Of a stretch of DNA of 64,000 bases, positions 1 to 64,000 are shown in pieces. Numbering within the stretch: position 1 is the stretch's first letter; every line of letters starts with the position of its first letter. The stretch is taken from assembly GCA_000787465.1 (NCBI GenBank), contig JSYX01000004.1, positions 107,141-171,140 of the forward strand, in the 5' to 3' direction. Source of the stretch: Thermomucor indicae-seudaticae (lineage: Eukaryota; Mucoromycota; Mucoromycetes; Mucorales; Lichtheimiaceae). The translations under genes and the position numbers were made by a program. Below the pieces are notes generated by a model that had not been told where the DNA came from, searched no databases, and saw only the letters and a program-made list of their open reading frames with translations.

Positions 1-365
1 ATAATAACCAGACGATGGGATCTGTGGATCAGAACCCCGTCTCTTCCTTTCTGTATACCATTCCCTTATCCGCCTATTCTAATTCTACACCTTCTTTATG
101 AGGCCTAATCCGGGATGCAGCACGACTTTTACATATTCTATTTCACCTATTACTCTTTTTAATTAATTATGCAGCCGTATATGGTCGTATTCTGCGCTAA
201 TTGTACTCTTTTCTCTCTCTTTTCCAGTATGCATATGTTCTTTATCCCTTTCTTTTCTTCGTTCTGGGGTCTTCTTGTTTTTTACTTTTTGCTCAAAAAA
301 TGCCACCACGTGTAGATTGAAGGGTTATAAAGCTTCATTCAGACCTTGGCAATAAAACTGCAGCC
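1..365. other. Spacer without recognisable gene
   Basis: This stretch is T-rich and pyrimidine-rich with short stop-interrupted frames. I see no gene, RNA gene or clear repeat in it. Confidence 0.5.
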
Positions 366-1680
366 TGAAACACCATAATCCCTGCTGGCAGTTTGAGAGA
401 TCGAGTTTCCTGGGAACATATCTGGGCATCCAACTTCCAAGATAATGTGAGCTCTATTATGCATCTTTTGGGCGTCAATTCGGGCCACATGGACAACTGC
501 TTTTCAAAACTGCATGCCATGGAATTGCCATGACATCGCATGACTCTATCGTTACGGAGCTTTTCAATAATCCTGAGAAAGCAGCACGCGATCCGGCCGT
601 TATTCTGGATGCAGATATCGAGTGGAGTTGTCATTCGCAAGCACACTATCCCGAGTGATACAGGACATCTTGCCGTCGGTCGCGTATTTATATCTTGGCA
701 ACGGCTCGCGTCTGGGATGCGAACGGTATGACTGTAGTGATACCCCATGAAGACACCGCGAAAGCGGTTGAAAAGGTCATTGAGCGCAGAAGTGCCATTA
801 TTAGTGTTTAACACTGGTGGAGCGTATGCTGAGAAAATCGGACCCACGATTTCATAGTTATGAAGCCTCTGGTGGACCCATTGACCAGCAGCTGGCGGGA
901 AGAACTTATAGGCGCCCATTGGCTATTTGCAATTGGCAAGTTGCATGGATGAGCAGACATTCATGGGACGATTGACCACGATTGGCCAGTCGCTAGGGAG
1001 GACACCAGGTGACGTCGCTTATAATCCAGAATTTAACGATACTGCTCAAGCAACCCGAAGTTACACAGCTTTGAAAGAAGGAGGCAGTTTCTTTTGGTGC
1101 TTGGGTATGCATTCTTGATTTGGAAAGCAGGTGCGCAGGAATCTCCGTCTTGTTGCACAGATCGGCGTCCAAAACGTGGCAAGTGCCGCTTTAGAACTGC
1201 TGCAGGAAAACCCGCGTCAAACGTGGCACATGCTTTATGACCTTGGCGGCACCAGCATTGTCGAGCTTTTTTAAAGTGAATAAGGATATCTTTGCTATAT
1301 CTGAACTGCCATATCTCCCAACTGCAATTGTTACTCGTCCTTACGAGGCATTACTTTCTGGCACTCCAGCAAACACCGCCAAGAGAAACGCGGATCATCA
1401 GAGGACAATGCGTTTCCAGAAACAAATTGGACGCTTCATACAGCGACTCTCCCAGTATCAAATGCCGCTATATTCTCCTTCTATTGCTCCCTTGCCTAAC
1501 ACCGCTCCTTTGTCTCCTCGGGACGAACCGGAAACGAGGAGATCGACACGAATTCCTAATGATGATGCTTCGCATTGGCTCACAGCAAGCGGACAAGAAG
1601 AGGAAGGATCCCAGTCGTCACAGACGTGCCATTTTTTGGACGTGCTCTCATCAAGTGTCCAAGGCTATTGAACTGCTGGA
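366..1680 (+). pseudogene. Decayed coding relic, possibly a totivirus-like capsid gene
   Basis: Protein-like sequence runs left to right on the plus strand but jumps between frames and crosses stops. Recognisable pieces include WEHIWASNFQDN near 411, DPAVILDADIEW near 590-625, NTGGAYAEKIGPTIS near 810, IGQSLGRTPGDVAYNPEF near 980-1035, QIGVQNVASAALELLQENP near 1155-1215 and a Pro-rich acidic tail (SIAPLPNTAPLSPRDEPE) near 1480-1535. There are no convincing splice sites at the frame changes, so this reads as a once-continuous intronless gene broken by indels and stops. The Pro/Asp-rich C-terminus and the motif order remind me of capsid proteins of fungal totiviruses, which often become integrated in fungal genomes; that is recollection, not a search. 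No polymerase-like sequence follows. A long minus-strand frame at 335-919 is treated as a shadow. The decay is well supported; the viral identity is uncertain. Confidence 0.4.
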
Positions 1681-2968
1681 GCGATCACTTTGTCCTTTGT
1701 CGAATCAGAGCGTCTAGGTTAGGCAGCACAATGTTCAGAGTGTCATGTTCCTATACACAGATGATTACCAAATTTTGTAAAGGCCCGACAGACAGGCAAC
1801 AGAGATGCAGCATGTAATAGGGTTTCAGTGAATCTTACTCCAAACAATCGCTAGAGCGGCAAAGGAGCAAAATCCAAGTTATCATATATCCGCAGCAATA
1901 ATATGCCATTTTTCATCAAGTCAATTGGCTTTTAGACGCATCTCACTTGGTGAACAGACTTACCGTGAGGTTTCTCTCACCAAATTAGCTCGCCACTCTC
2001 ATCTACATTACGTAGTGGAGCTCATTGGTCTTTGTGTTGAGCCATACTAGGACACGTTGTAGTTGAAGGCAAATGTTTTTCGTCCTGATAGCTTTAGCAC
2101 GTGTAACAGTTCATTACAATGTTTCCAAAGAATACTGTAACAAGGGTTCCTTGGACGATGCTAAACTACGATACATAGATAGAGACACGTTTTAGCCATG
2201 AAGCAAGAAGAGCACCGCTGGTAACAATCACAGCATCACAGGTACCCTATATCGAGTGTAAGACGACTTCATGTCGGCGAAAACACAACATCATAGCAGA
2301 AGCTTACTGTGCTCTAAGGCAGGGACAGAGTTTTATGCAAGTTATCAATTGACAGGTTGAGACCACGATGCGTTTTTGACAAGAGACATCATTACTACTA
2401 TTTTGCTCGGGATATTTATTAGAAACAGAGCCAAAGTGCGAATGCAGCAAGATACTACTCTTTGTGAAAGTGAGACTGCTTAACGCATTATTCGCGGTCT
2501 TATATTCTAAGGGCAAGGGTGTGAATTAATGCAATGATGCATCCTACGAACGATGCTATATATAATGGAATAGCAGAAGTAGGCACGAACAATTAATCCT
2601 GTAGAGGCCAACGTACAGATGTTACGCTATCCATACGGAAGACACAAACATCTGGAGTCGCAAGGAGACGCAAGTAGAGTACATTGCTTGAATTAAAGCA
2701 AATAGGTATCGAGTTGATGGGCTTTAAAAAGGCTTTGCCAATATACTAAACAGATGTAGCTATTGAACATTACCAGCGTGGAGGTATATCAGATATCAGA
2801 AGTAGTCGGTAAAATTGGAAATAGGCTTGAGGGAAGTTGAAACAGAGTTCTACTGCTTATAAAGTGACGCTGGCAATATGCCATGACGATTTGGCTTATC
2901 CAATGCTCCATGCATTACGTACTAGATACTACGTAGAGCCAGGGTGTCTCTTCATTTTCTGGATGCAA
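1681..2968. other. Spacer with no supported gene
   Basis: Only short frames occur here on both strands, with no family resemblance and no RNA gene that I can recognise. It separates the decayed relic from the 3' end of the Trs33 gene. Confidence 0.45.
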
Positions 2969-3745
2969 CTACTTCCCTATTTTGATGTGAAAGGTGCCTG
3001 GAATGTGACAAAACCATTAGGCCTTCGAAAACGTAACATGCATGATACGTATTCTCCAGGCTTACATTGTGGCAAATTAGATGTTTCTGCGACTACTACG
3101 CTCGGCACGCCCAAATTAGCCAAAGCCCCTCGTATTATACCGCACGGGAACCACATATACTTGAAATGAAGCTGCACGTTAGAATTGACGTTTCCCATTA
3201 TCCAGGTCAACGCCTGCTTACCGGAGTCGCCTTCTTGGCAGAATCCGCCCCGCCGATATCCGTCGACATTCTCATAAACCACCGAAAACTGTTATCCTGG
3301 AGCACGTAAACGCCCTGAAGCCACACTCGTGAATAAATATAATATAATCGGTCTGCCTAGAACTTACACGATGGTTTGTCTTTAGGTTATCTATCTGCTT
3401 TTTAAACATGATGGACCACAAATCTTTACATATAAATTTCACTACGTCGAGCGTATCAGCAAATCGTGGTCGATCTTTGGTAAATCTAAGTAAAAGCACA
3501 TTTTAGCATTAATGAATGCCTGACATAATATCGTTATTACTGCCTTCAAACCTTTCAACCATGCGCTGTCCAACTGCATAGCCAAGTCCGTCAAGCTTAT
3601 AAAACATGGCTTCGCTGTCCGCTTCCGTCTCAACTGCAGTCGTCCGACAGATCGTGTCGACCATCTCCATCAATAAGAGGTCCATGCAAGTTTCGCTCAC
3701 TAGTCGCTGCTGGATACCGCCGTCGGGTCCTGTAAATCCTGACAT
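2969..3745 (-). CDS. TRS33: TRAPP complex subunit Trs33 (TRAPPC6 family)
   Basis: This is a small subunit of the TRAPP tethering complex, which activates Rab GTPases on Golgi and ER-to-Golgi membranes. Exon 1 starts at 3745 with MSGFTGPDGG and carries SEAMFYKLDGLGYAVGQRMV, typical of the Bet3/Trs33 fold. The next exon gives TKDRPRFADTLDVVKFICKD and KKQIDNLKTNHR. A further exon gives the DNSFRWFMRMS segment, and the last gives WFPCGIIRGALANLGVPSVV and ends with CTFHIKIGK and a stop at 2969-2971. Family members are about 150-200 residues, which fits. The intron after exon 1 looks short (about 40 nt). The last donor was placed at the GT following the CCACAAT that encodes the CQ of LPQC. No frame damage is visible. 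The family call is strong because the exon pieces match in order; the exact splice sites are by eye. Confidence 0.85.
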
Positions 3746-3934
3746 GACTCACAAAATCGAGGACGATGGTAAAAGAGTCGCTATGACACGTTGAGGCTAA
3801 ATTTCGTCGTAAGCGGGAAAAACCCCGTCGAAAAAGAATACCATATCAAATCAGCAGAAGTGCTTGTTCCTAGCACATATGTCTATTATCCAGAATAAAT
3901 AAAATACTACAGGGGAACGTTACCGTTCAAAAGT

Positions 3935-5914
3935 CTAGATTTTTCTGTTAGGAATAAGTGATGGCGGCAGCTTCTGGGGTAGATCAACGCCGTTTTGTAC
4001 TGCTTTAATCAAATGCATAGCCACGCTGAATTGATCAATGTCCATGTAGCCATCAGCATCCCAATCTGCCAATCGCCAGACATGGGCAAGAACATCGTTT
4101 GGAAGACCTGACTCCATCAAAACTGGTTTCACACTAGCTCCAGGTACAACGCCTTCCCGTGGATGAAGCTGTTGAAAGATTGGGGTATAACGCGCTTTAT
4201 CCACGACTGCAAACGTCCAAAAGTTGGATGGCAACTGCCCGTACGCGATTGGTTCGGCCTGACCCATTTCTTCAAACGGATTCCGCTCGTTTTCTGCTAG
4301 TTCTGGGTTGGTCATAGGAAACATGGACATTAAGCGTGGAAGATCCACCGCTAGAGCCTGCATGAAGCAGATTCAGCCAACTGGGGCAGCATTACCAAGT
4401 CTGCGGCGTAATAAATATATACCTGGTCCACTTTTTCGATCAACTCTTCTTTAAGAGACTTGAATTTATCTAATTCGTACAGTGCCAAGTTCTGTCTGAA
4501 CTTCTCTGGGTTGGGGAAATCGCCTGCTGGAAGGTGATAACGTTGTTGGATTTTCAAGAACTCTTGATCCAGATTCTTCAGCAATGCTTCTCTTTTCTTT
4601 TTCTTTCCGAACATTGACGGCATTTCCTTTTTGATATGACTGATGATCAACGCATGCACCTTGTCACAAGCGTTAGTAAGTAAAGCACCGATAATGCGCT
4701 AGAAAAAGAGAAAAGACTTTACTCGTGCTAAGCGTGCTCTCTTGACAATTTCGTTAATCTTGCGAATAGCTGCATTTCGTCGAAGCTCCTTCAGATCGCG
4801 CAATAGATCCTTTGATTCTGCTTCTATCAGTTCACGGCAGTCCTCGAAGCAGTTGGGTGGTTTTTCCACCCAAAAAGAGCTGAGATAAACTCGCATGACT
4901 TCTGGTGTCTGGACCACTTTGCCTAGTGACCACATCATGGCACCGTATCTGAAAATTTTACATGAGCATCGTATAGCAGCTCGCATACCCGATCCCTTCT
5001 TCCTGTTTTACTTTACACTCGCATAAGCTGCTGCTGACTGACCATGTCACTCTTGTTCAAAATAACACGAATCTTCTCCTCCTGGCCGCGCAGACTGTGG
5101 ATAGCCATCTTGAACTCGTTCGAGATATCCAGCTTGTGAGAGTCAAACAACAAGAGGATCAAATCAGAACGCTGGGCGAACCACTCAATGACTTGAGTGA
5201 AGTCGTAGCCGCGCTCTATTCGCTGCTTATCTCCAGCGAGAATACCCGGCGTATCCACAATCGTCATGTTCTCAAGGACAGGCGAAGGTGTCTGAGATAC
5301 CTTTGTATGTGCTCTGGTTTAGTCAACCTGGTAACGAACTTCTTCCTCCCATGTACCTGAAACCTGGACAAGAACGCTTGTCCGAACCGGTTTAGCCCTC
5401 TGAATGGTAAATCTTGGTTGACGGCCGCGGCGTTCCCTGGTATCACTCTTTCTTCTGTGCCGTTCATCACGGCAACAAAACGATCTGTAGTTGGCTCAAC
5501 ACCTATATGTTCCCCGGGATACCGCTTGTCCAAAAGGTATCGTATGAAAGTTGTTTTACCCTATCTCACCCAATAAGTCCACCGAAGGCACATAGATAAT
5601 GGATGCACATACGGTAGAGTACTGGCCAATCAATAATACAATAGGTTTGGCTTCAATATCAGAGTCTGTTAACGGGGCTGAATGGAAACCTTTTTTTCCC
5701 ATATGGAAGACAACTTAGTCTGTGCTTTTGCATCACCCACTCACGGCAACGAATGCAAACCCTCAAAGTTGTAGGTTACTTCAAGTGGGCGGATCTTTGT
5801 CTTGTAAATTTTCTTTACGCCTTCAATAACTTGAGCGTATTCATCATCTCCCCAGTTTGGTGCCGCTAGGCTGCCACGGGCATCACCATTCTTTTTCAAA
5901 TGAGCAAACGACAT
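3935..5914 (-). CDS. EH-domain dynamin-like ATPase (EHD/RME-1 family)
   Basis: EHD proteins are membrane-remodelling, dynamin-related ATPases of endocytic recycling. The start at 5914 reads [20 protein letters not shown]. The later exon at 5013-5267 has the G3 motif DTPGIL, the segment [20 protein letters not shown], and NKSD (G4), so the P-loop NTPase core is present. The helical region at about 4351-4986 includes [17 protein letters not shown], a known EHD-like segment. The last exon (3935-4363) holds the EH domain, with its EF-hand-like loop [12 protein letters not shown] and an NPFEEM motif before it, as in human EHD1-4. Roughly six introns are needed. The neighbour Trs33 is also a trafficking gene, but there is no sign of co-regulation. 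The gene seems intact. Confidence 0.9.
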
Positions 5915-6272
5915 GATCGAAGAAAGGACGAGGAATGAACAAGCCTTTTCGGAACGCGCGACAGCGGTTTTGTAGTAGATTTAAAGACTCCGAGCCCGTT
6001 TTTCTACACTGCCCGTTAAAAAGTCAGCGAACGGTTTCATGCTCTGCTGCATAAACCAAACGTGGGTCTCAAAATTACAATGCGACTTTTTCTTTTCCTC
6101 TGTATTGCACAACCGTAAAAAACGACGCTTTCCAACATAACTAATGCACCTCGCCAATGTAAAGACGAACTTTCTGTTGAGCACTAAGCTGCGGTTATTG
6201 CTTTATGCTAGGCGGGATTGTCACTTGTGAAGATAGTTTCCCAGATGAAGCTTCCGCACAAGAAGACGCTCC
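5915..6272. other. Spacer upstream of the EHD gene
   Basis: This probably holds the promoter and 5' UTR of the minus-strand EHD gene. I cannot point to a defined element. Short frames here show no family resemblance. Confidence 0.4.
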
Positions 6273-6539
6273 TTGCCACCACGGGTGCTACGCGCTGGTG
6301 AAAGAAAACGACAGGGCGATCAACAGAAGACGAATGGCCGGGCGCAGAGCCCTGATTTGAACCCTGTCGAGCATCCCTGGGATGTCCTGAAACGACGTGT
6401 AGCAAGAAGGAAGCGTGAAGTGGGCAACACGATAACAGCTGGTCGATATTCTTACAGAAGAATGGTCGAGCATCTTACCGGAAAACATGTGGAAAGTTTG
6501 CGCTGTTCTCAATGCACGTGCTATCATACGCTTTATTGA
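6273..6539 (+). mobile_element. Tc1/mariner transposase relic (C-terminal end)
   Basis: The frame contains QSPDLNPVEHPWDVLKRRV, the hallmark of the third catalytic block and downstream helix of Tc1/mariner DDE transposases. It is followed by a basic stretch and a decayed tail. Upstream catalytic blocks cannot be read in any frame, so the copy is 5'-truncated or heavily decayed. The small open frame is probably incidental. It is a different, more divergent copy than the relic near 43.6-44.2 kb. Confidence 0.75.
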
Positions 6540-7390
6540 ACTGGTAACCTTTAAAAAAGATCACATAACAAGACGTATGCTGTACTATACTTTTAATGGA
6601 ATCCATATTCTTCGAAGTGAACCAGTCTTTTTAATATCATAGATATGGTGATCTTTTGTTGTTGACGTCGAACATGGAACAGCGGTACGGAGTCCCTTTA
6701 AACGTAGTGTATGTATGTACTTTGAGCTGAACGCATTAAAATTGATGTCTTTCATCGGAATGGAGCCAAAGCTTTCGATTATCAAATCTCCCATGGACTC
6801 GGCGATATTTGGCTAGAGTAACAAAGACATACGAACAAAGCTAACCAGCTACAACAAAGAAATTCGACGGTTACATACATTTTCATCAATTCCTGCTAAA
6901 GGCTTTCCAACTTGTGAACATGCCAAGCACGTTGCATCATCCGAAGAGTTTCCTGCGGCCCATTTGGTTTGTATGCACGCAGGTTTCAAACGTCCTTTTC
7001 TGCCTGACAGATAGTTGGTTGGACTTGCGCTGCAAGCCAATCGGAGCAACGCAAGGAGTGGGCGCCAGCAATGTTCGTCTTTTCTCTTGTGCTTTCTTAC
7101 GTCATTCTATCTTGCAAACCGAATTCACATAATGGCTAACCACTCAAGTGGATGACTTCGCCAAAGCTGAAACCACTGTCGCGGACTTGAGACGTTCGGA
7201 AAAAGCAAAACGCTTCGACTCAAAACAAGCTCGAAGCCAATGCCTGCTACAAGATTTAAATTTTTTCTCCGATCAATTTTTAACACACAGTCTATAAAAT
7301 CTCTAATTCCAGTAGCCATAACGGGACTTCTACTTCAGGACCCCTGGATTTCGCTTTTTTTTGCTTTTTCTCATTTTCTTTTTTGGATTT
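6540..7390. other. Low-information spacer with short minus-strand frames
   Basis: Two minus-strand open stretches (6585-6794 and 6849-7049) and one at 7125-7319 have protein-like composition but match no family I recognise. They are not joined by obvious splice sites. They could be remnants of one decayed gene. I do not call a gene. Confidence 0.35.
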
Positions 7391-7577
7391 GTCGGCGTCA
7401 CGCAGCTAACAGTGTCAGGCCGCGGACACCTGTGGTCCCTCCGATGGCGAGCCAGAGCGGAAGGACCGGGAGGAAAAAATTAGATTAACAACAAGTCGAA
7501 CAATGTTCGACATTATAGTTGTTAAACTATAAAGAACAGATACTACACTTGATCTTAGCCAAAAGGCCTGAGAGGAT
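7391..7577 (-). ncRNA. U2: U2 spliceosomal snRNA
   Basis: Read on the minus strand from 7577, the sequence begins ATCCTCTCAGGCCTTTTGGC and continues through the near-invariant U2 5' domain, including the branch-site recognition segment GTAGTATCTGTTC. A stem-loop II region follows. An Sm site of the form AATTTTTTC lies at about 7473-7481, with a GC-rich 3' stem-loop region after it. U2 pairs with the intron branch site in the spliceosome. The 5' end is certain to within a few bases; the 3' end (about 7391) is estimated from the last stem and the usual length of about 190 nt. A TATA box sits about 30 bases upstream. Confidence 0.95.
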
Positions 7578-7606
7578 GCCGGTCCATGAGTTCCAAGATG
7601 GTTGCC

Positions 7607-7614
7607 TTTTTATA
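7607..7614 (-). promoter_or_regulatory. TATA box of the U2 snRNA gene
   Basis: On the minus strand the sequence GGTATAAAAAGG lies about 30 nt upstream of the U2 5' end. This is the spacing expected for a TATA-directed snRNA transcript in fungi. Confidence 0.7.
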
Positions 7615-7619
7615 CCTTT

Positions 7620-8447
7620 TTGCATCGAAGCGGAGATGTAATCAGCTGAGCTGATCCTGGTTTCGCAAACCCCTTGTTTCCGAGAAGAAGATTCCCGAAG
7701 TCTCACATTCGGATGATCCTTTTTCCATGATAAGCTACCCGAGTACTGATTCCGGGAAAAATTTATGATTGCTCCGTTGGGATAGCCTGTCTTCATGCGA
7801 ACTACATTAGGAGTTGGACTGATCCTTACAGTGTTAGGGTGGATCACAGCAGCTTCAACCTGACGATTTTCGTGTTGCGGACTTGAATCCTTTGAACAAA
7901 ATTCGAAAAAATCCTGAAATCGAACCTGTCGGCTTTTGTGCTTCAGGTTTTTCATTTCATTGGATGAAATGTTCATTTTCCGAAAGAAAATTTTTCTTAG
8001 CTGCCCACTGGGAGAAGGCTTGTTGTACGGCTTCTTCGCTGTGAGCATTACAAAAGAACTATGCATTCGTCAGAACAAATGTTGAAATCAAGGGCGTGTT
8101 TACAGAACACCCCCCTGCATATGATCAGATAACGTCTCTGCTCGACTCGTGACCATTACAGTTTTGTGTTTATTGACGGTGTGAATTCTTGGCTGGTTTC
8201 ACAAGGACAATCCTTTTATCTGATGTGGTCATCGGCCAAAAAGTATGCATACTAGATTAAAACAAAGTTAACCTTGGAAGAGTTATCAAAGGGACTTCAT
8301 TTGATTAGGAACTCGTTTCTAGCTAGCGATTCGGATTTTGGGAATAAATAGGTCTTAAAGCTAAAGCAAAGATTTACAGGAGGAGGTTATTACTAGATGT
8401 AAGAAAGTAAAATAACAGAAAAGGAAAACAGAGTCAAAAAAGGCTTT
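7620..8447. other. Region upstream of U2 and downstream of ERG25
   Basis: A 179-codon minus-strand frame (8066 to 7527) crosses this region but ends inside the U2 snRNA and matches no family. I regard it as non-coding or as a relic. The rest presumably holds the U2 promoter and the ERG25 3' UTR. Confidence 0.4.
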
Positions 8448-9509
8448 TTAGTTCGTCTTGGCCTTCAAGCGCTCTTCTCTTTGGCGTTTGCGGTAGGCCC
8501 GGTATTTGACGTCGGTACCAAAGATATAATCCCACCAGCGGAAAGAGGATGCGTAGTTGCCGATGAAAGCTTGATGATGATAGTCGTGATGTTCTGCACC
8601 CGCCCAGAACGGCACCCAGTTGTGGAGTGACCAAGGGAAGTCGTAGCCAGAATGGGCATCGATAGCCTGGAAAAGACGCAGGACGATCCACAAAAGCATG
8701 GTAGCCAAGTGCAGATCCCATTCAGGACCCATTTTGAAAACCCATTTTGCGCAGGCATGATAGATCAGTGGTCCACCGACGGTGCCGAAACCCAGAATCA
8801 TCGTCTCGATGGGATGTGCGTATTCAGCAGCAATGCCAAAAGGTGCAGCGTATTCGTGATGGATCTTGTGAATCTTCTTGTAGAAAGGAGGCCAGTGCAT
8901 AAAGCGATGCATATGATAATGGTAAAAGTCCTCAAAGATGAAGAAGATTACGATCTGTATCAGCATTTGTTGCCTTTAAAAGCTTCATTAATACCACAAT
9001 GACCGAATGAACTCTCGATTTCTGTCGTTTTAACATACCAGGCGGGAAAAGGTGCCGATACTTTCATACCCAGGAAAGTAGCTCCAGGATGGAAGAAAAA
9101 GATAAGAGGACCTTCATAAAGAAAATGACTCTTTAAGACCTTAAAAGTACACTTCCAATAATCTTCTTTCGTATTGACTTTGTTCTATGGAAATGACAAG
9201 TGGATTTAGTCATGATGGTCATCCAGGTCCCAATCCGTGTCCCGAGTTGCAACTGTTCGGTCACAACTGGGACACGGTCTACTGGGCGAGAGCACTTACA
9301 GGCTGAAGCTTGTAGCGTTGAAAGAACGGGATAAAGTCGCAAATGAGGAACGGCACAAAGCGACCAAAATAAACAAGCTCATGCATCAGGAAGGCAAAGA
9401 CCCCGGTAACGATGAGCGGGTCGCGACCCTCGTACATGCTTTCCCAAAGGTTTTCCACCCAACTGAGTTGAGACGGATCATAGCCTGTTGCGACAGCCGT
9501 GGAATTCAT
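8448..9509 (-). CDS. ERG25: C-4 methylsterol oxidase (ERG25 family)
   Basis: This is a di-iron enzyme of the ER membrane that oxidises C-4 methyl groups of sterols during ergosterol synthesis. The first exon starts at 9509 ([20 protein letters not shown]) with hydrophobic segments. The long last exon carries the three histidine boxes of the fatty-acid hydroxylase superfamily: HRFMH, HKIHH and HHDYHH, with the sterol-oxidase context [15 protein letters not shown] and [15 protein letters not shown]. The middle exon contributes a segment ending at PFPAW. The C-terminus is lysine-rich (RLKAKTN), as often seen in ER-retained proteins. At least two introns are needed. All metal-binding histidines are present, so the enzyme should be functional. 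Confidence 0.93.
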
Positions 9510-11097
9510 CGTCGCTGAATCAACAAGGAGAGGAAAAACCCGTGCCGGCGGCTCTTTTTAAAGGGGGAAATTTTGGGCTCATCGGCGGCTTTGGCAGATA
9601 CATATCAGCCGATTATTCTGGCGCGTGTAACCACAGCGCGGTCTTCTTCGCAGCACGTTCACTTTTCCCCAAATCTGATCCAATGAATGAATGAAGAGTG
9701 GTAGTCTATCTGTATACATCCTCTGGACCTGAATGCCTGGAGAAATACAAACAAAGATGGTCTATGTCTTTACTCGAATGATCCCTCTACCTCTCATACG
9801 GTTTTTTTGCTCAGTATGTATCAACATAATGACCAAGGGCACTGGTGGATAAGAAATAAAGCCATGCATTCTTTTCATTAAAGACCATGCGATTACTTGA
9901 AAGAAGACTACCTCGGTGTGGCCGATGCTGTCATTTGCGGGCTGCCATGCGCCTTTGTAGAAAGTAGAATTCGGGCACTCTTCATCGCAAACCTGTGGAA
10001 GATATATTACCCGAGGAATATCTTGATTCGTCTGAAAGACTTCCCCATTGCTCGGGCAGCATACGACAGCACCACGAAAAAATCAGTCTTTACTAGACGC
10101 AATGTGAAGGAGCCGTCCGACGTAACAGCTTTCATGGGAGCAGCTGAAATGTAGTTAACACTCTGCCTCTGTCAATACAACCTTCGCTTTGAAAGAGAAG
10201 CCGATACAGCCCCGACAAGCCTCTATAAAGATAATGAAGGCTAACTTTGCTGAAAAACATGTTAACCATGCGTGTAACGGTCAAAGCCGGCGTAGAATAA
10301 ACATAAACTGCAGAATATAGCGGCGCATAGCAGAGAATAAGTGTCACCGGAGACACGTATAGAGCCTCGGCATATTGCCCTTGTTTGTTGTTTCGGCCGG
10401 AAGTATGGAGTGATTGGTTTTATCAAGTTATGCTTTTTCTTGAACTGGCTTTGCTTAATGATTACTATCATGTTTCCGTGCGTAATCGCGGCAACGTGAA
10501 ACGATTATGTGCACTCCATAAAATGCGCTTCTTTGGTAATTGATGTAGTCGAATATAGCAGATCTTATCCGAAACAGGGTACGCTACTTCGGACGTCAGA
10601 CCCGTATGCTGTCTAGCCAGGGTCCGAGATGTCATTTTGCGCCAATAAGAATACAACCAGTCATAGTCTGAATCTCACTATTGAGATCAAAACTCGTTTA
10701 CATTTTTATCTGCTTCAGCTACTGGTTTGACATGACCCTGAATCAAAAGGGAACCCATTCTATATAAGCAACCCTCGTCGCAATCATGGTCTTTACTGTT
10801 TTTTGTATTATACTCTATTGAATAACAGAACCTTAATCCATTTTGATCAAGAGAAAGGGGATCGCAAATAATACATAATCAATTAAACCATAAGCATGAA
10901 TCGTTGACACTGCGCTGCACTGGGATGCTTGCTCTTTAGAATCTTCTTTGAGTTCCTGTGCTTACAGAGACGTTACTGTCGGCATAGCATTTAACCGTAA
11001 TTGAAAAGCAGGCTGTTCTTGGACTGCTTTTCGTCTTCCCCTGGCGGCGACTAAGACTTTAACGTCTGAAACCTGAAAAGCAAAAGAATCGTGCAAT
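9510..11097. other. Spacer between ERG25 and mS26
   Basis: The ERG25 promoter should lie at the left edge. An 85-codon plus-strand frame at 9897-10154 begins KEDYLGVADAVICGLPCAF but matches nothing I recognise and has no spliced continuation. Short minus-strand frames at 10132-10656 look random. No RNA gene was seen. Confidence 0.4.
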
Positions 11098-11844
11098 ATG
11101 CATCGGTTTACTGTGGTGCGAATAAGCCAACAGACATTTACTCGTCAGTCTGTCCGGTTTGCTTCTTCTGCTACCGAATCGGCCACGAATCGCTCCGTCT
11201 ATGCGCCTGGTTTTGCACCACCCAAGGGCAGCCGAGAAACTCCAAAGATTGTCAGCAAACGCCGCAATGTCGCAACGTCATTACCATCGCATCTTGGCAA
11301 TGCGGAGAGCAGCAGTAAACCGGCAACGAGTCCCAAAAAAGAGTACCGTGAGAAGCTGCGTACAATGCGCCATGCCTATGCGCAAGAGCTCTTAGCCAAA
11401 CATGGCAAACTTCAGGCAGCCCGAGCGACCAGGCTAGCAGAAAATGATAGGCGTACTCAACAGGAACGGAAAATGCATGAACAAGAGCGACAAGAGGCAT
11501 TAAAACATGAAGCCGAGCTTCTGAACAAGCTTCAGCTGGAACTGCAGGGTCAACAGTCGCTCCTCCAAACCACAACGGATCGATCCGCTCAGCGTGCAGC
11601 GAACCGCAAGGCACACGAAGAAGCTCAGCGTGAAGCACGGTTGAAGCAACTCTTGAAGCTTTATAAGTCAACAGAAAATTTTGTCACATTGGAGAATTTG
11701 GACGAAAAAGTAGAAGACGCTCTTCGGTCAAAGGTTCCGATTCCATATGTCACGACACTCGAAGAATACATGCTTTCCGCTACCACCAGCCCAGCCGAGA
11801 TTGAGAGGAGAAAAGAAGCCATCAAGGAGGTTATGGGTCTGTAG
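11098..11844 (+). CDS. Mitochondrial small ribosomal subunit protein mS26 (Pet123-like)
   Basis: This 248-residue single-exon protein starts with MHRFTVVRISQQTFTRQSVR, an Arg/Ser/Thr-rich N-terminus typical of a mitochondrial presequence. Its middle is a long charged helix (about residues 80-190), starting KKEYREKLRTMRHAYAQELL, matching the mS26/Pet123 family. The C-terminal part has the sequence NFVTLENLDEKVEDAL, a conserved tail in this family that sits on the mitoribosome small subunit. The length fits fungal members. The second in-frame Met is much further in, so the first start is favoured. No intron is needed. Confidence 0.8.
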   Translation: MHRFTVVRISQQTFTRQSVRFASSATESATNRSVYAPGFAPPKGSRETPKIVSKRRNVATSLPSHLGNAESSSKPATSPKKEYREKLRTMRHAYAQELLAKHGKLQAARATRLAENDRRTQQERKMHEQERQEALKHEAELLNKLQLELQGQQSLLQTTTDRSAQRAANRKAHEEAQREARLKQLLKLYKSTENFVTLENLDEKVEDALRSKVPIPYVTTLEEYMLSATTSPAEIERRKEAIKEVMGL

Positions 11845-11978
11845 ACGTCAAAATAAAAGCACGAAAAATGCACAGTTATGTATACTCTTGTTTAATTGGA
11901 AAACTTGGTTTGTTGATGCCCGGAAGATCTAGCAATGATAATGTGAAAAAGAGAAGTCTAGATACAATGACAAAGTTT

Positions 11979-13343
11979 TCAAATGAATTGAAGACAAAGA
12001 GGATTTTCACCTCCATGCCAAAAGGCCATGGCTCGCATGACGCCAATATAATGTGATGCTAATGCAAACAGAACACAGACATGAAATATTTGATGAGATG
12101 CAAACTATCGATGTAAGAGGACAATGAGTATGCTATTTGCATTGTATACCAGGCGAAATAGATTGTTTACCCATAAATCGAATGAACCAGGAGACCATCG
12201 CTCGGGAATTCTGAAACGTAACATCAATGACATGACGCGAGGTGCAAAGACCCATGCTAGCCGCCATACCTGTAACCGTAAATGAGAGCTCCACCAACGT
12301 AAGACAATCCCATGAGAATCAGGTGCCATAAAGAAATCGTATCTACAGCCACATCCATCTAGGAGACTTTAAGTATCTGCTAGATTCACTGTGTTCACCA
12401 TTGCGTTACCCCATAAAGGATGATTCCATGTAGCGTAGGCACCACTCCGAATAAGCCAAGCGCTAGAAAGAGGGATGTCCGCATCCATCGGTAGGCAGGT
12501 GTCCGAAAATGCTTCATTAGCGTTACAGCCATCGTCAAAGCACCGAGAGTCGTGATTGTAACGAGATAGAATGCTAAGGCAAGTCAGACCCCGAAGTCAT
12601 GCGGGCTAACTCGCATCTGATACTACCTTGCAAAGCAGGGTGACAGTGGAAACCGTAATACAGCAAGGGGTAAAAGGAACCTCTAGAAGAAGGGACAGGA
12701 TGCATTAGGTCCAATCAGATTCTGGACTTTCGACCTCGTGGATTCCTTACACAATGAGAGTTGATATGCCTGCATAATCACACCGGTTCCATCGAGCGGC
12801 CACTGACTCCGAGTGGCAAGAGAAGCAATGATAAGTGCTGCTAAAGCCGAGACAAATCATGGCCCCACTTATGAATGCGAAGAAGTAAAAGTAATCCCAA
12901 GACGTCAGAGTATCCGCAAAGGGTCGCTTCCATAGAAAATGAATACCGAGACCGAAGAATGCAAAAAATCCAAGCAGATGTGTCCATATGTTGACTATAG
13001 GGACGCATTAATGAAGATAGCATTACTGGGGAATTATGATGAACCGACCGCTTTCGTTGTGAATGTAGAACAGGCTTTCCAGACAACCTGCATAGCTACC
13101 GGTGGGTCGTCGATATCCAGATAATATAAAGCCGTTATCCTGCATCCAAGCCGGCAGTTCGTTCCAAGTCAGTGTCCTTTTCGTCGTCGTGTGCTCATTC
13201 AGGAGATTGGCCCTGTCGTCCGAATCCGTTTCCAACGATTCTCTCAAAGGCGGCTGCGAATCATAATCTTTCTGCATCGTGGCCATTCGTCTGCGCACTG
13301 CTACCATTCCCTGGCCGTAATAAAAGAGGGAACGGAGCAACAA
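11979..13343 (-). CDS. PAQR / haemolysin-III family membrane protein (Izh-like)
   Basis: PAQR proteins are seven-helix membrane proteins related to adiponectin receptors; fungal members (Izh) affect zinc and sterol homeostasis. Exon 1 (ending near 13030) carries RTLTWNELPAWMQDNGFILS and GYRRPTGSYAGCLESLFYIH, the typical cytoplasmic lead-in. The next exon reads IWTHLLGFFAFFGLGIHFLW and, further on, SGAMICLGFSSTYHCFSCHS, which contains the conserved Ser/His of helix 2. The last exon reads FASHQIFHVCVLFALASHYI, supplying the two HxxxH metal-site histidines, and ends HGGENPLCLQFI with a stop at 11979-11981. An intron of about 60 nt precedes the last exon. The start could be 13343 or a later in-frame Met (13307 or 13286). 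Confidence 0.85.
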
Positions 13344-14132
13344 CTCTACAGTTCTGCTTAAAAAGCGGCGGGATCGAAAATGGCAATAATGCGGGCCCCA
13401 AGTGTTGGTCTTGCTTCACATGAAAATTTTCATTGCTCAATGTTTAACCCAAAAGTTGTGACAAGCACGAGCATGCCCTTCATAGGCCGAAACAGAAGTA
13501 CCTAGTTGTCAAAAGAAACTTGACAGGTACAGGAGGGTCTAATTGTTACAGGCGGCAGCATTGACGTGCTAATCATATTTAGAAAATGCCACATGCAGAG
13601 CTGCTCGGTTGTCAGTGCCGCCAAATCCCATCATATCCGACATACATTCTCATATCTCATACCATCACAGATCGCTTTTAAGGATACGAAGACACCTGAT
13701 ATAGACTTGGTAATAATAAAATAGATATACAAGAAATACCGGCAGGTCGAGCGCTTCCCAGATTTCGGCAACCTATTATCTCATCACTATCTGCTCCTTG
13801 TCATTAAACATTGTCATATTTTTTGCCTATATTTTTTCGACATTTCATAGTTTTGTCGCTGTCTCCAATAGTTACTGCATATCGAGCACTCACATGGATC
13901 ACGATACTGCGTTACAGCATTCAGTAATTGCCATCGAGTGTTACCAATAAAGATACATTGTCGCTTTCCTAAAATTCCCTTTCGTCTCAACACTGAACTT
14001 TGAATTCACCGCAAGATCTACCTTGATGAGTATTGTATGGCAATTACTCTTGGCCACGTCAGCTTTCCATTTCTGGATTTGAATTGACCACATTCGCTTA
14101 TTCATTACCGTTCTTCTTTATTCTCCAAACAA
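13344..14132. other. Divergent promoter region of PAQR and Dsk2 genes
   Basis: The two genes point away from each other, so both promoters must lie here. The sequence is AT-rich near 13,780-13,990. I see no coding or RNA feature. Confidence 0.5.
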
Positions 14133-15182
14133 ATGTCTACAATAAACGTGAACATCAAGTCATCAAGCGACAAAAAGTTTGTCATCACGATCGAGACCTC
14201 GAAAACAGTTCTTGATTTGAAGAATGCGATTGCCGAAAAAACCGACGTTCCCGCCGACCGACAACGCTTAATCTATTCGGGTCGCGTTCTCAAAGATCAT
14301 GACACACTTGCTGATTGCAAGATTGCCGACGGCAATACCGTACATATGGTGAAAGGCTCTGCGCCTGGTGCAACTCGGGGTAAGCGTGCTGATAAACACG
14401 AACAAGAAGTAGCGCCATATCGACTCGACTTCTCCCTAGGTTCTACAGCAACGACATCGCAACAACAACAACAGACTCCTTCTTCTACTACTACTACGTC
14501 AACCACAAACACAACTTCATCGACACAAACGCCGAACCCTTTTGCCGCTTTGGGCGGTGGCGCGAATCAGAATCCGTTTGGATTGTTTGGTACAGGATTC
14601 GGTGCTGGCGCCATGGGCAACAGTTTTGGTGCTCCCGACCCAACCTTGATGAACCAAATGCTGCAGAATCCAATGTTTGCCCAGTACATGTCGTCCATTC
14701 TCCAAAATCCAGCTGTGCTTGACTCTATAATTAACAGTAACCCTCACTTATCGTCCATGGGCCCCGAAATTCGCAACATGATGCAGTCGCCGGAATTCAG
14801 ACAAATGCTTTCCAATCCAGAAATGATTCGGCAAATGGCGGCCATGGCTTCCTTTATGCAAAACATGAGTGCACCTCAACAGCAACAGCAGCAGCAGCAA
14901 ACGGATCAGTCACAACAACAGGCACCAGCTAACCCTTTTGCGGCGTTCGGCAGTGTACCACCCATTGACCCACAACTCCAGCAACAGATGGCTGCACTTT
15001 TTGGTGTGCCAGGTGCAGGTGCGCCGGTGGATAACCGACCTCCTGAAGAACGGTTCGAGGTGCAGCTGAGGCAACTGAACGAGATGGGATTCTGGGACGC
15101 AGCCAAAAATATCCGGGTATTGCAAGCAACTGGTGGCGATATCAATGCTGCAATTGAGATGCTTTTCAATGGAAGCTCATAG
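14133..15182 (+). CDS. DSK2: Ubiquilin-family shuttle protein Dsk2
   Basis: This shuttle factor carries ubiquitylated substrates to the proteasome. It is a single exon of 349 residues. An N-terminal ubiquitin-like domain occupies about residues 1-75, starting MSTINVNIKSSSDKKFVITI and containing RQRLIYSGRVLKD. A Ser/Thr/Gln-rich linker follows. STI1-type repeats lie at about residues 165-250 with repeated NPM/NPE motifs (MLQNPMFAQYM, SNPEMIRQMA). A polyglutamine tract is near residue 250. A C-terminal UBA domain follows (EERFEVQLRQLNEMGFWDAA). The domain order and length match Dsk2/ubiquilin. It ends 112 bp from the convergent FERRY3-like gene. Confidence 0.95.
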   Translation: MSTINVNIKSSSDKKFVITIETSKTVLDLKNAIAEKTDVPADRQRLIYSGRVLKDHDTLADCKIADGNTVHMVKGSAPGATRGKRADKHEQEVAPYRLDFSLGSTATTSQQQQQTPSSTTTTSTTNTTSSTQTPNPFAALGGGANQNPFGLFGTGFGAGAMGNSFGAPDPTLMNQMLQNPMFAQYMSSILQNPAVLDSIINSNPHLSSMGPEIRNMMQSPEFRQMLSNPEMIRQMAAMASFMQNMSAPQQQQQQQQTDQSQQQAPANPFAAFGSVPPIDPQLQQQMAALFGVPGAGAPVDNRPPEERFEVQLRQLNEMGFWDAAKNIRVLQATGGDINAAIEMLFNGSS

Positions 15183-15293
15183 AGTCTTGAGGTTACATCT
15201 TTCCTTTTGTCTTTTCTCTTATCCCTTTCTTTGGCGTAATATACATTCTTAATTTTTACATTGATAAGAGAAGGAATAACCTGTACCGCTTTT

Positions 15294-17993
15294 TTAGCTC
15301 GTTCGGAATAGATTGACAAGAGAGGAGCGAAATTGTTGAAACGCAAATTCAACGTCCTGATTTTGATCAGGAGCTTGTCCGTATACGTTGCTGCTACTTG
15401 GTAACAGAAATTCTAGGTTGCGCAAACCTCCTCCGTAAACGGTTTCGGCGCGATCGGCACTTTCACCTTGTACGCGTTTGCCGCTACGTGAGTTTTCAGT
15501 AAGGAATCCTTTGACACATTTCATGACCACTTCGCCGCGTTTTTGGAGCCAGGCGAAGTGTTGCTGAGGTTGATCCAAGTAAGCTGCAGAGAAATGATGT
15601 TCTGGTTGTTCAAGGTATCGGTCAGGCAAAAGCAAGAGAGGTATCGATAACGAAGAGATATCGAATCGGGTGGCGAGTCGCAGAATGTTCCGAAGACCGT
15701 TCACCAAAGAATGGCGGCTGGATAGTTCGGTGGTAGTAATGCCTTTGGACGGTGTTAGCAGGACTGCTGCGGCGACAAAGACTAGGATGCTTACCATCAC
15801 TATCAATGATGAGATGGAAGACGACTTGAGTGAGCGGGAGGTTGGAGTGGCGCGTGACAAAGAAATTGCCCTCTTGTAAGCCATCTGGCCGTGAGGCAAA
15901 GTCGCTTTCAATGACAGTCAGCTGCGATTCAATATCAGGAAAGTGGAACTCGGTCGAATGTCGACAGCGATCAAATAATGCCTTATTGCTGCCTTTTCCA
16001 GTCCGGTATTGCCGCCATCCATAGGCTGACCCTTGGTGGTCTCGGCTACGATTCAGTTCGCTTAGTTCCACAAGGACGATGATGGCGCTTATGTGACTCG
16101 TGTAAAGTTTGGTCGCTGTCTGTGCCTTGTACGCCATTTCACGTGTCGGATCATATGGCATCGGGTTGAATATGTCAGCTGCAGTGTCAGCAACCAAAAG
16201 ACGAAGGTTATGGGTTGACCTTATTTGGGCTGTTCCCAAGGAGATGGTAAAGGATTCAACCGGTTGCGGTGCCGGATGGGTGTGTGACACGCCTGCTGCA
16301 TTTGAGGTTGAACCAAGCCTTGGATCGCTACAAGGTTAACATGAGTATTGCTGAAAGCGGCATCCCTTGTGCTCTCCAGTTTTACCCTTCGTGTTCGATG
16401 CCCAGATTTTCCATTGCTCGGCCAAGCCAGCCGCCTAGCTTACGCACGGAGCTCAAGTTGGTGTTTTCCATGACCTGTTTTTGTTGCTGAAGGAAGGAAA
16501 GCGGGCTCCAGCTCTTACTGTTACTGGGAGGTTTACTGATAGGAACGGGAGGGGAAATGTATGCAGATAGGCGTTGCAAGGAGTGGCGTCGACTGGACGG
16601 TGTGGAGGAGGCGTCGTTCCATGAATTGTTACGCGAATGAGCAGGAGACGTCAGCTGGCCAAGCGATGAAGATCGCTTGAACTGAGTGCTGCTTCGTTGT
16701 TGCATAGCTGCGTTTACTTTGGATGGGTCTTCCAGCAGCATCATGACGGCTTGCTCCATACTATGATTTGTTAGTGCAAGCGCGGTCTCTGCCTGTTCCC
16801 GAGCAAATCCCATCTCCTGTATATCACTGACCATTTTCTGAAAGGCTGCCTTCGATGGACAACAACTTAGAACTTTAGGATTGTTGGATGCGTTTACTGA
16901 GGTACCTTTTCTTTCGCGTCGGAGGAGGAGGAGGATAGCTGGGAGAACATGCTTGCTGATGAGCTTTGGCGTCTCCGGTTACTGGAGCTTTGATCATCCG
17001 TCGCATTACTGCTCGTGGAGCCGCTTCTTTTCTTCGTTTTATCAAGCGACTGCTGGATACGGTCCGCAGCTGCTTTGACGATTTCTTTGCCATCCAGTTT
17101 CTTTTCTGCTTCATTGAGCGTTTCTTCTGTGTTATTGTCGGGGAGGAGGCCGAGTCGCTGTTGATATTCGCGATATAGTTCGATGACAAATGCTCTGTAC
17201 TCGCGTCGCTGGGTCTCCTGTGTCTGCAGGATCTCTGATTCCCAAGTTGCCTGAAACACTTCTCTTTCTTCCACCTGACGACTGAACAAATGTGTCATGT
17301 TGACTTGGGGGGAGCCAGGAGAAAATTCAGTCTCCCGGCTTTGCCTTGAGCAGACCGGAATTATTTTCCCTGATAGCGGTAATAAGGAGGTAAGCCGATT
17401 TACCTTTCCTGCAGATCGGCGAGTTCCTTTTCGTACGCCATGTAGCGTTCTTGTATGACGGATGCATAATCCTGTTCGAGGCTGAGGAGGGTATTGAACA
17501 TGGCCTCTATTTGGCAGTGAACGAGGGTATGATAGGCACGTGGAAAGACATCCTTTTGCGTACGCAGGGTTGGAACTCATGCGGACTGTTTAGCTTCCTG
17601 CCAAGATCCTACCTCTTCAGGCTTATTATGGTACTGCAGGGTATTGGCTTGATAGCGCGTCAGAAAGTCATTGCGTCGCTGCTGGCGGTCCTTTGCTGTC
17701 TTTAAAGACTGGCGCATGGTATGCTTTGAGTGCTCTCTGAATGCAGTCCTGAAGCATGACTGAATGGGGACAGCAAGGTATGACGGTAGGCCATTGGTGT
17801 GAATGACATGAGAAACCAAGTCGCCGAGATGCTGTCCTTGGTGGACAGCAACTTGTACGGGGGTCCCGTGTGGCAGTCGTATGACCGCCCTGAACAGCTT
17901 ACGAGCTTCGACGGGCTGCATTGGGGAGAAAAAAGAACCTTGTTGATTGGCTGGACCTGGAAAGCTTTTTTTGGCGGGAACTGGGTCCTTCAT
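15294..17993 (-). CDS. FERRY complex subunit 3 (C12orf4) homologue with UBA-like segment
   Basis: In animals FERRY3 belongs to a Rab5 effector complex that links mRNAs to early endosomes. The N-terminus at 17993 includes FRAVIRLPHGTPVQVAVHQG. The next exons give IEAMFNTLLSLEQDYASVIQ and, at 16894-17300, ESEILQTQETQRREYRAFVI. The C-terminal half contains ESFTISLGTAQIRSTHNLRL, TEFHFPDIESQLTVIESD, GNFFVTRHSNLPLTQVVFHL, GLRNILRLATRFDISSLSIP and VVMKCVKGFL, the family hallmark blocks, ending at 15294. Between the halves, at 16382-16834, is VSDIQEMGFAREQAETALAL followed by HSMEQAVMMLLED, a UBA-like three-helix motif, then a Ser-rich linker. I do not recall a UBA segment in the human protein. About five introns are inferred; the last falls after IIDSDG near 15,780. 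Confidence 0.85.
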
Positions 17994-18833
17994 TCTGTTT
18001 CAGGAATGTTTGAAATTGGCGAAACCATTCCTCAAAATTTTACCTGTTTTCTTCTTAAAAGGCGAGAATTTTAAGGGGAAAGTTAGGCGAGTTCAAGAAG
18101 CATTTCTTTGTGTTTCATTGCGTAAATTAGAAGTTGCCCAATGCATTGGCGGATGATCACCGGAATTCAAGCATCACAAGGGTGCGTATGTGATGGGGGA
18201 ATGCACAAGCAGTCATGTTAGAACAAGCAATATCTGCACGCCAAGGGTCTTGCATTCGGAGTGAAAATCATCCACAGGTGATTATCGCGCCCAGAGGAGG
18301 GGTAAAGATGCTCCCCTCTCATGATCCAATAACGATGATTACATTTCCAAAGAAAATGTGACTTGGAAAGGTCCAGGTGACGAAAGCAAGCCATTTATGT
18401 GCCTTGATAACGCATAGCCGAACTGCATATATTGCTATAAGAACGTTCCCCGATCAAAGGGGACACAGCCTTTGACGCCAAAAGAAAAGACCCATCAGGA
18501 ACTAAGCAAGTCACGCAGATTGTTGTTGTCAATGATACGATCTATAAATGGCATGGATTAGGAATGGGTGGGTTTCAGAAAGGGGATCAGAGATTGGGGG
18601 GGGGGGGGGGGAAACAGGGTTTGTTTCTTTTGAGATGGAACGCTGATGAATGTGTGAGTGTAGGGGGAGCGGGACGTTTTAAGCCGAAAAAAAGAAAGAT
18701 CGGAGACTCAGTTGGAAAGGATGGAAAACAATGGCTCGCCCCACCCAAAAAAGTTCCGACCATTTTAGAGATGTCACTACTCCATTTGGCATCGAACTAC
18801 ATAAATATGACTCTGGCCTCTTGTCTTTAAGCC
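17994..18833. other. Spacer between FERRY3-like and cyclin genes, with a G16 run
   Basis: The divergent promoters of both genes should lie here. A run of 16 G residues is at 18596-18611 in a G-rich context. The CT-rich stretch just before 18834 is typical of a fungal 5' UTR. No gene is called; the 88-codon frame through the G run is low-complexity. Confidence 0.5.
18596..18611 (+). repeat. Poly-G tract (16 G)
   Basis: This is an uninterrupted run of 16 G residues, flanked by other G runs (GGGG upstream, GGG downstream). It could form a quadruplex in the upstream region of the cyclin gene, or its length may be inaccurately assembled. Confidence 0.9.
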
Positions 18834-20015
18834 ATGTTATTCCTCTCTTCTCTCTCTCTTCAACCCTCAACTATGTCGCCGTGTCAGCACGGTCTTCTTT
18901 ACCCATCACTTTTATCGTGTACAAGCTCTTCACAACTGTCTGATTTCTGCGCATTTGTCGTTCCTTGTATATGGGCAGGCTCATTTAAGCAGCCGTCACT
19001 TATGAACGCGAAACGATATGCCACCTTCAAGCTGTTCTGTCACAAAGTTCTCAAAGCAACTCAGATATCCTGCGCTTGCGTCCTCCTCGCTCTTTACTAC
19101 ATCCACCGTCTACGATCAGCTTATCCATTTATTCGTGCCTCGATCGGCTCTGAAATACGACTTTTTACAACAGCGCTAATTCTAGCTAATAAATTTTTGG
19201 ACGATAACACATTTACCAACAAGGTAACTCTTTCTTAAAAAAGTCTAACCATTTTATTTCAAACTCACGCTCATTCATTATTATTATCGCCTTAGACGTG
19301 GTCTGATGTATCCAGCATTCCTGTGCGAGAGCTGAACATCATGGAGATGGAATTCCTGTCAGCTCTTAATTACAATATTTACGTTCACCATCAGCAATTT
19401 TTCGCTTGGGTCAACCAGTGTCACCAGTGGTTGCCGTTAGCACAATCTGTAACCGGCCAACGACCGGTCCAGTCAGCAGTGCGCCCGCCTACCACGACCA
19501 CAATAACTCCACCATCGCCGCTAACAGGTTCTACATCGATGCCTGCTATCCTGCCGTCGGCGTCCATGAAACGGCCAGCTGAAGATGTGATCGTGGAATG
19601 CACACCGTCTCCATATCAACCACCTGCACCTAAGCGACGATATCACGTGCCATACACGCCGCCAGATGAAGCAATCTCTTTTCGACCGAGTTTACCGCAA
19701 ACTCCTCTGTACACTCCTCCTGCACAATCCGATCTGCGGCTCTATACTTCCACACCCATAAACTCAGCATTACCACCCTATCCGAACTCTAATCCATGGC
19801 AACTAGCAGCTGCACCCACCTCCTGCCAGCCAAATATGTGCCGTCCTATTCTGAGCTGGTCTTCATCTTCATCAGCCCTCGCATCTTCTCGTCATGCACC
19901 CCCATCAACTACTTCCGCTTATTCGGCCGCTTCCTCCGTCGCCACAGCTGCTGCCGCCGTCGCCGCATCAACTTCTCTTTTAGCATCAAAAGTACGATGT
20001 CTGGAAATAGAATAA
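18834..20015 (+). CDS. PHO80/PCL-type cyclin
   Basis: Cyclins of this class partner Pho85/Cdk5-like kinases in nutrient and morphogenesis control. Exon 1 encodes the first part of the cyclin box: RYATFKLFCHKVLKATQISC, then LLALYYIHRL and TTALILANKFLDDNTFTNK. An intron of about 75 nt (donor GTAACT near 19224, acceptor TTAG near 19295) separates it from exon 2, which continues TWSDVSSIPVRELNIMEMEF and LSALNYNIYVHHQQFFAWVN, the classic end of the PHO80-like box. The remaining 190 residues are Pro/Ser/Thr-rich with many SP/TP sites and an Ala tract, probably disordered and phosphorylated. A start at 18873 is also possible. The destruction or localisation role of the tail is unknown. Confidence 0.88.
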
Positions 20016-21737
20016 TTTAGAAACATTTGTACACATACACATACACAACATATTTTGTACATAGCAATAAATCCCTCTCCCACCCCCTTGTTTGTAATTT
20101 CTTGTACATAACGAATAATACAAATTGTTCATAACACGCGAATGACCGTAGCACACAATAAGGCGGGCAAAACTTTAGATGATCGACAGAAAAAGAACTG
20201 TCCTGTGTAAGGTGATACGATTGACGCTTCCTTTGTCTCACGTGCTGCGCATATAAAATTCCGAATTCAGATGAAGGAGCGACCCACAGACGGAGCAGAG
20301 AGTGGCGGTTCCATCCGCGGCTCCGACTCTTGGTTGGGCATCTGTTGTTTTACGGCAAGTATCTTGTAAATAAGGCTCAGCCTGGGGGGAGGGGGCGTGC
20401 CGCAAAGCGCACAAACGTCATGGTTCAACCCCTGTGCAACCTTTAACCGATCAGGTTTATAATTGAACGCCCGAATTGCAACCCTTACGGTTGGGAGCAG
20501 TTACTCACGTATGAGTGGCGTGTGGTTTTACCTCGTGACAATTCCAAATACTAGGTAGTGACACAGGGAGGACAAGCTCCGATAAAACGGGTACCCAGTT
20601 TGCAGTTTCGTTAGGACAACTCTCCTTCGCAATCGTTTCAAGCCCCCAAGAAGGAAAAGCTTCAAGTTCCTTCCTTTTTTACTGTCACCCGAGCCATCCC
20701 ACTCACATGGTTACATGAAACTTTGTGATCAATCATTTCTCACGCTGGTTTCCAATTTATCGTTTTTCTTTCTCCTCTTGATCGCTTTCTTTCTCTCTTC
20801 TCTCTCCTTTCCCCTCCTGACGTAGGACTTTGCTGCATTTTTAGAATAACAAGAAATCGTTGCTCGGATAATGGCTGTCTTTCTTACTGCATCCGCCTCT
20901 GTGCAGATGCTGATCAAGGGACAAAGACAGACATGCTTCTTTGCCAAGCCACTTTGAGTCTAAGCAACGGGGACCTCTATATGTTCTTAGTTTCATAGAC
21001 TCTCAGAGCTCGAGAGATGGTACCATGGATCACCTTTGCAAAATCTGAGGGTGCGTGTTCCATAGCGCCGGCATTTATTGGAGAGATCCTTTGACTCAGG
21101 TTAAAAGATCAAGAGCTGAGAGTAAATCTGATTCAGAGAGAAAAGGGAGACTTGGCACGTACTTCTTGAGTTTCTATAATCAACGTATGAAAAGGTCTAA
21201 AAATGGATGCAGCCATGAGACGAGAGATTCGACAGGTGCTATTGGCAAATGTTGCCAAGGTTTTAAGACATCGTCTTTCTTTAATGCAATTTTGACGTCG
21301 TCTTTTTTTCACCGTCTTCTTTGATCGGTATATCCTTACGGCGTGAATTTCGTCCAGAGGACAGTGCACCCTGCGTCAGTTCGGACCACATAAGCTAGTT
21401 AAGCCTTATGGATGTTCCATACAAGACGTTAAGCCAACGAGGTCTGCGGCAATAGTGTGAACCGTTCTCCGGGGTGCGGAAAACAAGATACTGCGCTGAA
21501 GAACCGGCAAAGGATAATCATGTATTTCTGGCTTGTGCGACGCGACTCCGGTCAATGGTACGATTCCTGGGATTCGTCTGTCACACACAATCGAAATAAG
21601 AGCAATGGGCTTGTCAAGCACTTTTCGCATTTATATGGGCTGAGGCATCTACCTGACGCCTCTGATTCAATCCGCATTCCTTGTCTCCAACAGTGCTTAT
21701 AAGGTTTTCTTACTGCATTGCATATCCAATCCTTACC
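20016..21737. other. Spacer with a candidate structured RNA locus
   Basis: The left part holds the cyclin 3' UTR. At 20250-20680 there is a TATA box, paired arms, a B-box-like motif and a hairpin followed by T6 (see separate entry). The right part (20,700-21,737) has CT-rich and short random frames and should include the chitin deacetylase promoter. Confidence 0.4.
20252..20680 (+). ncRNA. Candidate Pol III-type non-coding RNA of unknown identity
   Basis: A TATAAAA box at 20252-20258 is followed about 20 nt later by GAAGGAG (20273-20279), whose exact complement CTCCTTC is at 20622-20628 and would close a molecule of about 355 nt. Inside is GGTTCAACCCC (20422-20432), which fits the Pol III B-box consensus. 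A second perfect 7-bp hairpin (GAAGGAA/TTCCTTC, 20650-20673) runs into T6 at 20675-20680, a Pol III-type stop. No long reading frame exists. Size and layout suit RNase P, RNase MRP or SRP RNA, but I could not match their conserved cores, so the identity is open and the call is tentative. Confidence 0.3.
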
Positions 21738-23160
21738 ATGTTGGATAAATTATTTGTCATTGCTTCCCTTGCCCTTTCCACCGCGCAAGCCCAGTCCTCC
21801 TCTGTCTCGGCTGCTCCTTCCACAGCAACAACGACGACTTTCCATTTTAATGACGTTTATCCTGAACCACATGTTGTCCCTTCTCCAAAAGCTGAATGGC
21901 TTGACCTAATCAAAAACGTTAATATCACGAACGCTCCAGTCCTGAAACTCGGGCCCGATGGCAGTAAGTCTCCTTGTTCTATTGAGAAAAGGGCGTGATT
22001 CACTGATATCAAACATGAACAGCTCCTCAGAAACATGCTGATGTTGAAGGCGACCCTTACTGCGTTTGGACATTCACACAATGTCTGCGTCCAGATGACC
22101 TCTACACTTGTCCAGACGGTCAGTGGTCCGTGACCTTCGATGACGGTCCATCCGAATTCAGTCCTCAACTCTATGATCATCTCGACAAGGCAAACAAAAA
22201 GGTCACTTTCTTTATGGTTGGTGGTCAAGTCCTGCGATATCCTGAACTGGTCAAGCGTGCTTATGAAGCAGGACATGAAATTGCCATGCACAGCTGGTAA
22301 GCATCACTCCCTTTTGTCTGAGGAACAAGCCTTTCTTATCACTCTTTGTTGCCAATAAATAGGTCTCACAGCTATATGACCACACTCACCAATGAGCAGC
22401 TCGTGGCCGAGCTCAAATGGAACGAACAGGTCATCAAGGAAGTCATTGGTGTTTCTCCAAAGTATTTCAGACCTGTAAGTCTGAGCGTCATATTGATTCA
22501 CGGACAACCACCTTCTCACTGCATTTAATGCTATATAGCCCTTTGGTAACATTGATGATCGTGTACGTGACATTGCCAGGGCTCTTGGTTTTACTCGTAA
22601 GTTTCATTCCTGGCACTAAAAAACAAAGCACCATTTATTTAAACTTTTCGTGCAACAGCTGTCATCTGGTCTCATGATACCAACGACTGGCAGGTAAGAG
22701 AACAATAAGAAGAAGAAAATCATTGGATTCGACAACTCAACTTCTTTCTCTTTAAACATTCTAGCTCACCAGCGGTTCTGGTCTCCAAAGTGCCTGGTTC
22801 GATGGCAACGTGACCGAGTGGACCAAGACAGCTGCTGGTGGCATGTCCCTGGAACATGACCTGTACAAAGAAACTGTGGAAGCAGCCATCCGCATCTTCC
22901 CTACCTTTGAACAAGCTTGGGATCTCAAGACTGTGGGCCAGTGCAACAATCTCCCCTCATACAAGGAAGGTAACGGTACCTCTTCTTCCCCAGCTTCTGC
23001 CACTGCACAAGCCTCAGGATCAACCGCATTTTCAGCCTCAGCCGCGAGCAGCAGCCAAGTTGCTCAAAACTTGGTCAATCCTGATAACGGTGCTGCAACC
23101 GCGGCCTTGAGCAGTGCCACGCTGTTCCTTGCCGTTCTCGCTGCGTTCTGGACTGCTTAG
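21738..23160 (+). CDS. Chitin deacetylase, GPI-anchored type (CE4)
   Basis: This secreted or wall-bound enzyme converts chitin to chitosan, a major wall polymer in Mucorales. The start MLDKLFVIASLALSTAQAQS is a clear signal peptide. Six exons are inferred, joined at 21963, 22296, 22473, 22597 and 22694 with standard GTAAG-type donors. The NodB domain shows VTFDDGPSEFSPQLYDHLDK (motif 1, catalytic Asp and metal Asp), HEIAMHSWSHSYMTTL (motif 2, HxxxH), the spliced RPPFGN (motif 3) and VIWSHDTNDW (motif 4). The C-terminus is Ser/Ala-rich and ends in a hydrophobic stretch (LFLAVLAAFWTA), suggesting a GPI-anchor signal. All catalytic motifs are intact. Length, about 390 residues, is normal. Confidence 0.95.
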
Positions 23161-25599
23161 AATTTTTCGGTTCTGTACCCATAAAGAATGTATTGTTGGG
23201 TTCTCACATACCCCCTCTACCCGTTCCTCGTAAGATCCCTGCAGTAACAGCATTGACCATTCAACTGAAAAGGGATGTCAACGTTTGAGTACATTCGTGA
23301 ACAATATAGACAATACGTACATCTAAATACTGTCGCTTTATTTCTGTGAGAGTGCTCTGCTGATAAGTTCTGTGCATTTACTTTTTTATACCATATTCGT
23401 CCTTGGTATTCAGACCAAATGGACAAGACAGCATAATGAGCATTGCATCAGATACTGGCGAATACTGGCCATGCATTTTCCGCGATGCGGAGGTGCGTTT
23501 CCTGTCTCCACTATTTACAGTTACACAGTTCCACGGCATCAGCATTTACTAGCTCATCATTGACCATCTTCCGTAAGAAAATATGAAACTGCAACCTGCT
23601 ATTCCCCTGATTGAAGCAAAAATTAGGCTTACCGGTCAGTCTTAATATCATCATTCCAACCTGTTAGATTTATCGTATATTCTTCAAACTGAATGTGAAA
23701 CCAGATGCTATGTAGCCAACAACACCAAAACATTTTCGATAACAAATGAGGATCCAGTTTTGCCAAGAATCACATGAAAAAGACAAGTTGCATGAAATTT
23801 ATGGCTGACATCATCCGACCGTATAAAATGGACCGGAAAACTGATCAAGGGGAACGTGGTGTCGCCATGGCCGAAGCGACAAACCTGTGCGGGCATCTTT
23901 GCATGAGCGCGTTGGGTTCCAGCCGCCCAAGGTGATTCGAAATACAGATCTGGCTTGGATCACTATAGTCAAAGAATTTTTACGCGACAAGGTGGCCGAT
24001 CTGCAAGAGAAACTGGAGCAACTTGTAGTGGAGAAACGGCAAGTACGGCTAGTTTAATGCGGAGAAACAGGAAACGCACCTCTGCATCGCGGAAAATGCA
24101 TGGCCACCGCGCAGACTTCCTGTTTAACGCATCTTCATCGGAATTACGTTGCGATGAAGTCGGAAGGAAAGACGAGAGAGTCGCTGGAAGCAAAGAGCTG
24201 CGAGAAGCAGGGCTGAAATATCTTAAAATGATGAAGGGTATGTAGATATGTTTGTTTTCGTAATTGCTTGTTCTAATGGAACCTTATACGTCTTTCAGGG
24301 CTGATCATAAGGGCTCTAGTGTTGGATTCTCCTTCAACGTATGTCTGCCGCGTTCAGAGCCCCTCGCCTCTACATTTTCCTGTAACGCCGGAGACGTTTG
24401 CTACACAGATTGATGAAATTCTCTGTCCAATCATGCAGACTAAGGAGCTTATCAACACTACGAACGAAAAAGGGCGAATTTGCTAAAACCTATATGACGT
24501 GAGGTCTATACTGCTGCAAGTCCGTAACATGTGGAATCTGTAGGGTGGATTTCTGAGCGATTTGGTGAAATCCGCCCTCCCTCCCATCCGCTCTCTGGCC
24601 CGGCCAATTTTCGCCATAGTGCAAAGACACGATGCGTTCCATTAACGCTCCTCGAAAGGTCACCGAGCTGTCCTTCAGCTACCTAAAAGAGCCCCGCCTT
24701 CCACCCTGCGCAACCTCTCCTACTATTCCCTCTAAGCGATTGAAGACAAACATCCCCACTGACGTTGAGTAGGCCATTCCTTTTGTATGTCTATATCATC
24801 CGCGTTCATTATAGTATATCATCATATGTATTGAATAAGACCATCGAAGCACGTTGGCTTCATGAAAAAATTGGCAACAACGTACGCGAGCAAATGCGTT
24901 TTGTGAAGGCTCGGAATGGCTTCGAAGCAATTGTCATGAAACCAAGATCAAAGCAGCGGAGCTTTGTCGTCGACCAACGGCATGATATCCTTTAAGCATT
25001 ACTGATATCGCTGGGTACCGATGATCCTTCGCCAGCTACTGTTGCGAGCAATCGTAGTAATTGATCAAGTCGTATAGAATGTTGACTCGCGCATATGAAC
25101 ATCGAAATTGAACCAAGTTCAAAATAAGCCCAACATCTAATTTGTAGGTGAGGATAGTTGTACCTGTGCTCCCCGCAGCATACAGTGCTTCGATACACTG
25201 TATACACAACAGGACCTTGCAATCGTGTCAGCCGACGCGAAGAAAAGGATTACATAGTCGGGCTGTGCAATACGCTTCTTGGCGCCTGCGAATTTCTTGC
25301 TGAACACCTATAGATCTTGACGGCGACGGATCCCTAAAAGGTTCAGATTAGAGCGTCGTGACCGCCGCTTGGGAACTGAAAGCATGTATCTACGATCCTT
25401 TCAGCTGTGCAGCGACCGTTATCCTGCCCACTCTTCTGACCATTCCGAAGACATCGCCAGACGAGTAATTCTTCAGGTGAAGCAAGTGTAGTGCACAAGT
25501 TGAATATATCATGTTTTATTTCTTAAATAAAGCATCTTTGAATGCCTTTATCTCTTCAACTGATTTGCCCGGCCCTGAATAAGAAAGCACAACACGGAA
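23161..25599. other. Gene-poor stretch with decayed coding fragments
   Basis: Plus-strand fragments look like relics: one at about 23,900-24,050 includes KEFLRDKVADLQEKLEQLVV (coiled-coil-like) and ends in a stop. Another at 24,840-24,995 includes EARWLHEKIGNNVREQMRFV. They match no family I know and do not splice together. An imperfect inverted repeat (GGGTGGATTTC at 24543-24553 and GAAATCCGCCC at 24567-24577) forms a hairpin. These may be remains of an unidentified mobile element. Confidence 0.4.
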
Positions 25600-26334
25600 T
25601 CACTCTATCTCCAAATGCTCTTCTTTCAACTTATACTCTTTCTTTCTCAACTCGATCTCCTCTTTCCTCATCCTCATTTCCTCACGAAACTTACTCTCCT
25701 CGAATTTTAGGCGTTTTTCAGTGCAGGCCAACTTCCTCTCGTCGAATTGCAATCGCTTGCACTGGTAGGCAAAAAAGTCGTCACGGAGCGACTTTCTGCC
25801 ACTAGGGCGACGTGGGGAGTTGGCCCGATGCTGTTCAACTCCTTCTCCGTCGTCGTCGTTGTCCGCAGCAGGCTACTCCGTTTCATCAGGGATGGCTTCA
25901 CGAGTGATCTCGTGAAGCACATTCCAGTCCAAATCGCGGTCGTCAGGATTAACGTCAGCAGAGGGATCAGGCGAAGAAGAAGGGTCGGAGACAGGCGGGC
26001 CTGACAAAATGGAAGTAGAAAAAGCGGACGCGCTAGACACAGCGGGAGCAGAGGGGTCAGACGAAGGACCTGACACAAAAGAAGAGCCAGACGTCGAGGC
26101 AGTAGGCATGGCGGTGGTGGCAGCGGGCGAACTGGATAAAACAGGCAGGCACGCGGAAGAGTCAAGAACTGACGATGCGGCCAACGTGCTGGAGGCGCTG
26201 AGTCTTGAGGGCCCCATGCCGAACTCGATAACTGCAGCCGGGGAGATGTTTTGTCTGTTGTTGGCGGGTGCTGCGCGTTGTCTTCCTTTGCTGTTGGTGC
26301 GATCTTGCCTTTTGTCTGTCTTTTGACGAGCCAT
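25600..26334 (-). pseudogene. Unrecognised disordered/coiled-coil gene with one in-frame stop
   Basis: From the Met at 26334 (MARQKTDKRQDRTNSKGRQR) the frame runs through a long Ser/Ala/Pro-rich segment and DLDWNVLHEITREAIPDETE to a TAG at 25873-25875. The same frame then continues for about 90 codons: acidic, then RRPSGRKSLRDDFFAYQCKR and a highly charged helix (KFREEMRMRKEEIELRKKEY), ending at a TGA at 25600-25602. The downstream part is clearly coding-like, so the TAG probably interrupts one gene of about 244 codons; CAG to TAG is one C-to-T change. The function is unknown. The charged C-terminal coiled coil resembles tails of DNA-binding or transposon-accessory proteins, but that is only a guess. 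Confidence 0.5.
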
Positions 26335-26733
26335 TTCAAAGCAGGTACAGGAAATGATTACGAGATGAATGGAGCGAAGTCAAAAAGTTTACGACTTGCA
26401 GAAGAAACAAAGCAACTCGGGCAGTCCGCAAATCAATAGCTCAGAAATCATTTGCTCTGAGATCGAATTCTGATTCGCGAAGTCGTGTTTGATTGGCGCA
26501 TACGCCGCTGTTTTTGTTCACCGCACCAACCAGTAAGGGGTACATGGTTAGTCTCCCTCTTGTGAGTGGATTACTGCGGTAGCAATATGCTTCAACGATG
26601 TTGAAAACGGACGAGTATCTTATCGATGATTGGACAGTATGTGCTGCCTGAGATATATATTGCGTCGACTGAAAGCCAAGTTTTAAGCGTAAGGTAAGCA
26701 AATCATATCTATCAATCACCGTAGATTTCGTTA

Positions 26734-26836
26734 CTCAATAGACGCCACTTTTTATGCTTTTTAGCACAAGTTCGGCTTTGTAGTTGGTACAAAATGTATT
26801 TGAAGTAGTGCAAATGTTATGTCAATAAACAGTATA
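26734..26836 (+). repeat. Member of a short dispersed repeat family
   Basis: The left part (CTCAATAGACGCCACTTTTTATGC and on to GGCTTT) closely matches 61872-61925. The right part (GGCTTTGTAGTTGGTACAAAATG to CAATAAACAGTATA) matches 33140-33206. It is probably a relic of a non-autonomous mobile element. Confidence 0.6.
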
Positions 26837-27482
26837 AAGACAGTGAAGAGAAGGATGGGGGATATCATTTAGCTGGTGGCGCAACCCAGTCTGAAAATGA
26901 AGACGCTGGTCAGGTCCCACTAATCCCACTATCAGCTTAAAACCAAAGAAAACTTACTGGGAAAACATTCTTTGACCGTTTTGCTATGCTTGTTTGTAGC
27001 ATGCTCGTTCAACCTAACCAAGTCAAACTCCCATCCCTTTTTTTAGCACAGGAGAACTTCCGAATTCCACTTACAGCTTTTCCCGGCTTGTGCAGAGGAA
27101 GGTCTGACGGCAAAGGACACAAATAATGTTTTTGGCAGCTTCATTCTTATCCAAAATACACGTATAAACAAAACAGACCGAAAGCATGCAAACCACTGCA
27201 TGACTGACTTACAGATTTCAGCTGCGAATTGGGTGTCTTGATCTGATTTTTGGCATTGCGCTCACGCCGCATTTGAGCTTTTTGACCCTGAAGATCCGAC
27301 CTTGTTAACCTTCTGGATCTCTAGAACCTTTTCATTCATCCGCTTACATTTCCCATGATGCTAATCCCAGAAACCTCGCAGAAAAAGGAGAACAGCAACC
27401 GAGGAGCCAAGCCAGCCAAAAAACACAAACACAAAACTTTTACCTTCTTAATTTGGAAACTGCCTGGGATCAATCGGCGCCT

Positions 27483-27537
27483 CCTCTAGTTACAAGAGGT
27501 CCAGCTGGACCAGCTATGTGCGTGTTGTAACTAGAGG
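27483..27537. repeat. Nested palindrome / inverted repeat
   Basis: Arms CCTCTAGTTACAA (27483-27495) and TTGTAACTAGAGG (27525-27537) are perfectly complementary. The 29-nt loop contains a second perfect palindrome, GGTCCAGCTGGACC (27498-27511). It lies about 60 bp downstream of the PMT stop. Confidence 0.85.
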
Positions 27538-27593
27538 TAATATTTTATTATCCTTTTTTGTTTATCGCCGCAGACAACTGGTATTTGTATCTT

Positions 27594-30500
27594 TTAACTT
27601 TGTGGCCATGGACCTCGATTTGCAAAGCTGTTTTGGGTAACACTAATGCCAGCAGAAGGATCTGCTTGCAATGGTTTCGCTTCCTGATCTGCCTCCCATA
27701 GACTTTTTAGCGCGTCTAAGTTTGGCCCTTGTGTAATATCAAACGGCAAAGGCTCCGATGTCGTATATGCACTCGGATATCTTGGAAGCAAGTTGACTTA
27801 ATACTCGGTCAAAATACAAGAACCATGCTCCTTTACCTGCTACAACCAAAGTCCCATTTGTTTAACCATTGTGACGATAAGCACACTTCGCGAGTCCATT
27901 CCGTTCCATAGGTGATGGGTGCAAAATGACGGAAAGTGACAATTATAACTGTCGTTATCGCGAACGCTATCATTAGACGTGCACCACTGCGCGCACGTTT
28001 AAGTATAAGATCGACCCCGACTGCAAGAACGAGGATCGAAAAGTACAGGGCAGGAAGATAATGGTGCAGAAAAAGCTGCCGTCGCATTATGAAAAAGGGT
28101 AGATAATGCATAGCCCAACTCACTACAAAGAATCCAGCAGATTCTTCGTAGAATACACGTTTTTCTAGATGATTATTTCCGTCCCGGTAAATATAGAGGT
28201 ATCGATCACTGTTTGCTTTAGGTTCCATACCGCGGAAAAGGTCCGGATAACCACGCTTGCCCCGTAACTGAAAGAAACCCCATACAATGATAAAAGTCAA
28301 GACTGCTTCCGTGGCCGCCCAATATACGATGGGATTCCCCAAGAAATAGATGTGTTTATCTTGACTTGCCCAGAGCGATATGCCTCGCTGAAGGGTCGGC
28401 CAGGATATAGGTCTTGATTCATAAGGATGTGGCTCGGTCAATCCTTCGTTGGCTTTCCACATGGCCTTGTGAAGCTCTGCGAATTTGCTCCAAAATCCAA
28501 GTTTCTCGTAGTTTACTTGAGGTGTATCCAGCGGCACTAGCAAAACATGAAAAGATTAGACGAGTCAAAAAGGTGTGCTATCTGTACGACACACATGCAA
28601 ACTTACACAGATCATGCTGACTTTCTTCAATCATCCAGATGGTCTTTGGCTTTGTTCCCCCTTGGATGCAGGTCACCTCTTGTTGTCCAAAACCCCAAGA
28701 AGGTAGTTTGACCTCGTGTGAGAATAATGCGCAGGATTGCAAAACATGCACCAGACGAATACGGCTCCGCAGTGTCTGTAAACGTTTCCCAGCTTCTGGA
28801 TACCTGTCATTCTCTTCTATCTCTACGCGCCAATAATCGTTCGCATCTCCTTCATAATCGGGGAAGCCGTAGCCACTGTTTAGTAGCATGCCATGTTAGA
28901 CGAAAGATTTGAATAGGGCTTCCGTCCAGTGCAACATACCTAACTTCCTTATGGTACTCCAAGTCCGTGACGGGCGGTTTCTCGTCATGGCTATGTAACC
29001 GTCTAGGCATCGTAGCAACATGATCCAAGCGGATGATGTCACCATGCCTAACCCACTGAATCCATGTCTTGTTATCCACGCCCAAAATATCTCCTTCATC
29101 GTTTGCTTCATCCAAAGTGCTGTTCATCTTTCGAATAATCCACCAGTTGTTTTGGTCTCTGTATGGATACAGTGTGACTTGCTGCTCTGCAACAGAAGTC
29201 GTCTATTAGTGAATGTTCAGCCCACATATAACGCATCACGTACGCTTGCTTCCTTCTGGATAAGTTGAAGGGTGCGAGTGTAAATAGCCTCCCTTGGTTG
29301 CCAAATGGCGCAAGGTTATCCTTGATCCGTACGCAACATCTAGAGATGTCCGTCAATATTACTCTAAACTCCTCGGAATAACGCTGATGCAAACCTAGTG
29401 GACTATCCGGTATTTTCGGCCCCACGAGAGAATGCTGAAAGGCGGCTGACATGTGTACGTCGCCATCCCCAGAGAAGGGAAGCATTCGAAAGTGCACATA
29501 GAACATACCAATATAGATAGCGGCTGGGATACATATAAGGCAAAGAATACGGGCGAAGCAATGAGAAAGAAAAGACTTCTATGGGGACAATAAGCAATGA
29601 CTCGCAACAAGCGTTCAAGTGAACAATCTTTTACCGCAGGAACGCTCAAATCTCCCCATAACCGCCATAGATCACGTATCGTCGACAAACCGATGGTGGC
29701 AATGGTAAACAGGCCTACCCATTTGCAGCTAACCGTCAGACCCAGGCCCACCCCGGTAAGCATGAGCCATAACCACCACTGTTTCCCAAAAGGCCTTATG
29801 AAGCAATAAGTGAACCCCTGCCATCGATTAGCACTATTTTCACTGCTTACCTTGTTCTTTGATTGAAGAACTTGAACCATGAAAGCACTGTCAAGGCGAT
29901 AAAGAACAGCAAGAAAGAGTCCAGCAATATGAGCCTGCTGTTCGCTACCAGGCTGTTTTCTGGCAATTGCTAAGCTGTTTGTTCCGTTCTGTACCCATGC
30001 TTGACTTACCATAACATATGACCACTGCTGCAACACCTGAAGCAAGCATCGAGAGACCTTGTGTCCGGAGCGTCAAGTATGCCAAAGGGGCCAGCACAGC
30101 GCCAAAGCACGCACTCAAACAGCGCATTTGCACATAAGGTACATTATGACCTTGGTACTCACTGACATCAAAAATCGATTTAGTTTACGCAGTATTTCGC
30201 TTTACATGCGGAATAACCACGCACTTGCCAATCATTCCAAAATCAAACTGGCCATCATATCCCATGATCTGGCCCATGAACGCAATGAGCAACTTAGCTA
30301 GCTATATCGTTTCTTTTAGTTATAGTCCAGCTAGGTCCCAATAGAGTGCCAAAAAATGCTTACTGGTGGATGTACGTCAAAGAAGAATCGATGTTGTATA
30401 TATTTGTTTGCAAAAGTGCCAAAGTGTACTTCATCAAAGCTAATAAGACTTTCAGCAAATGAACGCGCTTGATGCAGCTAGGAGTGGTGCTTACACAACT

Positions 30501-30736
30501 TGGGAGGGGTTTTCGATAGACTGCAATCTGACAGCGAACGCTATTATGCATAACGCGATCGCCACGATGCTGTTGCTGAGAATAATCTCTTTCCATATTG
30601 ACCGTCGTGTACGGTTTCCGGCTTTTTTCCTGTCGTCATTCCATGTCGCAGTCGTCGATGTATCTGGTTCACCAGCCGGACGTCTCCGCTGCCGGATTTC
30701 CTGCTCCATCGACTTTCCAAGAGAATGAATGAGCAA
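27594..30736 (-). CDS. Protein O-mannosyltransferase (PMT1-like)
   Basis: PMTs attach mannose from dolichol-P-mannose to Ser/Thr of secreted proteins in the ER. The start at 30736 (or Met 30709) leads into RRSIWKEIILSNSIVAIALC (first membrane helix). The catalytic luminal loop is spread over small exons: SFDEVHFGTFANKYIQHRFF with the DE motif, then DVHPP spliced to LAKLLIAFMGQIMGYDGQFD. The MIR region includes LHSHDEKPPVTDLEYHKEV and SGYGFPDYEGDANDYWRVEI. The C-terminal domain includes FVVSWAMHYLPFFIMRRQLF and LHHYLPALYFSILVLAVGVD. The last exon ends at 27594. About ten short introns are needed. The LHSHD loop favours the PMT1 subfamily over PMT2 or PMT4; this is from memory. Confidence 0.88.
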
Positions 30737-31062
30737 TACCAGTTACGATCGACCAAATCCCCGACCATGTTTTATTGGCTTTTTCCTGGTTGATTGCGCT
30801 CTTCCGGTCCATCTTTGCGCTGGAGACGAAAGGTGATTTGCGCTGAGAACGAATTCCGATTTGCTGAGCAGTCGAGTTCTATTGGCTGAAAACACCGGCT
30901 ATGGCTCTACGTTTTCAAAGGACGTCGAATGCGGAACAGTCTCATGGGTCCTGAGTTTGTTATTGTTATTGCTTATGGATTGAATTCATGTAGTGATATA
31001 GGCGATAAACATAAGACTACGATTACTGCAGATAATCCAATATGATGATAAGGGGGAACTAT

Positions 31063-32787
31063 TTACAACGTTAGAGCAGTATGCATTGTATCAAGCAAGA
31101 TGTCCGCGTGGGTTTTTTGAAAGACCAACATTGGACGCAGGCGAACGGTACTGTCGCCGCAACCGCCCATGTTCACACCCAATTGACGCATGTTGTAAAG
31201 GAACTTGTCGCGTTGAGCCGTAGTTGGCAGGTCAAAGGCAATGAAGGTTCCCCGACCACGAAGGTTCTCGATCTTCGTCATGCTCCGAAGATTTTCTTGA
31301 AGGTAGGCACCGACCTGCTTGACATTATCCAAGAGATTGTTGTCCTGAATTTCCTTCACGATCGCAGCAGCCTGCATGGCACGGACTGGATCGCCCATCC
31401 AAGTGTTATAGAGACGGTAGGGTTGTGATGGCCGCAAGTGAGGGCTTGTGTAAAAGCCAGCCGCTTGGAATTTCTTTGAAAATGTAACCATGTCAGGTGG
31501 TGAAGGTAGCTGCCATGCCTCATGAGCCCAGAAGGTGCCCGTTGCACCCACACCCGTCTGGACTTCGTCCACAATAAACAGAACATCATGTCGCTTACAA
31601 ATCGCTTGGAGACCGCGGAAAAACTCCGGTGATGCTGATTCCCGCAACCTTTTTTAGCGCAAAACTGTTTTGTCTCTCTTCCAGCAAACAACAATTCTTA
31701 CCGTGATTATCGCCACCCTCTGATTGGATAGGTTCAATAATTACCGCAGCGATAGGTTTAGGACTCTTTTGAATGATCTCTTCTACTTGCTGCAATGAGG
31801 CTTTTTCGACTTTCCTGTTATATTCTTGATGCTGATCTAGAGGATACCGAAGTTCTGGAAAAGTGGCCTTGGGCCAATCGAATGCTGGGATATCAACCTT
31901 GTGGATAGGCTTACTTGCCGTTGCAGTCAGCGATCCAAAAAGACGTCCATGAAATGCTCGCGAGAAGCTAAGAATGGCCATATCGGGTGAACCAGGTGCC
32001 TTGTTCTTCATGCACGAGTTCAATTCGTCCATAGTGAAGTCCTTCTCTCCACGCATCTTGGCAGCCTTGTACATGAATGCTGTCTTGAAGGCATTCTCGT
32101 TGGCGCATGAACCGCACATAACCGTGAACACGTTCGTCATGCCAGGAGGGGCAACCTGCATAAACGCCTTCTCGATCGAATCCACCCAATCCTTGTTCGG
32201 ATTCACGCCCAAAGCAGCTCTATTGCAAAGAGGCGGGGGTTACCAAGGAAAAAGTCAGGAGCTTGGCTTGACAATTTCGAGTTATCGCAATTACCTGTTA
32301 GCGAGAGCTGTTTGGAAAGCAGGATCTTTGACGAGATTCAGAAACGCAGGGTTGTTGTAACCGATAGGGATAGAGGCGATTTGGGCAAATACATCCAACA
32401 TTGTGTTTCCGTCAACATCCACAATATAATTGCCTTTGGATTTTTCAAAATCTGACGACATACGTTAATAAGACCAGAACAGAAGAGAAACAGAAGCGAG
32501 CAACCCTATGGACAGTGCTTACCGGCAATGAAAAAGACTGAACGGGTATCTTGATACTGATTAAGTCGTTCCATGATACGCTTGGATTCCGGACCTGGGA
32601 CAGGCGTACGCATATACGGTCCGGATGGCTCATCCGGAAAGAAGGGGATATGAGAACTCTGGCTAGTTGTATCCTGGACCGCTTCACTAGTTGCAGATGT
32701 TACAAAATAACGACGACGATCGCGGTAAAAGGTAGCAAGAGCAGGTGCTCGAGTGGTAAGTCGGCGAGCAGCAATCATTATCGACAA
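31063..32787 (-). CDS. 4-aminobutyrate aminotransferase, mitochondrial
   Basis: This PLP enzyme moves the amino group of GABA to 2-oxoglutarate, yielding succinate semialdehyde. Exon 1 starts [20 protein letters not shown] (or the second Met, MIAARRL), an Arg-rich mitochondrial presequence. It continues [20 protein letters not shown], typical of eukaryotic GABA-T. Further exons show [53 protein letters not shown], the PLP-binding [14 protein letters not shown] and the lysine region [14 protein letters not shown]. The end is TMHTALTL at 31063. Introns interrupt at about 31,640-31,690, 32,215-32,295 and 32,440-32,520. All active-site blocks are present. Confidence 0.94.
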
Positions 32788-33426
32788 ATTGAATCAATCG
32801 GAATATCCTCGTTTAAACAAGGGATCCTTTTATACAAAAGCAACGGGGGATTTCGTGGGAAAACAAATAAAGGGGAACCCTGATTCTAGCAGCATATGGT
32901 AATACTACGCCGGTGACCCACTAGGGGTTTCGATGATAGGAATGAACATCCTTCAGTATAAGGCAGCAAAAATTGCCTTATGCGTTTCTTGACTGCACCT
33001 GTCGCGTGGATTATCTGGGATACGGGCGACCGGACAATCTCAGACCAATGCCGATTGGTGCAGTCTTTTGAGCCACCCATGACAGTCTCAAACTTGATCT
33101 CGGATTCCTATTGTAACGTTCCCGACGGCAAAAATACTTCAGACTTTGTAGCTGGCGCAAAATGCATCCAGAGTTAGCGCAAAAGTCCAAACCAATAAAC
33201 AGTATAGCAGACTGTTATAACGTCAGTATGAGCAAACACCCATCGATCAGCAAGCATTCGTCCGACTTGAAACCAGAAAATGGTTCCAGAGAGTACGACT
33301 GTCACGACTATTCGCAAGACATCGTTCTGGTGTATAACATATGGGAAATTGACCGTCACATATATGTTTATATATCTAATACTAATGCAAACTTGATTTG
33401 CACACTCACTCAGAAAGATTTAGACA
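32788..33426. other. Spacer with a dispersed repeat
   Basis: It includes the GABA-T promoter and, at 33140-33206, a copy of the short repeat also seen at 26,770. The 100-codon frame at 33162-33464 runs into repeat copy A and is not supported as a gene. Confidence 0.45.
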
Positions 33427-33435
33427 GGACCCCCT

Positions 33436-33583
33436 GGTGGCTGCCCAATAAGGGCTTACGGTAAGCAATTATCATCGTATATGCGGTCAGCAATTTCTCT
33501 AAGCATCAATCTTTTAAGTCTTAACGATTGGTAAGAAAGCAATCACATCATCAAAAGAGACACGCTGTACTAAATGAAGCACA
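33436..33583 (+). repeat. Direct repeat, copy A (about 148 bp)
   Basis: It aligns with 39372-39517 in the same orientation at roughly 90% identity. I counted 13 substitutions, 11 of them transitions, plus a single one-base gap. Both copies keep a GCCC(N5)GGGC hairpin and a TTAAG-T-CTTAA palindrome. It lies about 1.7 kb upstream of the XPG-Fanzor gene. Confidence 0.9.
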
Positions 33584-33736
33584 TTCGCGCTCCTGGAAAT
33601 GACCCTTTGCGTTGATAAAAACCAAAATGTAGGTTTCTGGAACTGGGCGTCACCGGGGTTTAACGTCGCTACGTTTGTGGATAGATGTAAATGCTAGCGA
33701 ATAGAACAGCACATGATATACCTAGCCCAGACAAAT

Positions 33737-34158
33737 TCCCTGACTCGTTTGCGTATTCTGCCAGCAACCCGACTCTGATCGACACTTCGCTTGGGACTGC
33801 CCTTTGAAGCGCCAAGTTTGGGACGGTATCGCTCGTCGGTTTTTGGTGCTTCCTTCAGCTCTTACATATGACCATCTCTCTATCAAGCCGCCGACACACC
33901 TTCAAGTGCGTGAACTACAACATGTCAGCTTTCGTTGTCTTCTGGCCTGTACCTTCCTCGCCATATGGCGTGCACACTGGCGTTATGTGTTAGAGCAAGA
34001 ACGTTTCTGGCCCAATGGTGTCGCTGCCGCTGCCATTCGCTTAGTTAAAACAATTGAAGCCCAATCCACTTGTAAATTTATACCGTAGACAGGCATAATG
34101 CCCTTGTGCCACTTTACTCTTTCGGCACTTGAATAAAGTTCTTCATCTACAAAAAAAA
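33737..34158 (+). mobile_element. 5'-truncated non-LTR retrotransposon (LINE) 3' end
   Basis: The readable frame begins near a CCHC-type knuckle, CVFCQQPDSDRHFAWDC, at about 33748, as found at the C-terminus of LINE reverse transcriptases. It continues WDGIARRFLVLPSALTYDHL and SFRCLLACTFLAIWRAHWRY to a stop at 34088. A 3' UTR with AATAAA (about 34130) and an A8 tract (34151-34158) follow, which fits target-primed insertion. The 5' boundary and any target-site duplication were not determined. Confidence 0.7.
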
Positions 34159-35270
34159 GACATCAAGCTTATAAGATTGAAGGTAAATTGCAACAAGATG
34201 AATACTGCTGAATATATTTTTAACTTATGAGTGTTGGATACATCAGACCAACGCTGCTTTCTTTGCCATTAAGGTATGTTTTCCCGTAGAGCACGACACC
34301 TGTTATTTGTTGCCATAGAATATCTATCGTCTTGCTGTCAGAAGCCCTCGCAGCTTGGGTCGCAGGGTAAATGAAGGTCTAAACGCTCAAGCAACGTGCG
34401 CTAACAGCTTATAAATTATACATGTAGTGTTAAGCGACCATCACCATTTGATACGTAAGCTGCGGGACGATACTTTGCGATGACTCGTTTCACTAATTGG
34501 TTGACTTTCCTAAAGCATACGTCCATATACGAGTTACAGATCCTTTACGGCTACAGCATTACGGTACATGCAAATACGTTTGATTGCAGTGTTCGCTACT
34601 GTAATTATTCTGGTTTTTCGTATGCTGGATTGCCGCGTCATTCGTCTTGCGATGTCATGCTTTTGATGACGTTGCTTGTCGATAACGGCGACACGTCATA
34701 TCAGTCTTTATCCAATAAAACCCTTCCATTATGCTCCCCCAAGGTCCTTTTCCTTCGTTCCAAATAAGTCAAAAATACGCGCCCCCCTTTAATCCCTGAA
34801 ATGAAAAAGGAAATTTCGAGTTTGGAAAGCCCTTGGCCTGGTGTGTAGGGTGAAGGTGAAAGAGCTTAGTAAGAACCGGTTTTCACCCGGAACCGGTTTT
34901 CATCCGAAATTCACCCGATTTTTTCCCACAGTGATAACAAGCCTCCTTGAAAGCTCACTGTATCCTCGTGATTTCGAACCAGTGAAAAGTGTGGGCCAGT
35001 CCATGCGTACAGGTTTTTGAATAACTTGTTGCGTCCTCCGTTGGTAGTGTTTGAGTGAATTTACAGTGAAAATTTGTCTTGAAGGGAAATATGGTTTGGG
35101 CCATTGGTTGATGACCTAGCGCAGACTTGACAGTCCTTTAATACCTTTCTTTTGCTGTCCACTGCCGCGAAGGTGGTTTAATGACCAATTGTCTGAGACG
35201 GATCAATTGTTTAAAAAATAGTCGCCCTATCCGCATCGATTTCCTTCGTTCTTCTCTTTTCCGCTAAAAC
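34159..35270. other. Spacer upstream of the XPG-Fanzor gene
   Basis: It has no supported gene; the 95-codon frame at 34480-34767 matches nothing. A 17-bp tandem duplication sits at 34873-34906. The promoter of the downstream gene should lie in the last few hundred bases. Confidence 0.45.
34873..34906 (+). repeat. 17-bp tandem repeat (two copies)
   Basis: GAACCGGTTTTCACCCG is directly followed by GAACCGGTTTTCATCCG, differing by one C/T. A third partial unit (ATTCACCCG) follows. It lies about 365 bp upstream of the XPG-Fanzor start. Each unit contains the palindrome ACCGGT, so it could be a protein-binding site. Confidence 0.85.
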
Positions 35271-38200
35271 ATGGGCGTACAAGGTTTGCATTTCTTCGCA
35301 AGAAAAGCCGAGGCATACCAAGACGATGTGCCACTTCTCGAAAAGCTAAAAGAAGAGCGGGTGGATCATGTGTTGCTGGACGTCTGTTGCGTTTTTTTCT
35401 GGTTGTTGCAATCGGTAGTCGGGGAAAGGCTCTTAGTGAGCCATCTTCTCTTTGACAAAGGTTTCTATCGGATTACACTGTTAGCATGCAATTGGTGCTG
35501 ACTATCTTTTCCTTGTGTAAGGTCAAATGTCTGCAGAGGAACTGGAGAGCACAGAAATAGAGCTTGTTCGGGCTTTTGTTTCAGAAATGGTGAGGTTGTG
35601 CAATCCTTTGACAACAAATGGAGAACGAGAGGTGTGGTTCGTCTTTGATTCCACAATACCGTTGCCAGCAAAAGCACCTTCGCATGCGAAGAGAACTGCA
35701 AAATCCAACTGGGCGTATAACGTAGAAAAAAAATTATGGTCAAGGCCAAATGCGGCCCATAACGAGCCGATACTTCAAAAGATCAAAAAACAAGCAAATG
35801 ACTGGATTCGGTTTACACCGAGTATCAAGGAGAAGGCAGTGAACGAGCTTAGCAAGCTAGGCTGTCGATATATTATGTCAGCTTACGAAGCTGACCCGCA
35901 AATCATGTACATGGCACACATCTACTCCAGTCAGGTCGCCGTAATATCAAGAAACGGGGACTTGATGATCTATCAAGGTGCCTTGGATTGTTTGGTAAGT
36001 AGGTCAGATTGTCGCAAATATTTCGCTTTGACATTGATCAAGAGTACAGCGCGTTATGAGTGTTGATTGGCGAGGTCCTCAACTTTTCGTCCGAACAACC
36101 TGCAAGAGAAGACTACTAGAGAAATTGCACCTGAAGAAGAAAAATGAAGAGAGCTTCCTTCAGTTACTGCAGACTTCGAAAGATCATGTTTTAGGGAACT
36201 CGAAAATTGTTAATAAGATGCTGTAATATCAGGCTGAGAGGCGCTTGGCAGTCATCGCTTCTATGGCAGGCAATGATTACGCTAGGAACGTCCGAGGGCA
36301 ATCTTTTGGTAGAATTTCGAAGTTGCTTCTTTCCCTGGAGAGCAAGTTTGATGACGCAAAGCCTGAAGTTTTGATGGAACAGGTAAGACTTTTTCTTTAA
36401 GACTACGTATGGCAGCTTAAAGGTCCATATGTTAGATCCTCGAAAAAATGGAACCTAAGGCCGCATTTTTTGAAGCCGAACGGTTTGCGATCGCACTGCA
36501 TCAGTACTATGCTCCCATGATCAAAACGAGTGACGAGATTTGCATGCGTTGGCTTTGTCTGGATCTTGCTTTAAGCGAAAGCGTACTTTGCAAAGTTGAC
36601 GGCGTTTATGAGAAAAAGAAAAGCAAGGTTACAAGATCAAGCGACTTGAGGCCTGAGTTATTGCCCGTCCCGATGCGGGACTTGCCAGTGTCGATTATGC
36701 AACGAACTAAAGTAGCAGAAGAACCGATTAGTGAACGTAAATCGCGGAAAAACGCGGGTAACAGCAAGCGCGACGCATGCAAGGCTTCAGATCCAATCAT
36801 CAAGCCAAGGAAGTATGCTGACAAAACTAGAATGCTTCCAATTGGACCAAATGCATCACTGGAGAAGGTACACCCGATGAGCCGCAAGATCATCACTCTA
36901 CAATATGGTCTCTATTCGTCTGTGCTTTCAGCGGTTTACGCGCGTAACTCATCTAACAATGGGAATGCCATTGAGGAAGCGGGACGGATCTACCAAGTGA
37001 TCCGATAAGAAGTAGCTGACATGTCTCGTGTTAAGACCGCTGCGCTTCAGATAGCGATGTTAGCACTGCATTCACTTGCTGGCGAATATTCAATCAACCT
37101 CCGCAAGCATGTGGCATCCAACTTCTTCAATGCAACTCGCACCGCAGCTGTAACCGAGACTATCGACATACACAACTCGACTAGAAACGTTGACCAGGAG
37201 AATCATGTGCCTTCTGTATCTTGTGCGATGAAAACTTGGCATTGGATCATCAATATGGTCCTGGATTATCGCAGCGCTAGATATGACAAGTTGAATCGTC
37301 TGCCTGACGCGGAATACTCCAAAGAGTGCCCAGAGTTGACAGCCGAAGGACTGATTGATAACCCAAACTCATTGACTGCGTTTCCAAATGATTGATCCAT
37401 CAAGCCATTGGTGGTGTTCATGGCAGCTGATCCGAAACTGCGTAACATATTGTTAAAGGCACGACATCTTTTTTTCGAAGGATTTGCAGATCGCTGGGAC
37501 AAGATGCCCCAATATCCTAGCTCCAGTAATCGTAGTATAATGGTTCAAGATCTCGCCCGTGAGTTGGATTCGATGTTCAGGGCTTGTATAATTCATAATT
37601 TTGTGGGTGCAGCCACGGACTACTTTAGCAATCGTATGACCCGTACTTTCGGCGATTGGCTTTCTAGTCACGCCGTCAAGTCTCTTGCTTCGTTTATATG
37701 TACGTCCGTGTTCCACTTGCCAATGGATTCAAGCAACAACATCATGGATAATGTCGAAAACCTAGCGGCCACGGCTGATAGTATATCAGACATGCCCCAC
37801 GAGGCTCAAGAGCAGATCCATAACTTAATCTTGACCGAACGAAAGGGTCTGGAACAAGCTTGCGATGCGAGAATAGTCTCTCGCGCACCGAACGAAGTTC
37901 TTGAAAGGGACAAAGTCGACCTGTATGACTGTATCGGTGTTAGTCGTACAGATGGAGAAGGAGCGGCGCCCATGCAAACACCGATGCTGATCCTTATGAT
38001 GTTGTATATGCTACATGAAGAGCCTGACTGTCGTATCTTATTATGCCCACAATCTTCAGGAGGCGGATTTATTACGTTCTCTGACCGATACTTGACCACG
38101 TTGCTATCCACACAAGGCGTTTCCACAACAGATCATCGGCATGCCATCGAACATGTCTTCGATATCGGAAATATGGCAACAGTCCAGAAGGATCGAAATA

Positions 38201-39270
38201 TAAATCTTAAAAAACGACACTATTATTGGAAACTTAGAAAGCTGATACCGAATAGCACCGATGAAGCACGATATACTATATCACAGCAATTCAAAAACGA
38301 TGGAACTCGATTGTCTTTATCATACGTCGACTGACTACAAAAGAAACAACCGAAGTCGTCGTCCTCGCTACCAGAAGTGTCCAGGATAGCGCAAACACAC
38401 GCAAATCGTGTGAGCAGTGTCGCAGGTTTTGATTTTGGGGAAGTCTGTCCAGTAGCCGTACTTTACTCAAGCCAGCGCAGCGAGGATAAGCGAGGAGAGC
38501 ATGCAGGGGCACAGTTGATTGTCAAGCGGAACCGGCTTTACGGACGTTTATTCATAAATCGGAGGTGGCGAGAAGATCGATATCAGAGAGCGGAGGCGAT
38601 CAAAGACGCGTTGGTAAGGCTCTCTTGCGGATCGAAACACGGCAATCTAACTAGCTTTTTGGGATATCTGAGAGCATCGCAAGATGCAAGCATCGGTGGG
38701 TGTACAACTTTCTGGTCCTGCCCTGCAGTGAGAAGACGCGCTTGGGATACCTCGCGCTCTATGAGGTCCGCCGTGGACAGTATTACAAACGGTATCATGA
38801 AGGATGTGGAGAAGTTCCAAGGGCCCAAACCTGCCTTGCCAGCATTGCTCGCATTCGGTACAGATGGGTTCTCTCGAGAGAATCCGAAAGAGGCGTTACC
38901 AGCAATGGACCGCAAACTTGAAAGGTCACTTAGGTTTGCTGCCCAGAAAGCGGGGCATCATGTCTGCAGAGTGGATGAATACAAAACAAGCCATATATGC
39001 CCGAAGTGTCTGACTACCAATGCTGTCGTCATCAAAACCGATCATCTGAAGCGGAAGCCATGGGGCACATATTTTGCTAGTAAGCCAAGGCATCTTGACA
39101 GACAAAGAAGACAAAAAGTATTACGTGTACTCGTTTGCCCCGACTGCAAAACTATGTACCATCGAGATGGGATGGCCACGCAAAATATCTGGACCATTGC
39201 TGACTCTATATCACGGGATGCGCCCAGTGTGCTTCATACGACCGGACCCTCAAACCACGACGGCCAATAA
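35271..39270 (+). pseudogene. Composite XPG/FEN-like nuclease plus Fanzor (TnpB-like) RuvC nuclease, four in-frame stops
   Basis: Exons 35271-35460, 35522-35994, 36050-36382 and 36436-39270 join in one frame of about 1276 codons. The N-terminal third is XPG/FEN-like: MGVQGLHFFARK, Asp37 (VLLDVCC), Asp106 (WFVFDST), Glu186/Asp188 (SAYEADPQ), Asn208/Asp210 (ISRNGDLMIY) and an H3TH-like AGNDYARNVRG with Asp297. A basic linker (about codons 400-470) leads into a Fanzor-like region. Its RuvC-I is GFDFGEVCPVAVLY (Asp998) and the RuvC-II area is AFGTDGFSREN. A DEYKTSHICPKC segment follows (Glu1180 may be the relocated catalytic Glu known in Fanzors), then CPDC (1233-1236) and YHRDGMATQNI (Asp1243, RuvC-III). 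Stops interrupt at codons 280 (TAA 36224), 523 (TAA 37006), 652 (TGA 37393) and 965 (TGA 38332); the frame never shifts. Each stop is one C-to-T step from CAA or CGA. Fanzors are RNA-guided eukaryotic nucleases carried by mobile elements. Confidence 0.75.
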
Positions 39271-39547
39271 AAAAAAGAAAAACGTCAAAAGAAGGCGTTT
39301 GGTAAGTATATCATTTGCTGTTCCATTCGCTAGTATTTACATCTATCCACAAACGTAGCGACATTAAACCCGGTGGCTGCCCAGTAAGGGCTTATGGTAA
39401 GCAATTATTACCGTACATGTAGTCAGTAATTTTTCTAAGCATCAATCATTAAGTCTTAACGACTGGTAAGAAAGCAATCACATCATCAAGAGAGACACGC
39501 TGTACTAAATGATGCACAGTAAGGGATATAGCAAGTAGTACAAAAAG
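39271..39547. other. 3' flank of the Fanzor gene: possible guide-RNA region
   Basis: This is the only non-coding sequence between the Fanzor stop and the convergent F-box gene. It contains repeat copy B. In known Fanzor/TnpB elements the guide RNA comes from the 3' end of the gene and the element's right end, so this is the natural place to look. That is inference. Confidence 0.4.
39372..39517 (+). repeat. Direct repeat, copy B (about 147 bp), candidate guide-RNA scaffold
   Basis: It is the same repeat as 33436-33583. It starts about 100 bp after the Fanzor stop. It can form GCCC-AGTAA-GGGC and GGTAA-GCAATTA-TTACC hairpins. The second hairpin is lost in copy A through C/T changes. Confidence 0.9.
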
Positions 39548-41482
39548 CTAGCTAGAAGTGAGAATTCTCGTTTCGTTCAAATATAGTTGTTCGACGGAGG
39601 CGCACTTCAGAGTAAAACAAGGTTCGCTCCTGTAACCGGCATTGTTCACTATAGCCTTGTAGTTCGTGGCACGCTCCTGACTCTGCCGTAATTTCCGACG
39701 TTTTTGAGTACGTTCCACAGAATGCCTTGAGATACTCCTCGCTTCCCATGTTTTGCTGTCGATTTCAAGCAGTCGTGGCCTTTTCGGTCTTCGGAGGTCC
39801 CTCTTTTCAGGCATTGGAGGTAGATCAACTGCATGGAAATAGCGGGTTTGCCCGTTCCGGTCGTCATCAATTTCAGTCTGGAAAAAATGAACATAGGTTC
39901 TCACTCTGCCTATGTACTTGGGAAACTTGATATCTACTGAGCGAAAGCGATGATTCGGCACGCAGAGATAGATCAACTTGTTGGTGAACTTTAGCCACTT
40001 GCAGTTATGCAGTCGCAAATGACATAGATTAGGGCAACGAGAAATGAACTTGTCGAGACGTTCAGTTTCAGTCAAGTGCACCCTTTCCAAGTGCAACGTA
40101 TGCAATGACTTTGATATGCAGCTATTGTCTTCTCGATGAGGAAAGTGCAGAGTCAGGTCGATAATTTTCAGTTCTTGTAATCGTGGTAGGTTAGATAAAA
40201 GCTCTTCCAGAGAAAATCCGTCGTCCATTAAAGTAGGATTCTTTCGAATCTCCAGACTAGTCAAATTCTCCAATAATCCTAACGACGTATACGTTTGTTC
40301 GGCTATCGATGTGCCCGAGTGGAAAAAGGCATCCACGTGGGTTACTGTTTTGCTCACAGACTCGCATATTGTCCGCAACGACGTGGCCGCAGAAACGCAT
40401 AAAGTGCTAAATGCAAGATGTCGAAGGCTCGTAAGGGGACCTAGCAGATCCGCATATGTAGAGGGCGTTATAGGGAGATCGAAAAGACCTATCTTTGTCA
40501 AACGCTTGCAACGCCGGGAGAAACGCTGGCAAGCCGCACGCTCTCTCTCTACAAAGCCAGGTCGCCGACTGACAAGGCATGGCGCCGAGGAAACGAGTGT
40601 AAGACACTCCAATTCAGGATACTTTGCTCCAATGAAGTCAAACCAAAATGCGTATCTAGACATTCCGCAATTGAAGTCTAAAGCAAGATAACGTAATGAT
40701 GGTGACCAGTCGTCGTTGTTTATCATAAGGGTCTCGTCGTCACTGTCGTTGACGATATTGCCGTCGATTGCAGCAGTGGATAACGTCTGGCCCCTGATTG
40801 TCAGAGAGTTTAGTTGGGGACAAAACTGATGAATCTCCTTCAAATCTTGCGGTGTCAGAGTATCGAGTACATCGTACAGAGATAAATCGCGAAGCGATGG
40901 AGTCAACGCTAAAGTTTGCTTCAGTTGTTCCATCGTTTTCATGGTTGTAGAAACACCATTCTCGAAGCTCTCCAAAACCAACCGCGTGAGCTTTGAAGCG
41001 TCTAGCCGGGATAGCAAAGGTACAGGGCTCCAAAAATATCGCGCGCGAGTACCGTCCTTTCGATCTGGAACTCCCTGTTTAGTCAACCAACGAAATCGTA
41101 CATTTGTAAGGTTTGGGCATAGCCGACGCAAGTCCGTCATTTGCTTATGCATCAGTATCCCATCGTGGATCGTAACGTCCTCCAAGTAGACGCCCAGCGG
41201 CTGCTTGGTAGAAGATGACTGTTTAAGAGTTGTGAAGAAATCGATGAAGTCCTGGCGTCTCCCCAATTGCTGCCCGTTCAAATGGCTGAAGAGGTCCACC
41301 CTTTGGTAGAAAAACTGACAAAAGACTGTATACCAAGTACGGCATACAAACAGGCAATGGTAAATGTCACTGCGATCAAGGTAGACAAGGATAAGCTGCA
41401 AAATTTCCAGTGGCAGCAATTGTACACTCATGATTGGGGAAGAAAAAGGAACAAACGCGTCAACCCATGCAGACTGCGCCAT
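39548..41482 (-). CDS. F-box protein with leucine-rich repeats
   Basis: This is a single-exon protein of up to 644 residues. An F-box lies near the N-terminus: VQLLPLEILQLILVYLDRSD followed by IYHCLFVCRTWYTVFCQFFY, which would bind Skp1 in an SCF ubiquitin ligase. The rest consists of irregular leucine-rich repeats, for example LRDLSLYDVLDTL, LRHLAFSTLCVSA, LTSLEIRKNPTLMDDGF and LQELKIIDLTLHF. The C-terminal 80 residues are basic (RRPKRPRLLEIDS). The start could be 41482 or the in-frame Met before SVQLLPLEILQ. F-box/LRR proteins are a large, fast-evolving family in Mucoromycota; the substrate cannot be predicted. It is convergent with the Fanzor locus. Confidence 0.85.
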   Translation of the reverse strand: MAQSAWVDAFVPFSSPIMSVQLLPLEILQLILVYLDRSDIYHCLFVCRTWYTVFCQFFYQRVDLFSHLNGQQLGRRQDFIDFFTTLKQSSSTKQPLGVYLEDVTIHDGILMHKQMTDLRRLCPNLTNVRFRWLTKQGVPDRKDGTRARYFWSPVPLLSRLDASKLTRLVLESFENGVSTTMKTMEQLKQTLALTPSLRDLSLYDVLDTLTPQDLKEIHQFCPQLNSLTIRGQTLSTAAIDGNIVNDSDDETLMINNDDWSPSLRYLALDFNCGMSRYAFWFDFIGAKYPELECLTLVSSAPCLVSRRPGFVERERAACQRFSRRCKRLTKIGLFDLPITPSTYADLLGPLTSLRHLAFSTLCVSAATSLRTICESVSKTVTHVDAFFHSGTSIAEQTYTSLGLLENLTSLEIRKNPTLMDDGFSLEELLSNLPRLQELKIIDLTLHFPHREDNSCISKSLHTLHLERVHLTETERLDKFISRCPNLCHLRLHNCKWLKFTNKLIYLCVPNHRFRSVDIKFPKYIGRVRTYVHFFQTEIDDDRNGQTRYFHAVDLPPMPEKRDLRRPKRPRLLEIDSKTWEARSISRHSVERTQKRRKLRQSQERATNYKAIVNNAGYRSEPCFTLKCASVEQLYLNETRILTSS

Positions 41483-42136
41483 GTTATAGCATCAGCGGAA
41501 TATGGTATTTTGTTATGCTGTGAGACCTGGAACCCTTTTAACTCAAAATCTTGCCGTTTACTTCGCTCGATTAGCCTTTATCCGTCTAATGTCTTTTGTT
41601 GCCCTGGATGATCTTAAATATAGACATTGCTCAGCAGCTGTCATTGCAAATACAGTTTACTATGATTTACTACTATTGGAAGGGCCATACATATATCAGA
41701 ATGGATTACTTCGATAGATATGCTGAAAAAACTTTCGCTCCTGGTAGCATTAGGTTGGCCGTGTGGATAATAAGCCAACTTACATAAGACTGCTTCTAGG
41801 GTACAGTACATATATCGTATAGCTGAATACCGTGGCAATCCAGTGTTGGCTTATACAGAGCGTAAATGCACAAGTTATCTCTGGTAGCTGGCCAGACCGG
41901 CTCAAAGTATTCGCCTGACAACTTGTTACACTCATTCGAACTCCAAGTCTTCATGACCATGGACTCCTCCAGCCGCTACAATGGCAACAAGTTTTCCTGG
42001 GACTTCCTGAAGGTCTTTAACGCTCAGCAACAGAGAAAGGTCCGAGCAAATGGGTTATGTAACGATCTTGTATTGATTTGCGCCACTACAGTACAGTATA
42101 CTTCTCTGGACAAGCTGATTTATACATTTTACGATT
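41483..42136. other. Spacer between F-box and STN1 genes
   Basis: A 115-codon plus-strand frame (41866-42213) reads NKFSWDFLKVFNAQQQRKVR in part but matches nothing and overlaps the STN1 3' end. It may be a relic. No RNA gene was seen. Confidence 0.4.
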
Positions 42137-43451
42137 TTAGAGCGCGGTACCAGAGCACATCCTTCTTTGGTTTTGATCCTGCTGACGACGTATTCTATGA
42201 ATATTCCACCTGAAGCCGGACAGAATGTTATTAGACTTTGACTTCTCTGATTCGTAAACAGCCCTACCATACTCGTCTGGCAGATCATCCACCGCTTCTT
42301 GAATAATTTGGAGAATCAGTTTCTCAAGTTTTTCTTCTTTCACTACCATATACAATCCATTTGCCTCCTCCTTCTCCAGCAGGTCTCCGGATTTCACAAG
42401 AGCCGTGGTGGATTCAGCAAAGAAGTTTGTTATCTGTTTAGAGTCAGGGTTTACAATATTGTGCTTGACATGAAACTCAGCATCATTTTGCTCTAATTGT
42501 AAAAGAATATGATCATATTACCTCTTTCTCCAATACGCGACGAGCGAGCCATTCCAACGGTTTATATTCACGCGCCATTGTATATGAGAACTCAGTGTCC
42601 GGCGATGTCTGGTGAAGATAAGATAGTAAAGCTTTCCTGAACATTTCATCATTCACAGCTTCTCCAGCTTCCGCAAGTTGGATATACTACACATGATCAG
42701 CTTGCTTATGATCTGTAATCCAAAGAGGGACTTCGTACCTGAGCACACGTTAATGCCTGCACTTCCGATTTATACTCCTCCTCTTGTTTGAGTGCTTGTG
42801 CGATCGCATCCTGATGCTCATATAATTCGTCTGGAACTCGGAACTTTTCCTTGTAAACCGTCTTCACCAGAGTCATGGCTTGCAGCTTATGTAGTAATTC
42901 ATCATTTGGGTCGTCAACAACGTCTAGCGTACTATGTCAAAACAAAGGGCATTCGCAGCTAAAATTAAAAGATTTTACCTAAACGCTGAACAACCAACTG
43001 TCGAATACCTTCATAGTCTCCTATACGGCCCCGAGCACGGACCAACGTACCCAAAGGCGTTAGCTTCTCCGTATAGGCTGCGGTTTTGAACTTGATACAC
43101 AACAGGGTTCCAGTTGAATCGTCCACTGGGATTGCCGTTCAGGGATGTCAACTTTATGTTCAGGGATGTCAAATACGGACTTACAGGTGTACTCTACAAC
43201 TGTGCGATTCTGGCTAATGGCAACAACAATTCCAAAAACTTCAGCGTTTCGGACGAGGCGACTGTTTAGATTGTACAGATCTATTCACTCGATTCATGAA
43301 CAAAAAGCGATCAAACAAAGCGACGTGGATTACTATCAATACCATTCTTGGATGCCAATGGTCGCAAATGTAGAACGTCAGCAATGAGTAACTTTACATG
43401 GGTAGTGAAGAGCGGATCAAGTCCAGAAAAGAGGAAAGGGTTTTCCTCCAT
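42137..43451 (-). CDS. STN1: CST complex subunit STN1 homologue (telomere capping)
   Basis: STN1 binds single-stranded telomeric DNA through an OB fold, with TEN1 and CTC1/Cdc13, and recruits DNA polymerase alpha. The start at 43451 reads MEENPFLFSGLDPLFTTHVK then LLIADVLHLRPLASKN. Spliced exons give DLYNLNSRLVRNAEVFGIVV, AISQNRTVVEYTLDDSTGT, LLCIKFKTAAYTEKLTPLG and LVRARGRIGDYEGIRQLVVQ, a classic STN1 OB fold with the DDSTG turn. Later exons contain KEKFRVPDELYEHQDAIAQ, ALLSYLHQTSPDTEFSYTMA, and a winged-helix-like region with KLEKLILQIIQEAVDDLPDE. About six short introns are needed. The exact C-terminal exon (stop at 42137 in the frame used) is uncertain. There is no frame damage. Fungal STN1 genes are often missed because of fast evolution. 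Confidence 0.8.
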
Positions 43452-43579
43452 ACGCGTTTATTCCCTACTCAATGCGTCCCCGCCCAGACGTGGATTGCAA
43501 AATTATTCAAAAAATCCGCAGGTACAACGGCAGTGTTCGCAAGAAACGAATGAAAGACTCACGGGCTAAACACTGTTTC

Positions 43580-44172
43580 TCTTCTCGTGCGCGCCATATG
43601 CCTGGAACAGCGTAAGAGAGCTCACTATTCAAGACTGATACCAGATACTTCAAGAATTTGCATAGTACGGTCTGGCGTGAAGCCGACCAGGCTAACCGTT
43701 CTGACTGTCAATGCAACATTCAACAGCAACTGCTTGTCTATAATGGTTCGGTGTATAATCCTTCGTGGAGATTCGTAGTCTAGTTAGTATCTCTGGATCA
43801 AAGGGACTGACAGCAGTCGATTTTCTGGATCAAATCTATAACCGTCAGCTGTACGCGCTTGTCACAAACAATTAGTCAGGTAGCACTCATAGAAGATGGT
43901 ATCCAGTACACAGAAGCAGTGCTCCAGACAGATTGACACGCCTTGGGGGGCAGTCACCGGAGCTTAATCCGATCAAGAATATTCCGGAAGATCATGAACG
44001 GAGCTGTGAAGAGGCAGAGCTACGACGAAAGAGCACCGAGGATACTAAGAGATGTATGCAAAGAGCCTGGGATTCCCTTTATTCGATAAAACTTGACAAG
44101 TTCATAGACTCGATGCTAGAGCACATTGCAGACGCAATTAAGAGTGGCTGTGGAAGTACTACACGGTAAACT
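43580..44172 (+). mobile_element. Tc1/mariner transposase relic
   Basis: In shifting plus-strand frames one can read a first-block region and GLTAVDFLDQIYNRQLYALV near 43,810. After that comes QSPELNPIKNIPEDHERSCE (third catalytic block) with SIKLDKFIDSMLEHIADAIK, the usual C-terminus, ending GGSTTR-like. Stops (near 43,780 and 43,875) and frameshifts make it dead. It sits in the space between STN1 and the LPA1-like gene, about 130 bp upstream of the STN1 start. Confidence 0.8.
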
Positions 44173-44706
44173 CCCGCGAATACGGTGTGATTTGCAGTAT
44201 CAAATACAGCCATGTTTTACAAATCGATGGAAACCTCTTGATGCGTATCGCTTAAAAATTCGAGACCGGGATAGCCTTAAATTTGGAACAAAGGGTTCAA
44301 TAAAGTTCGAACGGGTTTTTCTCATAACTTCAGACAAAACTCTGCACAATAAAAAGACGTGGAATCCTGAAAGGATCAACCCATAACTAAAAATTCAGCA
44401 AGTATCGAAAACTCTGGACCAACTGGAGAAAACAGACAAAAATCAAACCTCCGTATCAACCTAAATCATGTTGCCGCTTTTGGTACGGACAAGCAATAAT
44501 GGACAGACAGTACAGAGAAGCTGCACCCAATATCACTTACAGCTTATCCTGTCCTTTGTTGGCGTTAAGCATTCGCACATACAGAGGATCTTGGGTAGGA
44601 TTGCGGCGATGAGCCGTGAACAACTCTGCTGCTGACATAACTCTAAAACGATGACAAAGAGAATTTAACAAAAGACTCATTACCCTCAAGGAAAGGTGAT
44701 CGCGCC
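44173..44706. other. Spacer, possibly containing the N-terminal exon of the LPA1-like gene
   Basis: Family members have an N-terminal domain before the P-loop, which I could not assemble here. A minus-strand segment (44537-44660) includes VMSAAELFTAHRRNPTQDPL and looks protein-like, but has no partner exons that I can trust. Confidence 0.35.
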
Positions 44707-46150
44707 GTGGATCTGGGTACACTTCTTCATGGTCTACAAGTTCATTTGCAACGTTTACATTACACGACTTCCCTGATCGATCTGGAGATAAGCTGGCATA
44801 TTGTGTTCCGTGAAGAGTCTGTCTGCATATTATTAGGCGGCACTTCGGGATGCGGCAAATCGACACTTGCGAGTTTGCTTGCCCACAGGTATCTCAGCGT
44901 ACGATGTTGCTTTATGCTCGATACATTGTGCTGAGTCACGATAAACCACAGAATTGGTATCACCACGGTGGTGTCTACAGATCATGTGCGCGGCTTGCTG
45001 CGCAGCTTTGATCCGACAAAATCATCAAAAGTTCTCTGGGCATCTTCGTATCATGCTGGAGAAGATTTGACCGACACTGATAAAAGTGCAGCCATAATAG
45101 CTGGCTATGAAGCTCAGAGCCAGTTAATGCTGGACATATTGGATAAAATGATGACGAGCTTCGAACAACGCAAAGAAAGTTTAGTGATCGAGGTGAGAGA
45201 ATGGCATCACTGGGCTGTTTACGATATGCCCTATACTGAAGCTGGTCTCGTTCAGGGTGTTGCATTATCCATTGAAAATATCCGGTATCTTGCATCGAAA
45301 CACCGTAATTGCATACCTCTAATCATATATATCAGCAACAAGGTAGATAGTGCAAACGACATACTTGCGTCACAAAAATTGAAATTTGGGTGATATAGAA
45401 CAAGCATTCCGAAAGGTTTGCTATACGGGCCAAATATATGACAGTCGCCCCTCGTGCAAACAAGTATATACGCTATTTTGACAATATTCGCTTAATACAG
45501 AATCATCTCTGTCAAATGGCCGACGAATGGATGGTAACGAGATAAACGGAAGTTGTTTTGAATTTTCTGATGCTTACACGGCTGCAGGTGCCAAAGATAG
45601 ATAATACCAATGTTGATCGTAGCTTGGCCATCCTGCATATGACGGTTGTACGTTGTGTCTGTTATGATTCTGGAGATGTGACTCCATTCGCTCAAATGAA
45701 CTTCTTTCCAGATAAATTCTTTGTCTCGAATGAAGCGAAGCAATTTATCAAGCCCTGTAGACGCACGTTCGGGCAAATTAACCCTAGTGCATGAAGAATT
45801 CTCTAAAGTATATCGAGCTAGATGGAGCTCGAAGCAAACGCTGCGCAGCATTCGACAGAATGTAAGTGGTTCAAGAATTGTTATCGCTGATTAATTTGTG
45901 ATTTATAGTTGGGTTTATGCAGTCATCGCGCTCGCGTAGCAGGATATTCTTGCAAGTTCCGAATGAGGGTAACAACAGTGAGCAAGAGCAAGCGTCCTGC
46001 GGGCCAGACGACGATGAATACGAAGAAACAAAGTCCGGAGAGATACAGATACAGAATGCTTCTGGAACGAGATATCGGCCATCCAGCGTATTGTTGGCCT
46101 GTCAAACGCGATGGAAAGCGATCGTCCGTTTTTGGACCACCCGTACATAA
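44707..46150 (+). CDS. P-loop kinase-like protein related to 2-phosphoglycerate kinase / LPA1
   Basis: The P-loop GGTSGCGKSTLASLLAHR is followed, across an intron, by IGITTVVSTDHVRGLLRSF and SSYHAGEDLTDTDKSAAIIA. The next segment is GYEAQSQLMLDILDKMM and the spliced SLVIEGVALSIENIRYLASK. Later exons give QAFRKRFAIRAKYMTVAPRA, NKYIRYFDNIRLIQNHLCQ and VPKIDNTNVDRSLAILHMTV, then a basic/Ser-rich part and an acidic tail (GPDDDEYEETKSGEIQIQ) ending at 46150. Archaeal homologues phosphorylate 2-phosphoglycerate; the plant homologue LPA1 is needed for phytate accumulation. The fungal role is unknown. The true start is uncertain because the family's N-terminal domain was not found. The splice used near 45,655-45,712 is by family fit; the unspliced frame would stop at 45794. 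Confidence 0.75.
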
Positions 46151-46525
46151 CATATTCTTTCCTTTTTCCTTTGCATTTTCGTAGCATTACTGCCTTTTGC
46201 ATAAAGTTCACCGGATGTGGAAAAATTCTACGTGCTCGGGGAAGTCCAGTCATTAACGATCCTTTCGGCAACATCCAATGAGCGCTTCGATCTGAGAAGG
46301 CGATCTTTGTATTGGCAGGCTGAAGTTCACTGCAAATTCTCGTGTGAGTCATGTATTGACAGATACGCTTTTCATTTAAGCTCAAGCACACAAACAGGGT
46401 CAGGTTGAGTTGTTGTCGCTACCTTGGTGCTCCATATCAATTGCAACGTAAAAAAGACAGCTTAGCGAAGGGAAGTAGACTAAATGTCAAGACATTATCG
46501 TATAAGTAGAAGAGCAGGCATACGT
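46151..46525. other. Convergent 3' spacer
   Basis: It lies between the LPA1-like gene and the GH3 gene, which converge. No feature was seen beyond short random frames. Confidence 0.5.
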
Positions 46526-49482
46526 CTAAACTACAGTCAGAGTTGTCTTCAAGCTAAGGTCCGCGTATCCACCGCCGGTGTAGATCGTGGAAGTGCCAGG
46601 TTCCAGAACAAACTTTTGGTCAACTGTCCAGACCATCAGGTCTTCAAGGCGAATAGGGACCTTGACTGTTACCGTTTCACCGGCTTTGATCATGACTTTC
46701 TTGAAACCTTTCAATGCTTTGTTGGGGACAACAACACTAGCAATCATGTCGTCGACGTAGATCTGAACGACTTCTTTACCGTCTCTATCGCCTGTGTTCT
46801 CAACTGTGACCTAGACGTAGTGGAAGCAAGTCTAAATATACATGTTTTCGACGGCGTACGGTCAAGAAGCCGTACTTCAGCAATAATTTCTTTTTCATTC
46901 TGGCTCACTGTATTCTTGGATAGCGAGATGCTCTTGTACTCAAAAGTCGTGTAAGGTTTGCCGTGGCCAAAGTACCAAATGGGTTCCGGAGTACCAAGTG
47001 TATACTGATAACCAAACACCATCGTGCCGTTTGGGTAGATTTTGCCCGGGTCTACTGGTCTACCGGCCTTGGGATAGTTGTAATAGGCCGGCAGTGATCC
47101 AACGTAGGTCGGAAAGGAGACGGACAGCTTGCCACTCGGGTTCACCTTGCCGAAAAGAATGTTTGCGAGTGCTGTACCTCCTTGCTCGCCTACACAAAGA
47201 CATTTAACAGAATATACCAGAAGTTCGGCCATGCACTCAACATACCGGGATAAAACGCGTTGATGATCGCATTCACGTTATCCTTGAGCCACGGTTCAGC
47301 AGTAGGCTTGCCAGCAATCAGAACGACAACGGTAGGAGTTCCGGTAGCCTGAATCGCCTTGACCAAGTTCATCTGGGCGCCAACAAGGCCCAAGTCGTTC
47401 TGATCAACGTGTTCGCCCGTCGTGGCATTGTAACCTGACCAGAGCTCCGTTTGGTCACGAGTCCAGGTGCCAACCATCACAATAGCGACGTCGGAAGCCT
47501 TCGCTGCCTGGACGGCTTCCTCGAATCCGCTTCCGTCCATGGACCAAAGCTCGCAACCCTGCGCATAGCGAATCTTGACTTTATCACCCACAAGGCTTTG
47601 GGTGCCTGCCAGAGGAGTGACTCCGCGTTCAAAGACGCCATGAGGGGTGTAATCGGAGTACTGCATGACGTTTGCTTGAGGTCCAATAACAGCAATCGAA
47701 TCGAGTTTGTCCTCATTCAAGGGTAAGGTACCGTCGTTCTCCAATAGAACCATGGCTTCTTCGTCCATCTGCAGCGCGACGTCAACATGTTCAGGGGTAT
47801 GGATGGTATCATTGTAATTAGGAGATCCATAAGGCACCTCGAACAGACCAAGCAGGAACTTTACGCGCAAAGTTCGGCGGACAGCTTCGTCAACAACAGA
47901 GATGTCAAGGCTACCCTTTTTGCGATGCACTTCTTTAATACGGTAATATTTTTCTCTTGTCGGTAAGTACCTTTTCTATTTGCTCGGCAATTGTGGCATA
48001 ATGCATCTATCAAAAGGTGGCACAGCGAGTTAGCTTGTTACCAGCGGCCCTTGAGACCTGTATAGCATAAGTTACCGGTCGACCACCCATTTCAATGTCT
48101 GTTCCAGCGGTTAGAGCCATAACTGCGGCCTTAGGATCAAGAAAGCTGGCGTTGCAGACATAATGGACATCGCAAAGGTTGGCAATCGCACCCGAATCTG
48201 ATTCGACAAACCTTTGAAACCCCATTTATTGCGCAAGACTCCTGTTAGCGTATGCCTATTAATGACTGCTGGGATGCCATCATAAGAACTATCAAAAGGG
48301 TGTCGACATTAGAGCTTTTGTCTCGATACGGTTAAAGCAAAGAGTACCTACTGATAAGCGCTCATAACTGTCAATGCACCAGCGTCGATGATGGCTCTCT
48401 TGAATGGAGGAAGATAGATCGTTCTCATGTCTCTTTCGCCACCAGCAACCTATTGGGTTTTGAAAAGTTACTTGATTTCACTTATACAGGCCGCTAGTGC
48501 TTGAACTCACTGGTGCAATATTGAGACCTCCCATTGGACTAAGAATACAGCAACAACATCTAATCGGTAACTTTCTTTTACATGGCAGAACTGCTTCGGA
48601 CTTCCGTACCTGTCAAAGGCTACAAAGTGCTTGACCATGGAAGCAATACGGTGTTTTGCAGTCGGCGCGGTACCGTTTCGTGGTTTGCCCTGCAGTCCCT
48701 TTACGTAGGCATAGCCCATTTCACCTATTGACGAAAAAGATAAGAAGACACTACGTATTATGCTTAATGCCTTTTTCCTTTACCAGCCAAATGAGGGTCT
48801 TCACCGTAGTTTTCTTCAATGCGGCCCCAGCGGGGTTCTCTTGCAAGGTCGAGGACAGGTGCTACAAGCCATTACCATAAGACTTTAGGGGGGCATCTTA
48901 CATGCTTCTTTTTTTGCTACGCCTACCGAACACGTTATGGATACCCATGCCTTCCGCTTCAGTACCCACAACATTGCCCATCTTTTCCACAAGATCTGTG
49001 TTGAAAGTGCATGCCATTCCTAGCGCAGCCGTAAACATCGTGGTATTCACATCCAAGTAACCGTGTACACCTGATATGTGGTATTAGCAGCGGGTTTTAC
49101 TTCATTCCGGGCATGGTAGTGAATAATAATACCCTCAGTCTGCATGATCGCTGGTATACCCAGGCGGTTTTCCTTGATCATCCAGCTCTGGGTTTCATTA
49201 ATCAACCGAGCCAAAGGCTCTCGTGGGATATTGGCGGCTTGTCGGGGCAGGATCAGAAAGAAGAACAGGATAGTGAGCTTTGCTTGTCGACTTACCAAAC
49301 ATGATTCCATAAGGCTGAAGAGTCGACACGTTCAAATTGTAATTGACATCGATATTGTTTTCAATATCCCCTTGCATCAATTGCCACATCTTTTCATCGA
49401 GCGTCATGCGGCTTAGCAGGTCTTCAACACGGTCCTCGATGGAGGCAAAGGGATCAAGGTACAGCGGCACATCACTATGCAT
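46526..49482 (-). CDS. GH3 beta-glucosidase
   Basis: GH3 enzymes remove terminal beta-linked glucose (or xylose) from oligosaccharides. The start at 49482 reads [20 protein letters not shown] and [19 protein letters not shown], the usual N-terminal lead. The nucleophile region is [19 protein letters not shown] followed by [19 protein letters not shown]. The (alpha/beta) sandwich domain shows [60 protein letters not shown] and [20 protein letters not shown]. The fibronectin-like C-terminal domain ends with [20 protein letters not shown]. About nine short introns interrupt it. No clear signal peptide is seen in this first exon, so it may be intracellular or a further upstream exon is missed. 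Neighbours are a sugar transporter and an alpha-xylosidase. Confidence 0.9.
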
Positions 49483-50215
49483 TTATTAAGCGCACGACGG
49501 AACACCTGATTCCAACAGGGGCTTACTCCCGCTTAGTTGCTGGGATTGCTCTCGTCAAAGAAGACAGGTTCACTACGTATACTAATATCTTGACGGCGTT
49601 TCCGACCCACATATAACGAGATGGAAGAAAAAAGTGGGAAAGATTAACTTGATAACAGGAAAATTACGTCTCTTTTTCTTTAAGCACTTGTCATCCCACA
49701 CTTGTTCGCAGGAATCTATGAGAAAAGCAGATAACTCCCGGAAACGGAAAAATAAACGTATTGGAGATTATTCGATAATTCCTTTGACTGAGAATCGTGT
49801 ACAACGTGATTAACGTCGTCCGGCCTTTTTGCAATTAGGCATACCTCTTGTAATAGTATTTCGTAAGCCTCCACCGCTCGATCATGAGAAACCGCGGAAA
49901 AATAGACAGAAGTCTCCGGGTAGTGAAAGGAGGGCCTTTTTCTGTCCGCGAGTCTTTGTAATACAAAGCATCTCTATTTGTTTGCAAGACATGGACGAAA
50001 ACCATCTGGGGATTTGACAAGGGCTCCAAATCAGGAACGTTTGCACCACATTCCCCGCAAAATCAGTTTGGAAGTTACCAAGGCACTTTATAAAGCATTG
50101 GATATCAAGAAACAAGAAGGCATGTGCTATTGTGTTTAATCATCTCTTCTTACCTTTTTCCTTTTTCTCTGACTTGCTTATTCTACTAGAGAGAGAGAGG
50201 GAGAGTGTGACAGAA
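49483..50215. other. Divergent promoter region of GH3 and sugar transporter genes
   Basis: The two genes are head to head across about 730 bp, so one regulatory region may serve both. A GAGA-rich purine tract lies at 50,190-50,210 just before the transporter start. No gene is called. Confidence 0.5.
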
Positions 50216-52182
50216 ATGGTTCGCTTCTACAATATTGCATGTGCTTCCTTCGCAGGTAAATGATCCATCACTATGCTTCTGGTAAAAACGAAACTAAGTG
50301 TTATCATCTTAGCGCTCGGAAGTTTCCTCTTTGGCTATGATTCGGGTGTTATTGGCGGGTAAAGAAGGAACTCAGTGTTTATCGTCAAAGTCTAGTTGAC
50401 TTAGCGTATTCTCTTAGTGTCTTGGTCCAGGACTATTTTCTCCAACATTTGAACTATCCTAATTCGTCATTGCAAGGTGCCATTGTCTGTAAGTACTAAA
50501 GAATAGTCTGACCTGAATGGGTTTGCCTGCTAAGCATGCTGTAGCTTTATTCAACGTTGGCGCTTTCTTCGGTGCATGCGTTGCCTCTGCTTTGGCTAGC
50601 AAATGGGGTCGTAAACGTACTATTCAAGTTGGGTGTTTCTCTGCTGTAGTAGGCGGCGCACTTCAGACGGCTGCAACGAAAACGGGCATGTTCATTGCTG
50701 GAAGGTATCCTATCTAAGCTACTGAAGGTAATGTGGATCCGGGCTAACCACCGATCATGCAGACTTATTATTGGTCTTGGTATTGGCTCGCTCTCTATGA
50801 TTGTACCTTTATACCAAGCCGAGATTGCGACACCTGCCGTCCGTGGGTTCACCGTCGGTTTGTCACAACAGTTTATTGGTTTTGGTGTTTTGGCATCCAC
50901 GTGGTACGTAAGTCCCTCAAAAAAGTATGTAAGCGCGGGAAAATAATGCTAAATGCAGAGGAACAGGGTTGTCTATGGATGCAATAACATTCAGTCAAAT
51001 GCCCAGTGGCAAATCCCGATTGGTATACAGATTGCTCCTGCATTTCTATTGTTTCTCGGCACCTTTATTTTGCCCTATTCGCCAAGATGGCTTATTTCCA
51101 AGGGCCGTTTGGATGAAGCCAAAACGGTCATCAAGCGCCTATACACCAGCGAGGAAGAACAAGAGAGAACATTCAACGAGATTTATGCCGAAGTTCAAGC
51201 CGAACTGAACATCGTGTCGTCAAATCCAAAGGATTTGATCAGTCCAAAGTTCATCAAGCGAACTTTGCTCGCTTGCGGTGCACAGATCTTTGCTCAGCTG
51301 ACTGGTGTTAATGTCGCCAACTAGTGAGTGTCGGAAGAGCGTTGTGGCGTGAAGAGCCGATATTGACGGGATCGCTGAAACTAGCTACGGACCGACTGTC
51401 TACAAAGCGCTTGGTTTTGATACCCACACCTCTCTGCTTGTTAACGCTATTTACAGCATTGTCGGCCCTATTACCAATTTCATCACGATTACCTTTATTG
51501 TGGATCGTGTGGGACGCGTCCGACTCATGTGGCTCGGAAGTATTGGCATGGGCACTCTTCTTATGCTCATCGGAGCCATTTACCTGCGTTTCCCAGGCCC
51601 TACTGATGAACAAGCGGCGAATAATTTGGTAGGCTATGACGACAGTGCCGCCGCTCATCGAGCTATCATTGTAAGTAAACGAGCGGGAAAAATACGCGTC
51701 TCTCTATAGTCTTAACATCGGCAACAGGCTTTTGTCTACCTCTTCTCCATTACATTCTCGCTTTCATGGGGGTATGTGACATACTTGTCAAGCCGCTCTG
51801 GGAAAGATCTTAATCGTTGTTTTTCCTCTTTCAATACAGACCTATCGCGTGGATTTACCAATCTGAAATCTTCCCTCTTAAGATCCGTACGATGGGCAAT
51901 TCCGCGGCTACAGCCTGCAATTGGCTATTCAATACATGGATTTCGCAGGTCTATCCAATTGCATTTGAAAATCCTAACGTCGGTCCACGATTCTTCTTTT
52001 TCTTCATGGCAACCAACTATGTCTCTGCAGTCATCGCGTTTTTCTTTTATCCCGAAACGAAAGGAAGAACTTTAGAGCAGTTGGGCGGTGCCCTGGACAG
52101 CGCAGATGTGGATCTCGAAATAACAAAGAAAAAGAAGAACACCGATGGTGAACCCGACGTTGCTGCCAAGCCAGACGCTTAA
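50216..52182 (+). CDS. MFS sugar (hexose/oligosaccharide) transporter
   Basis: This is a twelve-helix major-facilitator sugar porter. Exon 1 (50216-50255) reads MVRFYNIACASFA and splices to ALGSFLFGYDSGVIGG, the sugar-porter helix-1 motif. Later exons show NVGAFFGACVASALASKWGR (helix 2-3 loop RxGRK type), LIIGLGIGSLSMIVPLYQAE, PYSPRWLISKGRLDEAKTVI (central loop) and LLACGAQIFAQLTGVNVANY. The end has AWIYQSEIFPLKIRTMGNSA and the PETKGRTLEQLGGALD signature, then a charged cytosolic tail. About eight introns of 50-60 nt are inferred. All family signatures are present. The substrate is not determined; the neighbouring glycosidases suggest xyloglucan-derived oligosaccharides. Confidence 0.9.
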
Positions 52183-52742
52183 ATGCGCTTGTGGTTATCT
52201 TCTTCCAATACAACATTGAGTTCCCGTGCCATAGCACGAAGTTTTTGCTCCTTTTTGTGAAATAGTACTATATCCCGAATGTAATAAATCTATTCTAATG
52301 ATGGCGAGGATCAATATCGCGATTGGTACTTAATAGCCGGCTTCTACCAGTGTGTAAGACGCGGCTGAACGCCACTGATCAAAAATTTACGTAAGCTACT
52401 AGTGTTTTACTAATCACGGTGCAACAAGTTCCTGAGAAGAATTTAGGGATTTTTGTTCTAATATACGATCACGCCAGAAAACACGCTTTCCTGGTAAATT
52501 CCCCGATATCCGGGTTAATATTGGTCTTTGCTTCGGTGAAACGCTCCATGCAACTTTAGCTTGTGCAACCTATTAGACTGGCTCGTGAGTAATTTGGAAA
52601 TAAGAGTTGAGCAAGAAGGCAACTGGACATTGGCTCGGGGAGAAGCAGGAAATCTTTGGGGTCAGTCATGGACCTTTTTATATAGGTACCGTCTGTTCTC
52701 CAAGGTATCCCTCTTGCTTTTTTCATTCAATTTGCATGCGCC
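52183..52742. other. Spacer between transporter and GH31 genes
   Basis: It holds the transporter 3' UTR and the GH31 promoter, in which a possible TATA (TTTTTATATAGG) lies near 52,676-52,687. No other feature was seen. Confidence 0.45.
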
Positions 52743-54955
52743 ATGACGAAGCTACAGCTTGAATATTTTAACAACAATGAAGGCACATTGACTCAGCAAG
52801 GCTGCGCCCTGCGATACCAGCTCTATCACGAGAAGATCCTTATTGAACCATGGGGAAAAGACAGGCGAGTATAATTTGAAACCACCGTATCCTGTATCCC
52901 TTCTAATCGTTCTGACAGTTTACGCGTTCGCGTCACGCAAGCCGCTCAATTCAAGGACGACTTGCCTGGTGCTCTTTTGAACCCAGAAGAATACAGATTC
53001 AAGGCACCAAGCGATGCCGTGACAATTAATGAAACCGGGGGCACAGTTCGCAATGGCAACATTGAAGCCCGTATTACAAAGCACGAAGGCAAGCTGTCGT
53101 TTTGGGACATCAAGAATAACCGCGAGCTGGTCCGCGAAGCTCAGCCTCATATTTGGATCAACGGACGTGTCATAAAGCCCCTTACCGGTGACTCTTACAA
53201 GATCGAGGCAAACTTTCAGGCTTATGAAGGCGAAAAGTTTTATGGTCTTGGTCAGGTAAATAAACTTCGCTCAGTGTCAGCAAAGGCAGCAAAGAGGTGC
53301 TGACAACAAGCAATATACCTAGCACGGTCATGGAAGGTTGAACCAAAAGGGCTGTGTGATCGATCTTTGTCAGCGCAATGCCCACGTTACGATCCCCTTT
53401 TTGGTGTCTAACCGAGGCTACGGCTTCTTGTGGAATAATCCAGCTGTTGGCCGTGTTGAACTTGGCGTGAACATGACACGCTGGGTTGCTGAAGTCGCCC
53501 AACAAATGGATGTACGTATTTTTGTGGAGCGATGTTAAAAGGATCAAAGGTCTTACACAAATTGCACAGTACTGGGTCACTACGGGCGATTCGGTATCAG
53601 ATATCATGTCCAACTATGTGGACGCTACTGGCCATGCTCCTCCTCTTCCATACTATGCGTCTGGTTTCTGGCAGTGCCGCCTACGTTACAAGTCTCAACA
53701 AGAAGTTTTGGACGTTGCACGCGAATACAAGAGACGTGGTTTGTCTCTGGATATAATTGTCATTGACTACTTCCACTGGAATCGCCACGGTGACTGGAAG
53801 TTTGACCCGGCTGCGTTCCCGGACCCTGCTGGCATGGTGAAAGAACTCAGGGAGATGGGTGTAGAAATCATGGTATCTATTTGGCCCACACTCCAGCCTG
53901 ACTCGGAAAACTTTGAAGAGATGGAGAGGAAGGGCCTCCTGTTACGCAACGCTCGCGGTCCAGCTGTACACCACCGCTTTTACGATAATCCAAGAATCAC
54001 GGAGACCCTCTATATTACCCACTACGACGCCACGAATCCTGAAGGTCGAGAATTCATTTGGTCCAAGGTTAAAAAGAACTACCACGACTTGGGCATCAAG
54101 ATTTGGTGGTTGGACGCTGATGAACCCGAGATCGAGCCTGTGCAACCTGACATGCTCCGCTTCCATATTGGCGACGGGGCTTCTGTCTACAATATCAGTC
54201 CAATGCTTCACGGCATGGGCTTTTATAAGGGTATGCGATCAGCTGGTCACGAGGATGGTGACATTATCAGCTTGTCACGGTCTGGCTGGGCGGGTTCTCA
54301 GAGATGGGCTCAGGCGATCTGGTCAGGCGACATTGAATCAACCTTTGATGTCTTTGCGGGACAGGTGCGCGCTGGTCTCAATATGGGTCTCAGTGGTATT
54401 CCATGGTGGACAACAGATATTGGTGGCTTCGTTCATGGCAACATTCACGACACAAAGTTCCGGGAACTGTTAGTCCGGTGGTTCCAGTATGGCGCCTTTT
54501 GCCCGCTCTTCCGTCTTCACGGATTTCGTGAGCCCATGCCTGAACATCAGAATGGTGCTCCCAATGAAGTCTGGAGTTACGGTGAAGAAGTATACAGAAT
54601 CCTCTCCAACTTTTTGCATATCCGTGAGCGTCTGAGACCGTATGTGATGGAGCAGATGGACAAGGCCTCCAAAGATGGCACGCCACCCATGCGACCTCTG
54701 TTCTACGACTTTGAAGATGATAAGCAAGCATGGGAAATTGAGGACGAGTTTCTTTTTGGTCCGTCAATCCTGGTCGCACCCATCGTTGAGTACCAGGCAC
54801 GCAGTCGTCAAGTGTATCTGCCTGCCGGTGCCAAATGGACCAACGTTTGGACCGAACAAGTCTTCAAGGGTGGTCAAACCATCCTTGTCGATGCACCACT
54901 TGAAATCTTACCCTTGTTCCTGCGCGATGGAGCCAACCTACCCATCAAGGCTTAA
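52743..54955 (+). CDS. GH31 alpha-xylosidase (YicI-like)
   Basis: GH31 alpha-xylosidases release alpha-1,6-xylose from the non-reducing end of xyloglucan oligosaccharides or isoprimeverose. The start MTKLQLEYFNNNEGTLTQQG has no signal peptide, so the enzyme is probably cytosolic. N-terminal beta-sandwich segments include SLRVRVTQAAQFKDDLPGAL. The catalytic barrel shows PLPYYASGFWQCRLRYKSQQ, the acid region IWWLDADEPEIEPVQPDM (nucleophile Asp) and SLSRSGWAGSQRWAQAIWSG (acid/base Asp region). It continues GIPWWTTDIGGFVHGNIHD and RWFQYGAFCPLFRLHGFREP. The C-terminal part ends FLRDGANLPIKA. Four or five introns lie in the first 800 bases; the rest (53,550-54,955) is uninterrupted. The WxxDxDEPE context fits the alpha-xylosidase subfamily better than alpha-glucosidase. 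Confidence 0.9.
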
Positions 54956-55999
54956 TTTCTTTCTTCCTTCGATATTTGGTTATTAATAAAAAATCCTTTT
55001 TGTGTGTATGTTTGCATGACCTGTATTCCTCTCAACCCTTTTTCACTGGTCAAAAGTCTTGCGCGAAAGGGAAATAAGAGAACAAATACGTATCTCGTAA
55101 CTTGCATGATAATTTTCACAGTCGCACTCTTGTCTAACATATGAACAATACGCTCATATAACGTTTTCAAAGAGTGCTGAGTTGAGGATGCTTGTAGTAT
55201 TGAGAAGAGAGAAAAGACAACAGTATACGGAATACTGAATGACCGCGAGCTGCTTAAAAACCCATCTTGGATGAGACAGTTACGTCGCATGACTCATGTA
55301 TTTGCGTCAAGCCCTTGCAAAAAGACAGAATCTCGACATTTCAATGATGATACACTTATGCCTCTTTTTTTACCATATTGGCAAGGGATACCTGATCCCG
55401 AGCATTGCTTATATCATATCCGAAGCGTACATCCTTCAGCAAAAAGTGAAAACAAAACATTTTTCGCCAGCAGTGTGGAAAGGCTTTTTCATAAGCGCCA
55501 AGTCGACGGAGAACCCCAGTAAAACTAAAGTGTCACGGGTTAAGGCACATGTGTCACCGTCTCGGTAACGTCGACATGCCTGACCTGAGGCATCAGTAAC
55601 ACTTTGATAAAGCCTGACGGTAGAAACTAAAATAATAAACTTTGCCCCACACCGCGTACAAGTAGTAACACGACATGACCAGAGTATCCTTTTCAATGTA
55701 CAAGTCCGAACATGACAACCACAGCGATCACAACTTCAAAAGCAACGCTCGTCACTTCAACCGCGTTGTGAACGCTGATACCATGATGTCAGGTAACCAG
55801 GGAAGTGGCTGCCCTGATTTCTGACAGGCAACGTCACTGAAACTTTGAATGGCTAAATCTGGAGGAACGTGTAACAGGATCAGGGTCTATGACGTTTGCA
55901 AGGGAGGAACTGTGCATATGGGGATGGAGAAAGATTATGCAGCCACTGAACAACTCAGATCTTCTCTCTTTCGCTTAGGTTTTACTTTGACCGGAAATC
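54956..55999. other. Spacer with no supported gene
   Basis: It contains the GH31 3' UTR (AATAAA near 54,986) and the promoter of the transporter gene downstream. Frames at 55271-55568 show no family resemblance. Nothing else was seen. Confidence 0.45.
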
Positions 56000-58306
56000 A
56001 TGTCTTCTCCATTACCAGTCAATGCCAAGCAGAATTACCGACGTCGGGATCTTGAGAGTAATGAAAATGGGGAAGGAACTGGAGAAACTCCCCTGTCAAG
56101 CTCGTTTGACCGTGCAGCCACTACGGCTCGTTTAGGATCCTCTCCTGCGATATGTTATGCTGCGTCCCCGCCACGCAGTATCCATTCCGCTGGCTCGTAT
56201 GGCAGCACAGACTTGGAAAATGTAACGACCACGACAAGCGGGCACTTATATCGTCCGCTTTCGACGCCGGTCTACAATTATGAAGACAATACCGTATCCG
56301 TGGACCTACCGGAAAATCAAGTAGCAAAAGTCGTCAAACGACATTTAGTCGAAACTTCACCTACTGCATCCTTTTTGAACACTTCTCTACAACGCATCAG
56401 CACGAACCAATCTGCTGGAAATGATTCTGTGCATTCGAACCGGACAGATACGGGTTCATCAGGTGGTGAACATGTGCCAAAGTCCGTCCATCAACTAACA
56501 GGTGGTGCCATCACTCACGATATCTACAAATGGGCCGAAGTAGCTGACGCCGAGCAGGCAAGACGAACCCGGACACGGTCTTTTCATTTGCCTCGCAATG
56601 AACCTTCTGATCCTTCCTTGGCACGACTCAGAGATCCAGGAGGATTCAGGCGGCATTTTGTATACAGCCAAGCTGCGCGAAAAGGGAAAGAACCACCGCA
56701 CTGGATGACTAGAACCTTTGTCGATTTTCTCGCTCTGTACGGCCATTTCGGTGGTGAAGACTTGAGCGACGATGAAGACGAAGAAGGTGAAAGTGAACCG
56801 GAGGTGGTGGATGAACGTACAGGATTGCTGCGACGCCGCAGAAAGGGGCGAGATGAAGAGGAAGAGGGCGGCGACGAAGAGGATAGAGCGGCTCGACTGA
56901 TTCGGAAAGCACAAGCAAACGCAGTTCAAGGTACCGCTACTCCTGCCAAAGCTGTCTTTCTACTATTGAAGTCTTTTGTTGGCACGGGTAAGTTATACCC
57001 AAATTTGAAAGAAAGCAACTTGGACTAAGTCTATACTATAGGCGTTATGTTCCTCCCGAAAGCGTAAGTGTTATGACATCTATAGTTCATGGCTTTGCTG
57101 ACTTTCCATCGTAGGTTCTATAATGGAGGGCTCTTCTTCTCCACTGCGCTATTGACAGCCATAGCCATTATATCGTTGTTCAGTTTTCTTCTACTGGTTG
57201 AAACTCGAAATAAGGTCCCAGTTTCGTTTGGTGACATTGGCGGTATTCTGTACGGACGCTTCATGCGGTTCGCCGTGCTTACGGCTATTACTTTTTCCCA
57301 AGTATGGTGATATATTCTACAGTGTTTGTTCCTGGACTCACCCTTAGGCCTAAAACAGGTAGGATTTGTGTGTGCCTACATGGTGTTCGTATCACAGAAT
57401 GTGCAGGCTCTGATAGAGTCTCTATCACATTGTGACATTCTCATACCGCTTCACTATATCATCCTAGCTGAAGTGGCCGTCTTTGCACCGTTGGCTATGA
57501 TTCGCAGGATCCAAAAGCTGTCGTCCTTTGCTCTTATTGCCGATGTTTTCATACTTTTCGGGCTCGTGTACTTGTACTACTACGATCTCCTGACTCTTGC
57601 GACAGACGGTATCGGGAACGTAGAGTGGATCATCAACACCAAATCGTTCCCAATGTTTATTGGGACAGCTGTTTTCACTTATGAAGGCGTCGGTCTCGTT
57701 ATTCCCATCACCGAGTCTATGGCAGAACCACGCAAGTTTCCAAAAGTCCTCGCAGGAACAATGGTATTCATTACGGCTATATTTCTCTCGGTTGGATTCA
57801 TATCTTATCTGGCATTCGGAAACAAAGTCCAGACCGTCATTTTGCTCAACATGCCTGCAACGCCCATGGTGAATACCGTGCAAGCCTTATACGCGCTCGC
57901 CATTTGCTTGTCGATTCCGCTGCAGCTGTTTCCAGCTATCCGCATTATCGAAAATTTACTATTCACAAGATCAGGAAAGCACAACCCTATCGTCAAATGG
58001 GAGAAAAATGTGTTCCGTCTGCTGGCAGTGCTTGGATGTGCAGGCATTGCTATTGCAGGCTCAGGGGATCTGGATAAATTCGTGTCTCTTGTCGGCTCGC
58101 TCTGCTGTGTACCGCTGTGTTTCCTCTTTCCGCCGCTATTCCACTTTAAGGCTGTAGCTCGGACATGGTGGAAGAAGGCTCTTGATATCGCGGTCATTGT
58201 CTTCGGCGTTCTTTCTATGACTTACACGACAGGAATCACGATAGCGCTGTGGTCTGCTGGCGGTGAAGAAGCTCCCATATCCCGCTGTACTCCTAATGGA
58301 AACTAG
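56000..58306 (+). CDS. Vacuolar amino-acid transporter (AVT3/4-like, AAAP family)
   Basis: These transporters export neutral amino acids from the vacuole. The start at 56000 (MSSPLPVNAKQNYRRRDLES) leads into a hydrophilic N-terminal region of about 310 residues with acidic stretches (LSDDEDEEGESEPEVVDERT), typical of fungal AVT3/AVT4. The first helix reads KAVFLLLKSFVGTG spliced to VMFLPKAFYNGGLFFSTALL. Later segments include QVGFVCAYMVFVSQNVQALI, MFIGTAVFTYEGVGLVIPIT and VGFISYLAFGNKVQTVILLN. The final exon (57356-58306) runs to APISRCTPNGN. Three or four introns lie between 56,985 and 57,356, including a tiny exon encoding VMFLPKA. Eleven membrane helices are expected. Confidence 0.9.
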
Positions 58307-58489
58307 CCAAAATTTCTCTTATACCATATACCATAGTAGATATCTGTTATACATTTCTTATTGCTCGATATCCCCTTTCTCGCTTCAGTTAGAGAAACAA
58401 AAGTGTTTAAACTCCGTAAGCGTGTTTGCTGCTGAATGATGTGAGGCTTGCCGGGCGTTCTACTTGCAGTTACTGATCGCTGATTTGCC

Positions 58490-58980
58490 ATGTCACAGTT
58501 ACTGCCACTCGGTATTTGTCCCAACAACAGAAGCCAAGCAAAGCACTAATACACGGTTTTAGAGCTCATTGACAAGTGCATTGGCTCACAAATATGGGTG
58601 GTCATGAAGACCGGAAAGGAATTCACTGGCAAGCTGCTGGGCTTTGACGATTATGTCAGTAAGTAATCGCGCGATCAAGCAGTCGAATGAGGGACATATG
58701 ACTGAGTATATGCTATTCGCTGGAAGATATGGTACTGGAGGATGTTACCGAATAGTAAGTAAACAGCATTCTTTAGCCGCGTGAAAGAAGTCAAGCTTAT
58801 ATTAGGTCAGCGAAAATACACCAGAAGGTTACAAGACCACCAAAATGGATCAAATACTCTTGAACGGCAACAATATATGCATAGTAAATGTTTCATAACC
58901 GTTTACTTTCTCTGTTATTCACCTACTAATAATCCCCATTGTAGCTCATACCTGGTGGTACTGGTCCTCTGAGCGAATAA
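58490..58980 (+). CDS. LSM5: U6 snRNA-associated Sm-like protein LSm5
   Basis: LSm5 is part of the LSm1-7 (mRNA decay) and LSm2-8 (U6 snRNA) rings. Five small exons assemble into a protein of about 80 residues: [72 protein letters not shown] and [11 protein letters not shown] with the stop TAA at 58978-58980. The Sm1 ([16 protein letters not shown]) and Sm2 (LNGNNI) motifs are intact. All donors are GTAAG or GTATTT type. It is too small and split to show as one long open frame. The exon near 58,810 uses the acceptor after TTAGGTCAG; the earlier AG would create a stop. Confidence 0.92.
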
Positions 58981-59178
58981 ACGAGAAATAAAACAGAGGA
59001 TGCAATGTAAAAAGAAAGCGCCAAAAGATGGCGCATTCTGAAGACTGGGACTAGTATCGCGTGTAACCCTGTTCTCCCTTTCCATCATCCTTGCAGAAAC
59101 CTTGTTGACGTGCGTCTTTTTTGGATATGAATTCACAAAAATTTAAGTCCGTGTGGAAACTTTCCTTTAAGCCCGCCG

Positions 59179-60266
59179 ATGCCTCATGACAGTAACCGCA
59201 ACGTTGCAATGGCAAAGATCTCGGTGCCATTGAGTCGAGAGAGACCTTGGTTACCCGTGCAGCCTGGAGCTTGGTGCCAAGGCCAGCACGAGAATGAATC
59301 ATTGACTGTGGCCGACCGAATAGTGCAAAAAATTTGGAGACCTATTGCATTAGGCCTTTGCATCGCTATACCGGCCGCCTACTTTGTTTATACGCGACTA
59401 ATTGGGAAGCGGTATGCAACCGCCTTGCACATTCCACCTGAAATGTTTGAAAAGAAGCCATTCCTGAGAGGCCGTGTCATATCTGTGGGTGACAGCGACA
59501 ATTTCAGGTTATACCATACACCCGGTTTCGGCTGGGGCTGGCTACGCAAAGTCCCTACGACGCGTAAGGGTAAGAAAAAGCAATCTTAACACGTGTCCTG
59601 TCTGCGGCGCATTGAATATGAAAAGAACTCAAGGATCAGACCATTTCGATTCGTTTGGCTGGAATTGATGCGCCCGAAGTGAGAGCTGATCAACAAGAGG
59701 AATCGAATAAATAATGATTTACAGTGTAAACTCAGGGCGCACATTTCGGTATGCCTGCGCAAAAGCTTTCGGCCGAATCCAAGGCTTTTTTGACGTCCAT
59801 GGTACTTGGTCGCAACGTCAAGGTGCAGCTGCTGAGTCGCGACCAATATAATCGGGTGGTACGTAGCTAAACTAAAGAGACCAGGCGATCTGCGACTCAT
59901 ATTGATAGTAGGTGGCCATGACCTATGTTCGTCGACCACCATTCTACCGACTAAAGAACGTTTCCGTGGAGATGTGCAAGGCTGGGATGGCGTGTCTCTA
60001 CGTCAATAAAGGAGCGCAGTATGGTGATCATTACAAGGCTTTAAAACAAGCAGAAGAACGGGCGCAGTAAGTCATTCTATACTGCAACTTGCAGGCAGCA
60101 GTCTGACATGGGACGCAGACTTCTCCGGAAAGGCATCTGGGGTTTGAAAGATTACGTGTCGCCTGGTGACCATAAAGCAAGGTATGTCTCCGTGGCATAT
60201 AATGAGCAATCACTTGTCTCACTTCTTTTTCCGTCCAGATTCCTCCGACACGACAAGTCGTCATGA
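59179..60266 (+). CDS. Staphylococcal-nuclease-like endonuclease, LCL3 family
   Basis: LCL3 proteins are membrane-anchored SNase-domain nucleases of fungal mitochondria. The start at 59179 (or Met 59209, MAKISVPLSRERP) precedes a membrane segment, IALGLCIAIPAAYFVYTRLI, at about residue 60. The SNase fold follows: LRGRVISVGDSDNFRLYHTP and GWGWLRKVPTT, then a spliced TISIRLAGIDAPE. Further exons give HFGMPAQKLSAESKAFLTS, RNVKVQLLSRDQYNRVVAMT, YVRRPPFYRLKNVSVEMCKA and GIWGLKDYVSPGDHKARFLR, ending at TGA 60264-60266. The RLxGIDAPE and YxRxVA blocks carry the usual Arg/Asp active-site residues. Five short introns are inferred. Confidence 0.88.
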
Positions 60267-60365
60267 AATTCCCCGAGACATCAGCATAGCAACGTCGCTT
60301 GATTGCTTTTAGACCATTTTCATCTTGGTTTTTGTGTTTGCTTGTTAATTCATTACAAGAGAAAG

Positions 60366-61601
60366 ATGCTGTATCTGACAGCTGACTTCTTCCCTATCTT
60401 TGTACCACTTGGTATCATTGGCTTCTACCGTTACCTCATTTATTTCATCAAACTACTTGCGTGGGGCGTGTATCGGCCCATACGACCATTGCCTAACCCT
60501 CTTTATAAGCCCGAGGAAGATGTAACGATTGTTGTGCCTACGATTGATGCGGGTGAAGAGTTCCGCGAAGGCGCCAGATCTTGGCTAGCATGCAATCCGA
60601 AACGTATTTTGGTCGTGACAGAAGAAGGGATGAAGGGTCCGATACAGCAGCTGGCGAATGAAATCGATCCGAGCAAGATTGAAGTATTGACCGTTCCGAA
60701 AGCCAACAAGCGCGAGCAAATGGTGAAAGGCATTCAACACACGGATACGGATATTCTTGTGTTCGCCGATGACGACGCGATTTGGAAACCAACCATGTTG
60801 TCTTATATTTTGGCTTGCTTTGAAGACGAGTCTATTGGCGGTGTTGGCACATCGCAGGCTGTCAAGGCAGTCAATAAGCGCAAAACGGTCTGGGAAGTTC
60901 TGTCTGCCTTCCGATTGACGATACGGAATATTGAAGTGGCTGCATCAACGCATATCGACGGTGGTGTGTGCTGCATCTCAGGCCGTACTGCAGCGTATCG
61001 AACGGTCATTTTGAAAGATCCCGATTTCCAGCACCAGTTTACGAATGACTACTGGCGAGGCAAGCACAAGCTGAACTCGGGTGACGACAAATTCTTGACT
61101 CGCTGGATGATATCGCGTGGGTGGAACACGTACATGCAAGTGTGTCCAGAGGCCCAGCTCTTCTCGACTTTCAAGGATAACTGGCGATTCTTGCGACAGG
61201 TTCTACGTTGGACCAGAAACACATGGCGCTCGGATTTCAGATCGCTTTTCATTGAACGTCACCTGTGGACGAAGCATCCGTTCGTTTCCTATACTATGTT
61301 GGACAAGTTTTTCAATCCGCTCACTCTGCTGAGTGGGCCCGTGTCCGTCGTCATTCTGTGCTTTTTGCAGTATCATTTGCCGCAGTGGAATATTGTCTTT
61401 TCTTACCTTGTCTGGCTGCTTATGACGCGACTTGTCAAGCTCTTGCCACATTTGGTCCGCTGGCCGCACCATATCATTGCCGTTCCGGCGTTCTTAGTCT
61501 TTAACTTTTATTTCGCATTTATGAAACTGTATGCTTTATTTACCTTGAACGTCACCGGATGGGGCACGCGAAAGATGGGCCAAGAACAGGTTAATCCATA
61601 A
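60366..61601 (+). CDS. GT2 family polysaccharide synthase-like glycosyltransferase
   Basis: This is a single-exon membrane glycosyltransferase of about 411 residues, similar to fungal type-2 glycosyltransferases (Cps1/GT2 class, related to hyaluronan synthases) that make surface polysaccharides and affect hyphal growth. The N-terminal helix is MLYLTADFFPIFVPLGIIGF. The catalytic core has VTIVVPTIDAGEEFREGAR, DTDILVFADDDAIWKPTML (DxD), GGVCCISGRTAAYRTVILKD, SGDDKFLTRWMISRGWNTY (the ED/DD base) and RQVLRWTRNTWRSD (the QxxRW motif), followed by four or five hydrophobic helices. An in-frame Met at 60303 would add a poor N-terminal extension, so 60366 is preferred. The product is not known from sequence alone. 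Confidence 0.88.
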   Translation: MLYLTADFFPIFVPLGIIGFYRYLIYFIKLLAWGVYRPIRPLPNPLYKPEEDVTIVVPTIDAGEEFREGARSWLACNPKRILVVTEEGMKGPIQQLANEIDPSKIEVLTVPKANKREQMVKGIQHTDTDILVFADDDAIWKPTMLSYILACFEDESIGGVGTSQAVKAVNKRKTVWEVLSAFRLTIRNIEVAASTHIDGGVCCISGRTAAYRTVILKDPDFQHQFTNDYWRGKHKLNSGDDKFLTRWMISRGWNTYMQVCPEAQLFSTFKDNWRFLRQVLRWTRNTWRSDFRSLFIERHLWTKHPFVSYTMLDKFFNPLTLLSGPVSVVILCFLQYHLPQWNIVFSYLVWLLMTRLVKLLPHLVRWPHHIIAVPAFLVFNFYFAFMKLYALFTLNVTGWGTRKMGQEQVNP

Positions 61602-62249
61602 GATTTTCTTCATAATACAAAGGAAGCGTAGAATCCTAACTTTAATAAACGGGAAGTAACTGTTGACGGTCGACAACTCTCCGTTTACCCAAACCTGAGT
61701 AAGTCGAAACAAAAGGGACTTCCTATCACATCCATAAACCGGGATCGTCGCCTTTCCTTAAACTTGGAGCGAGAATCTACTTTCCCATTGATGGTGCGTA
61801 CTGAAACGCTTCTGACACTGTATCCGCATGGTTACGCATCGTATCTTTGGCAAGAGTTCGTAAGTTTTCTGTTCAATAGCCGCCACTTTTTATACTTAGC
61901 GCAAATTTGGCTTTCTGGTTGACAGTATGTACGCCATCTAGTTACTCCTGCTCCATACAGCTCCGCCAGCATGATAAAATCAGAGCTTTTGACATATAAC
62001 ATGCACCTTCCTTGCAAACAATGAGCATGAGGCTCACTTTTTTGTGATACGCATGCTACAACCCCGCCAGCAGATCAATCACTGTCAATGCATGAAAGAC
62101 AATCACATGGTTATCTCGCCCATCGCCAATAATTAGGCCTGGACACTTTGAAAGAGGCCTTGCGGCTATTCAAATCACTTTTGGCCTGAGCACCCACCAC
62201 GACCGGCTCTCCCCCTTTTCCTTTTCTCTCATCTTTTTATTTCTTCAGG
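61602..62249. other. Spacer with a dispersed-repeat copy and the TOE1 promoter
   Basis: A third copy of the short repeat (61872-61925) lies here. The CT-rich stretch 62,210-62,248 is a likely 5' UTR of TOE1. Confidence 0.5.
61872..61925 (+). repeat. Member of the short dispersed repeat family
   Basis: TTCAATAGCCGCCACTTTTTATA followed by AGCGCAAATTTGGCTTT matches 26734-26780 with a few changes and a small gap. Confidence 0.6.
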
Positions 62250-63685
62250 ATGTCAGCAACTCCTAGCGTGTTTGACCATAACCAGGTCACAACGGAGAAC
62301 TTCGCGGAAGCCTACGTGAACATCGTTGACAAAGTTACGTCTGCTGATTACATTGCGATCGACACGGAGTTCACTGGTTTCGGTAGCAGGCTTGCTCCAA
62401 ATCTCGATCACCGCTACCTCGCGATGCGTGACATCGTCCGCTCGCACAGCCTTCTTTCTTTGGGGATCACGACGATCACCAAGACGGACGTCGGCAATGG
62501 CGTACCAGAATACCATTTCGACAACTTCGAAATTTTGCTGAAGAATGACGAAAGATTCACAGTGGACCCGAGGAATATGCAGTTCCTGGCGCAGAACGGC
62601 TTTGACTTTAATCGCTTGTTCTCAGTCGGCCTTCCTTACCGCGCAGGTGCCTACAAACAAGGAGAACGACGGAACGTTCGGGATATGTTGTTCGAAATAC
62701 TATATCACGTCAAGACCAAAAGGATCCCGCTCATCGTGCATAACGGGTTCCTCGATCTGATGTATTTTTATCATAGCTTCGTGACGGAACTTCCGCCCCA
62801 ATGCCACACTTTTACGGCCGATCTGGTGGAGCTCTTTCCTGGCGGTATCTTCGACACCAAGCATTTGTCTCAAACAGTACTTGAGGAGCAGAAGACCTTT
62901 CTCGCTTACCTCTACTGCAAGTTTAAGCGCGCTCAGGACAGCAAGAAAGAGGAGGAGGTCCTGTTCACTGCACTTATTGAGCCCAAGATCCCGGCAACAG
63001 GCCGAAAACGGCGTCTCACCTTTGACGACGACCGCGAGAGCAAGCGAAGGAAGAAAACGCAGAATGCCTCTGGCGAGTCCGACGGTATCTGTAACCAGTA
63101 TGCAGTAAGTAAATATGCAGCCTGCTCTGTCAACGATGTCAATAACTGTTTTGCTACTAGAACTATGGGATCTGCAGCCGTGGCGCACAGTGTACGCTTT
63201 CACATGACATGGACAGGATTTTAGATCGCGACGAGAAGAAAGAGGCTGAGAAGGATGTCGACAAGGACAGTGTTAAAGACACAAAAACGAAGGAGCCAGA
63301 AGTTGTTAAGGAACAAGGAAAGCACAAAGAAGCAGAATGCAGAAGCACTGCGCAGCAGGACACGTCTGAAGAGGATGAGAAGGAGGGGTTTGACTTTGAG
63401 GCCGCTGTGTACAAGAAGGATGAGGTGGACCCGAACAAGCGGTTTGACCACGCGGCGCATTTTGATGCGTTCATGACGGGCTTCATATTCTGCCACATGG
63501 CACGACAGTTGGGTGACCAGGCCCTCAACTCCCATATCAACAATCTGTACCTGATGAAGTTTGATGTCCCGCTGAAGTTGGCTCAGAACGTATTCGCGAA
63601 GCCTAGCAAGTCATGGGTTGACGCCTCTCGGCACATTGAGTCTATGGGTAAAGAGGTTGGCTCAGATACCTACCTAGATGACTAA
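62250..63685 (+). CDS. TOE1: TOE1-like 3'-exonuclease/deadenylase
   Basis: TOE1 trims the 3' ends of snRNAs and other small RNAs. The CAF1/DEDD nuclease domain begins at about residue 30: ADYIAIDTEFTGFGS (DxE motif), NMQFLAQNGFDFNRLFSVGL, IPLIVHNGFLDLMYFYHSF (third Asp) and, after the zinc finger, HFDAFMTGFIFCHMARQLG, which carries the last DEDD-type residues. An intron of about 52 nt near 63,107-63,160 joins ICNQYA to NYGICSRGAQCTLSHDMDRI, forming a CCCH zinc finger between the two parts of the nuclease domain, as in animal TOE1. A highly charged Lys/Glu linker and a nuclear-localisation-like KRKR stretch are present. The gene appears complete, with the stop at 63683-63685. The presence of U2 in this window is a thematic link only. 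Confidence 0.92.
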
Positions 63686-64000
63686 ATGGTTCTTTTCGGA
63701 AGGCCTTTAATAAGGTTTTGTTCCAAAAAGCTATATGCAAATAGTTACCACTTTCTGTTACTTGCTACCTACAGTACTGGTTTTTTCTTGACATATTTAC
63801 GCTCCAAAAGATGATCATTTGCGCCGGATAAAAGCCTCATTTAAGTTGACGCAAACACTACCAACGGAAGACGCAGAAAGCCGGTATAACAGTCCTTAGT
63901 ACTCTTTTTACTGTATTTTGAAGGAAGGTTTGCGCCAGCTGAAAATACTCTTTGCGTCAACTGCGAACTCGCTTTTGCGCTCTAGAAACAAGTAAGACGC
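63686..64000. other. 3' spacer with clustered TTGCGC/TTGCGTC motifs
   Basis: Several copies of (G)CGCAAA/TTTGCGY occur in both orientations at 63,820-63,980, including TTTGCGCCAGCTGAAAATAC and TTTGCGTCAACTGCGA. They resemble the reverse complement of the dispersed repeat at 33140-33206. This is probably a decayed mobile-element end. Confidence 0.45.

Follow-up and report, generated by a model that had tools for sequence, protein, structure and literature searches.

The window analysed here, a stretch of 64,000 nucleotides of Thermomucor DNA, contains a gene in which an XPG-like nuclease is very likely fused to a Fanzor-like nuclease. XPG-like exons at 35271-36382 are spliced in phase into the frame 36436-39270, at the end of which lies a Fanzor-like RuvC/zinc-ribbon nuclease. 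Judged from sequence comparisons, this appears to be the only recognised gene of a dispersed fungal mobile element and to encode about 1400 residues. The fusion together with membership in a mobile element is probable; our confidence in this combined claim is reduced because the junction of the two halves is tiled by overlapping pieces and is not spanned by one. The window copy itself is a pseudogene, a dead copy of the mobile-element gene. Its frame 36436-39270 carries three in-frame stops (37006, 37393, and 38332), and hence this copy cannot make the protein.

The exons, all on the forward strand, were compared with P0001, a 1416-aa predicted protein of Lichtheimia hyalospora FSU 10163, and all splice sites in the window were read by eye. 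The ATG at 35271 starts MGVQGLHFFARKAEAY..., which resembles an XPG/FEN N-terminus. Exon 1 of the XPG half (35271-35435; open reading frame with a GT donor) extends from MGVQGLHFF to LLDVCC, includes the first acid motif and is 38% identical to residues 1-55 of P0001. Exon 2 (35521-35994) is an open reading frame with VFD, YEAD, and SRNGD that matches P0001 106-225; its acceptor is unsure, and an in-frame alternative is possible at 35539. The earlier note had missed one XPG-like exon, which starts at 36050 and ends at about 36180 (RVMSVDWRG...LLEKLHLKK). It lies in the open reading frame 36038-36226 and was aligned by eye with RILKFNWEI...TTKRELLNAL of P0001; its 3' border is unclear, as no clean donor was seen. 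The translation of the following exon (36233-36382) contains the MAGNDYAR motif and corresponds to P0001 268-302. This exon ends in phase 0 at 36382, and a 53-nt GT-AG intron (36383-36435, by-eye reading) separates it from the Fanzor-like frame, so that the proposed in-phase join holds.

Within this frame, the stop-free stretch 36436-37005 comprises the tail of the XPG half, a basic linker, and the Fanzor-like start (GLYSSVLSA), and it is co-linear with P0001 from residue 316. Positions 37009-38331 form the middle region, which is broken by the stop at 37393 and has no recognisable domain. The RuvC/zinc-ribbon (TNB) part occupies 38335-39270 and matches PF07282 with 39.8 bits (cut-off 26.3); a stop codon closes the gene at 39270. 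RuvC-I (GFDFGEVCP), DEYKTS, CPKC...CPDC, and YHRDGMATQNI are all present where the earlier note had described them. Besides the three stops, one active-site acid of the XPG half is changed relative to the relatives (DGD to NGD). Changes between the window copy and the copy on contig C272 of the same genome number 43, 42, and 66 at codon positions 1, 2, and 3, respectively (about 417 sites each), which is a weak hint of past selection.

With the window fusion as the query, P0001 was the sole match (E 1.9e-56; 7428 scored candidates, about 5.8 billion proteins). Used as a query over the same proteins, P0001 retrieved only itself, in searches that reach relatives with exact shared 5-residue words only. 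P0001 begins with MGIKGLHQFLR, has the same order of parts as the window gene, and ends in RuvC and a zinc ribbon; its longest contig is 8.5 kb. In its zinc ribbon (residues 1328-1381), one cysteine is lost, the second pair reading CEHN instead of CxxC. P0001 may thus itself be degrading or altered. A profile search added at least three relatives among 8000 scored candidates, namely P0002, P0003, and P0004, which derive from assembled read contigs and are 61-66% identical to P0001. Viral contigs and prokaryote genomes yielded no relatives at the sensitivity of the searches made there. P0003 and P0004 share a longest contig of 8033 bp and may be exons of one gene.

P0004 spans P0001 1-232, which is most of the XPG half. 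P0003 (P0001 299-795) and P0002 (320-795) begin at, or shortly after, the point where the recognised XPG domain ends, the last matched XPG motif lying at about P0001 residues 280-299; both continue across the linker and far into the Fanzor-like half. A stop-free piece of the C134 copy in the Thermomucor genome spans P0001 268-390 and thus connects the NDY motif with the linker. The stop-free pieces of C134, P0003, and P0002 overlap and tile the junction between the XPG and Fanzor-like halves. At none of the 14 loci scanned did one stop-free DNA stretch contain the NDY motif as well as the GLYSSVL start, for which introns or decay may be responsible. The gene model of P0001 is therefore the one sequence that comprises both.

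The order of the two halves recurs within the Thermomucor genome (24.8 Mb in 735 contigs). The window XPG half matches 17 contigs, its own included, and 11 of these also carry the Fanzor-like half, in the same order and on the same strand. The RuvC part is reached in nine contigs (C4, C272, C134, C165, C198, C65, C591, C645, and C209), and the middle part, but no further, in two (C431 and C8). C156 continues to the linker only and is outside the 11 fusion copies. The copies on C432, C551, and C187 are truncated by the contig end, and C241 and C710 have an XPG half with no Fanzor-like half seen. C128 was dropped as a family member, its translation being FEN1-like. Each of the 11 fusion copies was seen incompletely, being interrupted by stops, shortened by deletions, cut at a contig end, or matched only in part; internal parts are missing from C272 and C165. 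The C134 copy aligns with P0001 in five stretches (residues 1-226 and 267-1411; 42, 32, 41, 39, and 44% identity), some with stops. Such similar divergence would be expected of two halves that evolve together within one gene. Recurrence in 11 of 17 contigs, together with P0001 as one predicted protein from a second species, places the fusion order beyond chance.

It is most improbable that two neighbouring genes are present which only the first reading and the gene models have joined. Such an arrangement would agree with the broken window copy and its guessed introns, with the status of P0001 as a predicted model, and with the lack of a stop-free stretch holding both recognised domains among the 14 loci. 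However, it is at odds with the overlap of the stop-free C134, P0003, and P0002 pieces across the junction and with the repeated order and strand. That one polypeptide comprises both halves, as the earlier note had claimed for a copy that proves to be a pseudogene, is thus supported but not proven by the P0001 gene model and the junction tiling.

Profile matches, the predicted fold, and the conserved acids identify the XPG half as being of the Exo1/FEN1 type and nearest to Exo1. As the window XPG half alone gave no Pfam match at E ≤ 1, its identity rests on its relatives. XPG_I scored above the cut-off in pieces of C65, C187, C198, and C134, as did XPG_N in P0004; in P0001, XPG_I reached 15.9 bits, under the cut-off of 24.9. 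With NCBIfam, only sub-threshold matches were obtained, mainly to TnpB models, and to fen_arch for C65. The predicted fold of the XPG half is of the FEN type, and the family splits from six XPG-family genes of the same genome (44 columns). Acidic metal-binding residues are conserved in FEN1 and Exo1. We chose the acid motifs before looking them up in the copies; five of five are found in C134 and C65, and they also stand in P0001. The XPG/FEN identity proposed earlier is therefore borne out by the domain matches in relatives, the acids, and the fold, and not by a Pfam match of the window half. Like Exonuclease 1 and FEN1, the family has an MGI.GL start, XPG_N and XPG_I regions, the acid motifs, and the predicted fold; in contrast to them, it sits in a mobile-element gene and is joined to a Fanzor-like nuclease.

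Alternatively, the XPG half could have lost its cutting activity and serve as a tether that binds DNA structures and directs the guided nuclease to forks or breaks. In keeping with such a role, active-site acids of the XPG half are altered in the window copy, C272, and C241, and true XPG proteins are matched with modest profile scores. We regard it as very unlikely, since P0001, C134, and C65 keep the acid motifs although the last two are only about 30-42% identical to P0001, and retention at this distance is expected of an active site.

The right half is apparently nearest to Fanzor1 (SpuFz1), and an RNA-guided activity would follow from what is known of that family. The six-sequence family profile ranked SpuFz1 first (3.3e-6), two LaTranC chains second and third, and PpFz1 fourth (4.3e-4). 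A smaller profile (A2) ranked LaTranC first (1.6e-3), followed by SpuFz1 (2.3e-3) and PpFz1 (0.23). The SpuFz1 alignment takes in the FYS..A..R..W, DEYKTS, and RP..F.R stretches. The Fanzor/TnpB signature given in 2013 is D-x(125-275)-[TS][TS]-xx-C4 zinc finger-x(5-50)-RD (PMC3627910). In all six sequences with both motifs in view, the spacing from D to TS is 177-198 (184 in the window), within this signature, and both CxxC pairs are whole in seven of nine sequences, the exceptions being P0001 and C65. In the fingerprint described in 2023, the first CxxC is preceded, at a distance of six residues, by the catalytic glutamate (Ealt), and the same source describes DPG at RuvC-I as almost confined to Fanzors (PMC10711439). 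Ealt is present in nine of nine sequences, with an intervening stop in C65, but none of seven RuvC-I motifs reads DPG: DFG stands in P0001, the window, C294, C368, C65, and C134, and DSG in C591. Hence, we label this half Fanzor1-like, as it shows the signature and the shifted glutamate and not the DPG fingerprint. The Fanzor identity given in the earlier note is qualified to this extent.

If the right half belonged to a TnpB-family lineage other than Fanzor that also has the shifted glutamate, this would account for the DFG or DSG in all seven RuvC-I motifs. The 2023 tree has a separate clade with the shifted glutamate and D-hydrophobic-G (PMC10711439), and LaTranC, which is not a Fanzor by name, came second in the profile search. 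We consider this placement unlikely, as the same search put SpuFz1 first and PpFz1 fourth. Moreover, metal binding in SpuFz1 is said to occur via D383 and N385 (PMC10432273), and by inference SpuFz1 is itself without DPG.

For the about 650 residues before RuvC, no match was found by PDB profile search or Pfam. The middle-region profile gave nothing in the PDB at E ≤ 10, being insensitive, as it included RuvC rows and missed even SpuFz1; Pfam on middle-region pieces gave no match, and P0001 as a single sequence gave one irrelevant match in the PDB. AlphaFold on the Fanzor-like frame of the window reached a pLDDT of 32. By its position, the middle region is probably the WED/REC lobe. The linker between the halves is rich in basic residues and might serve nuclear import. 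With the Fanzor1 proteins SpuFz1, GtFz1, and PpFz1, the family shares the C-terminal RuvC and zinc ribbon, Ealt, the C-terminal stretches, and residence in eukaryotic mobile elements; it differs from them in the added N-terminal XPG nuclease, a larger middle region, and DFG for DPG. Known Fanzor1 proteins are mostly 600-700 aa long (PMC11423790).

TNB domains are frequent in the genome, with 37 matches at E ≤ 0.001, many of them short or at contig ends. Matches on C323, C438, C215, C640, C290, C40, C16, and C294 lie close to contig ends, as if this repeat breaks the assembly. TNB fragments on C184 (3026-3265) and C16 have WNRD instead of HRD and perhaps represent a second Fanzor lineage; C184, looked at as a stand-alone Fanzor control, is a fragment only.

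The borders of the element were placed by comparing copies. By blastn, window positions 35005-35989 (85%) and 38446-39399 (82%) match C272:132-2040, which lacks the intervening part, and the flanks are unmatched. As far as it is shared with the internally deleted C272 copy, the window copy extends over 35005-39399 (+). In the C134 subfamily, four copies with unlike flanks share one right border, which lies about 240 bp past the last P0001-matched residue. The left border, seen in two copies only, is about 510 bp upstream of the ATG. Inspection by eye revealed neither terminal inverted repeats nor target duplications at the element borders, and no transposase was obvious by eye among up to three open reading frames per flank of five copies. 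A pair of 83-nt inverted repeats in the window was rejected as terminal repeats, the C272 comparison putting the left one outside the element. Mucorales Fanzor1 elements are described as having MuDR-like ends in some cases, a Crypton or Harbinger piece in others, and no recognisable inverted repeats in still others (PMC3627910). Folding of the right ends as a guide RNA was no better than that of shuffled sequences (z values of -1.02 and -0.93), and 0 of 19 pairs had a compensatory change.

Separate pieces of the right end also occur. Two of them, in opposite orientations, are found upstream of the window copy (33432-33463, + and 33645-33709, -), and a 150-bp direct repeat (33433-33583 / 39369-39518) extends past the element's right border. 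A piece of about 130 bp on C289 corresponds to the right end of the C134 element and to no other part of it, reminiscent of one-ended insertions.

From knowledge of the two families, the Fanzor-like half would use a guide RNA derived from the element's right end to cut DNA at an empty site, and the tethered XPG half would trim the 5' ends or flaps of the guided break. Resection would expose single-stranded ends, hinder end joining, and favour homologous repair, by which the element could be copied from the occupied chromosome into the empty site. We propose the cut-and-resect step by the fused nucleases tentatively. Its feasibility is supported by engineered exonuclease-Cas parallels: compared with Cas9, an editor built on Exo1 increased homology-directed repair and reduced end joining (PMC11107001), and T5 exonuclease was fused at the N-terminus of ErCas12a (PMC8945719). 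Both combine a 5' nuclease with an RNA-guided nuclease, and T5exo-ErCas12a shares the N-terminal order; they are man-made, whereas the natural fusion is known here from sequence. It is rather doubtful that the full scheme applies, that is, a single-gene element in which one protein breaks DNA with an RNA guide, resects it, and homes to empty sites via homology-directed repair with no transposase.

The XPG half may instead process flaps or R-loop edges at the element ends, in transposition intermediates made with a transposase supplied in trans. Several other transposon families carry Fanzor1 genes (PMC3627910; PMC10711439), XPG is reported to cut one R-loop flank (PMC7286691), and the few flank open reading frames held no transposase-like one by eye, all in keeping with help in trans. 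This role is somewhat doubtful, however, as no partner transposase was identified and the borders are without repeats or duplications recognised by eye.

If the fusion holds, nature has reached a design that engineers built as Exo1-Cas9 and T5exo-Cas12a to steer break repair, and the question arises whether mobile-element guided nucleases shape the repair of their own breaks. In addition, the family extends the Fanzor1-like nucleases by a branch whose active-site motif is an unusual DFG. We know of no earlier natural 5' resection or flap nuclease fused to a nuclease of the RNA-guided kind. DNA transposons such as AcademX are said to carry an XPG nuclease and would thus share an XPG nuclease within a mobile element; we know of no case in which it is joined to a TnpB-family nuclease. 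XPG-carrying DNA transposons of this kind did not surface in our open-access literature search. In agreement with the earlier note, no paper naming both XPG and Fanzor was found in that open-access literature. No paper there combined Fanzor with Lichtheimia or with Mucoromycota. In the passages retrieved, TnpB with XPG appeared in an unrelated context only, and a text on Fanzor with flap endonuclease discussed viral homologues and described no fusion.

Directly downstream of the element lies an F-box gene with weak leucine-rich-repeat matches (39551-41491, -). Further host genes of the window, assigned by Pfam, are a glycosyl hydrolase 31 (53486-54952), an amino-acid transporter (57326-58303), a glycosyltransferase 2 (60303-61598), and a CAF1 ribonuclease (62250-63221).
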